64,000 nucleotides of DNA from Corynebacterium sp. (GTDB lineage Bacteria; Actinomycetota; Actinomycetes; Mycobacteriales; Mycobacteriaceae), in contig NZ_JALAGY010000076.1 of assembly GCF_022712195.1 (NCBI RefSeq), positions 55,477-119,476 of the forward strand. The letters run 5' to 3'. The translations under genes were made by a program, and so were the position numbers. Numbering within the stretch: the stretch's first letter is position 1; the number at the start of each line of letters is the position of its first letter. Below are positions 1 to 64,000 of this stretch, piece by piece. A model generated the notes under the pieces. The model was not told the DNA's origin. It was given only the letters and a program-made list of their open reading frames with translations, and searched no databases.

Positions 1-137
1 GCCTTGACCTTCCCGTCGATGTCGCAGGTGAGGCAGCGCCAGTGCCACGTCTCGACGCCGTTGGTGTCGTAGGTGGCGTGCCCGGTGGTGTACCGGCCGC
101 AGCCGGGGCAGTTCTTCTGGTGGTGGTGGTTGCTCAC
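1..137 (-). CDS. Small zinc-ribbon phage protein (partial, runs off the left edge)
   Basis: The visible 45 residues start at a GTG (137-135) whose last two bases fall in the TGA of the upstream gene, a GTGA overlap typical of this operon. The N-terminus is His-rich (SNHHHQKN) and is followed by CPGCGR and then a CLTC pair about 28 residues later, which is the CxxC...CxxC spacing of a zinc ribbon. Function is unknown. Such small zinc-ribbon proteins are common in phage early regions, but I cannot name a family. The C-terminus lies outside the window. Confidence 0.6.
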   Translation of the reverse strand, partial: MSNHHHQKNCPGCGRYTTGHATYDTNGVETWHWRCLTCDIDGKVK

Positions 138-613
138 GGGTGTCTCGCTTTCTCGAGGGCGTAGTCCACGGCCTCGCGGTAGGTGTCGAACAGATCGCCG
201 TCGCAGTGGTCGTCGTCGGGGACGGACCACCAGAGGCCGGAGTATTCGCCTCGGAAGACGAGCCATCCGGCGGGGACGCCGAGTATGATGTTCAGGAAGT
301 TCTTCGGGGGGTCGGCCGGGTGCAGCGTGATGGTCGTCTCGTAGGTGTCGGCGACGTCGATCGTCGGGGCGTCGCGCCATAGCTTCGAGGGGTCGGGTAC
401 GTCGGGCTCGACGGGGACGCCGTCGGGGTCCAGGCGCCCGAGCTGGCGGAAGTCGCTGCGGTCGGCGCTGCCGGCCGGGGCCACGAAGACATCGCCGAGG
501 ACCGGCCCGAGTCGTCGTCCGTCGTCGTAGACCGTGCGGGCGGTGGCGTGCCGGAGGGCGTCGTGGGCGCCGAGAACGGCGTCGGTCAGTCCAGGGCGCA
601 GGTGAGGGGTCAC
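134..613 (-). CDS. Hypothetical phage early protein, 159 aa
   Basis: I do not recognise this protein. It has 159 residues, is acidic and soluble, and shows no signal peptide or membrane segment. The C-terminal part reads like a compact alpha/beta domain, with a hydrophobic stretch FLNIILGVPAGWLVF near residues 105-120 followed by an acidic DDDHCDGDLFDTYREAV segment. Its ATG overlaps the stop of the RusA gene (ATGA at 613-610) and its stop overlaps the start of the zinc-ribbon gene, so it is translationally coupled on both sides. That makes it a real gene of the early operon rather than a chance frame. Confidence 0.6.
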   Translation of the reverse strand: MTPHLRPGLTDAVLGAHDALRHATARTVYDDGRRLGPVLGDVFVAPAGSADRSDFRQLGRLDPDGVPVEPDVPDPSKLWRDAPTIDVADTYETTITLHPADPPKNFLNIILGVPAGWLVFRGEYSGLWWSVPDDDHCDGDLFDTYREAVDYALEKARHP

Positions 614-993
614 AGGTCCACTCCCCTCTCGTCGCTGATGACCAGCCAGAGAGCGGCCGGCCCCTGTGTGTCCTTCGGGTGGATCCGCGGCATGAGCTTG
701 GTCATGTACTCGCTGGTGTCGTCGGCGACGACCCCTGCATCGACCAGGCCGTCCCAGAGCGGTTTCGCCGTGGCGAGCAGGTTGTCCTCGTCGCGGCGGC
801 GGCCGTCCGGTGCGACGTAGTGCAGCCGGGTGGTGATGTGCTCCAGGCCCTGCGGGATCCCCATGGAGCGGGCCCGCTGGTGGGCCTCAGCGCGCAGACC
901 GTAGCGGTGCGGTTGTGCCTTCGCCCAGTGTCCGCGGTCGTTGAGCGACAGCGGGGGTTTGTCGTAGGACAGCGGCATCGTCCAGGTCGTCAT
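610..993 (-). CDS. rusA: RusA-family Holliday junction resolvase
   Basis: RusA proteins are small dimeric nucleases that cut Holliday junctions and resolve branched DNA in phage recombination and packaging. The 127-residue product has the family hallmarks: an N-terminal PLSLNDRGHW segment that matches the usual PxSxNxRxHW signature, and a central DEDNLLATAKPLWDGLVDAG block containing the catalytic Asp residues and the conserved Lys, followed by DD. The ATG at 993 is chosen because it overlaps the upstream stop (ATGA). The longer reading frame upstream has arginine-rich, shadow-like composition. Its position beside YqaJ and SSB fits a recombination module. Confidence 0.85.
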   Translation of the reverse strand: MTTWTMPLSYDKPPLSLNDRGHWAKAQPHRYGLRAEAHQRARSMGIPQGLEHITTRLHYVAPDGRRRDEDNLLATAKPLWDGLVDAGVVADDTSEYMTKLMPRIHPKDTQGPAALWLVISDERGVDL

Positions 994-1247
994 GCTGACC
1001 ACCGCTTCGCCAGGTGCCGGCGGGCCACGACCTGGGCGTAGAGCATGGCGTCGGAGTAATTGCCCATCGCTGCGCACATGACCTCCTTCCCCGGTTCGTA
1101 CACCGTCCAGGCCAGGCGGTATTCATCCGAGGGCTTCCCGAACATGCCGGTGAACCTGGCGTGCACGGGCACCTGGATGACTTCCCTGCGCACTCGGGAC
1201 TTCTTGCTGGGCGGTTTGTCCTGGAAGAACATGTCTCCGAAGGTCAT
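990..1247 (-). CDS. Hypothetical phage early protein, 85 aa
   Basis: This is an 85-residue orphan of unknown function. It is basic at the N-terminus (KPPSKKSRVRRE) and ends in an amphipathic helix, AMLYAQVVARRHLAKRW. There is no Cys cluster, signal peptide or membrane segment. Start and stop both overlap neighbouring genes by four bases (ATGA at 1247 and 993), so it is translated as part of the chain between the HTH protein and RusA. A DNA-binding accessory role is possible from its charge, but that is a guess. Confidence 0.6.
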   Translation of the reverse strand: MTFGDMFFQDKPPSKKSRVRREVIQVPVHARFTGMFGKPSDEYRLAWTVYEPGKEVMCAAMGNYSDAMLYAQVVARRHLAKRWSA

Positions 1248-2266
1248 GCGCTACCTCTCATCGGCTCGTTGGGGTCATGGTCGATCGCCGGCATCAAGTG
1301 CTTGCCGTCGAAGCGCACGGTTCGGTTCTCACGGCGTCTGCGCCACGCCTGTAGCGCCGGAGACGGCCCGGCGGGCTCGTCTGCAGGGTCGTGGTCGGAT
1401 TCGGTCTCTGAGGCGGCGAGAGCGGCGCTCACGGCCTCGGCGAGTGCGTGCTCGTCGTGTGGGCAGCGCATCAGACCGGCATCGGACGTCGCCATGCCGT
1501 TGTCGTCGCACAGGGCGCAGGCGTCACGCTCGGCACGACGACGCTCCTCGGCTTCGGCGGCGCGGCGGCGGTTGTCGTCCCGGACTGCCTCGGCGGTGTG
1601 CCGGGTGGTCGCACAGCCTCGGCACGGCGGCGGGGTGTCGACTCCGGCGTGGGCCGCGCAGCGGGCCCGCCTCGGGTCAGCGATCCACTCGGCGGGGATG
1701 TCGGGGGGTGGGGTCGATTCGCTCGCGGGCGCTCCAGACCGTAACGATCCCTCCCCCGTCTTCCCCTCCCCTTCTCTGGATGGTTCTAGGGATGGTTCTA
1801 GGGATGGTTCTAGGGATGGTTTGTCGGAAACCCCCTTCCGGCCTGACTGCTCAGATTTTCCGGTCTGGATGTCAGAATCTTCCGGTCTGGATGCTGAGTT
1901 CTTCCGCCCTGGTGCAAAACTTTCCGCCCTGGATTTCGTCGCCAGGGAGGAAGGTTTTGCAGGCTCTTCGTCGGCTCTACAGACGGTCAGATCGATGTCC
2001 CAGACGACAGGTCGGTATCGCGGATCGAGGTGCCCGACGATGCGCTGGTCGCCTCGGCGGATGACTCCGCGGCTCTCCATGCTCTGCAGGTGTGTCCGGA
2101 CGGTCCGGGTCGAGCACCGGGCCCGGTACGCGATCCAGGCTTGGGATGGCCAGGCGCACGTGCCGTCGTCGTGGGCGCGGTCGGCCAAGGCGTAGAGCAC
2201 GGCGAGTTCGCCGTGGTTCTTCACGTCGGCGTTCTCCATGACCCAGGTCGTGACCTTGAGGCTCAT
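1244..2266 (-). CDS. HTH phage replication-type protein
   Basis: The product has 340 residues. Residues about 1-95 form a winged-helix domain of the kind found in phage replication initiators, where HGELAVLYALADRAHDDGTCAWPSQAWIA leads into the recognition region CSTRTVRTHLQSMESRGVI. This is followed by a long polar linker with SLEP repeats and a C-terminal half rich in charged residues with CAAH...CRGC and CALCDDNG...CPHDEH pairs, which suggest one or two zinc sites. The ATG at 2266 is preceded by AAAGGAGG at 9-base spacing, and it overlaps the stop of the upstream 67-aa gene. Replication initiation is inferred from domain type and position between SSB and RusA; a transcription factor remains possible. 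Confidence 0.65.
   Translation of the reverse strand: MSLKVTTWVMENADVKNHGELAVLYALADRAHDDGTCAWPSQAWIAYRARCSTRTVRTHLQSMESRGVIRRGDQRIVGHLDPRYRPVVWDIDLTVCRADEEPAKPSSLATKSRAESFAPGRKNSASRPEDSDIQTGKSEQSGRKGVSDKPSLEPSLEPSLEPSREGEGKTGEGSLRSGAPASESTPPPDIPAEWIADPRRARCAAHAGVDTPPPCRGCATTRHTAEAVRDDNRRRAAEAEERRRAERDACALCDDNGMATSDAGLMRCPHDEHALAEAVSAALAASETESDHDPADEPAGPSPALQAWRRRRENRTVRFDGKHLMPAIDHDPNEPMRGSA
1778..1822 (-). repeat. In-frame 12-bp tandem repeat (about 3.7 copies)
   Basis: The unit ggatggttctag occurs three times in perfect register (1778, 1790, 1802) with a degenerate fourth copy. Read on the minus strand it encodes SLEP repeated (SLEPSLEPSLEPS) in the linker of the HTH protein. Being a multiple of three, copy-number changes would only lengthen or shorten the linker. 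Confidence 0.9.
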
Positions 2267-2466
2267 GTCGAGGTACCTCCTTTCGTGAGTGTCGTGAGGA
2301 TGGTGGATATCGCGGTAGCGGACGTCCTGGTGAGGACCAGGGGCCGGCCGCGCTGGCAGGTGGGGCATCCGAACCAGGCGGCGACGTCACGCGGGGTGAA
2401 CTCGCGCTGGTGCCGGTGCGGGTGCCGTCGCCCGTCATGGACGGGGCGGGAGATTATGCGCGCCAT
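2263..2466 (-). CDS. Small phage protein, 67 aa, single CxxC
   Basis: The 67-residue product has a basic, His-rich N-terminus and a WFGCPTCQRGRPL segment (about 31-43) that could be one half of a zinc knuckle. No second Cys pair is present, so a zinc site would need His ligands or dimerisation. It starts three bases after the SSB stop, and its stop overlaps the ATG of the HTH gene; the ribosome-binding site of that HTH gene lies inside this frame. Conserved placement in the chain argues that it is real. Function unknown. Confidence 0.55.
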   Translation of the reverse strand: MARIISRPVHDGRRHPHRHQREFTPRDVAAWFGCPTCQRGRPLVLTRTSATAISTILTTLTKGGTST

Positions 2467-2469
2467 GTC

Positions 2470-3030
2470 TCAAAAAGGCGGGTCTTCGCCGCCGTCGAAG
2501 CCGCTCCCCTGCGGTGGTGCGGAGTTCCACGGGTCGTCGTCCGGGGCGTTCTGATTGCCGAAACCGCCCTGCTGACCACCCGGCGCGCCGTTGTTCTGGT
2601 TGTTTCGGTGGTTGCTGGCCTGATTGCTCTGGTTGTGGCCCTGACCTGCGAAGTTGTTATTTCGGGGGTTCTTTTCGGTGAGGCAGGTGGCATATCGGAG
2701 TGAGGGGCCGACCTCGTCGACCTGGACCTCGAAGACGGTGCGTTTCTCGCCTTCGCGGGTGTCGTAGGAGCGCTGGCGCAGTCGGCCGGTGACGATGACG
2801 CGGTCTCCCTTGGTGAGGGAGTTGGCGACGTTCTCGGCGGCGGCGCGCCAGATGTTGCAGGCGAGGAAGAGTGCTTCGCCGTCGACCCACTGGTTGGTGT
2901 GGGAGTCGAACCGGCGCGGCGTGGAGGCGACGCGGAAGTTCGCCACGGCGGCGCCGGACGGGGTGTAGCGCAACTCCGGGTCGTCGACGAGGTTGCCGAC
3001 GAGGGTGATGGGTGTGTCTCCCTGTGCCAT
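2470..3030 (-). CDS. ssb: Single-stranded DNA-binding protein (phage)
   Basis: The 186-residue product has an OB fold at about residues 5-115, beginning [19 protein letters not shown] and containing the [10 protein letters not shown] strand and the [15 protein letters not shown] hairpin. A disordered Gln/Asn/Gly-rich linker follows, and the protein ends in the acidic tip EDPPF, the docking peptide for recombination and repair partners. It coats single strands during replication and recombination. It sits one base downstream of the YqaJ gene, so nuclease and SSB are made together. It is a phage copy; the host should carry its own ssb elsewhere. Confidence 0.95.
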
Positions 3031-3031
3031 G

Positions 3032-3814
3032 TCAGACCCCCTCGCGCAGGAGGATGGTGGCGAGGTTGCCGTCGATGCGCTCGGCGAGGGCGTCCAGCTC
3101 GACGCCGGGGTCGTAGTGCTCGTCGGAGGTGGTGCGGGTCTCCTGGACGATGTCCCAGAGGTGCGCGCAGGTGGTGACGATCAGCTCCCAAGCGTCATTG
3201 CTCCAGGCGACCCGGGAGATCTCCGGGACTCCCCAGCGGCTGGCCGGTGTGCGGACGACCCAGCCGAGCGGGGACCCGATGACACCCATCTGGGTCAGCA
3301 CCTGGGCGGCGTCGGCGACCGGGATGCCGGGCCCGTCGGCGGCGGGAACGAGGAGCCCCAGGAGCGGGCCGGTCTTGGCCTCGACGATGTGGCAGGCGCG
3401 GGGGTCGTCGGAGAATACGCGGTTGTCGGGCCCGTGGGGTCTCGGCGCCCGCGGGCGGAACACCGCGTCCGGGGTGACGACGTGCGGGAAATGCAGCGAC
3501 TCGAGCTGCGGGTTTCGGTAGCACGACTGCTCCTCGAAGTAGCCGTCATCGTGCCCGGTCTTCCCCGCCCAGTACTCGACAAGGGCGCCCTCAGCGGCGT
3601 GTCCCCACCGGAACCGGCTGGCGGCTTCCCCGGCGGGCCTCGGGGAGTCGCGCGGGTCGATCAGGTGGTCGTAGACGTCGTGGAGGGTGCGCCCGTGCGG
3701 GTCGACGCCCATGATCGCGGGGATCTTGCTGGCGGAGATGTAGGAGTCGTGCTCGGCGGTGCCCGGCCGGGGCGGGCACCTGAGCAGCTCGGAGGTGCGT
3801 GTGGGGGCGGTCAT
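3032..3814 (-). CDS. YqaJ-type phage recombinase exonuclease
   Basis: YqaJ proteins are lambda-exonuclease-like members of the PD-(D/E)XK superfamily. They chew dsDNA ends to give 3' single strands for annealing. The 260-residue product shows [11 protein letters not shown] near the start, the helix [13 protein letters not shown] (family GHxxE), then TPDAVF (catalytic Asp) and HIVEAKTG, which supplies the ExK. The ATG at 3814 has AGGAG seven bases upstream and overlaps the stop of the preceding gene. The longer upstream frame is Arg/Pro-rich shadow sequence. No RecT, Erf or Rad52-like annealase is recognisable next to it; the adjacent SSB or an orphan may serve. Confidence 0.85.
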
Positions 3815-4023
3815 GTTCTTCTCCTGAAGTTCGTGAGGATCGTCCGGCCGGTCGGGGTCGGTGCCCAGCCGGACGAGTGCGGTGCGCCGGACCACCGGAT
3901 CAGCCCGGCGGCGGCGAGGACCTTCGCCCCATCGGAGGCGGTGCGGTCCTGGGCGGTGATGGAGGTGATGCCGTCGGCGAGGTGGGTGAGGTACTCGCGG
4001 TACTGGTCGGAGTCGTCGCTCAC
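3811..4023 (-). CDS. Hypothetical phage early protein, 70 aa
   Basis: The 70-residue product starts at a GTG (4023) that overlaps the upstream TGA (GTGA); an ATG at 4050 would overlap the neighbour by 31 bases and is less likely. Residues 10-65 read like a small winged helix: an N-terminal helix YREYLTHLADGIT, then SDGAKVLAAAGLIRW and a GWAPTPTGRTIL wing-like strand. Its stop overlaps the YqaJ ATG, so it is coupled to the nuclease. Function unknown. Confidence 0.55.
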   Translation of the reverse strand: MSDDSDQYREYLTHLADGITSITAQDRTASDGAKVLAAAGLIRWSGAPHSSGWAPTPTGRTILTNFRRRT

Positions 4024-4241
4024 CCCATGTGCTCCCGGTTTGCCGCCCACTGGGTCTCGATGTGACTGGCGACCCGGTGCCCGAGCTCGGTCGGACGGCC
4101 ACGGGAATCCACGAGACCGCGCGCCTGCAACCCGATCGCCGTCGACCCCCTCGCACGAGTGCCGTGGTCGGCGTTGACGAGAGCCTGCTGGGCCGTCGGC
4201 GACGGCGGGACGAATTCTGCGTAGTTCGGCGTGGTGCTCAT
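4020..4241 (-). CDS. Hypothetical phage early protein, 73 aa
   Basis: The 73-residue product starts at the ATG 4241, which overlaps the upstream stop. The sequence STAIGLQARGLVDSRGRPTELGHRVA resembles the end of a small winged-helix or HTH fold, similar in flavour to the gene that follows, so the two may be related partners. There are no catalytic motifs. Both ends are translationally coupled to their neighbours. Function unknown. Confidence 0.55.
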   Translation of the reverse strand: MSTTPNYAEFVPPSPTAQQALVNADHGTRARGSTAIGLQARGLVDSRGRPTELGHRVASHIETQWAANREHMG

Positions 4242-4573
4242 ACGATTCCCTTCATCTTCGGCCAGTGCTTGTGCCTGGCCTTGGGGTTGTCGAGGACGTG
4301 CTGCGCGATGGCGGCGTGCTCCGGACAGAAACAGAACCCCCGCCCCGGGCTCAGGTGATGCCCCGGCTCGTGACAGCCGAAGTACGCACACGTGCCGTCG
4401 GAGGTGCTGATGTACTCGGCGCGCCGGGTGAGTGCCTGCCGGACGGTGCCGCGGAGGCGGTCGGCCTCGCTCATGGCCTCGTCCCAGGTGTTCTGGTTGG
4501 TCGCTCCCCAGGGGCTGACGACCTGCCACTGGCCTGTGATGCGGTTGCGCTTGACGTTGACGTAGCCGCTCAT
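4238..4573 (-). CDS. Cys/His-rich hypothetical phage protein, 111 aa
   Basis: The product has an N-terminal beta-like segment (VNVKRNRITGQWQVVSPWG) and a C-terminal half with CAYFGCHEPGHH followed by FCFCPEHAAIAQH, a ligand set consistent with a treble-clef or other zinc-binding fold. No nuclease signature (HNH) is complete. It is coupled to both neighbours through four-base overlaps. I do not recognise the family; DNA binding or a structural role are both possible. Confidence 0.55.
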   Translation of the reverse strand: MSGYVNVKRNRITGQWQVVSPWGATNQNTWDEAMSEADRLRGTVRQALTRRAEYISTSDGTCAYFGCHEPGHHLSPGRGFCFCPEHAAIAQHVLDNPKARHKHWPKMKGIV

Positions 4574-4875
4574 GCGACGGCCCCGGCGCGTGGTGCGGTG
4601 TAGAGCTGGCGGCCGGTGGTGACGTCGACGTAGCCGACGAGTCCGAGGGCGACGACGAGGGTGTCGAGTTTCGCGACGGTGATGCGTCGGCGCTTGCCGG
4701 TGGCGAGGTTGCGGAGGGTGTCTGGGTCGATGCGGAGGATGGCTCCGAGCTCGCTCCAGGTGGCGTGTCCAATGTCGTGGCGTCGGGCGAGCAGGCTGTC
4801 CATGCGGGAGCGGATCTCGTCGACGACGATGGGCGGGGCGGGCACGGCGGGGTTGTCTCGGGTGGGGATGCTCAT
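4570..4875 (-). CDS. Small HTH protein of the phage early operon
   Basis: The 101-residue product has a central helix-turn-helix-like region at about residues 40-85 (TWSELGAILRIDPDTLRNLATGKRRRI, then KLDTLVVALGL), resembling the XRE/Cro fold, plus a C-terminal strand ending in RQLYTAP. The ATG at 4875 overlaps the stop of the membrane-protein gene; the ORF extension upstream is Arg/His-rich and probably untranslated in this frame. It may regulate the early operon. Its targets are unknown. Confidence 0.65.
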   Translation of the reverse strand: MSIPTRDNPAVPAPPIVVDEIRSRMDSLLARRHDIGHATWSELGAILRIDPDTLRNLATGKRRRITVAKLDTLVVALGLVGYVDVTTGRQLYTAPRAGAVA

Positions 4876-5111
4876 GGGCGGTCGACCAGCCCGACGATGA
4901 TGACGGCGGCCAGGGCGGCGACGCCGGTGATGCCGACCCAGCCCCAGGCCTGCCACGCCTGGGCGATGATCAGTCCGGCGAATCCCCCGCCGAGGATGGC
5001 GGCGACGATCCAGGCGATGTGTGCCTCGATGTAGCGGCCGAGGGGTTCGTGGACCCGGTCGCCGTCGCCGCGGCGGACGATGGCGTCGAGGAGGTCGTTA
5101 TGCGGTCGCAT
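4872..5111 (-). CDS. Small two-helix membrane protein of the phage
   Basis: The 79-residue product has a soluble N-terminus of about 30 residues followed by two hydrophobic helices (about 32-52 and 57-75) separated by a short AWGWVG turn, so both termini should lie on the same side of the membrane. GGAGG lies six bases upstream of the ATG, a clear ribosome-binding site that supports 5111 as the start. It overlaps the XRE gene upstream by 14 bases. Small membrane proteins in lysogeny/early regions sometimes block superinfection, but nothing here proves that. Confidence 0.65.
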   Translation of the reverse strand: MRPHNDLLDAIVRRGDGDRVHEPLGRYIEAHIAWIVAAILGGGFAGLIIAQAWQAWGWVGITGVAALAAVIIVGLVDRP

Positions 5112-5451
5112 GCGACACCTCCGTGACTCGCACCTTTTCCCCCGGCTCGTACAGGACCGTGCTCGCGCGAAGGTCGGCGCGGACGTAGGTGCGACCGTGG
5201 TATTCCAGGGCCGGCGGGGTCGGCATGATGTCCTCCCCGCGGTTGAGCTTGGCGATCAGGTCGGCGAGGTCGACGCGCAGGGCGGCGGCCCAGAGTGCGA
5301 TCGCGTTGAAGCGGGCCTTCGAGGCGTCGGCCTCCATCTCGGACAGGGACGAGCTCGAGCACATCGCTTCGGTGGCGACGATGCTCTGGGACAGTCCCTT
5401 CTGCTTGCGGATGTAGGCGAGGTACTGCCCGATCTTCTGTGCGTGGTTCAT
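5098..5451 (-). CDS. XRE-family HTH transcriptional regulator (phage)
   Basis: The 117-residue product has a canonical XRE helix-turn-helix at residues 5-62 (QYLAYIRKQKGLSQSIVATEAMC, then SSLSEMEADASKARFN, then ALRVDLADLI). A short C-terminal beta extension ends VRVTEVSHATA. The start at 5451 overlaps the stop of the excisionase-like gene (ATGA), and the long upstream extension of the frame is Arg/Pro-rich. It is the second gene of the leftward operon, a position typical of early regulators. Confidence 0.8.
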   Translation of the reverse strand: MNHAQKIGQYLAYIRKQKGLSQSIVATEAMCSSSSLSEMEADASKARFNAIALWAAALRVDLADLIAKLNRGEDIMPTPPALEYHGRTYVRADLRASTVLYEPGEKVRVTEVSHATA

Positions 5452-5705
5452 GCTGCTGCCTCCGGCTGCTCGGCGGTGCGGGTGGCGGCCTCGTCGCGTT
5501 CGTTGAGGAGTTCGGTGGCCTCTGCGCGGGTGATTCCGCAGGCGGTGAGGACCTTGTTTGTCTGTACGCGGGGTTTGCGGCCGTCCTTGCGTCCTCCGAA
5601 GTCGTCGCGGCCTTCGCGGATCTGTTGGTATAGCGTGGACTCCGGGATGGTCAGCAGGTAGGCGGCGTCGGGGACCGACATCATGGCGGTTATCGTGGTA
5701 GCCAC
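5448..5705 (-). CDS. Excisionase-like (HTH_17/MerR-type) DNA-binding protein
   Basis: The 85-residue product begins at GTG 5705, with AAAGGAG eight bases upstream. The region MSVPDAAYLLTIPESTLYQQI followed by GRDDFGGRKDGRKPRVQTNKVL fits the winged-helix pattern of excisionases, in which a helix-turn-helix is followed by a basic wing. It is the first gene of the leftward operon. In temperate phages such proteins bend DNA at attP and tip integrase toward excision, or act as early regulators. The role is inferred from fold and position. Confidence 0.65.
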   Translation of the reverse strand: MATTITAMMSVPDAAYLLTIPESTLYQQIREGRDDFGGRKDGRKPRVQTNKVLTACGITRAEATELLNERDEAATRTAEQPEAAA

Positions 5706-5974
5706 AGCCTCTGCTCCTTTCGTGGGTGGTGGGGGTTGGTGGCACCGCCGACGCGAACACGGTCCTGGCAGACTGCGTCGGCGGTGCTGGTTTGTACGGG
5801 GACGGGGCGCAGCGGTCTCCTCTCGGGAAAACTTCCGGTCCTGGGGCGCACAGCCGGGGTGATGGATCGACACCCCTTCGTTGGCTACGGCGACGACTCT
5901 GCGTGGCAGGTGTCAGACGCTTTCGACGTAGGAGCAATGCTGGACCCCTGGCGTTAGTACGCCCCGTCCCCTGT

Positions 5975-6024
5975 GCCCTACCCCGGTCATGAGCCGGTCC
6001 CCGGACTACTCCGGGCAGTAGGGC
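5975..6024 (-). other. Palindromic multi-hairpin RNA element
   Basis: An outer stem gccctac/gtagggc (5975-5981 with 6018-6024) encloses two internal hairpins, cccgga-ctac-tccggg and ccgg-tcatga-gccgg, giving a compact three-way-junction-like fold of 50 bases. The stems are self-complementary, so the fold is possible on both strands. There is no following U-run, so it is not a simple intrinsic terminator. Confidence 0.45.
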
Positions 6025-6040
6025 GAAAGGTTGGGTCTTA

Positions 6041-6066
6041 CTTGCACTATTGAGTTCTCAAACAGC
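6041..6066 (-). promoter_or_regulatory. rRNA-leader/boxA-like antitermination motif
   Basis: On the minus strand the sequence reads GCTGTTTGAGAACTCAATAG followed by TGCAAG. From memory, the string TTTGAGAACTCAATAG is the conserved pre-23S/leader motif of actinobacterial rRNA operons and includes a boxA-like core. The inner TTGAG-AA-CTCAA can form a small hairpin. Here it sits in a phage leader with no rRNA nearby, ahead of a long early operon where antitermination would be useful. It may recruit host NusB/NusE-type factors. Confidence 0.5.
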
Positions 6067-6083
6067 GAGGACACGTGTGGTCC

Positions 6084-6152
6084 TGGTACCCGGTGAGGGA
6101 TCTGCACCCTCCCGGCGGATTGCTGAGTCCGTCGGGCACTGCGCTTCCGGGT
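6084..6152 (-). tRNA. Degenerate tRNA-like element (possible phage tRNA, CAG-like loop)
   Basis: The acceptor strands ACCCGGA and ACCGGGT pair at six of seven positions and are followed by discriminator A and an encoded CCA (6087-6084). A T-arm of five perfect pairs (GAGGG/CCCTC) closes a seven-base loop TGCAGAT, which departs from the universal TTC. An anticodon-like hairpin CGGA-CTCAGCAA-TCCG has eight loop bases with CAG after T33. The D-arm is shortened and lacks the usual GG. It is therefore either a decayed tRNA or a tRNA mimic. It may not be charged. Confidence 0.35.
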
Positions 6153-6190
6153 GTGCCCCTGCCCGCTTCCCCACGGACAGGGACGAGGGG

Positions 6191-6433
6191 TCAGACGGCG
6201 ATGGAGTCTGGTGCGGCCTCTTCGAGCCACGGGCCCAGGGCCGTGTCGTGGCCCATGAGGTCCGCGATGTGCAGCCGCATCGGGTCACCGACGAGTGCGC
6301 CGTGCCGCAGGGCCCCGAGGTCCTCGGTGCTGATCCACAGCGCGGCGGCCAGCTGCCGCTCGGTGCGCAGATTCCGGGCCCGGGCGATGTCGTCGAGGGC
6401 TCCGTCGCGGAACCGGTAGAGGTGCTGATCCAT
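6191..6433 (-). CDS. Cro-like HTH protein (first leftward gene opposite the repressor)
   Basis: The 80-residue product starts at ATG 6433 with AAAGGGGGAG just upstream. Residues about 15-62 read as a helix-turn-helix (ARNLRTERQLAAALWISTEDL, GALRHGALVGDPMRLHIADL) similar in layout to Cro/XRE repressors. It lies divergent to the immunity repressor across a 168-base switch region, which is where a Cro-type antagonist is expected. A frame extending to 6793 would overlap the repressor and is not credible. Confidence 0.65.
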   Translation of the reverse strand: MDQHLYRFRDGALDDIARARNLRTERQLAAALWISTEDLGALRHGALVGDPMRLHIADLMGHDTALGPWLEEAAPDSIAV

Positions 6434-6499
6434 GTCTCCCCCTTTCCGTGGCATAGGAGTCCTGGTGCAGGTCGGTGGCGTTTTGCCTCCGCTGGTTGA

Positions 6500-6529
6500 A
6501 CAATGCCATGCGTTGGTGGCAGATGTCAA
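6500..6529 (-). promoter_or_regulatory. Leftward early promoter (PL-like)
   Basis: A perfect TTGACA -35 (6529-6524 on the minus strand) is followed after 18 bases by CATTGT (6505-6500) as a weak -10. The TGCCA-N8-TGGCA inverted repeat fills the spacer, so repressor binding would block polymerase directly. It would drive the Cro-like gene, the structured leader and the recombination operon. Confidence 0.55.
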
Positions 6530-6565
6530 CCTCGTAATCACAACATGGGGATTCGATGGCACGTA

Positions 6566-6594
6566 TTGCCTAGTCATGGCATATATGGCAAAAT
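6566..6594 (+). promoter_or_regulatory. Repressor promoter, predicted leaderless transcript
   Basis: TTGCCT (6566-6571) and CAAAAT (6589-6594) are separated by 17 bases. The expected start point falls at about 6601-6602, which is the ATG of the repressor, and no Shine-Dalgarno sequence precedes that ATG. A leaderless repressor mRNA is common for phage lysogeny promoters. TGGCA half-sites at 6577 and 6586 overlap this promoter, which suggests autoregulation. Confidence 0.45.
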
Positions 6595-6601
6595 GCAACT
6601 C

Positions 6602-7135
6602 ATGGATTACAGAGCATGGATCGCGTCCCTTCCCGGCGCGCCGACGCAGACCGAGGCGGCCGAGGCGGCGTCTGTCGACAAGAGCACGCTGTCCCGTCAA
6701 CTGAAGCGGGGTGCGCTGTCCATGGAGGTCGTCTCCGCCCTGGCTCGCGCGCACGGGGTGAAGCCTGCGGACGCACTCGTGCAGACCGGGCACCTGGACG
6801 CCGAGGACGTCGAGGGCGTCGGTGTCGTTGAAGCGCTGAAGTATGCGACGAATCGGCAGCTGTTCGACGAGATCGAGCGTCGTAGCGACATGGAGTCGAC
6901 GACCCTGTTCGGCAAGGGGCCCGGGGTGATCAATCCCCGCCCGGCGCTCGGCGTCGTCCCGCCGGCCTCAGATACCCCCGACGGTGTTTCCGGTGAGCAG
7001 GATAAACCTGAGAACGACACCCCCAGTGTCCATAGTGACCGGCATGATCTAGATGAGGTGCTCCGTAAGGCGAATCAGCTGAAGGGAGCAGCTCAACGCC
7101 GAACCCCACGAATCGAGGAGCCTGAAAACCCCTAA
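6602..7135 (+). CDS. Phage immunity repressor (XRE-type HTH)
   Basis: The 177-residue product has an N-terminal helix-turn-helix at about residues 12-58 (PTQTEAAEAASVDKSTLSRQL, then KRGALSMEVVSALARAHGV), a helical middle and a long polar C-terminal tail. There is no S24 LexA-type protease domain, so induction probably does not go through RecA self-cleavage. The following gene is an ImmA/IrrE metalloprotease, a known alternative in which the protease inactivates the repressor. The start at ATG 6602 fits a leaderless transcript; an ATG at 6593 is the alternative. Confidence 0.8.
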   Translation: MDYRAWIASLPGAPTQTEAAEAASVDKSTLSRQLKRGALSMEVVSALARAHGVKPADALVQTGHLDAEDVEGVGVVEALKYATNRQLFDEIERRSDMESTTLFGKGPGVINPRPALGVVPPASDTPDGVSGEQDKPENDTPSVHSDRHDLDEVLRKANQLKGAAQRRTPRIEEPENP

Positions 7136-7138
7136 CTC

Positions 7139-7519
7139 ATGAAGAAGTTGAAGGCCAAGGCCAAGGAGCTCGGAGTGACGATCTACGAGACCAACGAGCT
7201 CCGCGGCGACCTGAACGCGATCTACATGCACGATGACCGGGTCATCCTCCTGCGAGACGACCTCGACCCCTACACGAAGCGATCCGCCCTGGCGCACGAG
7301 CTCGGGCACGCGAAGTACGGGGACGAGCACTCGGATGATCCGCGCCTGGAACGACGCGCAGACCTCTGGGCCGCACAGCTCGTCATCAGCGAGCCGGCCT
7401 ACAAGGAAGCCGAGCAAGACTACGGGCCCCACCCCGGCGCGCTGGCGTGGGCCCTCGGCGTCACCCGCGACGTCGTCGAAACCTGGCGCACACTGACACT
7501 CAAGAGAAGAGAATCCTGA
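7139..7519 (+). CDS. immA: ImmA/IrrE-family metallopeptidase
   Basis: The 126-residue product carries the zinc-protease motif HELGH at residues 53-57, with the downstream ligand helix LERRADLWAAQLVI (E71/D75). In Bacillus ICEBs1, ImmA cleaves its cognate HTH repressor ImmR to trigger excision. Here the gene begins three bases after the repressor stop, so the pair is very likely a repressor-antirepressor module. It is shorter than many IrrE proteins and has no extra sensor domain. The TGA overlaps the ATG of the lipoprotein gene. Confidence 0.9.
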   Translation: MKKLKAKAKELGVTIYETNELRGDLNAIYMHDDRVILLRDDLDPYTKRSALAHELGHAKYGDEHSDDPRLERRADLWAAQLVISEPAYKEAEQDYGPHPGALAWALGVTRDVVETWRTLTLKRRES

Positions 7520-8415
7520 TGAAGCTACGACGCAGCGCCGCAGCTATCGCGGCCGTCGCCACGCTCGCGCTCGCATCCTGCAGCAGCGACAGCGACGACA
7601 CGGCGGGGACGACTCCCCCAGCCACCGAGACCACCCAGGCCAACGACGCCGACGAGCTCCACGCCCTGGGCGACACCGTCACCATCGGAGACACCCTGAC
7701 GATCTCCGATGCAGAAGTCATCACCGACGGGTGCGAGTTCAGCGACACCCCCACCCGCGACGCGGTGAAGTTCCAGATCCTCGCCACCGTCGAGAACAAC
7801 ACCGGACAGGACATCGTCCAGGCCCTGTGGCCCTCCGACATCCGATTCACCGACCCCGACGGGCTGAGCGTGATCCCGAGGGACATCGCGGCCGGCGAAC
7901 CGCCATGCTCCAACGAGCACCCCACCGGATTCGTCGACCTCGCCGACGGCGAGACCCGGCGCGCAGCCGTGACTCTGGAGGCACCCGCTGGCGCGACGGA
8001 GATGGTCTACTCCACGGACATGATCGACGGCGCCGAGCCAGTCCGCTGGGACGTCTCCGAAGTGATCGAGGACCTGGAGGTAACCCCGTCCACCCCGGAG
8101 ACCCCGGCGCCGGATGCCGCAGAGGAGCCTGCAGCCGCCGAGCCCCTGGCGCGCGACTACCGCTGCCCGCAGACCGATAACTACGTCACCGACCCGTCAG
8201 AGTGCGAGACCCCCATAGCCGTCACGGACATCGCGCCGGACCCCGCCACGATCCCCTTCGCTGACGGCGGAACCTGCCCCGCCTACAAGTGCGGCTACGG
8301 CCACGACGAGAACGGCAACCCCAACCCCTCCAGTGGTGAGATCCAGGGCTGGTGGATGGACTGCATCGCGACGAACGACGAGGCCTACTGCCGCGAGAAC
8401 GACCCCTACACCTAG
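7519..8415 (+). CDS. Phage-encoded secreted lipoprotein, DUF4352-like
   Basis: The 298-residue product starts at ATG 7519, which shares a base with the ImmA stop. Residues 1-20 form a lipoprotein signal peptide ending in the lipobox LAS-C21, followed by a Ser/Thr/Asp-rich linker. Residues about 50-185 read as an Ig-like beta sandwich (GDTVTIGDTLTISDAEV, then VKFQILATVENNTGQDI), as in DUF4352 lipoproteins. The C-terminal part (about 210-298) is Cys-rich (YRCPQTDNYV, CPAYKCGYG, WMDCI, YCREND) and probably disulfide-bonded outside the membrane. Expressed from the lysogen with repressor and protease, it could be a superinfection-exclusion or host-surface factor; that is inference. Confidence 0.8.
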   Translation: MKLRRSAAAIAAVATLALASCSSDSDDTAGTTPPATETTQANDADELHALGDTVTIGDTLTISDAEVITDGCEFSDTPTRDAVKFQILATVENNTGQDIVQALWPSDIRFTDPDGLSVIPRDIAAGEPPCSNEHPTGFVDLADGETRRAAVTLEAPAGATEMVYSTDMIDGAEPVRWDVSEVIEDLEVTPSTPETPAPDAAEEPAAAEPLARDYRCPQTDNYVTDPSECETPIAVTDIAPDPATIPFADGGTCPAYKCGYGHDENGNPNPSSGEIQGWWMDCIATNDEAYCRENDPYT

Positions 8416-8427
8416 ACCACGAGAAAA

Positions 8428-8460
8428 GGCCCCCACCGCCGGGCAATGGCGGTGGGGGCC
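8428..8460 (+). terminator. Strong hairpin terminator after the lysogeny genes
   Basis: A 13-bp perfect stem ggcccccaccgcc/ggcggtgggggcc closes a seven-base loop. It is preceded by AAAA and not followed by a U-run on the plus strand, so it may work best in the minus direction or as a bidirectional block. It separates the lipoprotein gene from the integrase. Confidence 0.7.
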
Positions 8461-8505
8461 GGAGTGTCCAACACGTATACGCACGTCAGACAGGAGAATT
8501 CTAGC

Positions 8506-9735
8506 ATGAGTGTTCAGCGACGCCCGCCGACAGGAGTGAAGCTCAAGAAGGGACAGCGTCCCAAGTGGGTGGTTCGATACCGTCCCTATCCCGGGGCGAA
8601 GGAACGGAGCAAGACTTTCACCTACGACGAGTACGACCAGCCGGAGAAAGCGGCGAAAGATTTCGACGCGGATCAGCGCTCCAAGATCGCGCGGGGTGTC
8701 TGGGTCGATCCTGCTGATAAGCGGGTCACTGTCGGCGAGCTCACGCTCGAGTGGGTGGATATGGCGCGCACCGACGGGACCAAGAAGGTGCGGACGACGT
8801 TCTACAAGAATCTCGGCGACTTGTGTGACATGCCGATCGGCGCCGTGCGAACCTCGCACGTGAAGGAGTGGTTCCGGCAGATCCGCACCGGCAGGCCGTG
8901 GGCGAACGGCAGGCCCCTGGCGGACTCCACCGCGAGGCTTGCCCTGGGGCACCTTAAGGGGCTCTTCGCCCGGGCCGAGGAGGACAGGATGATCGAGCGG
9001 TCCCCCATCCCCTCGTCGCTCAAGAAGACCGAGATGCCCGACCCCAGGGTTGAGCCCCGGGCGGTCCCCAGCCCCGAGCTGGTCCGTCGGATGTGTGCCG
9101 CAGCCGAAGCCGGCGGCACGTTCAAGAAGCCGATCTACGACCAGAAGTCACTCCGCCCCTCCCCGTGGCTGGCGATGACCATACGCCTGGGCGCGGACAC
9201 CGGCCTCCGGGTCGGGGAGATCTCCGGCCTTCGATGGCGGGACGTGGACCTGGACGCCAAGATGCTGACCGTCGTCGAGCAGCGGACGGTGAACGCGCAG
9301 ACGCCCGTCGGGCTGAAGACGAAGCGGTCCTACCGACAGGTCCCGCTGTCGACCCTGATGGCGCGCGAACTCGCCAACTGGAAGGCCGACATCGCCCCTC
9401 TCCCCGAGGATCCTGTCGTTCCCGGCGCGAAGGGTGGCGGCACGTCTACTGCTTCCCTGACGCGGTACATGCGGCTCGTGGCACGGCTCCTGGACGTTCC
9501 TTCGTCGCAGACCCGGTTCCATGGTCTCCGACATCTGTACGCGTCGAGCATGCTGGCGGCCGGAGAGCCGGTGACGACGGTCGCCGCCTTCATCGGCGAC
9601 TCGGTGCAAACGACGAACCAGACCTACGCTCACTTCCTGCCAAGTGCAGGTGCCGCTGCCCGGGCGTCGCTGAATGCTCTTGCGGGAGCATTGCGGGATG
9701 ACGCCCCCGCACTGCGGGTGGTGGAGGGCTCCTGA
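8506..9735 (+). CDS. int: Phage integrase, tyrosine recombinase
   Basis: The 409-residue product starts at ATG 8506, with AGGAG nine bases upstream. It has an N-terminal arm-binding region (about 1-70), a SAM-like core-binding domain (about 75-165) and a catalytic domain (about 190-385). Catalytic residues visible are R235 in TGLRVGE, a Lys in LKTKRSY (about 273), HGLR (H339, R342) and the nucleophile Y374 in TYAHF. The usual LGH is IGD here, so the second histidine position carries Asp. Location at the host junction is typical. It integrates and, with an excisionase, excises the prophage. Confidence 0.95.
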   Translation: MSVQRRPPTGVKLKKGQRPKWVVRYRPYPGAKERSKTFTYDEYDQPEKAAKDFDADQRSKIARGVWVDPADKRVTVGELTLEWVDMARTDGTKKVRTTFYKNLGDLCDMPIGAVRTSHVKEWFRQIRTGRPWANGRPLADSTARLALGHLKGLFARAEEDRMIERSPIPSSLKKTEMPDPRVEPRAVPSPELVRRMCAAAEAGGTFKKPIYDQKSLRPSPWLAMTIRLGADTGLRVGEISGLRWRDVDLDAKMLTVVEQRTVNAQTPVGLKTKRSYRQVPLSTLMARELANWKADIAPLPEDPVVPGAKGGGTSTASLTRYMRLVARLLDVPSSQTRFHGLRHLYASSMLAAGEPVTTVAAFIGDSVQTTNQTYAHFLPSAGAAARASLNALAGALRDDAPALRVVEGS

Positions 9736-9751
9736 CGCTGGTCAAGCGCGG

Positions 9752-10358
9752 TCAGGCGCCTATCAGTAGCGGTTTGTTGTAGAACCCGCTCAGCGCCAGG
9801 ACGGACCGGTACATGCCGGGGTGTTTCGACGCCAGGTTCACCGCCGAGTACGCCCCCATGCTCAGCCCCACCACACCGGTGCGTCCCCGTCCCCCGTCCG
9901 GCACACCGAACTCGGACTCGAGGTAGTCCGGCAGTTCCGTGGTGAGGAAGGTCTCGTACTTCAGAACAGCGCCGTCGGGCGTGGCGGAGTCCCAGTCGAC
10001 CCAGAAGGACCGTGGTTCGGCAGCCGGGAAGACGACGGTCGCGTCGTCCGCGGCGACATGGTCCAGCGCGCGGGCACTCCACCCGTCGCCGCCGTCGATG
10101 CCGTCGAGGAACTGCACGACCTTGTCGGTCCCCGGGGTGAGCGCCGGCTTGACCACCACGGGAACCTCCTTCTGCATGGCCTCCGACCAGACCTGACACG
10201 TCACCGAGACCCCGGTGTGGTGGCGGCAGGAGCCGGGGGTGTCGGCCGCGGCACCGGGCACACCGGCGAGCAGCGCCGCCGCAGCGGCGGCAGTGACAGC
10301 GGACAGGACTGTTCGGGTGATCCCCCCCAGGTGACGACGTCATAACGGAAAGATACAT
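9752..10358 (-). pseudogene. Antigen-85/corynomycolyltransferase-type esterase, frameshifted and cut off by the prophage
   Basis: The frame encodes the N-terminal half of a secreted alpha/beta-hydrolase of the mycolyltransferase family. FLDGIDGGDGWS, TVVFPAAEPRSFWVDWDS, LKYETFLTTELPDYL and the nucleophile elbow GLSMGAYSA are followed by LALSGFYN and then a stop. The part carrying the acid and histidine of the triad is missing exactly where the prophage begins. The 5' end is also broken. A good start (ATG 10358, GGAGGGGG upstream) runs into a G7 tract (10328-10322), after which the signal-peptide frame (ITRTVLSAVTAAAAAALLAG, then GAAA) is displaced by one base. Six G would restore it. Confidence 0.8.
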
Positions 10359-10485
10359 CGACACCCCCTCCGGTATGTGGCTTTCGACACATCGGACGGC
10401 GCCGCGTACCCTGACACCGCCCGACACAACCCGACATCACGCGACGGGGCACCGGACCGGTCCCCGGCAGCACCAGGAGGACGAC

Positions 10486-11151
10486 GTGCCCGCCAGAGGC
10501 AGAAGAATCACGGCACCGAGGCTCACCGCGGTGCGCCTGCCTGAACTCACCGACGCCACGGAGGACGACCTCCACGGCACCGACCACTACGAGGCCCTGC
10601 GCTTCACCGGCACCGACCTCGGCGAACGGGACCTGACCGGTGCCGACTTCGTCGACTGCGAGTTCCGGGACGTCCAGGCCGGCGAGGCCCGGCTCCGGGC
10701 GACACGGTTCAGTGAGAGCCGGTTCGAGCGGTTGACCGCACCGTCACTGTCAGCCGCGCGGAGCGGCTGGAGCGACGTGCACCTCACCGACTCACGCCTG
10801 GGTGCGGCTGAGCTCTGCGACGCCGACCTGCGCGCCGTGCAGGTCCGCGACAGCAGACTGATGTTCGTCAACCTGCGCTCTGCCCGGTTACGGGACGTGA
10901 GCTTCTCCGGGTGCACGATCGACGAACTGGACCTCACCGACGCCAGGGCCGACCGCGTCGCCTTCGACAACTGCACCGTGCAGACGCTGCGCCTCGACCA
11001 CGCTGTACTGGGCGACGTCGACCTCCGCGGACTGGAACTTGCCGGGGTCAGCGGTGTGGAGACGATGCGCGGTGCCGCCATCTCGACGACCCAGGCCGTC
11101 GACCTCGCCCCTCTCTTCGCCAGGCACCTCGGCGTGACGGTCGTGGACTGA
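10486..11151 (+). CDS. Pentapeptide-repeat protein
   Basis: The 221-residue product begins at GTG 10486, with AGGAGG five bases upstream. From residue about 35 it consists of A(D/N)LXX-type repeats (FTGTDLGERDLTGADFVDCEF, CDADLRAVQVRDSRL, DLTDARADRVAFDNC), which predicts a right-handed quadrilateral beta helix. Family members include DNA-gyrase-protecting Qnr/MfpA proteins, but many have no known role and the repeats here are irregular. It is a single gene between the interrupted esterase and rplS. Function not assigned. Confidence 0.8.
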   Translation: MPARGRRITAPRLTAVRLPELTDATEDDLHGTDHYEALRFTGTDLGERDLTGADFVDCEFRDVQAGEARLRATRFSESRFERLTAPSLSAARSGWSDVHLTDSRLGAAELCDADLRAVQVRDSRLMFVNLRSARLRDVSFSGCTIDELDLTDARADRVAFDNCTVQTLRLDHAVLGDVDLRGLELAGVSGVETMRGAAISTTQAVDLAPLFARHLGVTVVD

Positions 11152-11162
11152 CGGTCCACAGG

Positions 11163-11218
11163 AAAAAGACCCTGCCCTGCAGGGACCGCCCCTTGAGGGG
11201 CGGTGTGCAGGCCAGGGC
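11163..11218 (-). terminator. Terminator of rplS
   Basis: A perfect 8-bp stem accgcccc/ggggcggt with TTGA loop (11185-11204) is extended by outer pairs (ctgc with gcag and ccctg with caggg). In the minus direction it is followed by TTTTT (11167-11163). It lies about 30 bases after the rplS stop and also faces the end of the pentapeptide gene, so it may act on both. Confidence 0.8.
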
Positions 11219-11248
11219 CTGTTCCTTGTGCCCGTGAGGGCCGGAAGC

Positions 11249-11590
11249 CTAGCGCTTCTCCTTGATCTTCGCTGCCTTGCCGCGCAGGTCGCGCAGGTAG
11301 TACAGCTTCGCACGACGGACCTTACCGCGGGTCAGGACGTCGATGTGATCGATGTTCGGGGAGTGGACCGGGAAGGTACGCTCCACGCCGACGCCGAAGG
11401 AAACCTTGCGGATCGTGAAGGTCTCACGGATACCGGAGTTCTGACGACGGATGACGACGCCACGGAACACCTGGACACGGCTCTTGGTGCCCTCGATGAC
11501 CTTGACGTGGACGTCCAGGGTGTCGCCGGGACGGAAGTCGGGGATGTCGCTGCGCAGCTGTGCGGCGTCGACCTTGTCGAGATAGTGCAT
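11249..11590 (-). CDS. rplS: 50S ribosomal protein L19
   Basis: The 113-residue product is a complete L19, located at the 30S-50S interface. [15 protein letters not shown], the [17 protein letters not shown] segment, [14 protein letters not shown] and the basic [22 protein letters not shown] tail are all as expected. The ATG at 11590 follows an AAGGAAA site; the longer frame upstream is not L19-like. In many bacteria it follows trmD in the rpsP-rimM-trmD-rplS operon. Here tex and two orphan genes lie between trmD and rplS. Confidence 0.98.
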
Positions 11591-11749
11591 GTTAGTTTCC
11601 TTGCTGTGTCTTCGATCGGACAGAGGACCCACGACCTGCTCAGACGAGCGGTGCGCGTTCATGCCCACACCATTGAATTTTGGCGTCCACCCCCACCCCG
11701 GGACCGGGGAAGGGTTTACGCAACCCGCTCATTATGCCAGCTCGGACGA

Positions 11750-14119
11750 TCAGCGGCCAAACCCGGCCCGCTTGAGCGCGTCGGCCATCGACCCGGCCGC
11801 CCGGTCCGGTGTCCGGCCACCGTCGTCGCGGCCACGTCTGCCCCGTCCTGCCGGGGAACCCTTCCCGTCCCCCTTCGGTGCGGGTCGACGCTTACCACCA
11901 CCGGACTTCTTCCGGGCAGGCTCCCCAGGCTCGTCCCGGAGACGCAGACTCAGACCGATACGCTGACGGTCCACGTCAACCTCCATGACCTTCACCTTCA
12001 CCACCTGGCCCGAACTGACGACATCGTGCGGGTCGGAGACGAAGGAGTCCGACATCGCCGAGACGTGGACCAGACCGTCCTGGTGCACACCCAGGTCGAC
12101 GAAGGCGCCGAATGCGGCGACGTTGGTCACCGTGCCCTCCAGCACCATTCCGGGAGTCAGGTCAGAGACCTTCTCGACACCGTCGGTCAGAGTGGCGGTA
12201 CGGAACTCCGGACGGGGGTCACGTCCGGGCTTGTCGAGCTCGGCGATCACGTCGGTCACCGTCGGCAGACCGAAGGTGTCGTCGGCGAAGTCGCGGGGGT
12301 TGAGTCGGCCGAGCACCGCGGTGTTCCCGACGAGCTCGGAGACCGGCACCCCGGTGGCCTCGACGATGCGCCGCACCAGCGGGTAGGCCTCGGGGTGGAC
12401 CGCCGAGGCGTCCAGCGGGTCGGCCGCACCGTGGATCCGCAGGAACCCCGCGCACTGCTGGTAGGCCTTCGGCCCCAGCCGCGCGACGTCCTTGAGTTGA
12501 CGACGGGTGGAGAAGGCCCCGTTGTCCTCACGGTGCCTGACGATGTTCTCGGCGAGAGTGGCGTTCACCCCGGCCACCCTGCGCAGCAACGGCGCCGAGG
12601 CGGTGTTGACGTCCACACCCACAGAGTTCACGGCGTCCTCCACCACGGAGTCCAGACCCGAGGCGAGCAGGGCCTGGTTCACGTCATGCTGGTACTGGCC
12701 CACACCGATGGACTTCGGGTCGATCTTCACCAGCTCGGCCAGGGGGTCCTGCAGCCGCCGCGCGATCGACACCGCACCACGCAGGGCCACGTCCATCTCC
12801 GGGAACTCCTCGGCGGCGAGCTCCGAGGCCGAGTACACCGACGCACCGGACTCGCTGACCATCACCGGCGTCGGACGGGCACCGGTCGCCGTGGCGACGG
12901 TCCCGGCGACCTCCCGGGCGAGCTTCTCGGTCTCCCGGGACGCCGTGCCGTTACCGACGGCCAGCAGTTCCACGTTGTGGCGGGCGCACAGGGTGGCCAG
13001 TGACGACGTCGCCGCGTCCCACCGGTTCTGCGGCTTGTGCGGGTACACCACAGCGGTGTCGAGCACCTTGCCGGTCTGGTCGATGACGGCGCACTTCACG
13101 CCGTGGGCGTACCCGGGGTCCAGCCCCAGGGTCGCCCGCTGCCCGGCCGGTGCAGCCAGGAGCAGGTCACGCAGATTACGTGAGAACACCTCCACGGCCG
13201 CCTCGTCCGCGCGTTCCTTGAGCCGCATACGAACGTCCACCCCCGAGGACACCTGGAGTTTGGTGCGCCACCCGAACCGTGCACACTCCGCGCGGAACCT
13301 GTCCGCCGCGTCCCCCCTGGGTTCCAGGCCACGGGCCAGGGCGATCATGCCCTGGTAGATCTCGTCGTCGCCGGCGTCCAGTGTCAGCTGCAGGACGCCC
13401 TCGGACTCACCGCGCAGCAGCGCCAGTGTCCGGTGGCTGGGCAGTGCGGTGAACGGTTCGGAGAACTCGAAGTAGTCGCGGTACTTCTGCGCCTCCGGAG
13501 TGTTCTCCTTGCCGGCGACCACACCGGCGGTCATCGACCCGGTGGTGTAGAACCTCTCGCGGACCTCCCCGACCAGGTCCGCGTCGGTGGCGATCTCCTC
13601 GAGCACGATCGCCCGGGCGCCCGTCAGAACAGCCTTGGGGTCGTCGAAACCCTCGGTGACGAAACCGGCCGCCAGCTCGGCGGGATCGGTGGTGCACTCC
13701 CCGAGCAGTTGTTCGACGAGAGGTTCCAGCCCCGCCTCACGGGCGATGGTGGCCTTGGTCCGGCGGGTGGACTTGAACGGCAGGTACAGGTCCTCCAGTC
13801 GCGCCTTGGTCTCACAGCCCAGGATCAGGTCGCGGAGGTCGTCGGTGAGCTTTCCCTGCTCGTCGATCGCGGCCAGCACGGTCTCCTTGCGCTCCGCCAG
13901 TTCGCGCATGTAGCGCAGGCGGGTCTCCAGGGTCCGCAGCTGCGAGTCGTCGAGCCCTCCGGTGACCTCCTTGCGGTAGCGGGCGATGAAGGGCACCGTG
14001 TTCCCCTCGTCCAGCAGTCCGACGGTCGCCCGGACCTGGGACTCGCTGACCCCGAGTTCCCTGGCGAGTGCCGTGATGATCGTTGGGTCGCTGTTTCCTG
14101 CGGTGTGTCGGACGCTCAT
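11750..14119 (-). CDS. tex: Tex-family RNA-binding transcription accessory protein
   Basis: The 789-residue product has the complete Tex architecture: an N-terminal helix-turn-helix/helical domain (PTIITALARELGVSESQV through VPFIARYRKEVTGGLDD), a YqgF/RNase-H-like domain (TLGLDPGYAHGVKCAVID, about 340-480), tandem helix-hairpin-helix motifs (VGVDVNTASAPLLRRVAGV, about 500-570) and a C-terminal S1 RNA-binding domain (GMVLEGTVTNVAAFGAFVDL, about 650-725) with a basic Gly-rich tail. Tex binds RNA and the elongation complex and is linked to transcription fidelity and stress. Its ATG overlaps the stop of the upstream orphan (ATGA). Confidence 0.95.
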   Translation of the reverse strand: MSVRHTAGNSDPTIITALARELGVSESQVRATVGLLDEGNTVPFIARYRKEVTGGLDDSQLRTLETRLRYMRELAERKETVLAAIDEQGKLTDDLRDLILGCETKARLEDLYLPFKSTRRTKATIAREAGLEPLVEQLLGECTTDPAELAAGFVTEGFDDPKAVLTGARAIVLEEIATDADLVGEVRERFYTTGSMTAGVVAGKENTPEAQKYRDYFEFSEPFTALPSHRTLALLRGESEGVLQLTLDAGDDEIYQGMIALARGLEPRGDAADRFRAECARFGWRTKLQVSSGVDVRMRLKERADEAAVEVFSRNLRDLLLAAPAGQRATLGLDPGYAHGVKCAVIDQTGKVLDTAVVYPHKPQNRWDAATSSLATLCARHNVELLAVGNGTASRETEKLAREVAGTVATATGARPTPVMVSESGASVYSASELAAEEFPEMDVALRGAVSIARRLQDPLAELVKIDPKSIGVGQYQHDVNQALLASGLDSVVEDAVNSVGVDVNTASAPLLRRVAGVNATLAENIVRHREDNGAFSTRRQLKDVARLGPKAYQQCAGFLRIHGAADPLDASAVHPEAYPLVRRIVEATGVPVSELVGNTAVLGRLNPRDFADDTFGLPTVTDVIAELDKPGRDPRPEFRTATLTDGVEKVSDLTPGMVLEGTVTNVAAFGAFVDLGVHQDGLVHVSAMSDSFVSDPHDVVSSGQVVKVKVMEVDVDRQRIGLSLRLRDEPGEPARKKSGGGKRRPAPKGDGKGSPAGRGRRGRDDGGRTPDRAAGSMADALKRAGFGR

Positions 14120-14529
14120 TCCGACGATGGTAGCGCGGTCGACTGCCCGAACCAGAGTCCGGGCGACCCGTCCGGCGCCACCGGCAGGCACCCGGCGATG
14201 ATCCGGGTGACATCCGTGACGCCGGGGACGCTGCCGGGGACACTGCCGGGGACACTGCCGGGCGCGGTCCCCGTCCAGTCGGCACTGACCGTCAGCCGGT
14301 GGACCTGCTCCCCGACCGGCGGCATGTCGAAGCGCTGCTGGTACTCGGCGATGAGCATGTTGTCCGGTTCGCACGACGACTCCACGCTGACCAGCTCCAC
14401 GGCGACACCTGTGGCACCCCGGCTGTCCAGGGCGGACCTGATCCTCCCGGCGAGGAGGTCGGTGTGGTCGGGACGCACCAGGACGTTCATGTCGGTGAAG
14501 GTGGTCCGGGCACGGTGACGGTTGATCAT
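14116..14529 (-). CDS. Hypothetical protein, 137 aa, with GSVP repeats
   Basis: I do not recognise this protein. It has 137 residues from ATG 14529 and no signal peptide or membrane segment. The N-terminal half (VLVRPDHTDLLAGRIRSALDS, then VAVELVSVESSC) looks like an alpha/beta domain. The middle contains GSVPGSVPGSVPG from a 12-bp tandem repeat (14218-14262). The stop overlaps the tex ATG, which argues it is translated. No strong Shine-Dalgarno sequence is visible, and a start at 14490 is the alternative. Confidence 0.5.
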   Translation of the reverse strand: MINRHRARTTFTDMNVLVRPDHTDLLAGRIRSALDSRGATGVAVELVSVESSCEPDNMLIAEYQQRFDMPPVGEQVHRLTVSADWTGTAPGSVPGSVPGSVPGVTDVTRIIAGCLPVAPDGSPGLWFGQSTALPSSE

Positions 14530-14587
14530 GGTCGCCACGCTACCCGCGCACGGGCCCGGGCCGGTGCACCATGCAGGGCAGGTGACC

Positions 14588-15331
14588 CTAGAACGGGTCC
14601 CCGGCCCTGTCCCCTGTGCCCGTGTGCCCACGCTGCTCATACTCCTCCCAGAAGGCGAGGCTCTCGTCCACGGCGGCGTCCACCACCTCACGTAACCGGT
14701 GGATGGTCACAGTGGAACGCGGAACCAGGGAGCCTGCGCCCGAGGAGGTGATCAACCGGTGCGGACAGGCCAACAGCCAGTCTGTCACCGCACGCTCCAC
14801 CGCACTGTCCGCGGACGGGCAGTAGGCGTTCTCCACGTCGGGGAACCGGGCGCGCCACGGGGCGTCGTCCACCGTCCACGGCGCCGCGTCGTGGCAGCCC
14901 TGCCCGTCCGGACCACCACCGACGCCGCCGGGGCCGTCACCGCCGTCACCGCCGTCACCGTCCGGACCCGACTCGCTTCCTGCGAGGTCACTCTGCCGCT
15001 GTCGATCGGCCTCCCGGTCCGCGATCCTCGCCTGCAACCCCGCGTGGCGGTCCATCCTGCGCCAGACGGCGTCCATGTGCTCCAGGGTCATCCGTCCGTC
15101 GTCGATGGCGGACCAGTACATCTCGGGCATCCTCCACGATAACTCCGAGGCGTGGCGGAAACGGGTGGCGTAGGCGGCGCCCCGGGTACGCACCATCTCA
15201 GACACGGCCGCACGCTCCGCCGCCGACCGCCCCCGCAGGCCGCTCTGGGCCATCCTCAGCTCCATCCGGTTGAACGGATAGACCGTGAGCTCCTCGACCG
15301 ACGGACTGTTCACCGGCTCAGTCACTGGCAT
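14588..15331 (-). CDS. DUF222-like (13E12-repeat family) protein, probably degraded
   Basis: The 247-residue product has helices ERAAVSEMVRTRGAAYATRFRHASELSWRMP and YWSAIDDGRMTLEHMDAVWRRM, which match the pattern of DUF222 (a conserved helical domain with A..L..LP and G.(M/I)S..H). This family in actinobacteria normally continues into an HNH nuclease motif, which is absent. A Gly/Asp-rich linker (GDGGDGGDGPGG) splits it, and the C-terminal helix is charged. It may be a relic or a non-nuclease paralogue. The assignment is moderate. It lies alone between trmD and the tex-linked orphan. Confidence 0.45.
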   Translation of the reverse strand: MPVTEPVNSPSVEELTVYPFNRMELRMAQSGLRGRSAAERAAVSEMVRTRGAAYATRFRHASELSWRMPEMYWSAIDDGRMTLEHMDAVWRRMDRHAGLQARIADREADRQRQSDLAGSESGPDGDGGDGGDGPGGVGGGPDGQGCHDAAPWTVDDAPWRARFPDVENAYCPSADSAVERAVTDWLLACPHRLITSSGAGSLVPRSTVTIHRLREVVDAAVDESLAFWEEYEQRGHTGTGDRAGDPF

Positions 15332-15476
15332 GATCAATCTCCCCCTTGACGACTCCCGTGGCCGGCGAGCTCGCCGACCCTCGGTGTCCGACAGTAGCCA
15401 CGGACATCCCGCCCCCTGCCGGTGAACTCCGGTGAAACTCCGGGAGCCTGTGGACAACACCACCCCTGGGGAGAAG

Positions 15477-16316
15477 CTACTCCGTGGAGGCCTCCAGGAC
15501 GCTGCGGTCCCGGTCGTCGAGGAGACCGTCCTGCTCCAGGGCCTCGATCAGCTCCGGACGCACCGCCGCGGTCCGCAGCAGCGACTGGTCCCGACGCCAC
15601 CGGTCCACCTTCGCGTGGTTGCCTGACAGCAGCACCGCCGGCACCTCCCGGTCCCGCCAGACGCGTGGTTTGGTGTAGCTCGGCCCCTCCAGGAGACCGT
15701 CCTGGAACGAGTCCTCCTCATGGCTCCGGCGGTTGCCCAGCACACCGGGGATCAGCCGCACCACAGCCTCCGCCATCACCAGGACCGCGACCTCCCCACC
15801 GATCAGCACGTAGTCGCCGAGGGAGACCTCCTCGACCCTGTAGCGTTGCCCGGCGTCCTCGAAGACCCGCTGGTCGATGCCCTCGTAGCGTCCGCAGGCG
15901 AAGACCAGCCGCTCCTCCGTCGCCCAGCGCTCGGCGGTCTCCTGGGTGAAGGGCCGCCCGGCCGGTGTCGGCACCACGAGGACCGGCCGGTCGTCTCCCC
16001 CACCCGACCGACCGTCCGACGGCACCTCGGCGCCCGGGACGTGCGGGTGGGCGCTGTCGAGCCGGAGGCCGTCCGCCGCAGGGCCGGTGAGCGCGGCGAC
16101 GTCGTCGAGCGCGGGCCCCCACACCGTCGGCCTCATCACCATGCCCGGCCCCCCGCCGTAGGGGGTGTCGTCCACCGCCTTGTGCACGTCGTGTGTCCAC
16201 GACCGCAGGTCGTGGACGGCGACGTCGAGGATACCCCGCTCAATCGCCCTGCCGAGCAGGGCATGTCGCAGGGGGTCCAGGTACTCGGGGAAGATGGTGA
16301 TGACGTCCAGACGCAT
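15477..16316 (-). CDS. trmD: tRNA (guanine-N1)-methyltransferase TrmD
   Basis: TrmD methylates G37 of tRNAs reading CNN codons, using SAM through a deep trefoil knot, and prevents +1 frameshifting. The 279-residue product starts MRLDVITIFPEYLDPL and has the DDTPYGGGPGMVMRP segment, CGRYEGIDQRV and LGDYVLIGGE of the knot, and the SYTKPRVW C-terminal contact region. It is longer than the usual 240-255 residues because of a Gly/Asp-rich insertion around residues 100-130. It lies 11 bases downstream of rimM and is presumably cotranscribed with it. Confidence 0.97.
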   Translation of the reverse strand: MRLDVITIFPEYLDPLRHALLGRAIERGILDVAVHDLRSWTHDVHKAVDDTPYGGGPGMVMRPTVWGPALDDVAALTGPAADGLRLDSAHPHVPGAEVPSDGRSGGGDDRPVLVVPTPAGRPFTQETAERWATEERLVFACGRYEGIDQRVFEDAGQRYRVEEVSLGDYVLIGGEVAVLVMAEAVVRLIPGVLGNRRSHEEDSFQDGLLEGPSYTKPRVWRDREVPAVLLSGNHAKVDRWRRDQSLLRTAAVRPELIEALEQDGLLDDRDRSVLEASTE

Positions 16317-16327
16317 GGTGGAAGATC

Positions 16328-16921
16328 CTACCCGAGCTCGAGCAGCCCCTCCGGTGGGGTCAGCACCAGTGCACCGTTGTCCAGGTCGACGATCGGGACG
16401 ATGGCGTGACGGAACGGGACCAGCACCGTCGACCCCGCCGTCGGCAACGGTGCGTCGGCGTCGACCGCGACCTCGAGCAACGTCCCCGCCGGCCCGTGGG
16501 TCACCCCGCTGACCACGCCGATGTCGACCGGCTCCGGGGTGGCGCCCTCGTACGCACGGGCGTTGGCGGTGTCCTCGTCGACCTGCCCGCAGTCCAGGAC
16601 GCGGAGCCCTTCGAGCCGGTGGTCGTAGAACCCGTCCTCCCCCGGGTCGACGACCGGGTCGCCGAAGAACCGCAGCCCGCGCAGCGAGTCGGCCTCGGTA
16701 CGGTCCGACACCTCTTCCACCGTGACCAGCAGCCGGCCCTGGTGGGGCCGGGTCGCCGTCACGGTGAGCGTGCGCTCCCTCCCCCGCTGCCGGCCGGTCA
16801 GCACGGTGCCCACGGCGAACCGTCCCCCAGGGTCGTCGGTGGTCGGCTCGACCACCAGCTCCCCCCGCACACCGTGCGGCTTGATGACCCGGCCGATCTG
16901 GAGTTGTTCAGTACCTGACAT
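16328..16921 (-). CDS. rimM: 16S rRNA processing protein RimM
   Basis: RimM binds ribosomal protein S19 and helps mature the 30S head. The 197-residue product has the N-terminal beta-barrel (IGRVIKPHGVRGELVVEP) and a C-terminal PRC-barrel domain (GFYDHRLEGLRVLD, then GPAGTLLEVAV, then FRHAIVPIVDLDNG). It is slightly longer than average. It sits between gdhA (33 bases upstream) and trmD (11 bases downstream). The usual partner rpsP lies further upstream beyond gdhA, so gdhA splits the conserved rpsP-rimM-trmD order. Confidence 0.95.
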   Translation of the reverse strand: MSGTEQLQIGRVIKPHGVRGELVVEPTTDDPGGRFAVGTVLTGRQRGRERTLTVTATRPHQGRLLVTVEEVSDRTEADSLRGLRFFGDPVVDPGEDGFYDHRLEGLRVLDCGQVDEDTANARAYEGATPEPVDIGVVSGVTHGPAGTLLEVAVDADAPLPTAGSTVLVPFRHAIVPIVDLDNGALVLTPPEGLLELG

Positions 16922-16953
16922 GGAGGTCAGAGTACCGCACCGATCTCCCGGAC

Positions 16954-18362
<1,409 letters not shown>

Positions 18363-18558
18363 CAGGATCGCCACATCAGTGACCCATGCCACATCCCCTG
18401 ACCTGCTTTATTTCGGGGTCGGCCTGCACAGGAAATACCGCCGAAACACCGGCGAAATCTGGCGTCGCCGCGCTCGCCCCTCGCATCCCACCCCCGACGG
18501 GCACCCCCTGGCCCGCATATCGTCATCACCATCTCCCCCGGGGTAACCGAAGATATGA

Positions 18559-18599
18559 CGACGCCGCCCCCACCGTCAGTGACGGTGGGGGCGGCGTCG
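18559..18599 (-). terminator. 41-bp perfect palindrome, rpsP terminator
   Basis: Twenty bases (from cgacgccgcc through caccgtca) are repeated as an exact inverted copy around a single central base at 18579. It lies about 90 bases after the rpsP stop and 260 bases before gdhA, so it should end rpsP transcription. Only a weak U-rich tail follows, so the hairpin strength must carry the effect. Confidence 0.7.
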
Positions 18600-18686
18600 G
18601 GGAATGCTCACGTCCGGGCCTCGACGGCCCTACAACGCGCAGGCGGCCGGTGTCCGGGTCACCCGGACCACGCGGCGGACCCGGAC

Positions 18687-19175
18687 CTACTCTGCCTCGG
18701 CAGCCTCGTCAGCCTTCTCTTCTTCCTTCTCAGCGGCCTTCTCGGCAGCCTCAGCCTCGGCGGCGGCCTTGGCCTCCGCCTCTTCCTTGGCCTTCCGCTT
18801 CTTCTCGGTGATGGCCTCGGCGGTCGGGGCGTCAGCGGCCTCTGCCAGGGCGGCGTTGAAGAGGTCCAGCTTGGAGGCCTTCTCCGGCTGCTGCTTCAGG
18901 GTGCCCTCGGCGCCCGGGAGGCCCTTGTGTGCCTGCCAGTCACCGGTGACCTTCAGCAGGGCGAGGACCGGCTCGGTCGGCTGTGCGCCGACGCTCAGCC
19001 AGTGGCGTGCACGCTCGGAGTCGATCTTGATGACGGACGGCTCAGCCTTGGGCTCGTAGGTGCCGATGTTCTCGATCACCTTGCCGGAGCGGCGGGTACG
19101 GGCGTCGGCGACGACCACGCGGTAGTGCGGGGTACGGATCTTGCCGAGACGCTGGAGCTTGATCTTGACGGCCAT
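18687..19175 (-). CDS. rpsP: 30S ribosomal protein S16
   Basis: The 162-residue product has S16 at residues 1-85: [35 protein letters not shown] and [16 protein letters not shown]. It is followed by an actinobacterial C-terminal extension of about 75 residues that is highly charged and Ala/Glu/Lys-rich ([20 protein letters not shown]), predicted as a long helix. The ATG at 19175 has AGAGGA upstream; the upstream frame extension is not used. The ribosomal gene is separated from rimM by gdhA. Confidence 0.97.
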
Positions 19176-19385
19176 GAATGGTCCTCTTTCCTGTTGACGG
19201 TCACCGGGCAGTACTGTCACCCGCGACCGGAACCCCACGTCAGTGGAGTACACCGGCGGCGGGCCGGTTCAACCCTTGGATTTATCCTGCGCGTGACCAC
19301 CGGACGACCGTGGTCGCGATCGGTGTTACGCAGACCGTTTGACACTACAGGCAGGCAGGTCACACGGACAAATCAGCAGGCGACG

Positions 19386-20993
19386 TCAGCGGCCCTTCCC
19401 GAAGTCCAGGTTGTCCATGTCGATGTTCTCGAAACCTTCGGGCATCTGCTGCTGCATCTTCTTCAGGTCGGCCATCGACGGCATTCCACCGCCGCCGGGC
19501 ATCCCGGGCATACCGCCCATACCCGGCATCCCGGGCATGCCCTGCGGCGCCTTCGGCTGCGACGGCCCCTTCTTCGCGGGCTTGCGCTTGCCGTTCTTGC
19601 CCTTGCGGCCCTTGGGCTTCTTCTTCGTCGCAGAACGGCCCATCCCACCGCCCATGCCGAACTGGCCCGCCATCTTGCCCATCATCTTCTTGGCCTCGTG
19701 GAACCGGTTCACCAGCTGGTTGATGTCGGCGACGGTGACACCCGAGCCGGCGGCGATCCGCTTACGCCGCGAGGCGTTCAGGATGTTCGGGTTCGCGCGC
19801 TCCTCCGGGGTCATGCCCCGGATGATCGCCTGGATACGGTCGAGCTGCTTCTCGTCGACCATGTCCGCCATGTCGTTCATCTGCTTGCCGCCGGGCAGCA
19901 TCTTGAGCACGTTGCCCAACGGCCCCATCCGGCGGATCATCAGCATCTGGTCGAGGAAGTCCTCCAGCGTGAGTTCACCGGAGGCCATCCTGGCCGCCGA
20001 GTCCTCCGCCTTCTTCTGGTCCATGACCTGCTCGGCCTGTTCGATCAGGCTGAGCACGTCGCCCATGCCCAGGATCCGGTTGGCCATCCGGTCCGGGTGG
20101 AAGACGTCGAAGTCCCCGAGCTTCTCACCGGTGGAGGCGAAAAGGATCGGCTTCCCGGTGACCTCACGAATCGACAGGGCGGCACCACCACGGGCGTCAC
20201 CGTCGAGCTTGGTGAGCACCACACCGGTGAAGTCCACGCCGTCGCGGAACGCCTCGGCGGTCGTGACGGCGTCCTGGCCGATCATCGAGTCGATGACGAA
20301 CAGCACCTCGTCCGGGTTGACCGCGTCCCGGATGTCCCGCGCCTGGGTCATGAGCGTCTCGTCGATGCCGAGACGGCCGGCGGTGTCGATGATGACCACG
20401 TCGTGCTTGGTGCGTCGGGCTTCCTCGATACCGGCCTGCGCGACGGCGACGGGATCACCGTGGCTGGTGCCCATCTCGTGGTCCAGGGAGTCCAACGAGG
20501 TTCCCGGGTCCGGGGCGAAGGTCGGCACCTCGGCACGTTCGCCGACGATCTGCAGCTGCTGCACGGCGCCGGGCCGCTGCAGGTCACAGGCGACGAGCAT
20601 CGGGGTGTGCCCCTGCTTGGCCAGGTGCTTGGCGAGCTTTCCTGCCAGCGTGGTCTTACCCGCGCCCTGGAGGCCGGCGAGCATGATCACCGTCGGCGGG
20701 TTCTTCGCCAGATTCAGCCGGCGTGTCTCACCGCCGAGGATTCCCTGCAGCTCCTCGTTGACGATCTTGATGACCTGCTGGGCAGGGTTGAGAGCCTCCG
20801 AGACGACGACACCGTTGGCCCGTTCCTTGATCCGCTTGATGAAGGCGCGGACGACCGGGAGGGAGACGTCGGCCTCGAGCAGGGCCAGACGGATCTCACG
20901 GGCGGTGGCGTTGATGTCCGCCTCGGTCAGCCGCCCCTTCCCGCGCAGGCCCTTGAGGGCACCGGACAAGCGGTCGGACAAGGACTCAAACAC
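19386..20993 (-). CDS. ffh: Signal recognition particle GTPase Ffh
   Basis: Ffh binds 4.5S RNA and signal sequences and targets ribosomes to FtsY at the membrane. The 535-residue product has the N domain (1-90), the G domain with P-loop GLQGAGKTT (107-115), DTAGR, TKLDGDARGG, and the M domain (about 325-440, including RKRIAAGSGVTVADINQLV). The C-terminal tail is lysine-rich (KKKPKGRKGKNGKRKPAKK) and ends in Met/Gly/Pro repeats (GMPGMPGMGGMPGMPGGGGM), longer than usual. It lies in the same cluster as ftsY and smc. Confidence 0.97.
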   Translation of the reverse strand: MFESLSDRLSGALKGLRGKGRLTEADINATAREIRLALLEADVSLPVVRAFIKRIKERANGVVVSEALNPAQQVIKIVNEELQGILGGETRRLNLAKNPPTVIMLAGLQGAGKTTLAGKLAKHLAKQGHTPMLVACDLQRPGAVQQLQIVGERAEVPTFAPDPGTSLDSLDHEMGTSHGDPVAVAQAGIEEARRTKHDVVIIDTAGRLGIDETLMTQARDIRDAVNPDEVLFVIDSMIGQDAVTTAEAFRDGVDFTGVVLTKLDGDARGGAALSIREVTGKPILFASTGEKLGDFDVFHPDRMANRILGMGDVLSLIEQAEQVMDQKKAEDSAARMASGELTLEDFLDQMLMIRRMGPLGNVLKMLPGGKQMNDMADMVDEKQLDRIQAIIRGMTPEERANPNILNASRRKRIAAGSGVTVADINQLVNRFHEAKKMMGKMAGQFGMGGGMGRSATKKKPKGRKGKNGKRKPAKKGPSQPKAPQGMPGMPGMGGMPGMPGGGGMPSMADLKKMQQQMPEGFENIDMDNLDFGKGR

Positions 20994-21095
20994 AGTGGTA
21001 AATCTCCCTCACGCAATGACTTCTGACCCCACCACCGTACCCGGTGCACCCGGACCTGCCTACTACCGGACGTCGCCCGTCGCGATTCCGCGGCG

Positions 21096-22511
<1,416 letters not shown>

Positions 22512-22634
22512 TTCGGGGAACTCCTCAGGGGTTACGTGGGGTCGTCTCCGGCACCTCGCGCCGGTGTCTCACGCCGAGTAGTTAACGTCCCCGATGTTTC
22601 GCCTGTTCACACCCCTTGATTTCCTACCCGTGAA

Positions 22635-22664
22635 AAACACCGCCGCAAGATTACGGCGGTGTTT
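22635..22664 (-). terminator. Terminator of ftsY
   Basis: An 11-bp perfect stem aaacaccgccg/cggcggtgttt closes an eight-base loop. In the minus direction it is followed by a T-run (22637-22633). It lies 39 bases after the ftsY stop and separates ftsY from amtB. Confidence 0.9.
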
Positions 22665-22702
22665 CGGTGGCGCCCGGTTCCCAGGCACCCGGTGGCGCAG
22701 GA

Positions 22703-24187
22703 CTACCCCAGCAGGGCGTCGACGAACCCCTCCACCTCGAAGGGCGCCAGGTCGTCGGCACCCTCACCGAGTCCGACGAGCTTCACCGGTACTCCGAGCT
22801 CCTCCTGGACCTGGAAGACGATGCCGCCCTTCGCCGTCCCGTCCAGCTTGGTCAACGCCACACCCGAGATGTCCACTACCTCCCGGAACATCCGGGCCTG
22901 AACGAGCCCGTTCTGCCCGACAGTGGCGTCGAGGACCAGGATGACCTCGTCCACCTTGGCCTTCTTCTCGACGACGCGTTTGACCTTGCCGAGCTGGTCC
23001 ATGAGACCCACGGAGGTGTGCAGGCGCCCGGCGGTGTCGACCAGCACGACGTCGATGCCGTCCTCGACCCCCTTGGCCACGGCGTCGAAGGCGACGGACG
23101 CCGGGTCGGCGCCCTCCTTGCCCCGCACGGTGTCCGCGCCGACCCGGCGTCCCCACGTCTCGAGCTGGTCCGCCGCAGCCGCACGGAAGGTGTCCGCGGC
23201 GCCGAGGAGGACCGAGTGCCCCATGCCGACGAGCACACGTGAGAGCTTGCCCGTGGTGGTCGTCTTCCCTGTCCCGTTCACGCCGACGACCATGATCACC
23301 GCCGGCTTGCCCTCGTAGGGCATGGCGTGGATCGACCGGTCGAGGTCAGGCTTGCACGCGTCGATCAGGCAGGCCCGCAGCAGGGCCCGTGCCTCCGCCT
23401 CGCTGGAGACGCCCTGCGCGGTGATGCGCTCACGCAGGTCCTCGACGACAGCGAGAGTGGTCTTGGTGCCGAGATCCGCCATGAGCAGGGTGTCCTCGAT
23501 TTCCTCCCAGGCGTCCTCGTCGAGGTCGCCGGCTGAGAGGATGCCGAGCACGCCCCGTCCGATGACGTTCTGCGACTTGGCGAGGTTGCCGCGCAGTCGG
23601 CCCAGCCTGCCCTCCACCGGGGCGATGTCCTCGACCGGTTCCGGGGCCGGCTCCGCCTCCGGAGTGGGCTCCGCCTCTTCTTCGAGCTCGGGCTCTGGCT
23701 CCGGCTCCGGAGTGGGCTCTGGCTCCTCTTCGGGTTCGGGCTCTGTCTCTGTCTCCGGGGTCGGTTCCGGTTCCGGTGTGGGCTCGGGTTCCGGCTCCGG
23801 CTCCGGCTCAGCCACTGCCTCGGGTTCAGGAGCTGGCTCGGGCTCAGGCTCAGGCTCAGGCTCAGGGGCCGGTTCAGGCTCCCGCACAGGCTCCGGTGCG
23901 GGCGAAGGCTCAGGGACCGGCGGGGTGGCCGGGGCCTCTCCCCCCAGGTCCTGCCCGGGAAGCACCTCCGGCTCCTTCTTCTCCACCCCGGCCGCGGTAC
24001 CGGCGCTGAAGTTGAATCCGCCCTGGGCCTGGTAGTTCCCGGACGACGGCTTCTTCTCCTCGATCTCCGTCTTCTTCTCGAAGGAGATCTCCTTCTGCTT
24101 TCCCCGGCGCAGGCCGAGGACGATGAGGAGAGCGACGATGACAATGACCGCGACGGCGGCTATGACTATCCAGATAATCGGGTCCAT
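22703..24187 (-). CDS. ftsY: Signal recognition particle receptor FtsY
   Basis: FtsY receives Ffh-ribosome complexes at the membrane. The 494-residue product has an N-terminal membrane helix ([20 protein letters not shown], about 4-23), a long acidic A domain (about 70-195) of Pro-Glu repeats ([14 protein letters not shown]), and the NG domain with P-loop [23 protein letters not shown] and [10 protein letters not shown]. The Pro-Glu stretch is coded by near-repetitive DNA and may vary in length between strains. Terminator at 22635-22664. Confidence 0.97.
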
Positions 24188-24366
24188 GCCACCAGTGAAC
24201 CAAATGTCGTCCCGCCCGTGTGCCGGAGGGCCGTGATTGCACGTTCCGCATCCGCCGTCACCACGATGCAGGGGAACGTCCCGGGTCTGGAGTCCTCAGC
24301 TCACCCGGGCACCCGAAGAGCGACCTGAGCCGTCAAGGTGGCAGCACCCGTGAAGGCCCCGCCACG

Positions 24367-27300
24367 CTACTCGCTGATCACCGAGTCGATCGCCGCCTCA
24401 GAAGCAGCCTCCGAAGCGGCCGCATCGACGGCCCCGCCATCCGCCTCGTCGTCCACTTCGTCGGGTCCGTAGACGCCGAGCACCATCGCATCCGCGGCCA
24501 CGAGGTCCCCGGTGACCAGGTCCGGGACGATGCGGGCGATCTCCGCCCAGCCCGGGTACGCCGAGGAGAGCTGCCCGGTGGACCCGAGGCGCCCGTGTGC
24601 GTGCATCCGGGCGGCGATCGCCAGGATCATGCTGATCACCGGCGTCAGTGCCCACCGGTTGTCCGGGTTGTCGGTGTCGACGTTGTCGAGCTTGTCGAAA
24701 CGCACCCGGGCGGACGTGTACAGCTGGCGGTTGGTCTGCCGGATTCGCCGCAGCAGTGCCAGTGCCACGCGCAGAAGCCCCGGGTCGGCGAGCACCTGGC
24801 CGAGCTCCTCACGGTGCCGGAACGTCTCGAAGACCGCGATCAGCCGCGAGTTCTCCTCCGACAGCGCCCCGGGGACCACCTGCGATCCGGCGAAGAAGGT
24901 GCTCAGCACCGCCTCCTGCTGCTCCGGCGAGAGCTGTGCGATCTGCACCGTGGTCGCGTCGATGCAACTGGTCTCCAGGGTGGCGTCGCGCCCGGTCTCC
25001 ACGGTCTGGGACAGCGGTGCCCCGCCGATGGAGGAGAGCCGCCGGCCGATCTCGCGGCGCGCGGCGGTGTCGTCGTCGTCCGTGGCGGCGAGCTCGCCGA
25101 GGATCTCCAGTGCGGCGATCCAGGCGACTCCCGGCCGCGGGTCCGGCGTGGTCGAGCGCAGCGAGGCGTGCACCAGGCCGGACAGGATGAACTGGGCGGG
25201 CCGGTCGGTGGACGGGACCAGCGAACGGGACATCGCCCGCAGGGCCTCGCGCGGGTGGCGCGCCAGTGCGGCGTGCATCGCGGCACCGGCGTCTGCGGTG
25301 GCCTCCCCGGTCAGCCACCCGGCGAGCACGTCCCACAGGACGGTGAGGACGTCGGTGTCCTCGGGAAGTTCCTCGGAGTCGCCGGCGAGGTAGGCGGCCA
25401 GCTGGGTCCACGGGCCGCCGTCGTCGGGACGGGCGTGACCGGGGACGTCCACACGCAAGGCGCCGGGTCCGGGCGAGGCGGCCGGGTGCAGCGGGCTGAA
25501 CCGGTCACGGTTGTGGAACTGGACGCTCAGTGGGCCGGCGTCGGTGAACTCCGGCGGCAGCTCCGCGACGCCCGCGCTGAAGGACAGCACGCGGGCGGAC
25601 ATCCACGGTGCGGTCAACGGCCACACCCACGCCGGCGAGTCGGTCCGTGGCTCGACGGTCAGTGTGGCGGGCCCGCCGGTGCCGGCCGGGGCCGTGTAGG
25701 TCAGTGTGCGTTTCTCCGCGGGCCGCATGGTGACCAGTCGCACGCTGTGGCTGCGTCCGTCGGCGATGAACTCCAGCTCACAGGATCCCTCGGTCAGCTG
25801 GGGCAGCGAGGCCTTCACCGAGGACAGCGACACCGACCAGGTCACCTGGTCGACGGTGCCCAGCCGCAGGGTGCGGACAGGGGCGCCGTGACGGTCACGG
25901 ATGACCAGCCGCGGCGACTCGACCGGGAGGCCCGGGCGGATCCGGAACCGTGCGGCGGAGTTGATCTCCACTGCCGGGGCGGTGAGCGCCTCGGTCCGCC
26001 ACATCGGGTCCTCCCCGACGAGCGGCAGCTGGAAGCGCAGGCGGGGCGGTTCCACGACGAGGGGCAGGGCGTCTCCGGCGTCGGTCTCTGCGATGACCTG
26101 GACGGACTTCTCCTCCGCGGTGATGTCCACCGACTTCGGGATATAGAGCTCCTTGTCGCCGGGGAACAGCGACACGGTCACCGGGGTCAGGCCGGCCGCC
26201 AGGCCGAGCCGTGGGCCCGCCGGGGCCTCGATGTCGAGGCCCTCGACGATGGCGAACTCGTGGCGGAAGGACTCGTTACGCGGCCCGCGCAGGCGGACGA
26301 GGTACTCGCCGACCCAGGGGGTCTCGTATGCCTCCGGGTCGAAGACGTCGAACATCCCGCCTTCGGCGGGGACCTCCAGCGGCTCCTCCTCGGTGACCTC
26401 CTCCCCGGTCTCGTCGGGCCCGGCCCAGGAACTCACCGAGAGGAACCAGATCTCCGGCGCCCCTGACACCGTCGGGGGGAAGACCGCCTGCAGGCTCGAG
26501 GCGTGCACGGGCAGTCCGCCGAGGGTCCGGATCGCCGGCAGGACGTCCTCCGGCTCACGGAACCACACACGCTGACGGGCGTCGACACAACGCACCGTCC
26601 CCATCGGCGGACGTGCCACGCCGGGGCGGTCGACGTGCAGGGACGTGGCGTCCGAGAGATCGAGGTCGCGGATGACCCACCCGTCCCACGCCTTGACCGG
26701 CCACTCCCCCAGCACCGGCAGTTCCCGGTCGGCGACCGGGTCCACGGCCGTGGAGTCCTGAGGGCAGACGACGAGCACGCGTGAGTGGTGCAGGGACACA
26801 CGGTCGGTGAGTTCCTTGCCGCGACGGGTGAAGACCATGACCGGGTCGGCGTCGTCGACCACAGGCAGCACCCAGGACTCTCCGTGGGTGAGGTCACGCA
26901 CGCCGATCTCGCGGACCGGGCGGCGGACAGGCAGGTCAAGGGTCTCGGTGACCGGACGGCCCGGCGCGTCGGAACGGCGGGTGCGGAAGCCGGCGGGTCG
27001 GCCGTCGACGTCGACGTGCCAGCGGACCTCTCCCGCTGCGGCGTCGTTCTCCGTGCCGCCGGAGGTGCCTGTTACCCCCGTGGACCCTGTGACCCCTGCG
27101 CCGTCGCCCCCTCCGTCGGCGTCCCCGGCACCGCGGACGGTCTCCAGGGGCTGTTCGGGGAGGCGCAGGACGACGCGCTGACGGGCGAGGTCGAGGGCCA
27201 GACGCGGACGGTCCTCACGGGTGCCCACCCCCACGCGGTGGCGCCGTGCCGTCGTCCCGGCGGGACGTTCACGCAGTTCCTCGATGACGTCCTCGAGCAC

Positions 27301-28056
27301 CAGGGGCACCACGCGTGCCTCCTCGCCGGCGTCTGCCAGGGTGTTGACCCAGTGGTCGGGGTGTTCGGCGGCGAGCTGGACGACCCTCACCACAGGGGTG
27401 ATCAGCCGGACCGCCAGGTCCGGCAGTGCGGCGCACAGGGGCCCTGCCTGGAGAGACTCCTCGGCGAGGATCGCCACCACCGCGGCCGCCTCCTCTGCGG
27501 GGGTGGGCAGGGCGTCGTCGGCGAGCCGGCGGGTGTCGATGAGCTCGATGAGCTCCGGGACCCAGTCGGTGGCGATGCCGACGTGGGCGAAGAGCCGTCC
27601 CTTGTCGCCGTCGGAGCCGGCGGCCGCGGCGTCCATGGGGTCGAGGCCGGCACGGGTCAGGATCTCGGCGTAGTCGATCAGGGCGACTCGTTCCGGGGTC
27701 GGCTCCAGGCCCAGGCCGGACCAGAACTCGGACTCGAGCTCCCCGACGACGTTGAGCCGTGCGGCGCGGAACAGCAGCGTGGTCGCGGTCAGGGCCGGGC
27801 AGGTCCGCAGCAGGGCGTCCTCGTCGGCCCCGGCACGGACCTGCCGGGAGAGGAACTCCCCGAAGAATATGGTGATGCGTTCCAGTTCGTCTCCGGTGAT
27901 GTCGAGGTCCACGAAGACTGCGGGGTCACCGCTCAGTTCGCTCAGGCGTCGGGCAAGGTCGATCTGCGTGCTGGACGCCCAGGCGAGGAGATTGTCGGAC
28001 AGGTCGGCGATGGGCCCCTGTGAGGGGCTCTGTGCGGGGCTCGAGGTGTTGCTCAC
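24367..28056 (-). CDS. Large conserved hypothetical protein downstream of smc, 1,229 aa
   Basis: I do not recognise a family. The 1,229-residue protein is soluble, with no signal peptide, membrane helix or P-loop. Residues 1-290 are helical (LSDNLLAWASSTQIDLARRL through LEDVIEELRER). A low-complexity Gly/Thr linker lies at about 305-335. The middle (about 340-840) reads beta-rich, as a chain of Ig-like or jelly-roll domains (EVRWHVDVDGRPAGFRTR, LYIPKSVDITAEEKSVQVIA). The rest (850-1229) is helical and ends in an acidic Ala-rich tail. GTG start; the smc stop is only 11 bases upstream, so it should be cotranscribed with smc. From memory C. glutamicum has a similar large orphan at this locus. 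Confidence 0.85.
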   Translation of the reverse strand: MSNTSSPAQSPSQGPIADLSDNLLAWASSTQIDLARRLSELSGDPAVFVDLDITGDELERITIFFGEFLSRQVRAGADEDALLRTCPALTATTLLFRAARLNVVGELESEFWSGLGLEPTPERVALIDYAEILTRAGLDPMDAAAAGSDGDKGRLFAHVGIATDWVPELIELIDTRRLADDALPTPAEEAAAVVAILAEESLQAGPLCAALPDLAVRLITPVVRVVQLAAEHPDHWVNTLADAGEEARVVPLVLEDVIEELRERPAGTTARRHRVGVGTREDRPRLALDLARQRVVLRLPEQPLETVRGAGDADGGGDGAGVTGSTGVTGTSGGTENDAAAGEVRWHVDVDGRPAGFRTRRSDAPGRPVTETLDLPVRRPVREIGVRDLTHGESWVLPVVDDADPVMVFTRRGKELTDRVSLHHSRVLVVCPQDSTAVDPVADRELPVLGEWPVKAWDGWVIRDLDLSDATSLHVDRPGVARPPMGTVRCVDARQRVWFREPEDVLPAIRTLGGLPVHASSLQAVFPPTVSGAPEIWFLSVSSWAGPDETGEEVTEEEPLEVPAEGGMFDVFDPEAYETPWVGEYLVRLRGPRNESFRHEFAIVEGLDIEAPAGPRLGLAAGLTPVTVSLFPGDKELYIPKSVDITAEEKSVQVIAETDAGDALPLVVEPPRLRFQLPLVGEDPMWRTEALTAPAVEINSAARFRIRPGLPVESPRLVIRDRHGAPVRTLRLGTVDQVTWSVSLSSVKASLPQLTEGSCELEFIADGRSHSVRLVTMRPAEKRTLTYTAPAGTGGPATLTVEPRTDSPAWVWPLTAPWMSARVLSFSAGVAELPPEFTDAGPLSVQFHNRDRFSPLHPAASPGPGALRVDVPGHARPDDGGPWTQLAAYLAGDSEELPEDTDVLTVLWDVLAGWLTGEATADAGAAMHAALARHPREALRAMSRSLVPSTDRPAQFILSGLVHASLRSTTPDPRPGVAWIAALEILGELAATDDDDTAARREIGRRLSSIGGAPLSQTVETGRDATLETSCIDATTVQIAQLSPEQQEAVLSTFFAGSQVVPGALSEENSRLIAVFETFRHREELGQVLADPGLLRVALALLRRIRQTNRQLYTSARVRFDKLDNVDTDNPDNRWALTPVISMILAIAARMHAHGRLGSTGQLSSAYPGWAEIARIVPDLVTGDLVAADAMVLGVYGPDEVDDEADGGAVDAAASEAASEAAIDSVISE

Positions 28057-28067
28057 GTCGAGCCATT

Positions 28068-31000
28068 CTAGGTGGGGTCGACAGGTTCGGCTGGTTTGGG
28101 GTCCATGCGTTGGGAGATCACCCTCGTGACCCCGTCGCCGCGCATGGTCACCCCGTACAGGACGTTGGCGACGTCCATGGTCGGCTTCTGGTGCGTGATG
28201 ACGATGAGCTGCGAATCCTCACGGAGTTCCTCGAACAGGGCGATGAGCCGACGCAGGTTCACGTCGTCCAGCGCGGCCTCCACCTCGTCCATGACGTAGA
28301 AGGGACTGGGCCGGGCACGGAAGATCGCGACGAGCAGGGCCAGGGCGGTGAGCGACTTCTCCCCGCCGGAGAGCAGGGAGAGTCTCTTGACCTTCTTGCC
28401 CGGCGGCCGGGCCTCGACCTCGATACCGGTGGTGAGCATGTCGTCGGGGTCGGTGAGGATCAGGCGGCCTGCCCCTCCGGGGAACAGTGTGGCGAACACC
28501 CGGGGGAACTCGTCCTCGACGTCGTTCCAGGCCTCGGTGAACAGCGCGAGGATGGTGTCGTCGACGTCCTTGATCACCCCTTCGAGGTCGTTGCGGGCCT
28601 TCTCGACGTCGTCGAGCTGGGTGGCCAGGAAGCGGTGGCGTTCCTCGAGAGCGGAGTACTCCTCGAGTGCCAGGGGGTTGACCTTGCCCAGGGAGCGCAG
28701 GGACTTCTCGGCGGCCTTGAGCTCGCGGGTGGCCTCGTCACGGTCGAAGTCCTCTCCGGGGGCCTCCTCCAGCAGCTGGGCGGCGGTCATGCCGAGCTGG
28801 TCCATGGCCTGCTCCAGGGCTTGTTCGATGCGAAGCTGCGCCTGGCTGCGGGCGATCTCGGCGGTGTGGGCGGTGTTGGTGAGGTGGTTGAGTCGCAGGG
28901 TCAGGGTGTTGACCTTGTCCTTGCGTTCGTTCAGGGCCGCCTGCCACCGGCGGTGTGCCTCGTCGGTGCGGGCACGGGTGTTCTCCGCACGCTGCAGTGC
29001 GTCTCGGATCCGCAGGTCGACGCGACGGGCCTGTTCGGCGACGACGCGGGCGCGTTCACGGGCGGCCCGGCGTTTCGCCGCGGCGCGGTTGAACTGTTCC
29101 CGGGCCGCGGCCTCCTGGCGTGCCTGGCGTCGCAGGGCGTCCGCCCGACCCCGGTGGTTGCCGGCGCGTTCCTCGGCGGTGCGCAGCGCCAGCCTCGCCT
29201 CCATCTCCATGGCGCGGGCCTGGGCGAGTGCCTGTGAAGTGGCGTCGCGTTCGGCGGTGGACGGCTCGTCGGAGGTGCCGTCGGTCTCACCGTCGGCGTC
29301 GAGTCTGGCGAGCCGGTCGGCGATCTCGTCGGCCTCGGCGGCGAGGGCGTCGCGCCGTTTCTCGGCCTCGTCCCGCTGGGCGACGGCCTTGTCGAGGAGC
29401 CGTCGTGCCTGCCCGGCGGTGCGTTCGGCGGCCTCGACGCGCTGCCGGGCCGCGGTGAGGCGGGTGCGGTGGTCGCGCACGGCGGCGGTGGCCCCGGCGG
29501 CGGAGGTGCGCAGTTCCTCCGCGGCCTGTTCAGCACCACGGAGGGTGGCCTGCAGGTCGGCCAGTTCCGAGGTGCGTGCGTCGATCTCCGCGGTGGCCTG
29601 GTCGATCCTCGCGGACAGCTCCACCGGGGTGGTGCCGCCGGATCCGGCCGCGACCCATCCCGCGCCGACGACGACTCCGGCCGGGGTCACGGCGCGCAGC
29701 CGGGGGTCCGCGTAGACGACGCGGCGGCCTTCGGCGACGTCGGCGACGGCGACGACGTCGACGAGCAGTGCCGTGACCGCGGGCACGACGGCGTCGGCGA
29801 CGTCGACGTGGTCAAGCAGCCAGTCGGCCGGGCCGTCGCCGCTGTCGAGGCGCCAGGACTCGCCGGCGGCACCGGCACCGTCGCCGGCCAGGAGCACGGT
29901 ACGCCCTTCAGCCGCGTCGACGAGGGCGTCGACTAGCGTGTCTATCGTGTCGGCGTCTTCCCCGGCGAGTCCCGTGGGCAGCACCGCGGCCACGGCCCTC
30001 TCCCAGCCGTCACGGACGGTGAGCAGTTCTGCCAGCGGCCGCAACGGGTCCAGTCCCCTGTCCTCGGCGGCGCGCACGGCGACTGCGGCGCCGTCCGACG
30101 GGCGCAGCCGGTCCCGCCACGCCTCCACTGAGGCCTCCAGTGAGGCGATGGTGCGCTCCAGGTCGCGTTCGGCGGCGCGCAGCTCGGCGACCCGGTGTTC
30201 GGCGACGGTGGACTCCTCGGCCGCGCGTTCTGCGGCGTCCTCCAGTCCGGAGCCCCGGTTCTGAAGGTCGGCGAGGGCGTCGGCGGCGTCGGCCTCCTCC
30301 GTCCCGGTGGTGGCCTCCAGCGACTCTCGCTGTTCCTCGACCGACTGCTCCAGTCGGGCGATCTCCTCCTCCGCGGCGGCGCGGCGTTGCTCGATCGACT
30401 CCTGCTGTGCCAGCAGCCGCACGATGCCCTCCCGGCGGTCGGCGATCGCCCGGACCTGGGCCAGGTGCTCCTGCTCCGCCGCGCGGGCGGCCTCGTCGCG
30501 GGCGGCGACGTCGTCACGGATGCTCTCCAGGCGTTCGGTGGCGACCTCGACCTCCTCGTCGAGCAGCGCCTGCTCCTCCTCCGCCTGTTCAGCGCGGGCG
30601 GTGAGTTCCTCGGGGTCCTGGCCGGTCCAGGTGCCGTCGGCGCCGGAGTCCTGTGCACGGTCGGAGGCGATCCGCAGGGTGGCGGCGTTCTTCTCGGCGA
30701 CGGTGGACAGCCGGAACCACAGGGACTTCGCCGACTCCGCCTCCTCCAGGGCGGTGCGCAGCTCCTCCTCGGTGGTCGCCAGCTCGCCCGTGTGCTCCTC
30801 GAGCGCGGAGCGCTGCTCGGCGATGTCGGCCTCCAGGACGCTGGCCTGGGCGTCGGCGTCGTTGAGTTCGTCGGAGAGCCGGCGGACCTTGTCGGCGGTG
30901 AGCAGCAGCCGGTTGGACCGTATGGTGGCCTGGACCTGCTCGGCGCGTTGGGCAGCCTCTGCCTGGCGGGCCAGCGGTTTGAGCTGTTTGGCCAGTTCGT

Positions 31001-31586
31001 CGGTGAGGTCGTGCAGGCGGTCGAGGTTGCCCTGCATGGAGACGAGTTTGCGTTGCGCCTTCTCCTTACGGCGCCGGTGCTTGAGCACGCCGGCGGCTTC
31101 CTCGATGTAGGCGCGCCGCTCCTCGGGACGGGACTCCAGGATCTGGGCCAGGCGGCCCTGGCCGACGATCACGTGCATCTCGCGGCCGATGCCGGAGTCG
31201 GAGAGCAGCTCCTGGATGTCCATCAACCGGGCCTTGGAACCGTTGATCTCGTACTCGCTGGCACCGTCCCGGAACATCCGGCGGGTCACCGAGACCTCGG
31301 TGTAGTCGATGGGCAGGGCGCCGTCGGCGTTGTCGATGGTCAGGGTGACCTCGGCGCGGCCGAGTGCCTTGCGGTCGCCGGCCCCGGCGAAGATGACGTC
31401 CTCCATCTTGCCGCCGCGCAGTGTCTTCGCCCCCTGCTCCCCCATCACCCAGGCGAGTGCGTCGACGACGTTCGACTTGCCCGATCCGTTCGGCCCGACG
31501 ACCGCGCAGATACCCGGTTCGAGTTTCAGGGTCGTCGCCGACGCGAAGGACTTGAAACCCTTCAGGGTCAACGACTTGAGGTGCAT
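28068..31586 (-). CDS. smc: Chromosome segregation ATPase SMC
   Basis: SMC forms ring-shaped dimers with ScpAB that organise and separate chromosomes. The 1,172-residue product has the Walker A GPNGSGKSNVVDAL near the N-terminus, two long coiled coils (about 165-495 and 660-1000), a hinge (about 500-650), the ABC signature LSLLSGGEKSLTALALL and Walker B FYVMDEVEAALDD at the C-terminus. The start at ATG 31586 gives the standard MHLKSLTLKGFKSF opening; the longer frame adds 16 residues and is unlikely. acyP lies 16 bases upstream and the large orphan 11 bases downstream. Confidence 0.97.
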   Translation of the reverse strand: MHLKSLTLKGFKSFASATTLKLEPGICAVVGPNGSGKSNVVDALAWVMGEQGAKTLRGGKMEDVIFAGAGDRKALGRAEVTLTIDNADGALPIDYTEVSVTRRMFRDGASEYEINGSKARLMDIQELLSDSGIGREMHVIVGQGRLAQILESRPEERRAYIEEAAGVLKHRRRKEKAQRKLVSMQGNLDRLHDLTDELAKQLKPLARQAEAAQRAEQVQATIRSNRLLLTADKVRRLSDELNDADAQASVLEADIAEQRSALEEHTGELATTEEELRTALEEAESAKSLWFRLSTVAEKNAATLRIASDRAQDSGADGTWTGQDPEELTARAEQAEEEQALLDEEVEVATERLESIRDDVAARDEAARAAEQEHLAQVRAIADRREGIVRLLAQQESIEQRRAAAEEEIARLEQSVEEQRESLEATTGTEEADAADALADLQNRGSGLEDAAERAAEESTVAEHRVAELRAAERDLERTIASLEASVEAWRDRLRPSDGAAVAVRAAEDRGLDPLRPLAELLTVRDGWERAVAAVLPTGLAGEDADTIDTLVDALVDAAEGRTVLLAGDGAGAAGESWRLDSGDGPADWLLDHVDVADAVVPAVTALLVDVVAVADVAEGRRVVYADPRLRAVTPAGVVVGAGWVAAGSGGTTPVELSARIDQATAEIDARTSELADLQATLRGAEQAAEELRTSAAGATAAVRDHRTRLTAARQRVEAAERTAGQARRLLDKAVAQRDEAEKRRDALAAEADEIADRLARLDADGETDGTSDEPSTAERDATSQALAQARAMEMEARLALRTAEERAGNHRGRADALRRQARQEAAAREQFNRAAAKRRAARERARVVAEQARRVDLRIRDALQRAENTRARTDEAHRRWQAALNERKDKVNTLTLRLNHLTNTAHTAEIARSQAQLRIEQALEQAMDQLGMTAAQLLEEAPGEDFDRDEATRELKAAEKSLRSLGKVNPLALEEYSALEERHRFLATQLDDVEKARNDLEGVIKDVDDTILALFTEAWNDVEDEFPRVFATLFPGGAGRLILTDPDDMLTTGIEVEARPPGKKVKRLSLLSGGEKSLTALALLVAIFRARPSPFYVMDEVEAALDDVNLRRLIALFEELREDSQLIVITHQKPTMDVANVLYGVTMRGDGVTRVISQRMDPKPAEPVDPT

Positions 31587-31602
31587 GGGCGTGGATTTTA
31601 CC

Positions 31603-31905
31603 TCAGCGGGTGTCGAACCCCGTGTAGTCGCCACGCGGCCCCGTCACCGAATCCACCACGTGGTCCACGTGCCCGGGGGTGTCCCCGGAGCGCAACCAGT
31701 CCAGCAGGGCGCCAGTGGCGTCCCCGGACCCCTCGGCGACCACCAGCACCCGTCCGTCGGGGTAGTTGGACGCGAAGCCGACGAGGCCGAGTTCCAGTGC
31801 CTTCGACCGCGTCGCCCAGCGGAAGCCGACCCCCTGGACCAGTCCGTGGACCCACGCGGTCAGGCGCGTGGTCGGGGCGTCGGTGTGCTGTGCGCGGCCG
31901 GTCAT
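31603..31905 (-). CDS. acyP: Acylphosphatase
   Basis: The 100-residue enzyme hydrolyses acyl phosphates. Both catalytic residues are present in their motifs: Arg in [12 protein letters not shown] (about 19-30) and Asn in ASNYPDGRV (about 46-54). The rest follows the ferredoxin-like fold ([18 protein letters not shown]). The first 14 residues are a short extension. It lies directly upstream of smc, the same arrangement as in other mycolic-acid bacteria. Confidence 0.95.
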
Positions 31906-31914
31906 GGGGCCAGT

Positions 31915-33393
31915 TTACCCGCGAAGGGTCTGCGCGGGCACGGCCTCGAAGGTGTCGTCCTTGTCGTCCCAGCACTCGACGTTCTTCAGCTCGGGCAGCA
32001 TGCTGCGGCGGAAGACCGGGTCGAGGCCCTGCTTCTTCTGGGCGGTGTAGTTGCGCAGCAGCTTCAGTGCGACCGGGCACAGCGGGATGATGGCGCACAG
32101 GTTGACCACCACCATGATCGCGGTGAATGTGTCTGCGAGCGCCCAGATCACCGGGACGTCCACGATGGCGCCGAGGAAGACGCACACCACGACCAGCACG
32201 CGGAAGCCGAACATGACCGTCGGGTTCTTCGTGAAGTACTCGACGTTGGACTGCGCGAGGTAGTAGTTGCCGATCACCGAGGAGAAGGCCAGGAAGAACA
32301 GGATGAACGTGACGGCGTGGATGCCCCACGTGCCCACCTGGGAGGCCATGGAGTCCTGGGTGAGGCTGGCGCCCTGGACGTCCTCTCCGAACGGCGGGTT
32401 CGACAGCAGGATGATGAAGGCCGTGACGGAACAGACGATGAGGGTGTCGAAGTAGACGCCGAGGGTCTGGACGAGTCCCTGCTTCACCGGGTGGGACACG
32501 GCCGCGGTACCGGCGGCGTTGGGCACCGAGCCCTGGCCCGCCTCGTTGGAGAACAGGCCACGGCGCATGCCGTTCATGAAGGCGGCACCGACAGCGGCAC
32601 CGGCGACCTCGCGGAAGCCGAGGGCGTGTCCGACGATCTGGGCGAAGACGCCCGGGATCTCGGAGAGGTTCATCAGCACCACGACCAGCCCGAGACCGAT
32701 GTAGGCGACCGCCATGAACGGCACGATGACCTGGGTGAAGGAGGCGATGCGCTGCACACCGCCGAAGACGATGACCGCGGTGAGTGCCGCCACGGCGAGC
32801 CCGATGAAGACCTTGAGGGTCATGCCGTCGTTGTCGGCGGAACGGCCCATGGACTCGACGATGGAGTTCGTCTGCAGGGCGTTGTTGATGAACCCGAAGG
32901 TCAAGGTGATGACGATGCCGAAGATGACGGCCAGGACGGGCTTGTTGAGCCCGCGGGTCATGTAGTAGGCCGGGCCACCACGGTAGGCGTTGTTGGCGTA
33001 GTCACGGGTCTTGTAGAGCTGCGCGAGGGTCGCCTCGACGAAGGAGGTGGCGCCGCCGAGGATGGCGATGATCCACATCCAGAACACCGCTCCGGGACCG
33101 CCGAGTGTGATGGCGACCGCCACACCGGCGACGTTGCCGGTGCCCACCCGGGAGGCGGCGGAGATGGTGAACGCCTTGAACGGCGAGATGCCCTTCTTCG
33201 TGGCCGCCCCGGGGTCGCGGCGGAGCATCTCGTCGTCCTCGTACGGTGCTTCGGCGACCGCGCCGAACATCTGGGGAAACAACCGCAGCTGGACCAGGAC
33301 CGTGCGGACACCGAAGTACAGGCCGGCGCCGACGAGAGCCCAGACGACGACGCTCCACACGCCGTCATTCATGGAGGTGATGAAATCCGTCAT
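31915..33393 (-). CDS. Sodium:alanine/glycine symporter (AGCS family)
   Basis: The 492-residue membrane protein imports a small neutral amino acid with sodium. AGCS features include the N-terminal helix WALVGAGLYFGVRTVLVQLR, SRVGTGNVAGVAVAITLGGPGAVFWMW, and FSNEAGQGSVPNAAGTA, the conserved signature after helix 6. About ten helices are predicted, with a polar C-terminus ending in LRG. The ATG at 33393 lacks a clear ribosome-binding site; an ATG 18 bases further in is an alternative. It ends ten bases before the acyP start. Substrate is inferred from the family. Confidence 0.9.
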   Translation of the reverse strand: MTDFITSMNDGVWSVVVWALVGAGLYFGVRTVLVQLRLFPQMFGAVAEAPYEDDEMLRRDPGAATKKGISPFKAFTISAASRVGTGNVAGVAVAITLGGPGAVFWMWIIAILGGATSFVEATLAQLYKTRDYANNAYRGGPAYYMTRGLNKPVLAVIFGIVITLTFGFINNALQTNSIVESMGRSADNDGMTLKVFIGLAVAALTAVIVFGGVQRIASFTQVIVPFMAVAYIGLGLVVVLMNLSEIPGVFAQIVGHALGFREVAGAAVGAAFMNGMRRGLFSNEAGQGSVPNAAGTAAVSHPVKQGLVQTLGVYFDTLIVCSVTAFIILLSNPPFGEDVQGASLTQDSMASQVGTWGIHAVTFILFFLAFSSVIGNYYLAQSNVEYFTKNPTVMFGFRVLVVVCVFLGAIVDVPVIWALADTFTAIMVVVNLCAIIPLCPVALKLLRNYTAQKKQGLDPVFRRSMLPELKNVECWDDKDDTFEAVPAQTLRG

Positions 33394-33608
33394 TTTTCGG
33401 ACGTTACTGCGCGGCACCGCGAAGTCTGGCACCGACCCCCCTGAAAGGTGCGACACGTCACGTCGGGGGACTCAGCACGTTACGCGCATGTTACGTGCGT
33501 GTTTCGTCGAGGGCGAGGTCACCCGGGTCCGATCCTGCTACTCTTCTCCCCGACAGCGTCGGCGTTGAGAATAGTGTGAGAAGACCTCGAGAAGACAGGG
33601 ACCGCACC

Positions 33609-34313
33609 ATGGACAGCACAGGCTCGGCCGGCAACACACTGACCCCACTCGTCGTTCCGCCCACGAGCCAGTGGCAGACCTACTTCGTGTTCGGCTTCTT
33701 CCTCGTCGGAGGTATCGCCATCACCGTCACGACGAAGGACATCACGCCCGGCTACGTCGCGACGATCTTAGGGGTCGCCCTGCTCCTGGCCTATCTCTCC
33801 GTCCACCGGAGGCTGGGTCCGCAGGCCATGCCCCGTTGGCTCACCGCGACGGTGCGTGAGGAAACCGGCATGTTCCGGGTCTCCACCGTCGCCTTCCCGA
33901 GCCTGTTGTCCGCCTTCGCGCTCGCCTCAGGCGTCTGGCTGCTGGCGGATTTCGCGGACTCGTCGGCGATCGAGATCCTGCTCTTCGCGACACTCGCCGT
34001 GGGTGGCCTGTCGACCTTCGGGGGCAGTGCCGTGTGGCTCACCGAGGGCGGGGTGCTGCGCAAGCGGGTCGGGCTGTTGTACCGCCAGAGCGTCCCGGTC
34101 TCGGACACCACGGCCTTCGAGGTGAAGGGCGGTGCGCTGAGGATCACCGGCCAGGGGGACGGCTCAGTCACCACCCGCTTCGTCGGGATCCCGGTACCGG
34201 TGCGCACACTGACCGTCACCCCCAACACCGCCCTCGGGATCAATGTCGCCGGCGTCTACCACCGGCTCCAGCCGCTGTGCGACCCTCACCGGTACGGTCA
34301 GCGCATCGTCTGA
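33609..34313 (+). CDS. Hypothetical membrane protein, 234 aa
   Basis: I do not recognise a named family. It has four predicted membrane helices: TYFVFGFFLVGGIAITVT, VATILGVALLLAYLSV, PSLLSAFALASGVWLLADF and AIEILLFATLAVGGLST. These are followed by a soluble C-terminal domain of about 70 residues with beta strands (VLRKRVGLLYRQSVPVSDTTAFEVKGGALRITG), somewhat like PH-like bPH domains of membrane proteins. It is one of the few rightward genes in this section, and its end overlaps the convergent mutM by 16 bases. Confidence 0.7.
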   Translation: MDSTGSAGNTLTPLVVPPTSQWQTYFVFGFFLVGGIAITVTTKDITPGYVATILGVALLLAYLSVHRRLGPQAMPRWLTATVREETGMFRVSTVAFPSLLSAFALASGVWLLADFADSSAIEILLFATLAVGGLSTFGGSAVWLTEGGVLRKRVGLLYRQSVPVSDTTAFEVKGGALRITGQGDGSVTTRFVGIPVPVRTLTVTPNTALGINVAGVYHRLQPLCDPHRYGQRIV

Positions 34314-35131
34314 CACACCGGGCAGTAGTGGCTCGACCGGTTCATCCACTGTTCCCGCACCATCGCGGTGCCGCATCTCAGGCAGGGTTCGCCCTCACGC
34401 CCGTAGGCGTTGAGTGACCGTGAGAAGTAGCCGGACGCCCCGTTGACGTTCACGTAGAGGTCGTCGAAGGACGTCCCGCCGGCCTCCAGGGCACGGGCCA
34501 TCACCTGCTGTGCCGCCGTGAGGACGCGCAGGACGTCCTGCTGCCGCATGGCGCTCGCCCGTTTCCGTGGGTGTACACCGGCGTCCCAGAGTGCCTCGTC
34601 GGCGTAGATGTTGCCGATCCCGGAGACGACGCTCTGGTCCAGCAGAACCCGCTTGACCTCGGAACGCCGCCGGCGCACGGCCCTGGCCGTGCTCACCGGG
34701 TCGAACTCGGGGTCCATGGGGTCGAGGGCGATGTGCGGCACAGGGTCGGCGCCGGTCAGTTCCCACCGGCCGAAGGTCCGCTGGTCCACGAAAGTGAGCT
34801 CCAGGGGCTCTCCGGAAGCGGTGACAAGCTGCGAACGGATCCGGACGTGCGGCGACACCACGGTCCCGGGAGCCCCGAGCAGCATCTGACCGGACATGCC
34901 CAGGTGGACCAGCAGGTTCCCCCGCTCCCCCAGGTCCAGCCACAGGTACTTGCCGCGACGGCACACGCCGACCACCGTGGCGTCACGGAGCCCGGCGACG
35001 AGCGCCTCCGCACCTCCGTCCTGGCCGCGGACGGCCCGCGGGTGCAGCACCTCGGTGTGCCGGAATCCGGCACCCAGGACGTGCCCGGCCAGTCCACGCC
35101 GGACCACCTCGACCTCAGGGAGCTCAGGCAC
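34298..35131 (-). CDS. mutM: Formamidopyrimidine-DNA glycosylase (Fpg)
   Basis: MutM removes 8-oxoguanine and formamidopyrimidines and nicks the strand. The 277-residue product begins MPELPEVEVVRRGL, with the catalytic N-terminal proline and the P-E pair. It has the conserved Lys in CRRGKYLWLDL, the helix-two-turn-helix SGIGNIYADEALW, and the C-terminal zinc finger CLRCG...HYCPVCQ. The DUF177-rnc-mutM order matches the mycobacterial order Rv2926c-Rv2925c-Rv2924c. It starts four bases after rnc. Confidence 0.97.
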   Translation of the reverse strand: MPELPEVEVVRRGLAGHVLGAGFRHTEVLHPRAVRGQDGGAEALVAGLRDATVVGVCRRGKYLWLDLGERGNLLVHLGMSGQMLLGAPGTVVSPHVRIRSQLVTASGEPLELTFVDQRTFGRWELTGADPVPHIALDPMDPEFDPVSTARAVRRRRSEVKRVLLDQSVVSGIGNIYADEALWDAGVHPRKRASAMRQQDVLRVLTAAQQVMARALEAGGTSFDDLYVNVNGASGYFSRSLNAYGREGEPCLRCGTAMVREQWMNRSSHYCPVCQTMR

Positions 35132-35134
35132 GGC

Positions 35135-35866
35135 TCAGCTCAGGGCCTTGTATGCCTCACGGGCGGCCTGGTGCTCGGCCTCCTTCTTCGTGTGCCCGGT
35201 CCCCTTCCCCCGCACCGTCCCGCCCACGGTGACCGTGGCGTGGAAGGTCTGGTCGTGGGCCGGCCCCTCCGCCTCCGAGGCGTACACCGGGTCACCGGGG
35301 ATCCGGAGGTCGCTGAGCTTCTCCAGCAGCACTGTCTTCCAGTCCATCGTCAGGCCGGTGGACGGCGCGGTGGTGATCCGGTTCTCGAAGATCCGCAGTA
35401 CAGCCTCCCGGGCCGTCCCGAACCCGTGGACGAGGTAGATCGCCCCGAGCATCGCCTCCACCGAGTCGGCGAGGATCGAGTGCTTGTCACTGCCGCCGGT
35501 GAGCATCTCACCACGTCCCAGCAGGATGTACTCCCCCATCCCGAGCTCGCGGGCCACGTCGGCCAGGGCGTACATGTTGACCACCCCGGCACGCATCTTG
35601 GAGATGTCGGCCTCGGAGCGCTCCGGGAACTGCACGTAGAGCTGTTCGGCGACACTGAGCCCCAGTACCGCGTCGCCGAGGAACTCGAGCCGCTCGTTGT
35701 TGGGCAGGTTGCCGTTCTCGTTGGCGAAGGACCGGTGCGACAGTGCCAGGCGGAGCATGTCGTCCGGCAGGTCAACCCCCCATGCCTCCAGCAGCGGGGC
35801 GTGGTCGGTCTTCGAGTAGGCGGCGTCGAGTGCCGCCTCCCCGGTGAGACGGCGCTTACGTGCCAT
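35135..35866 (-). CDS. rnc: Ribonuclease III
   Basis: RNase III cuts double-stranded RNA and processes rRNA precursors. The 243-residue product has the signature NERLEFLGDAVLGL, the second catalytic region DSVEAMLGAIYLVHG with the acidic residues, and a C-terminal dsRNA-binding domain (DWKTVLLEKL through TGHTKKEAEHQAAREAYKAL). The start ATG 35866 shares one base with the DUF177 stop, so the two are coupled; the longer upstream frame is shadow sequence. Confidence 0.97.
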   Translation of the reverse strand: MARKRRLTGEAALDAAYSKTDHAPLLEAWGVDLPDDMLRLALSHRSFANENGNLPNNERLEFLGDAVLGLSVAEQLYVQFPERSEADISKMRAGVVNMYALADVARELGMGEYILLGRGEMLTGGSDKHSILADSVEAMLGAIYLVHGFGTAREAVLRIFENRITTAPSTGLTMDWKTVLLEKLSDLRIPGDPVYASEAEGPAHDQTFHATVTVGGTVRGKGTGHTKKEAEHQAAREAYKALS

Positions 35867-36408
35867 CAGTTGCCCCCCTTCTGCTCGGGGAACTTGTCGG
35901 CGAGGGCGGCCCACCGCGGGTCCACGGTCTCCTCCTCGCCGGAGATCCCGTCCGGAGCCGGGGTTGCGTCGGAGCAGGTCTGGCCGTAGTCCTCGCACAC
36001 CGGGTTGAACGGGAGGTTCAGTCCCGCTTCGTCGACCAGCAGCTGGGTGATGTCCACACGGTCGTCCTGGACCATGTGCGGCTCATCGCCCTCCTCGGCG
36101 TCGTCCCCGGAGATGAAGTCGGGGGTCGTACCGAAGACGTCGCTGACATGGAGCGAGACCTCCTCGCTGATCCCGGTCAGGCAGCGGGAGCACTGGCCGC
36201 TGACCCGGGCGTGGGCCGTGGCGTCCACCAGCAGCGACTCGCCCAGGTTGGTGATGTCGGCCACGACCTCGACCTGTTCCCCCTCGGCGACGCCGAGCAT
36301 CTCACCGCCCAGGCGGACCGGAGAGGCACCGGAGGTCGTCACATGGTGGGGTGTCCCGACGGACACGAGCGGCTCACGGACATCGAGGAGAAAAGGATCG
36401 TTACTCAC
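35866..36408 (-). CDS. DUF177 (YceD) family protein
   Basis: The 180-residue protein belongs to the YceD/DUF177 family, which in plants and bacteria is linked to 23S rRNA accumulation and is usually encoded next to rpmF. Motifs are LVDATAHARVSGQCSRCLTGISEEV (first Cys pair), VDITQLLVDEAGLNLPFNPVCE (the conserved D.xxxxE and second Cys) and DPRWAALADKF at the C-terminus. No rpmF follows; the gene leads straight into rnc with a one-base overlap, as in mycobacteria. Confidence 0.9.
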   Translation of the reverse strand: MSNDPFLLDVREPLVSVGTPHHVTTSGASPVRLGGEMLGVAEGEQVEVVADITNLGESLLVDATAHARVSGQCSRCLTGISEEVSLHVSDVFGTTPDFISGDDAEEGDEPHMVQDDRVDITQLLVDEAGLNLPFNPVCEDYGQTCSDATPAPDGISGEEETVDPRWAALADKFPEQKGGN

Positions 36409-36445
36409 ACCATGTTTCTACCCTCGACACCGGGGGTTGTGCGAA

Positions 36446-37240
36446 TCAGTCCCGGTAGCCGTCCCGGTACTCCTCCCGGTACTCCTCGCGGTAGTCGCCG
36501 CGCGGGTCCCGTCGACCGGACTCGCGTCCCGCCGTGTCGCCGTGGCGCACCCCGGAGACACCGGCCCCCTTGCGCAGGGCGGAACGGTCACGGGACACGG
36601 TGCGCAGCGTCCCGGTGAGCGACTCCTCGAACTGCGCGAGGGTGGAGTCGACGTAGTGGTCGCATTCACGCCGCAGCCGGTCGGAGTCGGAGTGGGCGGA
36701 CTCGACGATCCGGCGGGCCTCCTCTTCGGCGACCCGGACGACCTCGGACTCACTGACCAGGCGCTGCTGCTCGGCGATGCCCTCGTTGACCGAACGGTCG
36801 TAGGACTCGTTGCCGGCGGTGACGAGACGCTCCGCCTCGGCCTCCGCACGCGAGACGGTCTGCTCGTACTCCGCACGTGCGTCGGACACCAGGCGGTCCG
36901 CCTCGGACTCCGCCCGGGCCACGGTGGAGTGGGCACGCTCCTCGGCGTCGTTGACCATGTCCTCGGCCTGCCTACGTGCCTCCTCGAGGATCCGGTCGCG
37001 CTGCGCCTCCGCGTCGCGGACCAGGGTGTCCGCCTCGTCCTCGGCGTTGGCGATGATGCCGTCGCGGTGATCGAGGACGTCCTGGGCGTCGTCCATCTCG
37101 ACCGGGATGGCGGTGCGGACCTCGTCCAGCAGGTCCTGGACCTCGCGGCGCGGGACCATGCAGTTGGACGTCATCGGGACGCCGTACGCCTGGTCGACCA
37201 TGTTCTGGAGATCATCGAGGCCCTGGAAAGTCTTGTACAT
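36446..37240 (-). CDS. sepIVA: SepIVA-type DivIVA-domain septation protein
   Basis: The 264-residue coiled-coil protein aligns well, from memory, with mycobacterial Rv2927c/SepIVA, a DivIVA-domain protein needed for septation. It begins MYKTFQGLDDLQNMVDQAYG, then VPMTSNCMVPRREVQDLLDEV and DDAQDVLDHRDGII. Residues about 70-215 are a heptad-rich coiled coil of Ala/Glu/Arg, and RECDHYVDSTLAQFEESL is near its end. The tail carries repeats GDYREEYREEYRDGYRD, not present in the mycobacterial protein as I recall it. Start ATG 37240 matches the family; a start 10 residues earlier is possible. Confidence 0.85.
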   Translation of the reverse strand: MYKTFQGLDDLQNMVDQAYGVPMTSNCMVPRREVQDLLDEVRTAIPVEMDDAQDVLDHRDGIIANAEDEADTLVRDAEAQRDRILEEARRQAEDMVNDAEERAHSTVARAESEADRLVSDARAEYEQTVSRAEAEAERLVTAGNESYDRSVNEGIAEQQRLVSESEVVRVAEEEARRIVESAHSDSDRLRRECDHYVDSTLAQFEESLTGTLRTVSRDRSALRKGAGVSGVRHGDTAGRESGRRDPRGDYREEYREEYRDGYRD

Positions 37241-37317
37241 GCGTCCCAGCATGCCAGAAATGGTGCGCACGGTACGGATGTGACACGCAGGGGCAGGTCG
37301 TCAGGGGTGGGACACCC

Positions 37318-37806
37318 TCACTGGCCGTACTTGTCGGCCACCGCGGCAGCGACGTTCTGCGGCAGCAGGCCGTTCACGTCCCCTCCGTACCTGGCCACTT
37401 CCTTGCAGATCGTGGAGGAGACGTAGCCGAACTGCGGGTTGGTCAGGAGGAAGAAGGTCTCCACCCCCGACAACCGCTGGTTCATCTGCGCCATCGGCAG
37501 CTCGTACTCGTAGTCGAGAGAGCTGCGCAGCCCCTTGACCATCGCCGGGATGCCGTTGTCGGTGAGGTAGTCCACCAGGAGCCGGTCCCAGGTGTCCACG
37601 GTGATCCGGTCGGCCTCCGGCGCACCGCTGTCCTCGAGCGCCTCACGGATGAGCGTGACCCGCTCCTCGGCGGTGAACAGGCCGGACTTGTTGGGGTTGT
37701 AGGTGACCAGGACGGTCACCTCGTCGAAGTTCCGCGCGGCTCGCGTGAAGATGTCGAGGTGACCGTTGGTGACGGGGTCGAAGGACCCGGGGCAGCAGAC
37801 TCGCAT
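37318..37806 (-). CDS. coaD: Phosphopantetheine adenylyltransferase
   Basis: CoaD joins ATP and 4'-phosphopantetheine, the penultimate step of coenzyme A synthesis. The 162-residue product has CPGSFDPVTNGHLDIFTRAA (nucleotide-binding TxGH), YNPNKSGLFTAEERVTLI, GLRSSLDYEYELPMAQMN and the C-terminal YVSSTICKEVARYGGDV. Length and motifs are standard for a hexameric CoaD. It follows rsmD by ten bases, a frequent pairing in bacteria. Confidence 0.97.
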   Translation of the reverse strand: MRVCCPGSFDPVTNGHLDIFTRAARNFDEVTVLVTYNPNKSGLFTAEERVTLIREALEDSGAPEADRITVDTWDRLLVDYLTDNGIPAMVKGLRSSLDYEYELPMAQMNQRLSGVETFFLLTNPQFGYVSSTICKEVARYGGDVNGLLPQNVAAAVADKYGQ

Positions 37807-37816
37807 GGGCTAGATC

Positions 37817-38401
37817 CTACCTCTCGTCCGCCTCCGGCCGTCCCCGCCAGATCGCCATGTCCATCCGGGCGATGCCGTAGGTGCGCTTCTTCAGCTTCTG
37901 GTTCGTCTTCTCGAAACCCTGGGGCCACGTGACCTCCGCTGAGTCGACGTGCCGTTCGACGACGACCACGGCGTCCTTCATCAGGGCCGGCACCAGAGCG
38001 GCGACCATCGCGTCGACCGCCTCGTCACTGAGCTCGTAGGGCGGGTCGGCGAGCACCATGGAGAACCTGTCGGGAGGCACGGTGGCCAGGAAACTCGACG
38101 CCTTGGACTCGACGACGTGCACATCGGGGTGACCGACCACGTCGGCGTTGGCCCGGATCGTCTCGCAGGCCCGGTGGTTGTCGTCGACGAGGGTGACCTC
38201 CGCCGCCCCGCGGGAGCCTGCCTCGAGACCGAGTGCCCCTGAGCCGGCGAAGAGGTCCAGCACGACCTCCCCCTCGAAGCCGAACCGGACCTGGAGGGAG
38301 GAGAACAGCCCCTCCCTGGCACGGTCGGAGGTCGGACGGGTGACGTCACCCGGGACGCGGAGTTTCCGGCCGCGGGCGGTGCCGGAGATGATGCGGGTCA
38401 C
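37817..38401 (-). CDS. rsmD: 16S rRNA (guanine(966)-N2)-methyltransferase RsmD
   Basis: RsmD methylates G966 of 16S rRNA using SAM. The 194-residue product begins MTRIISGTARGRKLRVPGDVTRPTSDRAREGLFS, with the SAM-binding VLDLFAGSGALGLEAGSRGA and catalytic DPPY in VLADPPYEL. The partner gene coaD follows. Standard length, no anomalies. Confidence 0.95.
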   Translation of the reverse strand: MTRIISGTARGRKLRVPGDVTRPTSDRAREGLFSSLQVRFGFEGEVVLDLFAGSGALGLEAGSRGAAEVTLVDDNHRACETIRANADVVGHPDVHVVESKASSFLATVPPDRFSMVLADPPYELSDEAVDAMVAALVPALMKDAVVVVERHVDSAEVTWPQGFEKTNQKLKKRTYGIARMDMAIWRGRPEADER

Positions 38402-38407
38402 CGTGGA

Positions 38408-38620
38408 TCAGGCCTCCCTGAGGTCCAGCAGCAGGTCGCCGCCGTCGACACGGGCGAAGTCCTCCACGGCGCCACGGTGCACCACACCGGGGCCTGGTGC
38501 GTTGACGGCGCTCTCCAGCTTGGTGGCCTCGACGACGGCGAGGCGGTCACCGGTGGCGACGGTCTGGCCGTCCTCGACGGCGAATCTGACGATCCCGGCA
38601 AAGGGGGCGTGAATGTCCAT
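38408..38620 (-). CDS. Single-domain biotin/lipoyl attachment protein
   Basis: The 70-residue protein is almost only a biotinyl domain: DIHAPFAGIVRFAVEDGQTV, then VVEATKLESAVNAPGPGVV. The modified lysine would be in EATKLE, the counterpart of EAMKM; the second Met being Leu is acceptable, while Thr for the first Met is unusual. Such stand-alone carriers accompany acyl-CoA carboxylases or decarboxylases in trans. No carboxylase gene is nearby. The chosen start ATG 38620 gives the complete domain; the longer frame upstream overlaps recG. Confidence 0.8.
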   Translation of the reverse strand: MDIHAPFAGIVRFAVEDGQTVATGDRLAVVEATKLESAVNAPGPGVVHRGAVEDFARVDGGDLLLDLREA

Positions 38621-38642
38621 GCCCCGGAGTCTATCGCGTCGG

Positions 38643-40910
38643 TCAGCTGCGCTCGATGTACTCCTGGTCGCCCTCGGTGAAATCCGCCACCAGGGCCCTG
38701 GCCAGCGCCTCGTCGTAGGCCACGAGGTCCTCAGCGTACCGTCGGGCCTCGGCGACGATCTCCGCGTCGGTGGCCAGGTCGAGCAGGCGGGCACGCCGTA
38801 CCCGCGCACCGGACTGGCGCTCCCCGAGCACGTCGCCCTCTGTCCTGGTCCGCAGGTCGAGTTCGGCCAGGGCGAAGCCGTCCGTCGTCGCTGCCACGGC
38901 CTCGAGCCTGCGGTAGGACGCCACGGCGGCCGGCGTCGTCTCCTCGGCGTCCGGGTTGATCATGGTGGTGAGGAAGCACAGGGACGCGTCGCTGCCACGG
39001 CCCACCCGTCCCCGCAGCTGGTGGAGCTGGCTGACGCCGAAGTTCTCGGCGTCCATGACCACCATCACGGTGGCCTCGGGGATGTCGACCCCGACCTCCA
39101 CCACGGTGGTGGACACCAGGACGTCGATCTCACCGGCGGCGAGGTCCTCCATGACCTCGGACTTCTCCGCCATCCTGCCGTGGAGCCGACCGATCCTCAG
39201 TCCCTGGAGCGGCCCCGCCTCCAGGCGGTCGGCGACGTTGTCCACCCCGCCGAACCCCTCGATCCTCGGCACCACCACGAACACGCGGTGACCGCCGGCG
39301 ACCTGCTCGCGGATCACGGTGAACAGTCGGTCCACCCAGGCCGGCTTCCACATCGGCACCACGTGGGACGACACCTCGCCCCGACCCACCGGCGAGGTCT
39401 CCAGGGTGCAGACCGAGAGGTCACCGAACATCGTCATCGCCACGGTGCGCGGGATCGGGGTCGCCGTCATCACCAGCAGGTGCGGAGTCCGGTCAACCGG
39501 GGACTCCTCGCGCAGCTTGTCGCGCTGCCGGACCCCGAAGCGGTGCTGCTCGTCGACGACGACCATGCCCAGGTCGTAGAACTCCACGGCGTCCTGGATC
39601 ACCGCGTGGGTGCCGATGACGATGTCGCTGGTGCCGGAGACGATGTCCAGCAGGGTGTCGCGGCGTTCGGAGACCGGCTGGGACCCGGTGAGCAGGGAGA
39701 CCGTCACCCCGGTGCCGGCGAGCAGCCCGGTGAGGGTCCGGTGGTGCTGGGCGGCCAGTACCTCGGTGGGGGCCAGGAACGCGCACTGGGCCCCGGAGTC
39801 CACCACCCGCAGCATCGACAGCAGCGCCACGACCGTCTTCCCTGAGCCCACGTCGCCCTGCAGGAGCATGCTCATCGGCGTCTCGGAACCCATGGCCTCC
39901 CCGATCGTGCCGAGCGCCGCCTGCTGGGCGTCGGTGAGGTCGTAGGGCAGCGAGCGGGTCAGGGCCGCGTACCGGGAGTCGTCCCCGACCGGCACCACGG
40001 CACGGCCCTGGCGGGCGGTGGTGTCCGCCCGACGCAGCGCCATCACCAGCTGAAGGGCCAGCGCCTCATTGAAGGTCAACCGGGTCCGGGCGTCGGCGGG
40101 CCCGTCCTCCGGTGGCCGGTGGATGTCGTGGAGGGCGGTGGCGAATCCGACCAGGGGGCGTCCCCCGACCTCCGGCCACGACGGCGCCCCGGTGACCTCG
40201 GTCGGGGCGGGCAGCATGTCCGAGGGCCGCCCCATCGCCTCCAGAACGTGGCCGGTGACCGCCATGACCTCCGCCCCGGTGGTGCCGGTGCGGCGGGGGT
40301 AGGTGGGCAGCCACGGAACGGACAGCAGCTCCTGGGCGGCGCGCATCCCCCCGGCGACCTCGACGATCGTCTCCAATGGACCGAAGGCTCCGAACGCCGC
40401 CTCGTAGGCCTCTCCCTCGAGCGGTCTGCCGTCCGGGCCGGGGCCGGGGTGCAGGGTGATGTAGCTGGGGTTGCGCAGCTGCCACTCGTCGCGGAAGAGC
40501 CTGAGCTTTCCGGACAGCATCAGCTTCGCCCCCACGGTGACGAACGGCTGGTGGCTGCGTGCCGCCCCGAACAAGGCCGAGGAGAAGTCCTCGCCGTTCA
40601 CCCGGAAGCGGAACGCGAGGATCTCCCGGGGCCCTTTTCTCCCGCGGTTGTCCTGCAGCTGGACCCAGGTGACCTCGCCGAGACAGGTCAGCAGTTCGCC
40701 TTCGACCAGGGCGTCGGTCCAGCGTTCCCCGGGCACCGGGGCGGGGCCGTCCCCGGTCATCGCCCCGGTGCCGCTGGTGTGGACGTAACCCGTGGGGAAG
40801 TTCATCAGGGCCTCACCGAGGGTGGCGAGTCCGGGCTTTCCGGCGAGTTTACGGGCGCGCTCCGGGGAGATGACCAGGCTCAGCGGCCGCGGATCGTCCC
40901 ACCCGAGCAT
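38643..40910 (-). CDS. recG: ATP-dependent DNA helicase RecG
   Basis: RecG regresses stalled replication forks and migrates Holliday junctions. The 755-residue product has an N-terminal wedge/OB region (LGEVTWVQLQDNRGRKGPREILAFRF), the helicase core with Walker A LQGDVGSGKTVVAL, VVVDEQHRFGV (motif II), SATPIPRTVAMTMFGD-type motif III, and a second RecA lobe with IDVLVSTTVVEVGVDIPEATVMVV and QLHQLRGRVGRGSD. The ATG directly abuts the stop of the DhaL-like gene upstream (no gap). Confidence 0.95.
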   Translation of the reverse strand: MLGWDDPRPLSLVISPERARKLAGKPGLATLGEALMNFPTGYVHTSGTGAMTGDGPAPVPGERWTDALVEGELLTCLGEVTWVQLQDNRGRKGPREILAFRFRVNGEDFSSALFGAARSHQPFVTVGAKLMLSGKLRLFRDEWQLRNPSYITLHPGPGPDGRPLEGEAYEAAFGAFGPLETIVEVAGGMRAAQELLSVPWLPTYPRRTGTTGAEVMAVTGHVLEAMGRPSDMLPAPTEVTGAPSWPEVGGRPLVGFATALHDIHRPPEDGPADARTRLTFNEALALQLVMALRRADTTARQGRAVVPVGDDSRYAALTRSLPYDLTDAQQAALGTIGEAMGSETPMSMLLQGDVGSGKTVVALLSMLRVVDSGAQCAFLAPTEVLAAQHHRTLTGLLAGTGVTVSLLTGSQPVSERRDTLLDIVSGTSDIVIGTHAVIQDAVEFYDLGMVVVDEQHRFGVRQRDKLREESPVDRTPHLLVMTATPIPRTVAMTMFGDLSVCTLETSPVGRGEVSSHVVPMWKPAWVDRLFTVIREQVAGGHRVFVVVPRIEGFGGVDNVADRLEAGPLQGLRIGRLHGRMAEKSEVMEDLAAGEIDVLVSTTVVEVGVDIPEATVMVVMDAENFGVSQLHQLRGRVGRGSDASLCFLTTMINPDAEETTPAAVASYRRLEAVAATTDGFALAELDLRTRTEGDVLGERQSGARVRRARLLDLATDAEIVAEARRYAEDLVAYDEALARALVADFTEGDQEYIERS

Positions 40911-42497
40911 CTACTCCACCCCCACCTGGACCCGGCGCCCCAGACCAGACACACGGTAGCAGTGCAGTTCCACCGACGGATGCCGCTCCCGCAGCGACTC
41001 GACGGCCTCGGCGAACGGGTCGACCCCGTCCAGACCCTCCCGGCCACCGTCGTAGAGCACGGTGACCAGTTCACCGCCCTCGGCGAGGAGTCCCTCGACG
41101 AGGGAACGCAGGTCGTCGGGGCCGCCGTCGGTCTCCCGCCAGCGTTGCGCCGACACCGCGTCCGCCATCTCCTCGGCGTTCTCGTCCAGGTCGGCGGTGG
41201 GGCTGTAGACCGCCAGCGCCGCCAGACCACCGACGAAGGACTCGGTGTCCACCACAGTGGCCTCCCCGGTCGACGACGACAACCGGCCGAAGAGCTCGGT
41301 GGTGTCCTGCCCGTTCGTCAGCACGATGCAGCCGGTGCCGCGACGCTCGAACTCGGCGACGATCGTCCGGGTGTCCCCGGCGGTCGCCCCGGCACCGGCG
41401 AACATCTCGCGCAGTCCCCCCTCCGGCGCCAGTGCCAGCACGGGGGCGGACGGGCGCGACGGTTCGGGCTCCTCCACCACCGGCAGAACCTCCAGGACGA
41501 GGTCGCTGACCTCACCGGTACGGTAGGCCAGCTCGATCAACGGTCCACCCTCCGCCGTGTGCACGTGCACCCGCCAGGAGCCGTCGGACTCCCCGGGCAC
41601 GATGACCACGCTGTTGCCCCGGAGGTTCAGCTGTTCACGCAGGACGTCGAGCTGCCCTTCCTCCGCCCGGTAGGTGAACATCACCTCGATCTCGGCGGTG
41701 GGGCCGGTGCGCTCCGACGGAGGGTGTGCGGTGTGGGCACCGTGTGTGCCCTCTGCGCCGCCAGCGGGACCTGCGGCGGCGGGGACGGTGGCCGGACCTG
41801 CGGCGGAGGCGCGTCGGTTGTCCTCGGGACCGTCCCGCTCAGGCACCGGGGAGTCGACGGCGTCGACCAGGGCGTCCAGGATCACCACGAGACCACGCCC
41901 ACCGGCGTCGACGACCCCGGCGGACGCCAGTTCCGGTAGCTGCCCCGTGGTGGCGGCGAGTGCCTCCACCGCGGCGTCGCGGGTGGCCCGGACGACCTCA
42001 CCGGCGGTGGCGGTGGCCTGGTCACCGGCCCCGAGGCTCTCCGACGCCTGTTCGGCCGCGGCGTGCAGCACCGTGATGATCGTCCCCTCCACCGGGGCCG
42101 ACACCGCCCGACGCACCAGCTTCTCCGCCCGGTGCAGCATCCCGGGCAGTGCCGCGACCGGGAGTTCGTCGCGGTGAGACCCGGCGGCGGAGTCCGCCAG
42201 GGCCCTCAGGAACTGGCTCAGCACCAAACCGGAGTTGCCGCGGGCGCCGGTGACGGCACCGGCGGCGAGGGACGAGGCGATGTCGGCGACGCTCGTCCCG
42301 GTGTCCACGGCGGAGCGGGCGTCCCCGTGGTCCTGGTGCATGCGCTCGACCGCGGCCTCCATGGTGGCGGTCATGTTCGACCCGGTGTCGGAGTCCGGGA
42401 TCGGGAAGACGTTGAGTTCGTTGATCTCGTCCTTGTGACGTGCCAGACCGGCGGCGGCCTGCTCCGCCCACCAGGCCACGTGTGCTCCGCTCAACAT
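40911..42497 (-). CDS. DhaL/DAK2-domain protein, FakA/YloV-like
   Basis: The 528-residue protein has an N-terminal DhaL domain ([21 protein letters not shown], the Asp-rich Mg-ATP site, and [17 protein letters not shown], about 25-210). A Pro/Ala-rich linker (about 215-265) and a C-terminal FakA-type domain ([23 protein letters not shown], then WRVHVHT) follow. In Firmicutes FakA phosphorylates fatty acids bound to FakB. Actinobacterial versions beside recG are widespread but their substrate is not established. It is cotranscribed with recG (no gap), and its GTG or ATG start overlaps the ung stop by seven bases. Confidence 0.85.
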
Positions 42498-43210
42498 GGC
42501 GTCCCCTGCCCGCCGGTGCCACGGTCCTGTCCGGACAGGTCCCAGTTCACCGGGGTGGCGCCCTGCTCCACGATGAGTTCATTGGCCCTGGTGAACGGGC
42601 GTGAGCCGAAGAACCCCCGGTACGCCGACAACGGTGAGGGGTGCGGTGACAGGATGCACCTGTGGCGGCCGAGGACCCCGGCCGTCTCCTGGGCCTGACG
42701 GCCCCAGAGGATGCCCACCACGGGGCGCTGCGCCAGATGACCCACCACAGCCCCGGTGATCTCCTCCCAGCCGTGTCCCCGGTGACTGTTCGCGTCACCC
42801 GCACGCACGGTGAGGACCCGGTTGAGCAGCATCACACCGGCGTCGGCCCACGGTGACAGGTCCGCCGACTCCGGCCGGGGCAGACCCAGGTCGGACTCGT
42901 ACTCGGTGTAGATGTTCACCAGGGACTTCGGCAGCGGCCGGGTCTGCGGCGACGAGGCGAACGACAGTCCCACGGCATGCCCGGGGGTGGGATAGGGGTC
43001 CTGCCCCAGGATCAGGACGCGGGTCTCGTCGGCCGGCCGCGACAGGGCGCGGAAGATGTTCTCCGGGGCCGGCAGGACGGGTTCTCCGTCGGTGATCCGC
43101 GCGGCGGTCCATTCCGCCGCGGCCTCCACGGCCGCGGCGTCCAGTTCAGCACGCCAGGACGGGTGGATGGTCGCCAGGATCCGTCCGGCGATGACGTCGG
43201 TCTCAGACAA
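42491..43210 (-). CDS. ung: Uracil-DNA glycosylase
   Basis: Ung removes uracil from DNA. The 239-residue product has the catalytic motif [18 protein letters not shown] (water-activating Asp in GQDPYP), the [16 protein letters not shown] loop, and [17 protein letters not shown] with the catalytic His. The most likely start is TTG 43210 ([18 protein letters not shown]), eight bases into the thiL end with GGGGGATGGGA upstream. The larger frame extending to 43468 has shadow composition. It overlaps both neighbours, so thiL-ung-dhaL-recG form one transcript. Confidence 0.9.
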
Positions 43211-44198
43211 GGGAATCCCATCCCCCGGTGTAGATCGGCGGCTGGCCGTCGACGGTGACGACGGCGCCGTCACCGGTACCGGCTCCTGCCTCCCGCACGG
43301 TGCCCAGGGTGCGGTATCCGGCGGGGACCTGCTGGGCGGTGGTTCCGACCAGGGTGTGGTCCTCTCCCCCGGTGAGCACCCACTCCCACGGGTCCACGCC
43401 CAGCACCTCTCCGGCGTAGTACAGCTGGGCGTCCGGTGTGAGCGCGGTGCCGTCGAGGTCCAGAACAACCCCGGACCGCGTCGCCAGTGAGCCCAGGTCG
43501 CGCAGCAGCCCGTCGGAGTTGTCCGTCATCGCCGACACCCCGGCCGCGCGCGCCACCGAACCGCGCCCCACCACAAGCTCCGGCGCACAGTGCCGCCGCA
43601 CCAGGTCCTGCAGGACGGCGTCCTCCGGGACGGCGTCCCGGGACCCGAAGTACCGCAGCACCGCTTCACCGGCGGCGGAGTGGCCGATGACCCCACTGGC
43701 GATCACCTCGTGGCCGGGACGGGCCCCGTCGATGGTCATGGCGGGGTCCGGCCCCGCCAGCACCCCCACGGCGGTCAACGACACCACCAGCTGGGTCGAG
43801 GAGACCACGTCGCCGCCGACGAGCTCGACGGCCCACGGTGCGGCGCACTCCCCCACCCCGCGGGCGATCTCGGAGACCACGTCGACCTCCAGGTCGGCGG
43901 GTGCGGCCAGGGACATCAGCACCGCGGTGGGACGCCCACCCATCGCCTGGATGTCGGCGAAGTTCTGGGTCACCGCCTTGGCACCCACCTCGAACGGGGT
44001 GGACCAGTCGAAACGGAAGTGCACGCCCTCCACCAGGACATCCGTCGTCGCGAGGTGACGGGAGTTCGGCGGCGCCGGGTCGAGCACCGCCGCGTCGTCA
44101 CCGTTGATCTCACTCGGGGCGGCCGCGCGGATCGCGGCGATCGTCGCCGCCTCACCCGCCTGCGCCACGGTGAGCTTCCCTGGTGCCTTACCCGTCAT
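43203..44198 (-). CDS. thiL: Thiamine-monophosphate kinase
   Basis: ThiL phosphorylates thiamine monophosphate to the active cofactor. The 331-residue product has the N-terminal [11 protein letters not shown] Mg-binding motif, the [22 protein letters not shown] region, [16 protein letters not shown], and the C-terminal ATP-binding part with [15 protein letters not shown]. Start ATG 44198 gives the usual opening; 11 further residues upstream in frame are unlikely. It begins the thiL-ung-dhaL-recG transcript and is divergent from the DUF3515 gene. Confidence 0.95.
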
Positions 44199-44309
44199 CG
44201 GTCTCCTCGTATCGTCACACACCGCACACACCGCGACTGGCCGACAGCGGAACCTCCCACTGCCCCCGGTGATCGGGACTTCCGCCCCGGGGGCCGTAGA
44301 ATCATCCGC

Positions 44310-45302
44310 ATGTCTTCACGGTCTAAGGTCACCGATCAGGGTAGCAGCACCACCGGACACGGAACCGTCCGACGCAGGGGAGCCGTCCTGGCGCTCGTGA
44401 TCGCGGTGGTGTTCGTCGTCTTCGTCCTCGTCGGGGCGAAGATCCTCGTGGACCGCAGCGTCTACACCCCGGTCGCGATGGGCCCGGTCGACGCACCGGC
44501 CGCCGACAGCGACACCTGCGCCGCGGTCATCGACGACCTGCCCGGCCGTCTCGGGGACTACCGAGACGTCGGCGTCGCCGACCCGGCACCGGAGGGGACC
44601 GCCGGCTACCGTGACAGCGGTGGAACGGAACTGTCGCTGCGGTGCGGGGTCAGCGTCCCCGCGCAGTACACGGAGCTCAGTTCCGTCGAGGACAGCGGCG
44701 GAGAACAGTGGCTGCAGGTCGCCGACGCCACCCCCGGCTCCGACCTGACCACCTGGTACTCCGTGGGCCACTCCCCCGTCGTCGCCGTGACCACCGAGGG
44801 CCGGCTCACCTCCGGCGACCTCGCCGGCCTGGGCGAGGTGACCACCCGCCACGGCGACGGAGACGACGCCCCCGCACCTGCCCCCGCACCGCTGGCGGAC
44901 CTGCGCACCCGCGACAGCGGCTCCTGCGGCGCCCTGGAGGACGCGCTGCCCGACACACTCGGTGAGTACCGGCGGCTCGACCCCGGCACGCTCGCCCCTG
45001 AGGCCGCGGAGTCCGTCGAGGGTGCCCTGGTCTGGGTCGCCGAGGGCCGTGAACCTGTGGTTCTGCGGTGCGGTGTGGACCTGCCGGACAGCTACGAGGC
45101 CGGCGCCCAGCTCACCCAGGTCGACGACGTGCCCTGGTTCCAGGACACCGCACTGGCCGAGGGCTCGACGGCGGGCGTCTGGTACTCGATGGGCTACGCC
45201 GACACCGTGGCGGTCTCACTGCCGCTCGACGCCGGCAACAGCGTGCTCACCGCCGTCTCCGAGGCCGTCGACGGCAACCTGGAGCGCACCGCCGAGCAGT
45301 GA
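44310..45302 (+). CDS. DUF3515 protein with duplicated domain
   Basis: The 330-residue product has a basic N-terminus, one membrane helix (VLALVIAVVFVVFVLVGA, about 27-44) and then two copies of the DUF3515 domain: about 65-165 (CAAVIDDLPGRLGDYR, LSLRCGVSVP) and about 190-325 (CGALEDALPDTLGEYRRL, VVLRCGVDLPDSYEAG, VDDVPWFQD). The usual family member next to thiL has a single copy. The first copy is more divergent. A Pro-Ala linker joins them. Function unknown; it is an extracytoplasmic, membrane-anchored protein. It ends 11 bases from the convergent ddl. Confidence 0.8.
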   Translation: MSSRSKVTDQGSSTTGHGTVRRRGAVLALVIAVVFVVFVLVGAKILVDRSVYTPVAMGPVDAPAADSDTCAAVIDDLPGRLGDYRDVGVADPAPEGTAGYRDSGGTELSLRCGVSVPAQYTELSSVEDSGGEQWLQVADATPGSDLTTWYSVGHSPVVAVTTEGRLTSGDLAGLGEVTTRHGDGDDAPAPAPAPLADLRTRDSGSCGALEDALPDTLGEYRRLDPGTLAPEAAESVEGALVWVAEGREPVVLRCGVDLPDSYEAGAQLTQVDDVPWFQDTALAEGSTAGVWYSMGYADTVAVSLPLDAGNSVLTAVSEAVDGNLERTAEQ

Positions 45303-45313
45303 CCCCGGCGCAG

Positions 45314-46480
45314 CTACGCCGCCAGGGCCTGCGCGATGAGGATGTCCAGCAGGTCGGCGTACTCCACCCCGCTGGCGGCGAACATCTTCGGGTACATGCT
45401 GATCGGGGTGAACCCCGGCATCGTGTTCGGTTCGTTGAGCACCGGGCCGTCCGGTGTCACGAAGAAGTCGACCCGCGCCAGCCCGGAGCAGCCCAGCGCA
45501 CGGAACGTCTCCACTGCCAGCCGACGGATCTCCGCCACCTGCTCCTCCGGCAGCGGTGCGGGGATCTCGTAGGTGATGATGTCGTCGAGGTACTTCGTGT
45601 CGAAGCCGTAGAAGCCCTCCGGACCGTCCTCGGTGCCCTTCAGCATGGAGGGGTAGGACGCCTGGACCGTGCCGTCCGGGTACTGCAGCACACCGCACTC
45701 GACCTCGGGCCCCTGCAGCATCGCCTCGACGAGCACCTTGTCGTCGGCCGCCAGGGCGGTCTCGAGGGCGGCCGGGAAGTCGTCCCAGTCACTGACCTTG
45801 GAGATCCCGATGGAGGACCCGCCCCGTGCCGGCTTGACGAAGACCGGCAGCCCCAGCGACTCCTTCTCCTCCTCCGTGAGCACCCGGCGTTCGGTGACGA
45901 TGACCTCGTCGCCGACCGGGATGCCGGCGTGCCTGGCGACGGCCTTGGTGTACTGCTTGTCCATGCACGTCGCCGAGGCGAAGACGCCGTTGCCGACGTA
46001 CGGGACGTGCGCCAGCTCCAGCAGGCCCTGGACCGTGCCGTCCTCTCCGTTCACCCCGTGCAGGACGGGGAAGACGACGTCGACCTCGGCGTAGAGGGAA
46101 CCGTCGCCGAAGCGCAGCTGGCCACCCCGCCGACCCCCCATGTCGAAGGTGACGGCCCTGCCACGGGCCACCTCAGGAAGCTCACGCCCGTGGGCGCTCA
46201 GCTGCTCCACGTCCGTGGTGCCCTTCACCCACACGCCGTCGCGGGTGATCCCCACCGGCACGATCTCATAACGTTCAGGGTCCAGGTGGGACATCACGGC
46301 ACCGGCGGAGATGCAGGACACGCTGTGTTCGGTGTTCTGACCTCCGTAGAGCACCGCCACAGTGGTACGGGTGTGTCCTGCGGAGGTGTCGCCGGCCGGG
46401 GTCACGGGAATATTCACGGGGAGATTCACGGAGTCCAAGTGTAGCCGCCTCCGTGGTGTGCCTGACACGGCACCGGTCAC
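45314..46480 (-). CDS. ddl: D-alanine--D-alanine ligase
   Basis: Ddl makes the D-Ala-D-Ala dipeptide of peptidoglycan. The product has [19 protein letters not shown], the ATP-grasp domain ([30 protein letters not shown]) and the C-terminal [31 protein letters not shown] with metal ligands. The GTG at 46480 overlaps the gpsA stop (GTGA) and has GAAGG upstream. This gives 388 residues with an N-terminal extension of about 35 residues before the ATP-grasp core; GTG 46429 or 46417 would give a more typical length but lack a ribosome-binding site. Confidence 0.93.
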
Positions 46481-47538
46481 TCGGCCTTCTTGGTGCGCCC
46501 CATCAGGTCCCGGATCGCGGTCGGCACGTCCCCGCCGTGGTGGCACACCCGCACGACCTCGCGGGTGATGGGCATCTCCACACCGTGGGCCTCGGCGAGT
46601 TCGGCGACCGACATGCTGGAGATCACACCTTCGGCGACCTGCCCCTTCGTCGCCGTGCTGGCCTGTTCCAGGGTCTCGCCCATGCCGAGCCGTTCACCGA
46701 AGGTGCGGTTGCGCGACAGCGGGGAGTTGCAGGTCGCCACCAGGTCACCCATGCCCGCCAGCCCGGCCATCGAACGCTCCTGTCCGCCGAGCGCCACCGT
46801 GAGCCGGGTTATCTCGGTGAGCCCACGGGTGATCACCGTCGCGATGGTGTTGTGCCCCATCCCCATGCCCGCGGCCATCCCGCAGGCCAGCGCGATGACG
46901 TTCTTGCACGTTCCGCCGACCTCACACCCGATGACATCGTCATTGGTGTACGGACGGAAGTAGGCCGTGGCCAGTGCGGACTGGACCATCCGTGCGCGCC
47001 GGTCGTCCGTGCAGGCCACCACCGAGGCCGCCGGCTGCTGCTGCGCCACCTCGACGGCGAGGTTCGGCCCCGACAACACCGCGACCCTGCCCGGCTCCAC
47101 CCCGGCGACCTCCGCGATGACCTCGCTCATGCGCAGACCTGTGGAATGCTCGATTCCCTTGGCCAGGCTGACCAGTGTGGCGTCGGACGGAATGAGGTCA
47201 CGCCACCGCTCCAGGTTCGAACGCAACGACTGCGACGGGACGCCGAGGAAGACGACGTCCGCACCGGCGAGCGCCTCAGCGGCGTCCGTCGTGGCAGTGA
47301 CAGAGTCCGGGAGCACCGCCCCGGGGAGGTAGGTCGAGTTGCGGTGCTCACCGTTGATCTCATCGGCGATCTCGGCACGTCGCGCCCACAACGTCACCGA
47401 CGGACACGCCGGAGCTGTCCCGCCGGCGGCGCCCGACCGCGCAGCCGAGGCACCGGCCGTGACAGCTTCCGTGTCCGCGCAGACCTTGGCCACCGTCGTC
47501 CCCCAGGAGCCAGACCCCATCACCGCTACCCGAACCAT
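46477..47538 (-). CDS. gpsA: Glycerol-3-phosphate dehydrogenase [NAD(P)+]
   Basis: GpsA reduces dihydroxyacetone phosphate to sn-glycerol 3-phosphate for phospholipids. The 353-residue product has the Rossmann [19 protein letters not shown], then an unusual Ala/Gly-rich insertion (about residues 22-45) before [31 protein letters not shown], the catalytic lysine in [15 protein letters not shown], and [14 protein letters not shown] follow. It is coupled to ddl downstream. Three 10-bp repeats lie just upstream of the start. Confidence 0.95.
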
Positions 47539-47560
47539 GCTTGTGTGCTCCTCTGTCTCG

Positions 47561-47590
47561 TCTGTGCCGATCTGTGCCGATCTGTGCCGA
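47561..47590. repeat. Three direct 10-bp repeats upstream of gpsA
   Basis: The unit tctgtgccga occurs three times in exact tandem (47561, 47571, 47581), followed by a partial ggtgccga. The 10-bp period equals one helical turn, so all copies face the same side of the DNA. They lie 23-52 bases from the gpsA ATG, in the gpsA leader or promoter, and not within any gene. Confidence 0.9.
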
Positions 47591-47738
47591 TGGTGCCGAC
47601 TACGTTCTCCTCGACCGCCACCGGTATTCTGGTGGGCGGAATAAGTACCGGCACTTCTGCTCCCCAACATTGAACCATGACGCACCCGGTCCGCGGTGAC
47701 GGCTCGACCGGACCGGTGCGCTCGGGAAGGCGTCACCC

Positions 47739-48821
47739 TTGATCAGTCACACCGGCACCGGAGACCTGTCAACCTCGCTGGCGTCGAGAAACCTCGACCG
47801 GGACGCGTCCGCCCGCCCCACCGGGACGACACCGGCACCCCTCGGCCACGTCGCCCGGATCGGGAGCACCCCGGCCGAGGAGTTCGAACGCCCCGTCTTC
47901 GCCGCCGGTGCCGTGCTCTGGCGGCACACCGGCTCCCACGGTCCCGGCACCCCGGAGTCCGCGGGCGGTGAGAACGGTGACGAGATCGAGATCGCCGTGA
48001 TCCACCGTCCCCACTACGACGACTGGTCCCTGCCGAAGGGCAAGGTGGACCCCGGCGAGAACATCGTCGTCACCGCCACCCGCGAGATCGCCGAGGAGAC
48101 CGGCTACTCCCCCTCGCTCGGATGGCTCCTCGGCTACATCCACTACCCGCTGGGCAACAGGACCAAGGTCGTCTACTACTGGACCGCCGAGGTGACCGAC
48201 GGGAGTTTCCGGGACAACGACGAGGTCGACGAACTGCACTGGCTCTCCCCCGCCGACGCCAGGGCGAAGGTCAGCTACGACGCCGACCGCGAGGTGATCG
48301 CCGCCGCCGAAGAGGTCCTCGCCCTGGGCTGCACCCGGCGGGTGCTCTACGTGCGCCACGCCAAGGCGATGAATCCGGACAACTGGAACGAGGACGACGA
48401 CCTCCGCCCGCTGACCAAGAAGGGCCGCCGCCAGGCCGACGCCCTCCCCACCGTCCTGGAGGGCTACCGCCCCCGCTCCGTCTTCACCGCGGCCCCCGAA
48501 CGCTGCCGTGCCACGGTGGAACCGACGGCCGACGCACTGGGGCTGGACATCGAGACCGACGTCAACCTCGGCGACGCCGTCCTGCGGCACTCCGCACGCA
48601 CCGTCATGGAGGCGCTGGTGCAGGCCAGCTCCGCCCCGGTGAGCGTGGTGTGCTCCCAGGGCGACGTGATCCCCGCCGTCGTCTCCGGACTGGCAGAGGA
48701 CGCCGGCTTCGACATCGAGGACCTGCGCACCAAGAAGGGCAGCGTCTGGGTCCTGCACTTCGGGGCGGACGACACCCTGCTCGGCGCGGACTACCTCGCC
48801 TCGCCGCTCCCCGTGCGCTGA
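47739..48821 (+). CDS. mutT1: NUDIX-histidine phosphatase fusion, MutT1-type
   Basis: Mycobacterial MutT1 hydrolyses 8-oxo-dGTP and related diadenosine phosphates, and needs both domains. The 360-residue product has a NUDIX domain (about 50-200) with box [23 protein letters not shown] (split around residue 105) and a C-terminal histidine-phosphatase domain (about 205-355) with RHAKA in place of the usual RHG motif. A start at TTG 47739 with GGAAGG eight bases upstream gives an N-terminal extension; ATG is absent nearby. The 3' end overlaps the convergent VOC gene by 31 bases. Confidence 0.88.
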
Positions 48822-49690
48822 ACGGCGACCGGCTCCCACGACACGCCGAACCGGTCACGCCCTGCACTGTCCAGGCCGAGTTCGCGACGCAGCACCTCGG
48901 CCTGCACCGGGGTGTCGCAGAGCACCCGGAAGGTCACCGCGTCGGTGAAGGTGAAGGGCTGCTCCACCCCGGAGTCCATCGCCGCGACCCACAGGCCCGC
49001 CAGTTGTGCGTCGGCGAACATCACCGACCCCTCGACGGCCGGGCCGGTGTTCGCGTGGTAGGCGACCAGCGCCCCGGCACGTGTCGGTCCGACAGCACCC
49101 CCACCGAAAACCTCACCGAAGACCCGTGTCCAGGTGTCCAACGCCTCCCCCGCCATGTTCTGCGCCTCCCCGCAGAACAGGAAGGACGGGAGGACCGCCG
49201 GCCGGGGCCTTCCGGCAGGGTCGGTGAGCATCAGCTGCCAGCTGACCCCGAAGGTGTCGAGCACCCAGCCGTACCGGGGGCTGAACGGGTACTCTCCCAA
49301 CGGCATGAGCACCGTCGCCCCGTCGGCGACGAGCCCGTCCCACACGGTGTCCAGGACGGCACGGGCCCGGGCGGAGGCGGCACGCCGGTCGTCCTCACCG
49401 CCGTCGACGGACCAGCCGAAGAACACCGGGTCGATGTTGACCAGGAAGTTCGTCGCCGGGGAGATCCCGGCGGCCCCGGGACTGTCAGCGGCGTCGGTGA
49501 GATGCACGCGTAGTCCGGCGACGGTGAGCTCCACCCCGTCGTCGGTGCCTGCCGTCCCGGCGGCGCCGAGTTCGAGGCCCGCCTCCTCGAACGGACGGAA
49601 GACGTCGGTGTAGAAGCGGGCGGCCCCGACCACGCCGTGGTCACCGGTCTGCAGTCGGATACGCGGGATGATGTGCTGGTGGCTGTCCAT
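48791..49690 (-). CDS. VOC/PhnB-like protein
   Basis: The 299-residue product has the PhnB/3-demethylubiquinone-methyltransferase-like (VOC) fold, with two similar halves. In the first, IRLQTGDHGVVGAARFYTDVFRPF leads to ISPATNFLVNIDPVFF and GEYPFSPRYGWVLDTFGVSWQLML; in the second, FLFCGEAQNMAGEALDTWTRVF leads to FTFTDAVTFRVLCDTPVQAEVL. Such proteins are common, with no fixed function; antibiotic or toxin binding is sometimes seen. Longer than single-unit PhnB proteins because of the duplication. Confidence 0.8.
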   Translation of the reverse strand: MDSHQHIIPRIRLQTGDHGVVGAARFYTDVFRPFEEAGLELGAAGTAGTDDGVELTVAGLRVHLTDAADSPGAAGISPATNFLVNIDPVFFGWSVDGGEDDRRAASARARAVLDTVWDGLVADGATVLMPLGEYPFSPRYGWVLDTFGVSWQLMLTDPAGRPRPAVLPSFLFCGEAQNMAGEALDTWTRVFGEVFGGGAVGPTRAGALVAYHANTGPAVEGSVMFADAQLAGLWVAAMDSGVEQPFTFTDAVTFRVLCDTPVQAEVLRRELGLDSAGRDRFGVSWEPVAVQRTGSGEAR

Positions 49691-49759
49691 ACCCCCAGAG
49701 ACTACGGCACTTTCCCCGGGGATATCACCTGTACATCACCGGGATGCCGCCCCGGCACG

Positions 49760-50347
49760 CTACCGGATGACGGGCTTGAACGAGGGCCTCGACTTCTCGA
49801 ACGTCTCGATCGCCGCCTCGTCCTGCAGGGTGATGCCGATGTCGTCCAGCCCGTTGAGCAGGCGCCACCGGGTGTCGTCGTCCACCTCGAAGGTGAAAAC
49901 GTGCTCGCCGAGGGTGGCGGTCCGGGTCTCGAGGTCCACCGTCATCTCCACACCCGGCTGCTGGTCGATGAGCTTCCAGATCAGCTCGATGTCCTCCGCG
50001 GGCATGGTGGCGGCCAGGAGACCGTTCTTTGCCGTGTTACCGCGGAAGATGTCGCCGAAGCGGGGAGAGAACACCACGCGGAACCCGTAGTCCAGCAGCG
50101 CCCACACCGCATGCTCGCGGGAGGAGCCGGTGCCGAAGTCCGGCCCGGTGACCAGCACAGTGGAGTTCACGAAAGGTTCCTGGTTGAGCACGAACCCGGG
50201 GTCCCTGCGCCAGGCCTTGAACAGGCCGGACTCGTAGCCGGTCTTGGTGACTAGCTTGAGGTACTCCGCCGGCACGATCTGGTCGGTGTCCACGTTCGAC
50301 CGTCGCAGGGGGCACGCCACCCCGGTGTGGGTGCTGAACTTCTCCAT
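49760..50347 (-). CDS. leuD: 3-isopropylmalate dehydratase small subunit
   Basis: LeuD is the swivel subunit of isopropylmalate isomerase in leucine synthesis. The 195-residue product has [43 protein letters not shown] and [16 protein letters not shown], all typical. It follows leuC by six bases and is expressed with it. Confidence 0.97.
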
Positions 50348-50353
50348 GTGGTC

Positions 50354-51841
50354 CTACTCTCCCTTCCCGGCGCTCTCGGCCGGCAGATCGGCGGGGCTAG
50401 CCAGATGCCCCAGGACGGCCGTGGCCGCGGCGACCGGCGGCGAGACCAGGTGGGTGCGTCCCCCCTTACCCTGACGTCCCTCGAAGTTGCGGTTCGACGT
50501 GGAGGCCGCACGCTCACCCGGGGCGAGCTGGTCGGGGTTCATGCCCAGGCACATCGAGCACCCGGCGGTACGCCATTCGGCGCCTGCGTCGAGGAATACC
50601 CTGTCGAGCCCCTCGGACTCCGCCTGGGTCTTCACCGCGGTGGACGACGGGACGACGATCATGTGCACCGACCCGGCGACACGACGCCCCCGCAGCACCT
50701 CCGCCGCGGCACGCAGATCCTCGATCCGGCTGTTGGTGCAGGACCCGAGGAAGACGGTGTCGATGCTGATCTCGCGCAGCGGGGTGCCCTCCTCGAGCCC
50801 CATGTACTCCAGGGCGGACTCCGCCGAGATCCGTGCGGTCTCGTCGGTGATGTCCTCCAGGTAGGGCACCGAGGCGTCCAACGGCAGCCCCTGCCCCGGG
50901 TTGGTGCCCCAGGTGACGAACGGTGTCAGGGCGGATCCGTCGATCTCCACGACGGTGTCGTAGGTGGCGCCCTCGTCGGTGGGCAGTGAGCGCCAGTACT
51001 CCACCGCGTCATCCCAGTCCTGCCCGGTGGGTGCGTAGCGGCGGCCCTTGAGGTACTCGAAGGTGACCTCGTCCGGGGCGATCATCCCCGCCCGGGCGCC
51101 GGCCTCGATGCTCATGTTGCACATGGTGAGACGGCCTTCCATCGACATCGCCCGGATGGCCTCGCCGCGGTACTCGATGATGTGGCCCTGTGCGCCGCCG
51201 GTGCCGATCTCAGCGATGATCGCCAGGATGAGGTCCTTGGCCGTCACCCCGGGCCTGAGCTGACCGGTGACCTCGACCGCCATGGTCTTGAACGGTGCCA
51301 GCGGCAGTGTCTGCGTGGCCAGCACATGTTCCACCTCGCTGGTCCCGATGCCCATCCCGATGGAGCCGAAGGCCCCGTGGGTGGAGGTGTGCGAGTCGCC
51401 GCAGACGATGGTCATGCCCGGCTGGCTCGCGCCGAGCTGGGGGCCGACGGTGTGCACGATCCCCTGGTCGCCGTCGCCCATGGAGTGCAGCACCACACCG
51501 AACTCCTCGCAGTTCCTGCGCAGCGTCTCGACCTGCAGACGGGAGACCTTGTCCTCGATCTCCAGCAGGTTGCCGGAGTGGACGCCTAGGGTCGGGACAT
51601 TGTGGTCCTCGGTGCCCAGGGTCAGGTCCGGACGCCGCAGCGGACGGTTGTTCTGGCGCAGACCGTCAAAGGCCTGCGGGCTGGTGACCTCGTGGATCAG
51701 GTGGAGGTCGATGTACAGCAGGTCCCGGCCGCCGTCCTTCCCCCTCGTCACGACATGGGCGTCCCACACCTTCTCCGCGAGCGTCCGCGGCGGGGTGGGC
51801 GTCGACCCGTCGGGGTGCGTCTGCCGGGTCACAGCATTCAC
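50354..51841 (-). CDS. leuC: 3-isopropylmalate dehydratase large subunit
   Basis: LeuC carries the 4Fe-4S cluster. The 495-residue product starts at GTG 51841 with AGGAGAG seven bases upstream and reads [11 protein letters not shown], then [12 protein letters not shown]. Motifs are [14 protein letters not shown], the cluster ligands in [13 protein letters not shown] and [12 protein letters not shown] (three Cys), and [16 protein letters not shown] at the C-terminus. In C. glutamicum leuCD are repressed by LtbR, which is encoded divergently here. Confidence 0.97.
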
Positions 51842-51955
51842 GGTTCTCTCCTCAGTCTCCACGGTCTCCACGTTCGCCGCGGTGTCCACTGCCTCCGGGG
51901 GTCGTCTCGGCGCCCCGGAGGTTCCTACGCTGCCCCGCCCGTCGCTGCGTGGCAG

Positions 51956-51986
51956 CCTGGAAGTTCCACTGGTTGGAATGTATAGT
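51956..51986 (+). promoter_or_regulatory. ltbR promoter, predicted leaderless
   Basis: TATAGT at 51981-51986 lies eight bases before the ATG of ltbR, so transcription should start at or next to the ATG; there is no Shine-Dalgarno site. A TGGAAG at 51957-51962 is a loose -35 at 18-base spacing. The 153-base interval must also hold the leuC promoter and LtbR operators, which I could not pin down by eye. Confidence 0.45.
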
Positions 51987-51994
51987 ATCAGATC

Positions 51995-52750
51995 ATGGGA
52001 AACCCCACCTACACCGAGACGCCCTCCCCGACCTCCGCACCGGTGGCCTCGACGACGACCAGCGGCATCCAGGTCCTCGACCGCGCGCTGCTCATCCTGG
52101 GCATCGTCGCACGGCGGCCGCACAGCCTCTCCGAGCTGTGCGAGACCACCGGCCTGCCCCGCGCCACCGCCCACCGGATCGCGGTCGCGTTGGAGAAGCA
52201 CCGCATGGTGACACGCCTGGAGGACGGTCAGTGGACCGCAGGCCCCGCCCTGGCGGAGCTGGCGCCGAAGTCGTCCACACGGCTCGACGAGGCCGCCGAA
52301 CACGTCCTCCCCGACCTGGTCGAACGCACCGGGGAGGCCGTGCAGATCTACAAGCTCTCAGGACGCGAACGCGTCTGCATCGCCACCGCGGAACCACGCC
52401 AGGGGCTCCGTGACACCGTACCAGTGGGCAATCGCCTGACCCTCACCGCAGGGTCCGCGGCGAAGGTCCTCGTCGCCTACTCCCCGAAGGTGTTCCAGGA
52501 CGACATCCTGCCGGAGGCCACGTACACGGCAGAGGACCTGGAGCTCGTCCGCGCCGGCCAGATCGCCGAGTCCGTCGGGGAGCGCGACGCGGCCCTGGCC
52601 AGCGTGTCCGTACCGGTACGCGACGCCTCCGGCGTCATCGCCGCCCTGTCGATCTCCGGGCCGGCCGAGCGCATGGGCCCCTCACCGGCGGCACGTCACC
52701 GTGAGTCGCTGCAGCACAGCGCCGCCGAACTCGAGCGCTACCTGCGCTGA
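51995..52750 (+). CDS. ltbR: IclR-type regulator LtbR (leucine and tryptophan biosynthesis)
   Basis: The 251-residue product has an IclR winged-helix N-terminal domain at about 22-85 ([36 protein letters not shown]) and a ligand-binding domain (about 100-250; [27 protein letters not shown], then [21 protein letters not shown]). In C. glutamicum LtbR represses leuB and leuCD. Position divergent from leuC supports the name. A flexible N-terminal tail of 20 residues precedes the HTH. Confidence 0.9.
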
Positions 52751-52815
52751 CCGACGCCACCGGCCGTCCGTCCGGACCCCGCGTCCGGCGCAGGCCGCAC
52801 CCCGGAACGCAGAGA

Positions 52816-52837
52816 AGCCCGGTCCGAGGACCGGGCT
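52816..52837 (-). terminator. Terminator of tRNA-Glu (copy 1)
   Basis: A perfect 10-bp stem agcccggtcc/ggaccgggct with a two-base loop. In the minus direction the tail is CTTCTCTGC. It is nearly the same hairpin as that after the second tRNA-Glu copy. Confidence 0.7.
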
Positions 52838-52850
52838 GATCGTGCTGTTG

Positions 52851-52923
52851 TACCCCGTACGGGATTTGAACCCGTGTTACCGGCGTGAGAGGCCAGCGTC
52901 CTAGGCCGCTAGACGAACGGGGC
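52851..52923 (-). tRNA. tRNA-Glu (CTC), copy 1
   Basis: 73 bases. The acceptor GCCCCGT/ACGGGGT, a D-arm with AGCGGCCTAGG, anticodon loop CTCTCAC with anticodon CTC closed by CTGGC/GCCGG, and T-loop TTCAAAT with stem ACGGG/CCCGT are all seen. CCA is not encoded. The sequence is identical to the copy at 55055-55127. Confidence 0.95.
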
Positions 52924-53078
52924 AAGGACTACCACATCATTGACCAGCAGGACGCGCTGTCCTCGCTGTGCAACGGGGAGAACTATATAGGACTGACCGC
53001 AGAAGCACATAATCACCGCCCTGACGTGCACTGACTCTCCTCAGCCGCCACTGACGCCCGGCGGCTAGGCTGAGAGCC

Positions 53079-54089
53079 ATGACCCCGCTCACCGCCGACC
53101 GTCTCCGCGGACTCCGGCTCACCGCCCAGCTCCTGGCCCCGAGCACCGCCCGCCCGCCGTTCACCGGCGCCGCCGGCGACCTCGTCCGGGCCACCGCCTC
53201 GCACATGCTCGCCGTGCAGGCGCAGAACCTCCCCGCGGCCGTCACGGCCCTGTCACTGCGCAGCGGGCTGCCCGCTCTCACCGAGGACGCGTTGGGCGGC
53301 GCCGGGATCGTCCGCAGCTGGTCCCAGCGCGGCACCCACCACCTCCTCGCCGCCGAGGACGTCCGGTGGGTGACCAGGCTGTGCACTCCCCGGGTCCAGG
53401 CGGCGTCGGCGAAGCGCCGGGGCAGCCTCGGGCTCTCCGACGCCGACGTCGACCGGTGCCGGACGGCACTTCTCGAGGCGCTCTCCACCGACCCTGCTCC
53501 CCTGCCCCGCACCGCGGCCTACCGGATCTTCGCGGAGGCCGGCGTCGACCCGGACGGGGGCCGCGGACAGCACATGCTCCGTCACTTCGGCGGCGAAGGG
53601 GAGATCATCCAGGGCCCGCGCACCACCGGGAACGGACCCAGCGAGGACACCTTCGTCCTGCACGACGCCGTCGTCCCGCGCCCCCGGAAGCTCACCGGCG
53701 AGGACGCCCTGCGCGAACTCGCGTTGCGCTACTACCGGTCGCACGGCCCCGCCTCGGTCAAGGACCTGGCGTGGTGGTCGGGGCTGACCGTCCGGGACGT
53801 ACGCGCGGCGACCGCCCTCGCCCTCGACACCGGCAGTGTCGTGGCCGCGGAGACACCTGACGGACGCACACTCCACCTGGCCGACTGGCAGCGGGACGTG
53901 ACCGCCGACGAGATCCACGAGGCGCTCCGGCGGCGGTACACGCTACCGTCATTCGACGAGTACCTTCTCGGCTACACGGACCGCTCGGACGTGATGACGG
54001 ACACCGTCGCCGCCGAGGTGGGGCCGACGAAGAACGGGCTCTTCCACGCCTTCCACGTCGCGGACGGCACGGTCACCGGACGCAGTTGA
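53079..54089 (+). CDS. Winged-helix DNA-binding protein (DUF1006-type), C-terminally short
   Basis: The 336-residue product belongs to the 'winged helix DNA-binding domain-containing protein' family: RLTAQLLAPSTARPPF, IVRSWSQRGTHHLLAAEDV, ARYYRSHGPASVKDLAWWSGLT-type helix-turn-helix at about 225-260, and PSFDEYLLGYTDRSDVM. Members usually run 360-400 residues and continue after NGLFH.xF.VDG with a GxW strand and a final helix. Here the frame ends at TGRS, so the last 40-60 residues are missing, probably by deletion next to the tRNA-Glu/PGM end. The related YcaQ/AlkX proteins are crosslink glycosylases, but that role is unproven for this one. Confidence 0.8.
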   Translation: MTPLTADRLRGLRLTAQLLAPSTARPPFTGAAGDLVRATASHMLAVQAQNLPAAVTALSLRSGLPALTEDALGGAGIVRSWSQRGTHHLLAAEDVRWVTRLCTPRVQAASAKRRGSLGLSDADVDRCRTALLEALSTDPAPLPRTAAYRIFAEAGVDPDGGRGQHMLRHFGGEGEIIQGPRTTGNGPSEDTFVLHDAVVPRPRKLTGEDALRELALRYYRSHGPASVKDLAWWSGLTVRDVRAATALALDTGSVVAAETPDGRTLHLADWQRDVTADEIHEALRRRYTLPSFDEYLLGYTDRSDVMTDTVAAEVGPTKNGLFHAFHVADGTVTGRS

Positions 54090-54104
54090 CGCACCCACCA
54101 CCGC

Positions 54105-54917
54105 TCACTCAGCCAGCAGGCGCGCCTGTTCCTCGGCGACCGCCAGCAGCTCCTCATTGCCGAGGTAGTCCCGGTCGAAGCGCTGCCACGGCTGCTCGAC
54201 CATGCGCCACCGGCCCGTGGTCCGGTCACAGAAGGGGTGCGCCGCACGGACCCACCGCATCCACGGCGCCACCTCACCGGTGTCGGGACTGACCCGCGTG
54301 TAGTGCAGGACCGTGCAGTTGAAGATGGTCATCTCCGGGTCCTTGTCGTAACGCAGGAACTCCTCGTCGCTCCAACGTTCGAGCACCAGTCGCGTCGACC
54401 ACATGTAGTCCCCGTGGGTGACCACCAGGACATTCTGCTCACTGCTCTCCCGGTGCAGGGTACTGAGCAGGTTCCGCACCCGGTTCTCCGCGACATTGGC
54501 GATCGACTCGCCCGCCGGCGGGGCCCAGTACAACGGGTCCTTGCGCCGCAGCAGCGCGTTGTGGGCGTACTGCTCCTCGAAGACCTTCCGTGGCAGCGGG
54601 GAGATCTCGCCCCAGGACCGTTCCCGCACGACTCGGTTCTCCTCCCAGCGGGCCCCCGCCAGGCCGAGGTTCGCCGCGGTCTCCCGGGTACGGACGTACG
54701 GCGAGGTGATGCAGCGGTCGAGCGCGTCAACGTTGTCGGTGATCCACCCGCCGGCGGCACGGGCCTGTGCGACACCGGCGGCGGTGAGCCGCCACGACCG
54801 GTCCGCCACCAGCATGGTCTCCTCGCTGAACAGTGCCTGGTCGCCGGCCTTGTCGGCGCGCTGGATCACGTTGGCCTCGCTCTGGCCGTGTCGGACGAGG
54901 ATCAGGTTCTTCGGCAT
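54105..54917 (-). CDS. Histidine phosphatase (phosphoglycerate-mutase family)
   Basis: The 270-residue product begins MPKNLILVRHGQSEANV with the RHG catalytic motif, followed by TSPYVRTRETA, VRERSWGEISPLPRKVFEE and VTHGDYMWSTRLVLERW with the second catalytic His. The long middle region and TIFNCTVLHYTRV are not typical of glycolytic dPGM, so a broad-specificity phosphatase is more likely. GGTGGGGTGACC precedes the ATG; the frame extending upstream to 55046 runs through the terminator hairpin and is not used. Confidence 0.85.
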   Translation of the reverse strand: MPKNLILVRHGQSEANVIQRADKAGDQALFSEETMLVADRSWRLTAAGVAQARAAGGWITDNVDALDRCITSPYVRTRETAANLGLAGARWEENRVVRERSWGEISPLPRKVFEEQYAHNALLRRKDPLYWAPPAGESIANVAENRVRNLLSTLHRESSEQNVLVVTHGDYMWSTRLVLERWSDEEFLRYDKDPEMTIFNCTVLHYTRVSPDTGEVAPWMRWVRAAHPFCDRTTGRWRMVEQPWQRFDRDYLGNEELLAVAEEQARLLAE

Positions 54918-55010
54918 GGTCACCCCACCCACCCTAGACCTTTCGTCCACGAACCCACCGACACACCCCCACTGCCCGTGACCGTGGGGCGACCCGACCC
55001 CGGACATGCG

Positions 55011-55038
55011 GAAAGCCCGGTCCGAAGACCGGGCTTTC
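55011..55038 (-). terminator. Terminator of the tRNA-Gln/tRNA-Glu unit
   Basis: A perfect 12-bp stem gaaagcccggtc/gaccgggctttc with a CGAA tetraloop. It lies 16 bases after the tRNA-Glu gene on the minus strand. Confidence 0.85.
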
Positions 55039-55054
55039 TCGTTCACATACCTTG

Positions 55055-55127
55055 TACCCCGTACGGGATTTGAACCCGTGTTACCGGCGTGAGAGGCCAG
55101 CGTCCTAGGCCGCTAGACGAACGGGGC
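55055..55127 (-). tRNA. tRNA-Glu (CTC), copy 2
   Basis: 73 bases, identical to the copy at 52851-52923, with the same cloverleaf and CTC anticodon. It lies 36 bases after tRNA-Gln and before its own terminator, so it is likely cotranscribed with tRNA-Gln and possibly gltX. Confidence 0.95.
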
Positions 55128-55163
55128 GTGAAAACATACTGCACATCATATCCAGCGTTTCCG

Positions 55164-55235
55164 CTGGCCTACCAGGACTCGAACCTAGAACGACGGTACC
55201 AGAAACCGCTGTGTTGCCAATTACACCATAGGCCA
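55164..55235 (-). tRNA. tRNA-Gln (CTG)
   Basis: 72 bases. The acceptor TGGCCTA/TAGGCCA with discriminator G, a D-arm with AATTGGCAA, anticodon loop TTCTGGT (anticodon CTG) closed by GCGGT/ACCGT, and a T-arm CTAGG-TTCGAGT-CCTGG are complete. CCA is not encoded. Position next to tRNA-Glu and gltX is apt, since the bacterial Gln-tRNA is commonly made by GltX plus GatCAB. Confidence 0.95.
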
Positions 55236-55367
55236 TTTGCTGCTCTGGGCTCCGGGCTGTTCCCCGTGCTGCCTTGCAACGGTGGATACTATAACCAGGA
55301 CGCGCTCCGACTCGCAAATTGCGAGGTCAGCGCACAGATCCTGGCGTCCGAACCGGCGCCACGGGTG

Positions 55368-56858
55368 TCACTCCGCAGCGACGTAGGGTGTGACCGCACG
55401 GGCGGCACGCAGCCGTGCCAGCGTGGATTCCCGGCCCAGCAGCTCCATCGACTCGAACAGCGGCGGCGAGACCGCTGCCCCGGAGACAGCTACTCGCAGC
55501 GCCCCGTATGCCTTGCGCGGCTTGAGCCCCATCGTCTCGATCAGACGCGCGGAGAGCGCAGCCTCGATCGTCGCGGTGACGAACTCCGCCTCGTCGATGC
55601 GCTCCACCTCCTCGACAGCCGCGTCAAGGACCTCGACGGCGTCCTCCTTGAGGTTCTTCTTCGCCGCCTTGGGGTCGAGCTCGAGGTCCCCGTCCGCCGT
55701 CACAAGGAAGCGCAGCAGTCCGTCGGCGTCCCCGAGAGTCTTGATCCGGGTCTGCACCAGTTCCGCGGCGAAGGCGAACTTGTCGTCCGGGTAGTCCGCC
55801 GGGAATCCCTTGTACTCCTCCAGGTAGCTGCGCAGCCGGGCGGTGAAGTCCCCGAGGTCCAGCAGCCTGATGTGGTCGGCGTTGAGCGCCTCGAGCTTCT
55901 TCTGGTCGAAGCGGGCGGGGTTGGGCTTCACGTCGGCCACGTCGAAGTTCGCCACCAGCTGGTCCACACCGAAGACGTCCTCGTCCGCGGAGAGGGACCA
56001 CCCCAGCAGGGAGAGGTAGTTCAGCATGCCCTCCGGGATGATGCCGTTGTCCCGGTGGTTGAACAGGTTGGACTCCGGGTCACGCTTGGACAACTTCTTG
56101 TTGCCCTCCCCCATCACGAACGGCAGGTGCCCGAAGACCGGCGTCGACTCCGCCACACCGATGCGCACCAACGCCTCGTAGAGGGCGAGCTGACGCGGGG
56201 TGGACGGCAGCAGGTCCTCGCCACGCAGAACGTGGGTGATCTTCATCAGGGCATCGTCCACCGGATTGACCAGGGTGTACAGCGGCTGCCCGTTCGAGCG
56301 CGCGACGACGAAGTCCGGCACGGTCGACCCGTCGACGACCATCTCGCCGCGGACCAGGTCGGTCCAGGTCCAGGTCTTCTGCTGCATACGCAGGCGCCAC
56401 ACCGGGGACCGCCCCTCGGCCTCGAAGGCGGCGACCTGCTCTGCGGTCAGGTCCCGGTCGAAGTTGTCGTAGCCGAGTTTCGGGTCCCGCCCGGCGGCAC
56501 GGTGGCGCTCCTCGACCTCCTCGGCCGTGGAGTAGGCCGGGTAGACGTCGCCCGAGGCCTTGAGCTTCTCCAGCACCTCCGAGTAGATCTCCGTACGCTG
56601 CGACTGCCGGTAGGGGCCGTGGGGGCCGCCGGGCTCGCCCACACCCTCGTCCCAGTCCAGGCCGAGCCAGGTCAGGGAGTCGACGATGGCCTCATAGGAC
56701 TCCTCGGAGTCCCGGGCGGCGTCGGTGTCCTCGATCCGGAACACCAGTGTGCCGCCGGTGTGCCGGGCGTAGGCCCAGTTGAACAGTGCGGTGCGGACCA
56801 TACCGACGTGCGGGGTTCCGGTCGGCGAGGGGCAGAAACGTACGCGAACTTCACTCAT
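55368..56858 (-). CDS. gltX: Glutamyl-tRNA synthetase
   Basis: The 496-residue class I synthetase charges tRNA-Glu, and may mischarge tRNA-Gln for the transamidation route. Seen are the HIGH-type motif in [30 protein letters not shown], the KMSKS-type KLSKRDP (about 255), and the C-terminal anticodon-binding helices. It lies just upstream of tRNA-Gln and tRNA-Glu in the same direction, the arrangement known for actinobacteria. Confidence 0.97.
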
Positions 56859-56869
56859 GGTGTCCTATT

Positions 56870-57619
56870 TCACCACATCCACTCCCCCGCCACGTCCCCG
56901 GAGTACCCGGCGGCCCGCAGCGCACCCACCCAGTCGGCCAGCGGCAACCGGCCGGTCCCCGGTGCTCCCCGCCCAGGGTCGTCGGCGATCTGGACGTGCG
57001 CCGGGGCCACCGCCCGGTCGGTGCTCTCCAGGCTCTCCAGGCTCTCCAGGCTCTCCAGCCACGCCGGGACGTCGTCGGTCTGGCTGAGATGCCACAGGTC
57101 CGCGAGCAATGCAGTGTTGGCGATGCTGGTGACCACCCCACGGGCGTCGGCCACGGTGGTGACCGGGTAGTCGTCCAGACCGGCACTGGGCTCGATCAGG
57201 ACCGTGCCCTGACCCCTCCCGGATGCGGTGTGCGCCACCGCGGCGATGTTGTCGAGCTGGTCGGGACCGAGCCGGCGCCCGCCCCGGCCGACGAGCAGGT
57301 TGAACCGGTCCGCCCCGGTGGCGTCGGCGAGCCGGGACATGGCGTCGAGGTGCGGTCGGCTCAGCGGCCCACGGTGCAGGACGCCCCGGTCGCCCGCCGG
57401 GAGATCCCCTCCCCAGTAGTTCACCGCGACGAGGGTGAGGCCGCGGCGGTCGAGCTCGGCCACCAGGTCGTCGATGTCACGCCCGGCGGGTTCAGGGGTG
57501 GTCCACGGCCACCACAGCTCGATCCGGTCCAGGCCGAGGGCGTCGGCCCTGCCCAGGTCGGGGTCCCCCTGCGGTCTGCCGATCGAGCAGTTCACGACGG
57601 TGGCCAGCTGCGGTGACAT
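56870..57619 (-). CDS. TIM-barrel sugar isomerase/AP-endonuclease-2-family protein
   Basis: The 249-residue product resembles hydroxypyruvate isomerase-type proteins of the xylose isomerase-like TIM-barrel superfamily. It has strands IELWWPWTTPEP, TLVAVNYWGGDLPAGDRGVL, RFNLLVGRGG, GTVLIEPSAGLDDYPV, LLADLWHLSQ and HVQIADDPGRGAPGTG, and ends YSGDVAGEWMW. ATG 57619 has GGAGG eight bases upstream. A Glu/Ser repeat LESLESLESLES (9-bp repeat at 57024-57059) lies in an exposed loop. Substrate not known. Confidence 0.75.
   Translation of the reverse strand: MSPQLATVVNCSIGRPQGDPDLGRADALGLDRIELWWPWTTPEPAGRDIDDLVAELDRRGLTLVAVNYWGGDLPAGDRGVLHRGPLSRPHLDAMSRLADATGADRFNLLVGRGGRRLGPDQLDNIAAVAHTASGRGQGTVLIEPSAGLDDYPVTTVADARGVVTSIANTALLADLWHLSQTDDVPAWLESLESLESLESTDRAVAPAHVQIADDPGRGAPGTGRLPLADWVGALRAAGYSGDVAGEWMW
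57024..57059 (-). repeat. In-frame 9-bp tandem repeat (four copies)
   Basis: The unit ctctccagg is repeated four times without interruption (the last copy ends in c) and encodes Leu-Glu-Ser on the minus strand in the TIM-barrel protein. Copy-number change keeps the frame. Confidence 0.9.
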
Positions 57620-57719
57620 CGGTGTCGCCTCCAATCTTCAGGGGACCTCCCCCTCGTCCGGGTGCCGGATACGCCAATGTACCTGCCGCCACGGGCCGGC
57701 ATCAGCGAGAATACGGGGC

Positions 57720-58490
57720 ATGGCTGAATCTGGATCACCGCAGAGCCCTGACCCCCGTCCCGCCGCCGGTGTCGTCGCCGTCACCGGTGCCGGTGGAGGA
57801 CTCGGCCGGACGTTCTGCGTCGCCCTCGCCGCCGCGGGGTGGACCGTCGCCGCGCTGGGGCGTACCCGCGCGACCCTGGAGGAGACCGTCACCGCCTGCA
57901 CGGGGGACGGTCACCTCACCGTGGTCTGCGACGTGACCGACGAGGCGTCGGTCACCGCCGCCGTCGACCACCTCACCGGCCGCCTCGGCGGGCTGGACCT
58001 GCTGGTGAACAACGCCGGCGTCCCCGGTGCGACGGGCCGGATCGACACCGTGGACCCCGCCGCCTTCGAGGAGACGGTACGCACGAACCTCACCGGCACC
58101 TTCCTGTGCACCCGTGCGGCCTTCGCGTGGATGGCCGCGCACGGTGGCGGACGGATCATCAACAACGGCTCCATCGCCGCCCACGCCCCTCGTGCCGGCG
58201 CCGCCGCCTACGCAGCGTCGAAGGCCGCGGTGGCGTCGCTGACCGTCTCCACGGCACTGGACGGACGGGACGTGGGGATCACCGCCACCGAACTCGACAT
58301 CGGCAACGCCCGGACCCCGTTGCTGGAGACCTTCACCACCGGCTCCTCCTGCGGCACCTCCCCCGAGCCCACCTTCGACGCCACCGAGGCCGGCCGTCTA
58401 CTGGTCAGCGTGGCGCAGATGCCGCCCGGGGTGAGCGTGGACCGGATCACCGTGACCGCCGCGGGCATGCCGTACCTGGGTCGCGGCTGA
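57720..58490 (+). CDS. Short-chain dehydrogenase/reductase
   Basis: The 256-residue classical SDR has the cofactor glycine motif GAGGGLG near residue 24, DVTDEASV, LVNNAGVPGATG, catalytic Ser in NNGSIAAHAP and the YxxxK in YAASK. It ends with a short beta strand (ITVTAAGMPYLGRG). The Asp-less second strand (AALGRTRATLEE) suggests NADP rather than NAD. It is divergent from the TIM-barrel gene, but pairing by operon is not possible. Substrate unknown. Confidence 0.88.
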   Translation: MAESGSPQSPDPRPAAGVVAVTGAGGGLGRTFCVALAAAGWTVAALGRTRATLEETVTACTGDGHLTVVCDVTDEASVTAAVDHLTGRLGGLDLLVNNAGVPGATGRIDTVDPAAFEETVRTNLTGTFLCTRAAFAWMAAHGGGRIINNGSIAAHAPRAGAAAYAASKAAVASLTVSTALDGRDVGITATELDIGNARTPLLETFTTGSSCGTSPEPTFDATEAGRLLVSVAQMPPGVSVDRITVTAAGMPYLGRG

Positions 58491-58566
58491 ATACCGGGGC
58501 CGTGTCCCCCGCCCTCGTGCGCCCGGTAATTTCTGTTTGTTTCCCACCCCTGAGTACGGTGGTTAT

Positions 58567-59709
58567 GTGATCAATAACGATCGCCCGTCAACAGCGCCGG
58601 ACTTCCTCCTCTCCCGCGCGTCGGGCAGTATCCGCACCCAGGGGACACGCGCGTCCTTCCCCGATCCGTTCGAGGCTGCGACGGCACTGCGTGACGGCAG
58701 TGCGCGCCTGGTCGTCGGTGCCGTGCCCTTCGACACCGCCAACCGCGCGGCCCTGACCGTCCCGGGGACGGTCGTGGAGACCGAGGGGCCGCTGGAACCG
58801 CCCGCCTACTACCGCGGCCGGGAGCTCGGCGACCAGCTGGAGGTCGTCAACGTCCACCCGTTGACCAGCTCAGATGAGCACCAGTCGACGGTGGCCGCCG
58901 CCATCGAGACGATGCACAACACACCGTTGCGCAAAGTGGTGCTCGCCCGTGCCGTGGACATCCAGTTCGCCGAGGAGGTCGACCCGCTGCTCATCGCCGC
59001 CCGGTTGATCGACCTGTCCGCCCACCGCGACGGCTTCGCCGTGGACCTCTCCGCCACGGGCCGGTCGGACGACCGCGGCACCATGCTCGTCGGATCGTCC
59101 CCCGAAGTGCTGGTCCGCAGGCGCGGGACCACCGTGGAGGCCCGCCCCCTGGCCGGGTCCGCCGCCCGCCTGGCCGACCGTCAGGCCGACGAGACTGTCG
59201 GGCGGATGCTGCGCGACTCCACCAAGGACCTCACCGAGCACGAACTCGTGGTGGACCACTACCGGCAGGTGCTCGGCGGGGTCTGCACGGAACTGTCGAT
59301 CCCGGACGCGCCGCAGCTGATCAAGACCAACGAGATGTGGCACCTGGCCACACCGGTGCGTGGCACACTACCCGACCTCAACTTCTCCGCCCTGGACCTG
59401 GCGCTGATGCTGCACCCGACGCCGGCGGTCGGCGGGACCCCCACCGACGCCGCGATCGGCATCATCGACGAGGTCGAGGAGCCGCGGTGCTTCTACGCCG
59501 GATTCGTCGGCTGGTGCAACGACGCAGGTGACGGCGAGTACATGGTCAGCATCCGCTGTGCGGAGGTGGCCGGGGCCACCGCGCGGGCGTGGGCCGGCGG
59601 CGGTGTGATCGCCTCGTCCTCTCCCTCAGCGGAGGCTGCGGAGACGACGGCGAAACTCCAGACCGCGCTGCGTGCACTCAACGTGCCCGCCGCGATGCGC
59701 GCGGTCTGA
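58567..59709 (+). CDS. Isochorismate synthase
   Basis: The enzyme converts chorismate to isochorismate for menaquinone or siderophores. The 380-residue product starts at GTG 58567 and belongs to the anthranilate synthase component I-like superfamily: LRKVVLARAVDI, VGSSPEVLVRRRGTTVEARPLAGS, DSTKDLTEHELVVDHY, IKTNEMWHLATPVRGTL, HPTPAVGGTP and ARAWAGGGVIASSSPSAEAAET with the acidic Mg ligands. It could be EntC or MenF; the family cannot be told apart here, and no men, ent or dhb gene is adjacent. Confidence 0.88.
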   Translation: MINNDRPSTAPDFLLSRASGSIRTQGTRASFPDPFEAATALRDGSARLVVGAVPFDTANRAALTVPGTVVETEGPLEPPAYYRGRELGDQLEVVNVHPLTSSDEHQSTVAAAIETMHNTPLRKVVLARAVDIQFAEEVDPLLIAARLIDLSAHRDGFAVDLSATGRSDDRGTMLVGSSPEVLVRRRGTTVEARPLAGSAARLADRQADETVGRMLRDSTKDLTEHELVVDHYRQVLGGVCTELSIPDAPQLIKTNEMWHLATPVRGTLPDLNFSALDLALMLHPTPAVGGTPTDAAIGIIDEVEEPRCFYAGFVGWCNDAGDGEYMVSIRCAEVAGATARAWAGGGVIASSSPSAEAAETTAKLQTALRALNVPAAMRAV

Positions 59710-59731
59710 GGAGGAGACCGGTCAGTACCGG

Positions 59732-60538
59732 TCAGTACGCCTCGACAGGGTTGACCAGGTGGCCGAGACCGGGGATCTCGATGTCGATCGTGTCACCCGG
59801 GACCATCTCGGCGGTGCCGGCCGGTGAGCCCGTGCAGATGACGTCGCCCGGCAGCAGGGTGAATGCCTGGGACACCCACTCCACGATCTCCGGGATCGAC
59901 TTGATCATCTGGTCGGAGTTGGAGTCCTGCTTGGTCTCCGTCTCCCCGTCGTGGGTCAGGTGGGCCTTGATAGGCAGGTTCGTCAGGTCTGCGAAGTCGG
60001 GGTCCGTCTCGATCCACGGCCCCAGCGGGCAGAAGCTGTCCAGGCCCTTCGCACGAGACCACTGGCCGTCGGCGAACTGCAGGTCCCGCGAGGAGACGTC
60101 GTTGACGATGGTGAACCCGAGGACGACGCTCTTCCAGTCGTCCCGCTTGACGTCCTTGCAGGGCTTGCCGATGACGATGGCGAGCTCACCCTCGAACTCC
60201 ACGCGGGTGGCCCACTCCGGCTTCCGGATCGGCGCACCGGTGCCCACCACGGCCGTCGGCGGCTTCAGGAACAGCGTCGGCGGCAGGTGCTCGGCGGACT
60301 TGTTGAAGACCTCCTTGACGTGGTCGGCGTAGTTACGGCCCACGGCGACGACCTTGGAGGGAAGGATCGGGGCGAGCAGGCGTACCTCGTCGAACGACCA
60401 GGTACGCCCGGTGAACTCAGGCTCCCCGAAAGGGTGGCCGGCGATCTCGCGGCAGGTTGCCCCGGTACCGTCGGCCTCTCCCCCCTCCAGCGTCACGAAG
60501 GCCATACCTTCAGGGTGTGCGATGCGCGAAATTCTCAT
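59732..60538 (-). CDS. FAH-family protein, Odx-like oxaloacetate decarboxylase
   Basis: The 268-residue product is a fumarylacetoacetate hydrolase-family enzyme: VVAVGRNYADHVKEV, LFLKPPTAVVGTGAPI, RVEFEGELAIVIGK with the metal-binding Glu residues, FTIVNDVSSRDLQFADGQWSRAKGLDSFCPLGPWIE, and TGSPAGTAEM. In C. glutamicum the homologue near gltX was shown to be an oxaloacetate decarboxylase (Odx). Sequence and location make it the orthologue, but other FAH activities are possible. ATG 60538 is preferred over the GTG two codons earlier. Confidence 0.85.
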   Translation of the reverse strand: MRISRIAHPEGMAFVTLEGGEADGTGATCREIAGHPFGEPEFTGRTWSFDEVRLLAPILPSKVVAVGRNYADHVKEVFNKSAEHLPPTLFLKPPTAVVGTGAPIRKPEWATRVEFEGELAIVIGKPCKDVKRDDWKSVVLGFTIVNDVSSRDLQFADGQWSRAKGLDSFCPLGPWIETDPDFADLTNLPIKAHLTHDGETETKQDSNSDQMIKSIPEIVEWVSQAFTLLPGDVICTGSPAGTAEMVPGDTIDIEIPGLGHLVNPVEAY

Positions 60539-60587
60539 GGTCACTTAGCTTACAGAGGAAAACAGGGGCCGCTGAGGCCGCCCCCGT

Positions 60588-61265
60588 CTATACTTGCGCG
60601 GACCGCAGCGTCGAATAGGGGGACCGGCCGTTCGCCGGGGAGGTCATCGCGAGGAAGAGTTCGGCACAGGACAATGCGTCCGTCACGGCCCGGTGCGGCG
60701 GGTAGGACGGCAGCCCGTACCGTTCACGGAGCCGTGGCAGCCGAAGATCCTCGCCGCGCGGGTGGACCAAGTCCCGTTCCATCCGGCGCCGCGCCAGGGC
60801 GTAGGTGTCCAGGGTGGGGACCGCCAACCCGGCACCGAACACCGACCGGCACGCCGCGGAGAGGAAGTCCTCCTCGATGGTGGCGAAGTGCGCCAGCATC
60901 GCCCGGCCCGCCAGAGCCTCGAGCAGCTCGGCGAGGGCGTCCTCCAGTGGGACACCGGCCTCGACCATGTCGTCGGTGAGACCGTGCACCGTGGCGGACT
61001 GGCCGACACCGTCGCCGTCGTCCTGGGCGCCGGAGATGACCACCTCACGGGCCCCGGCCAGGACGATCCGTGGCCCGTCCATCGGCACCCAGCCGATGGA
61101 CAGCAGACGGTCGGTGGCCAGGTCGAGTCCCGTCGCCTCGACGTCGACGGCGAGAATCGGGAGGTCCTCCAGCCGGGTGGAGCCCGACGGCGGGGCGACC
61201 CCGTAGAAATCCGCCAGCGCACCGGTGGCCCGTCGCCTCTCCCACAGTCTGCGCAGCCGGCTCAT
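60588..61265 (-). CDS. DnaQ-like 3'-5' exonuclease
   Basis: The 225-residue product has the three Exo motifs of the DEDDh family: Exo I ILAVDVEATGLD (with D-x-E), Exo II in MLAHFATIEEDFL after VHGLTDDMVEAG, and Exo III HRAVTDALSCAELF (H-x4-D). Its N-terminal 35 residues are basic. The ATG overlaps the stop of the DUF294 gene (ATGA), so both are made together. The conserved pair probably acts in a nucleotide-regulated process; the actual substrate is unknown. Confidence 0.9.
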   Translation of the reverse strand: MSRLRRLWERRRATGALADFYGVAPPSGSTRLEDLPILAVDVEATGLDLATDRLLSIGWVPMDGPRIVLAGAREVVISGAQDDGDGVGQSATVHGLTDDMVEAGVPLEDALAELLEALAGRAMLAHFATIEEDFLSAACRSVFGAGLAVPTLDTYALARRRMERDLVHPRGEDLRLPRLRERYGLPSYPPHRAVTDALSCAELFLAMTSPANGRSPYSTLRSAQV

Positions 61266-63229
61266 GTGTTCCTCACCGGGTACTTGACCGCCAGGGAGGT
61301 CTGGATGCCCTTGATGATGCCGAAGGCGTCGCGGAGATTCTCCCGGTCCAGTTTGCCCAGCGAGTCCGGGTCGATGCGGTAGTTCGCCTCCTCGCCGCTG
61401 CGCAACTGGCCGGCCTGGTGTCGCAGCGACAGGGCCTTGAGGAAGTTGAATGCCTCCGTGAGGTCGCGGGCGGCCTTCTGGGTCAGCACACCCTTGGCTG
61501 CGGCCTGGGCGAGCCGCTGGTGCGTACCCACCGCCTTGACACCTCCCATCAACGCGTACAACCGTGCGATCTGGACGATCGGCGCGGTGCCGCCGGCCTT
61601 GACGTCGAGGGTGTTCCGGTAGTCCCCGCCCCGCTGGACGACGAGGCCGCGGAAGATGCCCAGAGGTGTCTCCGTGCGTGCCGCCAGCGCGGCGAGTCGG
61701 GCGTGGAAGCGCGAGGAGCTGCGTGCCAGCGCCACCGAGTAGCGGTGGACCTGGTCGGCGAGCTCGCGCGCACCGTAGATCGGGCGCATGTCGAAGAAGG
61801 TCTGGGCGTTGAGCAACGCGTCCGGGTGCGGGGCGGTGACCCAGGTGTGGAAGGAGTCCTTCCACTGGTCGACCGTCATCCGCCAGGCGGGGTTCATCGC
61901 CATCATGTCGCCCGGGCACAGCCGCTGCCCCGCATCCCCGAGGCCGGTGCAGACCATCCGCCCGAGTTCGGCGAAGTACTCGCCGTGCAGGTCCTCGTCG
62001 TAGGAGTTGTGCAGGACCAGGCCGTTGTCCTGGTCCGAGGAGAAACCGACGGCGCGGCGAGCCTGGGACCCGAGCACGATGAACGCGTAGGGCACCGGTG
62101 GCGGGCCGAGCCTCTCCTCCGCCAGGACGAGCAGTCGCCGGGCCAGCGAGTCCAGGCACACGGTCAGGATCTCGCTGACCTCTTCGGCCGAGGCACCACG
62201 GCTGATGAAACCACTGGTCATCTCAGCGGTGTCCTTGACGATGCTGCGCATCTGCTCGGCGTCGGTGGCCTTGACCAGGTCGGCGGTCAGGTAGATCGGG
62301 TCGTTGCGCAGTGCACGCATGATGTCCGACGCCGAGATCACCCCCGTCACCCCGTCGCCCCCACCGTCCAGCCCGCCGACGACGGGCAAGTGGTGGACGC
62401 CCTGCTCACTCATCATGAGCATCGCCTCGAAGGCCGTGGTGTCGGCGGTGGTGGAGAACGGGTCACGGGTCATCACCCCGGACACCGGCGTGTCGGTGTC
62501 GACGCCCTCGGCGATCACCCGGTTGCGAAGGTCACGGTCGGTGATGATGCCGACCAGCTCATTGCCTGCCACCGGCGGCAGCAGGGACGCCACGCCCCCG
62601 CCGTCCGTGTCGTCCGTGTCGTCCGCGCCGTCCGCCGTGTCCGAGATCACCGGCAGACAGGAGATGCCGTTCTCGCTCATGAGCTGCGCCGCCTCACGAA
62701 CCGTCGCCTCACAGTGCACGGAGACCGGGTCACGGTCCACCAGGTCACCGACCCTGGTCCGTAGGGCGTCCGACCCGGAGCGCACGCTCAGTCTCTCCGC
62801 AGCGGCCCGGATGCGTTCGGAGACGCCGGCGAAGTAGCGGGCGACCTCGGGGTTGCGCTCGATCAGCCCGCGGACCTCCTCGCGCTCCATCGTGAGCAGG
62901 AGGCTGTCCTCGACGGCGATCATCGTGTAGCGCGACGGGCCGGGCTCCGCCCCGAAGCCGCCCTTCGTGACGATCGTGGAGTGCCCGAAGAACCGTCCGG
63001 TGCCCCGCCTGTCGAGCAGGACGTCCTGACTGTCGAGCACGTCGACGGCCCCTGAGCGGATCACGTACAGGGTGTCGTTGGGCTCCCCGGCGGTGATCAC
63101 CGTCTCGCCGCGGCGGACGTAGATGATCTCCATCTTGAAGGGCAGGGCGTCCAGCTCGTCGTCGGGAAGATGACTGAAGGGTTCGTGCTCGCTGAGGAAC
63201 TTCCGCACCTCGTCCAGTTCCACACTCAT
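61262..63229 (-). CDS. cNMP-binding/CBS/DUF294 nucleotidyltransferase-like protein
   Basis: The 655-residue product has an N-terminal cyclic-nucleotide-binding domain (about 5-130), two CBS domains (about 155-300; DRDPVSVHCEATVREAAQLM and MTRDPFSTTADTTAFEAML) separated by an Asp/Gly-rich insert, then DUF294 with the nucleotidyltransferase-like core FIVLGSQARRAVGFSSDQDNGLVL (GSxxR...DxD-type with the D-Q-D triad), and a C-terminal DUF294_C helical domain. Such proteins sense adenosine or cyclic nucleotides. ATG 63229 is preferred to the TTG three codons upstream. Confidence 0.9.
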   Translation of the reverse strand: MSVELDEVRKFLSEHEPFSHLPDDELDALPFKMEIIYVRRGETVITAGEPNDTLYVIRSGAVDVLDSQDVLLDRRGTGRFFGHSTIVTKGGFGAEPGPSRYTMIAVEDSLLLTMEREEVRGLIERNPEVARYFAGVSERIRAAAERLSVRSGSDALRTRVGDLVDRDPVSVHCEATVREAAQLMSENGISCLPVISDTADGADDTDDTDGGGVASLLPPVAGNELVGIITDRDLRNRVIAEGVDTDTPVSGVMTRDPFSTTADTTAFEAMLMMSEQGVHHLPVVGGLDGGGDGVTGVISASDIMRALRNDPIYLTADLVKATDAEQMRSIVKDTAEMTSGFISRGASAEEVSEILTVCLDSLARRLLVLAEERLGPPPVPYAFIVLGSQARRAVGFSSDQDNGLVLHNSYDEDLHGEYFAELGRMVCTGLGDAGQRLCPGDMMAMNPAWRMTVDQWKDSFHTWVTAPHPDALLNAQTFFDMRPIYGARELADQVHRYSVALARSSSRFHARLAALAARTETPLGIFRGLVVQRGGDYRNTLDVKAGGTAPIVQIARLYALMGGVKAVGTHQRLAQAAAKGVLTQKAARDLTEAFNFLKALSLRHQAGQLRSGEEANYRIDPDSLGKLDRENLRDAFGIIKGIQTSLAVKYPVRNT

Positions 63230-63320
63230 GGTCGGCAAGTCTATGGACCGGCGGCCGGACGCCGCCCGGCCAGCCCCGATCCGGGGGTATATGCAACAAG
63301 TTTCACATCAATCCGTGTGC

Positions 63321-63350
63321 TAATCCCGCCAGGCGCTGTGACCTGGATTA
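63321..63350 (+). promoter_or_regulatory. Possible PadR operator (inverted repeat)
   Basis: TAATCCCGCCAGG and CCTGGATTA flank GCGCTGTGA in the 132-base divergent region, giving CCAGG-N8-CCTGG with extra TAATC/GATTA at the outer edge. It lies 12 bases before the PadR ATG, where autoregulation by a PadR protein would act. The classical PadR box ATGT-N8-ACAT is not seen. Confidence 0.4.
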
Positions 63351-63361
63351 CCCTGTCTGGC

Positions 63362-63946
63362 ATGGCACTGGAACACGCGATCATGATCTCCCTGGCCGAA
63401 CGGCCGGGGACCGGTTATGAGCTGGGACGACAGTTCGCCACATCCCTGGGCCACTTCTGGCCCGCCACCCGACAGCAGATCTACCGCACCCTCGCCCGGC
63501 TGCACGACGACGGACTGGTGACATGTCGCGATGTCGCCCAGGACGGCCGGCCGGACAAGAAGATCTACACCCTCGCCCCCGCCGGGAGGACGGCGCTGCA
63601 CGACTGGATCTCCGAACCGTCCGAGCTGATGAAGATCCGCGACGACCTGTCGGTGAAGATCCGCGGCGCCGAGCACGGGGACCTCGGCGACGTCCTCGCC
63701 GACATCGGCAGGCACCGGGACGCCCACCGGGAACGGCTCCGGCTCTACCGCAGCTACGAACGCACCCAGTTCCCCGAAGTCGCCGACGCCGCACCCGGCG
63801 CGCTCACCGGACGACGGCTGCACCAGCACCTCGTCCTGCGCCTGGGCATCCGGCTGGAGCACACGTTCGTGGACTGGTGCACCGAAGTACTCGACGCGCT
63901 CTCCCCCGACACCCACGACACCCACGACAACCGAGAAGGACAGTGA
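63362..63946 (+). CDS. PadR-family transcriptional regulator
   Basis: The 194-residue product has the PadR winged helix at residues 1-85: MALEHAIMISLAERPGTGYEL, HFWPATRQQIYRTLARLHDDGLV and GRPDKKIYTLAPAGRTAL. A C-terminal dimerisation helix region (Vir_C-like, about 100-185; RDAHRERLRLYRSYERTQFP) follows. It ends with Asp-Thr-His repeats (DTHDTHDN). PadR proteins often repress an efflux or detoxification gene next door, and the gene starting at 63953 may be the target. Confidence 0.9.
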   Translation: MALEHAIMISLAERPGTGYELGRQFATSLGHFWPATRQQIYRTLARLHDDGLVTCRDVAQDGRPDKKIYTLAPAGRTALHDWISEPSELMKIRDDLSVKIRGAEHGDLGDVLADIGRHRDAHRERLRLYRSYERTQFPEVADAAPGALTGRRLHQHLVLRLGIRLEHTFVDWCTEVLDALSPDTHDTHDNREGQ

Positions 63947-63952
63947 ACCCCC

Positions 63953-64000
63953 GTGACAGACTCAGTGACGACCCCGCGCCCCTCCGCCGACTCCCCGTAC
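63953..64000 (+). CDS. Start of an unidentified gene after padR (partial)
   Basis: The visible 16 codons (from GTG 63953, encoding VTDSVTTPRPSADSPY) begin seven bases after the PadR stop, with AGAAGGA upstream. The start is plausible, but the product runs off the right edge. A transporter or enzyme controlled by the PadR protein is expected from family habit, not from this sequence. Confidence 0.4.
   Translation, partial: MTDSVTTPRPSADSPY

Follow-up and report, generated by a model that had tools for sequence, protein, structure and literature searches.

The window, i.e., the whole analyzed stretch of 64,000 nucleotides from a Corynebacterium sp. contig (C62), harbors a prophage only in its left ~9.7 kb, and beyond the integrase it continues with chromosomal genes (trmD, rimM, ffh, and smc, assigned by eye). 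Leftward, the prophage goes on along the contig, reaching about 20 kb, its edges being approximate. On the plus strand lie a divergent repressor-like gene at 6602..7135 (phrog_16278 at 2.4e-26 and several repressor PHROGs, scanned as 6608-7132), a metalloprotease-like gene, and, close to the edge of the prophage, the integrase at 8506..9735 (phrog_1, 7e-49). The minus strand carries an ORF of 80 aa (6191..6433), termed cro-like from its position and size and from a counterpart seen by eye in a second prophage of the same genome; it had no PHROG or Pfam match. It is followed by an intercistronic region of 485 bases (5706..6190), a small ORF (5448..5705, likewise without PHROG or Pfam match, putatively excisionase-like), and the early operon (1..5451), which encodes a transcriptional regulator, a RecE-like exonuclease, an SSB, a replication initiator, and others and extends leftward in the contig, the genes from the intercistronic region on being mostly leftward. 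An earlier note, made from the letters of this DNA, had described the 485 bases as the untranslated leader of the operon. Untranslated they appear to be, as no gene is called in sense direction of 5706-6190 and stop codons break each of the three sense frames (6, 1, and 2 of them); a 5' leader they are not, since the cro-like ORF precedes them and they lie between genes one and two of the leftward operon. As side observations, a lipoprotein-like ORF (by eye; 7519-8415, plus strand), for which we can only guess at a possible exclusion gene expressed during lysogeny, lies between the metalloprotease-like gene and the integrase, and the chromosomal part of the window contains two tRNA-Glu(CTC) and one tRNA-Gln at 52850-52923, 55054-55127, and 55163-55235.

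The sense strand of the intercistronic region carries the 18-mer TGTTTGAGAACTCAATAG at 6047-6064 (minus strand; the 20-mer of the earlier note spans 6047-6066), 341 bases ahead of the next start. We take it to consist of a boxA (UGUUUGAGAACUC) and an overlapping boxC-like NusA site (GAACUCAAUAG). It is the single site of its kind in the window even when up to three mismatches are allowed; from composition alone 4e-8 exact matches are expected, and 100 dinucleotide shuffles of the window contained zero. Within the 2.84 Mb genome of the host, TTTGAGAACTCAAYAG occurs exactly at three sites, namely in the window and at one end each of contigs C36 and C90, the latter two adjoining apparent murA and tyrS genes (named by eye). 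No 16S was found in the host assembly (zero RF00177 matches). The terminal 35 bases of C36 from the motif onward are unchanged in the same-genus genome G003 (locus L088), with the 16S beginning 250 bases further on; thus, we interpret both contig ends as rrn leaders cut at a collapsed operon. The likeness to the actinobacterial rRNA-leader motif that had been proposed for the 26-base region was thereby confirmed in the host itself, with 18 of 18 bases identical in the two leaders compared. Also in line with the earlier note, the window is devoid of rRNA. With no rRNA downstream, the site is no rrn leader and at most works like one. The host genome encodes both NusA and NusB, and its NusA matches the structure chains 1k0r and 2asb/2atw, which we take to be M. 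tuberculosis NusA. The RNA crystallized in 2asb/2atw is presumably GAACUCAAUAG, which is contained in the window site.

Extension toward related genomes showed where this motif usually resides. In five same-genus genomes, the classified sites with up to two mismatches were rrn leaders, a variant ~2.0 kb downstream of them, prophages, and a CRISPR spacer; two sites in G191 and one in G028 were left unclassified. Among 11 loci from four of the same-genus genomes (L082-L092), a 16S start was located 244-320 bases downstream in seven, while two ended with their contig, one was the G028 prophage, and one (L086) had no 16S start; at a further locus (L044), the distance was 322 bases. L086 (position 1501, reverse strand, G028) displays a full-looking rrn leader without a 16S start in the following 1.5 kb, being either an orphan leader or an assembly gap. 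The variant TTTGAGAACTGTATAG appeared ~2.0 kb past nine exact sites (three in G028, five in G146, and one in G003) and is, judged by this distance, the 16S-23S spacer site. On class level, the exact 16-mer was present in 17 of 118 genomes (36 matches). Reading 28 further sites from this class yielded 18 with a 16S start 110-205 bases downstream and eight at contig ends, the remaining two (L105 and L121) containing masked bases. The backward control pattern of the two-mismatch search gave zero matches in all 17 genomes and records covered by that search, the five same-genus genomes among them.

The gene following the site (5448..5705) was searched in 242 same-genus genomes and found in four: the host, G028, G003, and G146. 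Its upstream boxA site is intact in the host and in the G028 prophage. The copy in G146 is a weak relative interrupted by a stop codon and has no site within 1.5 kb, but TTCGAGAACTCAATAG occurs 1.9 kb upstream of it. In a second prophage-like region of the host genome (C4), a cro-like ORF and a KilAC antirepressor come first, then the two hairpins described below and TTTGAGAACTCGATAG, followed by a tRNA-Leu gene plus an HTH_17-like one that scores below Pfam's cut-off. The viral contig L033 from IMG/VR contains, in this order, an AntA/KilAC antirepressor, the variant CTCGATAG as in C4, and an HTH_17-like gene, so that the order antirepressor/cro-like gene, boxA, small HTH gene recurs in both.

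Predicted hairpins precede the boxA in this prophage family. In the window, hairpin 1 (6112..6135, minus strand) shows two-sided, pair-keeping changes at three of its eight pairs across three prophages, with one pair broken in one sequence. Hairpin 2 (6095..6111, minus strand; GAGGG/CCCUC) has an invariant stem and a loop starting with UGCAG in all three. A possible hairpin 3 (6068..6084, minus strand; AGGAC/GUCCU) directly upstream of boxA is uncertain, and the consensus fold of the three prophages pairs this stretch otherwise. Comprising the window, C4, and G003 only, this comparison gives a hint that hairpins 1 and 2 may be conserved in the family. The fold of the 60 nt upstream of the window boxA did not surpass that of shuffles (z -1.0), and an Rfam search of 5700-6200 returned no match up to E 5. 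An exact search for the hairpin gave two viral matches, neither followed by a boxA. A gapped hairpin-boxA pattern retrieved five genome matches (one actinobacterial, Arcanobacterium phocae) and 22 viral ones; all 27 deviated from the 16-base site by at least four mismatches and were dismissed as chance. Just 3' of boxA (5975-6024, minus strand), the sequence can be drawn in a clover-like shape that is closed by a 7-bp stem (GCCCUAC/GUAGGGC) and bears two arms; by eye, this fold is readable in G003 too.

Next, 50,697 phage records were searched with N-padded 18-mers bearing either T or C at the variable position and requiring at least 16 exact letters. The T form matched 34 records (Mycobacterium 27, Streptomyces 6, and Nocardia 1) and the C form 96 (Streptomyces 94 and Gordonia 2). 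All of them (34/34 and 96/96) are actinophages; the counts are not independent, given that related records and some RefSeq/GenBank twins are included and the two sets may overlap. Among the matches listed (34 of 34 for T and 60 of 96 for C), 91 of 94 sites had no annotated feature underneath. We read 13 phages, self-chosen as differently named lineages: Refuge, Bongo, P3.1, MrMagoo, Manuel, Immanuel3, Lika, Bantam, Coruscant, Zuko, Gilson, Phlei (with one mismatch within the core), and FlowerPower. In all 13, the site and the gene after it point in one direction (p=1.2e-4); the Coruscant site lies within a hypothetical gene annotated in this same sense. In Bongo (L046, 3001-3041), the motif sits 21 bases before the tmRNA within a tRNA array, and a second copy with one mismatch is found near the genome end; Refuge, Manuel, and Immanuel3 (L045, L049, and L050) have a weaker second boxA ~280-405 bases from the first.

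A complementary search of IMG/VR delivered 19 viral contigs, compared with five matches for a reversed pattern and none for a scrambled core; taken alone, these matches are weak evidence. Three of the contigs carry the site as in the named phages Refuge, Immanuel3, and FlowerPower. Two others (L021 and L026) represent one AT-rich stretch, probably a chance match, and L034 resembles by eye an rrn leader near a contig end; these were set aside. L022, L023, L029, and L035 show, immediately 5' of boxA, tRNA-like fragments lacking an anticodon arm (seen by eye).

The variable base goes with the host genus. All 27 Mycobacterium records carry T, and 94 of the 100 Streptomyces records carry C (Fisher p 4e-22, a value inflated by related records). 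Correspondingly, the rrn leaders of genus g2 show T and those of g21 and of a named Streptomyces C (several one-mismatch sites left out). Genus g21 is Streptomyces, as its leader matches that of the named Streptomyces sp. BHT-5-2, in which a 16S start follows 203 bases downstream; g2, with no named match, we infer to be Mycobacterium. Regarding the distribution among other actinophages, which the earlier note had raised, the site is non-random: confined to actinophages within the phage records searched, almost exclusively outside of genes, in sense orientation in 13 of 13 phages read, and matched to the host at its variable base.

In a part of the leaders the likeness to host rrn exceeds the core. 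We compared 27 leaders with eight rrn references against 200 shuffles (Immanuel3 being entered by its weaker copy). Gilson matched the Streptomyces rrn leader over 55 bases upstream of boxA (z 7.5) and IMG/VR contig L024 over 69 bases (z 12.8), both with 0 of 200 shuffles reaching the score. The same held for G348_a (Streptomyces reference), Manuel (g4 reference), and vir27 (two Mycobacterium-type references); for Lika, two of 200 shuffles reached it. Zuko and the window showed nothing notable beyond the core against the eight references, and most other leaders little or nothing. With an extended Streptomyces query of 34 letters, 70 phage records were matched at E values between 4e-4 and the cut-off of 10, all Streptomyces among the 60 listed; plasmid matches numbered 16, of which 15 are Streptomyces. 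On a 36 kb Streptomyces plasmid (L189), it is found at 94% in the gap between divergent GntR and WhiB genes, with no 16S in 8 kb around the site. G348 has two sites without 16S (L140 and L150) beside regulator genes (GntR/UTRA by Pfam and XRE-like by eye), which may be integrated elements. Two small Arthrobacter/Pseudarthrobacter "plasmids" with the motif were excluded as rRNA, a 16S start following 180 bases on.

The proposed role of the signal in rRNA leaders is to keep RNA polymerase transcribing. Identity to the rrn leader, position, orientation, host matching, and the presence of NusA and NusB genes were directly observed, and on these grounds we consider the site likely to be a nut-like signal for antitermination that relies on host factors only. 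From a putative lytic promoter, located between repressor and cro-like ORF, polymerase would proceed leftward, first through this ORF and next across the untranslated gap. In the emerging transcript, boxA would be bound by NusB and NusE (S10) and the overlapping GAACUCAAUAG by NusA. Traveling with the polymerase as on rRNA, the Nus factors would confer resistance to termination, above all to the Rho-dependent type; the presumed hazard is Rho acting on the 485 untranslated bases and the long operon. In PMC6614801, rRNA boxA is described as binding NusB/NusE, boxA and NusB as necessary in vitro to counteract Rho, and boxC-like RNA as bound by M. tuberculosis NusA.

Several observations were counted against the nut-like reading. 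G003, the nearest relative (83% over the leader), has a degraded site, ATTGAGAACTGAACAG, although its variant ~2.0 kb downstream of the rrn leader likewise reads CTG. A scan of window positions 1-7200 detected no sigma-70-type promoter, and terminator-like hairpins on both strands of this region were in mild excess (7 vs 3.0 expected). Structure upstream of boxA in the compared phage leaders was not consistently better than shuffles, and a common fold in all phages was rejected as unsupported by this comparison. The T form occurs in 6 of 100 Streptomyces records. Finally, none of ten classic actinophages, self-chosen and not random (Bxb1, phiC31, TM4, Giles, Che8, BFK20, P1201, R4, VWB, and PA6), has a site with up to two mismatches, the only ones counted, as at three the backward control matches in 11 of 28 records. 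P1201 contains the 11-base TTTGAGAACTC (three mismatches over 16), TM4 contains three 3-mismatch sites, and the right 3.1 kb of D29 are free of the site. The boxA site is a trait of a subset of actinophages and not universal.

With the rrn leaders and spacers of actinobacteria the window site shares 18 identical bases of boxA/boxC, an untranslated setting, and a host having NusA and NusB genes; it differs by preceding a phage protein operon with no rRNA downstream and by lacking rrn-like sequence upstream of boxA. The layout resembles that of phage lambda, where PR is followed by cro and nutR: the window boxA comes after the first lytic (cro-like) ORF, beside a divergent repressor and ahead of the early operon, with putative hairpins nearby, nutR/nutL having a hairpin as well. 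In contrast to lambda, the boxA is of the host rRNA type with a fused boxC, and the hairpins precede it, as in E. coli rrn. Lambda nut works with the N protein; none of 10 scanned prophage proteins had an N-like PHROG match, a scan by which short, divergent N proteins could be missed. The put RNA of HK022 is similar in that antitermination is proposed to proceed without a phage protein; it differs in acting directly on the polymerase, and we claim no sequence likeness to the window site.

Besides borrowing of the rRNA antitermination machinery, titration of it had been suggested in the earlier note, i.e., abundant leader RNA would soak up NusB, S10, or NusA, thereby lowering rRNA synthesis and freeing polymerase for the phage. 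Such a decoy would fit the exact host match and the second site with up to two mismatches in 5 of 12 whole phage records, whereas the other seven have a single site, all 13 phages read have it co-directional with the next gene, and on the Streptomyces plasmid, where it lies between divergent regulators, an rRNA shutdown has no obvious use. We regard it as quite unlikely and, based on position and orientation, favor borrowing. Still less expected is a role in processing or stability, with the site pairing or being cleaved as in rRNA leaders (RNase III, tRNA-type) to mature the early mRNA. The flanks differ among the phages, only the boxA/boxC letters being common apart from the longer Streptomyces copies, and the flanking fold is inconsistent; such a role could nevertheless account for the tRNA-like pieces or real tRNA/tmRNA genes beside some sites, and rRNA boxC is also part of a processing duplex according to PMC6614801.

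Even lower we rank repression or attenuation of the next gene through boxA. The precedent is E. coli suhB, which, as CRISPR arrays do, has an rRNA-type boxA outside of rRNA, and which is repressed; the survey that includes it covered gamma-proteobacteria and selected sites at most 50 bases from a start codon (PMC5725501). Zuko, with its site 10 bases ahead of a CDS, would agree with this, but the window site is a distal one that precedes an operon, and in 10 of 13 phages read the next annotated gene starts 119-483 bases away (eight of those having no annotated gene between the site and the genome end). Least probable is that a regulator binds the site as a palindrome in DNA (TTGAGAACTCAA). Although its core is a near-perfect inverted repeat, the common letters extend unevenly, with one or two T at one end and YAGTG at the other, and all 13 phages read have the site in a fixed strand orientation toward the next gene.

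Returning to host-served antitermination, a wider version is conceivable, which we hold at somewhat below even confidence: mobile elements of actinobacteria at large (temperate and lytic phages, plasmids, and integrated elements) might repeatedly have acquired the host-matched rrn site, turning their early operons into "pseudo-rRNA operons" independent of an N-type protein, and the hairpins might add a phage-specific factor in the prophage family of the window. The N/nut paradigm stems from enterobacterial phages and, to our knowledge, little is known about polymerase processivity through long early operons in phages of high-GC Gram-positive hosts. Literature searches covering titles and abstract starts of part of the results revealed no description of an rrn-type boxA in actinophages, and an earlier one may exist. 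With the host-matched, rRNA-type site occurring in many actinophages that are unrelated, a mechanism of antitermination without a phage protein becomes directly testable. Furthermore, the site may serve as a marker of early-operon starts in unannotated gaps, and the phage sites provide a natural variant set for studies of NusB/NusE/NusA recognition.

In G191, a CRISPR array with 49 repeat copies in 3 kb (L043, 1464-1525, reverse strand) includes a 33-base spacer in which the boxA motif plus TGCATAG is contained. No exact source was found in viral contigs, for which a 26-base part was searched. Past the motif the spacer differs from the rrn leaders of G191 itself; its best match is the leader of the G028 prophage (28 of 33 bases), perhaps pointing to immunity aimed at the phage copy of a host signal.
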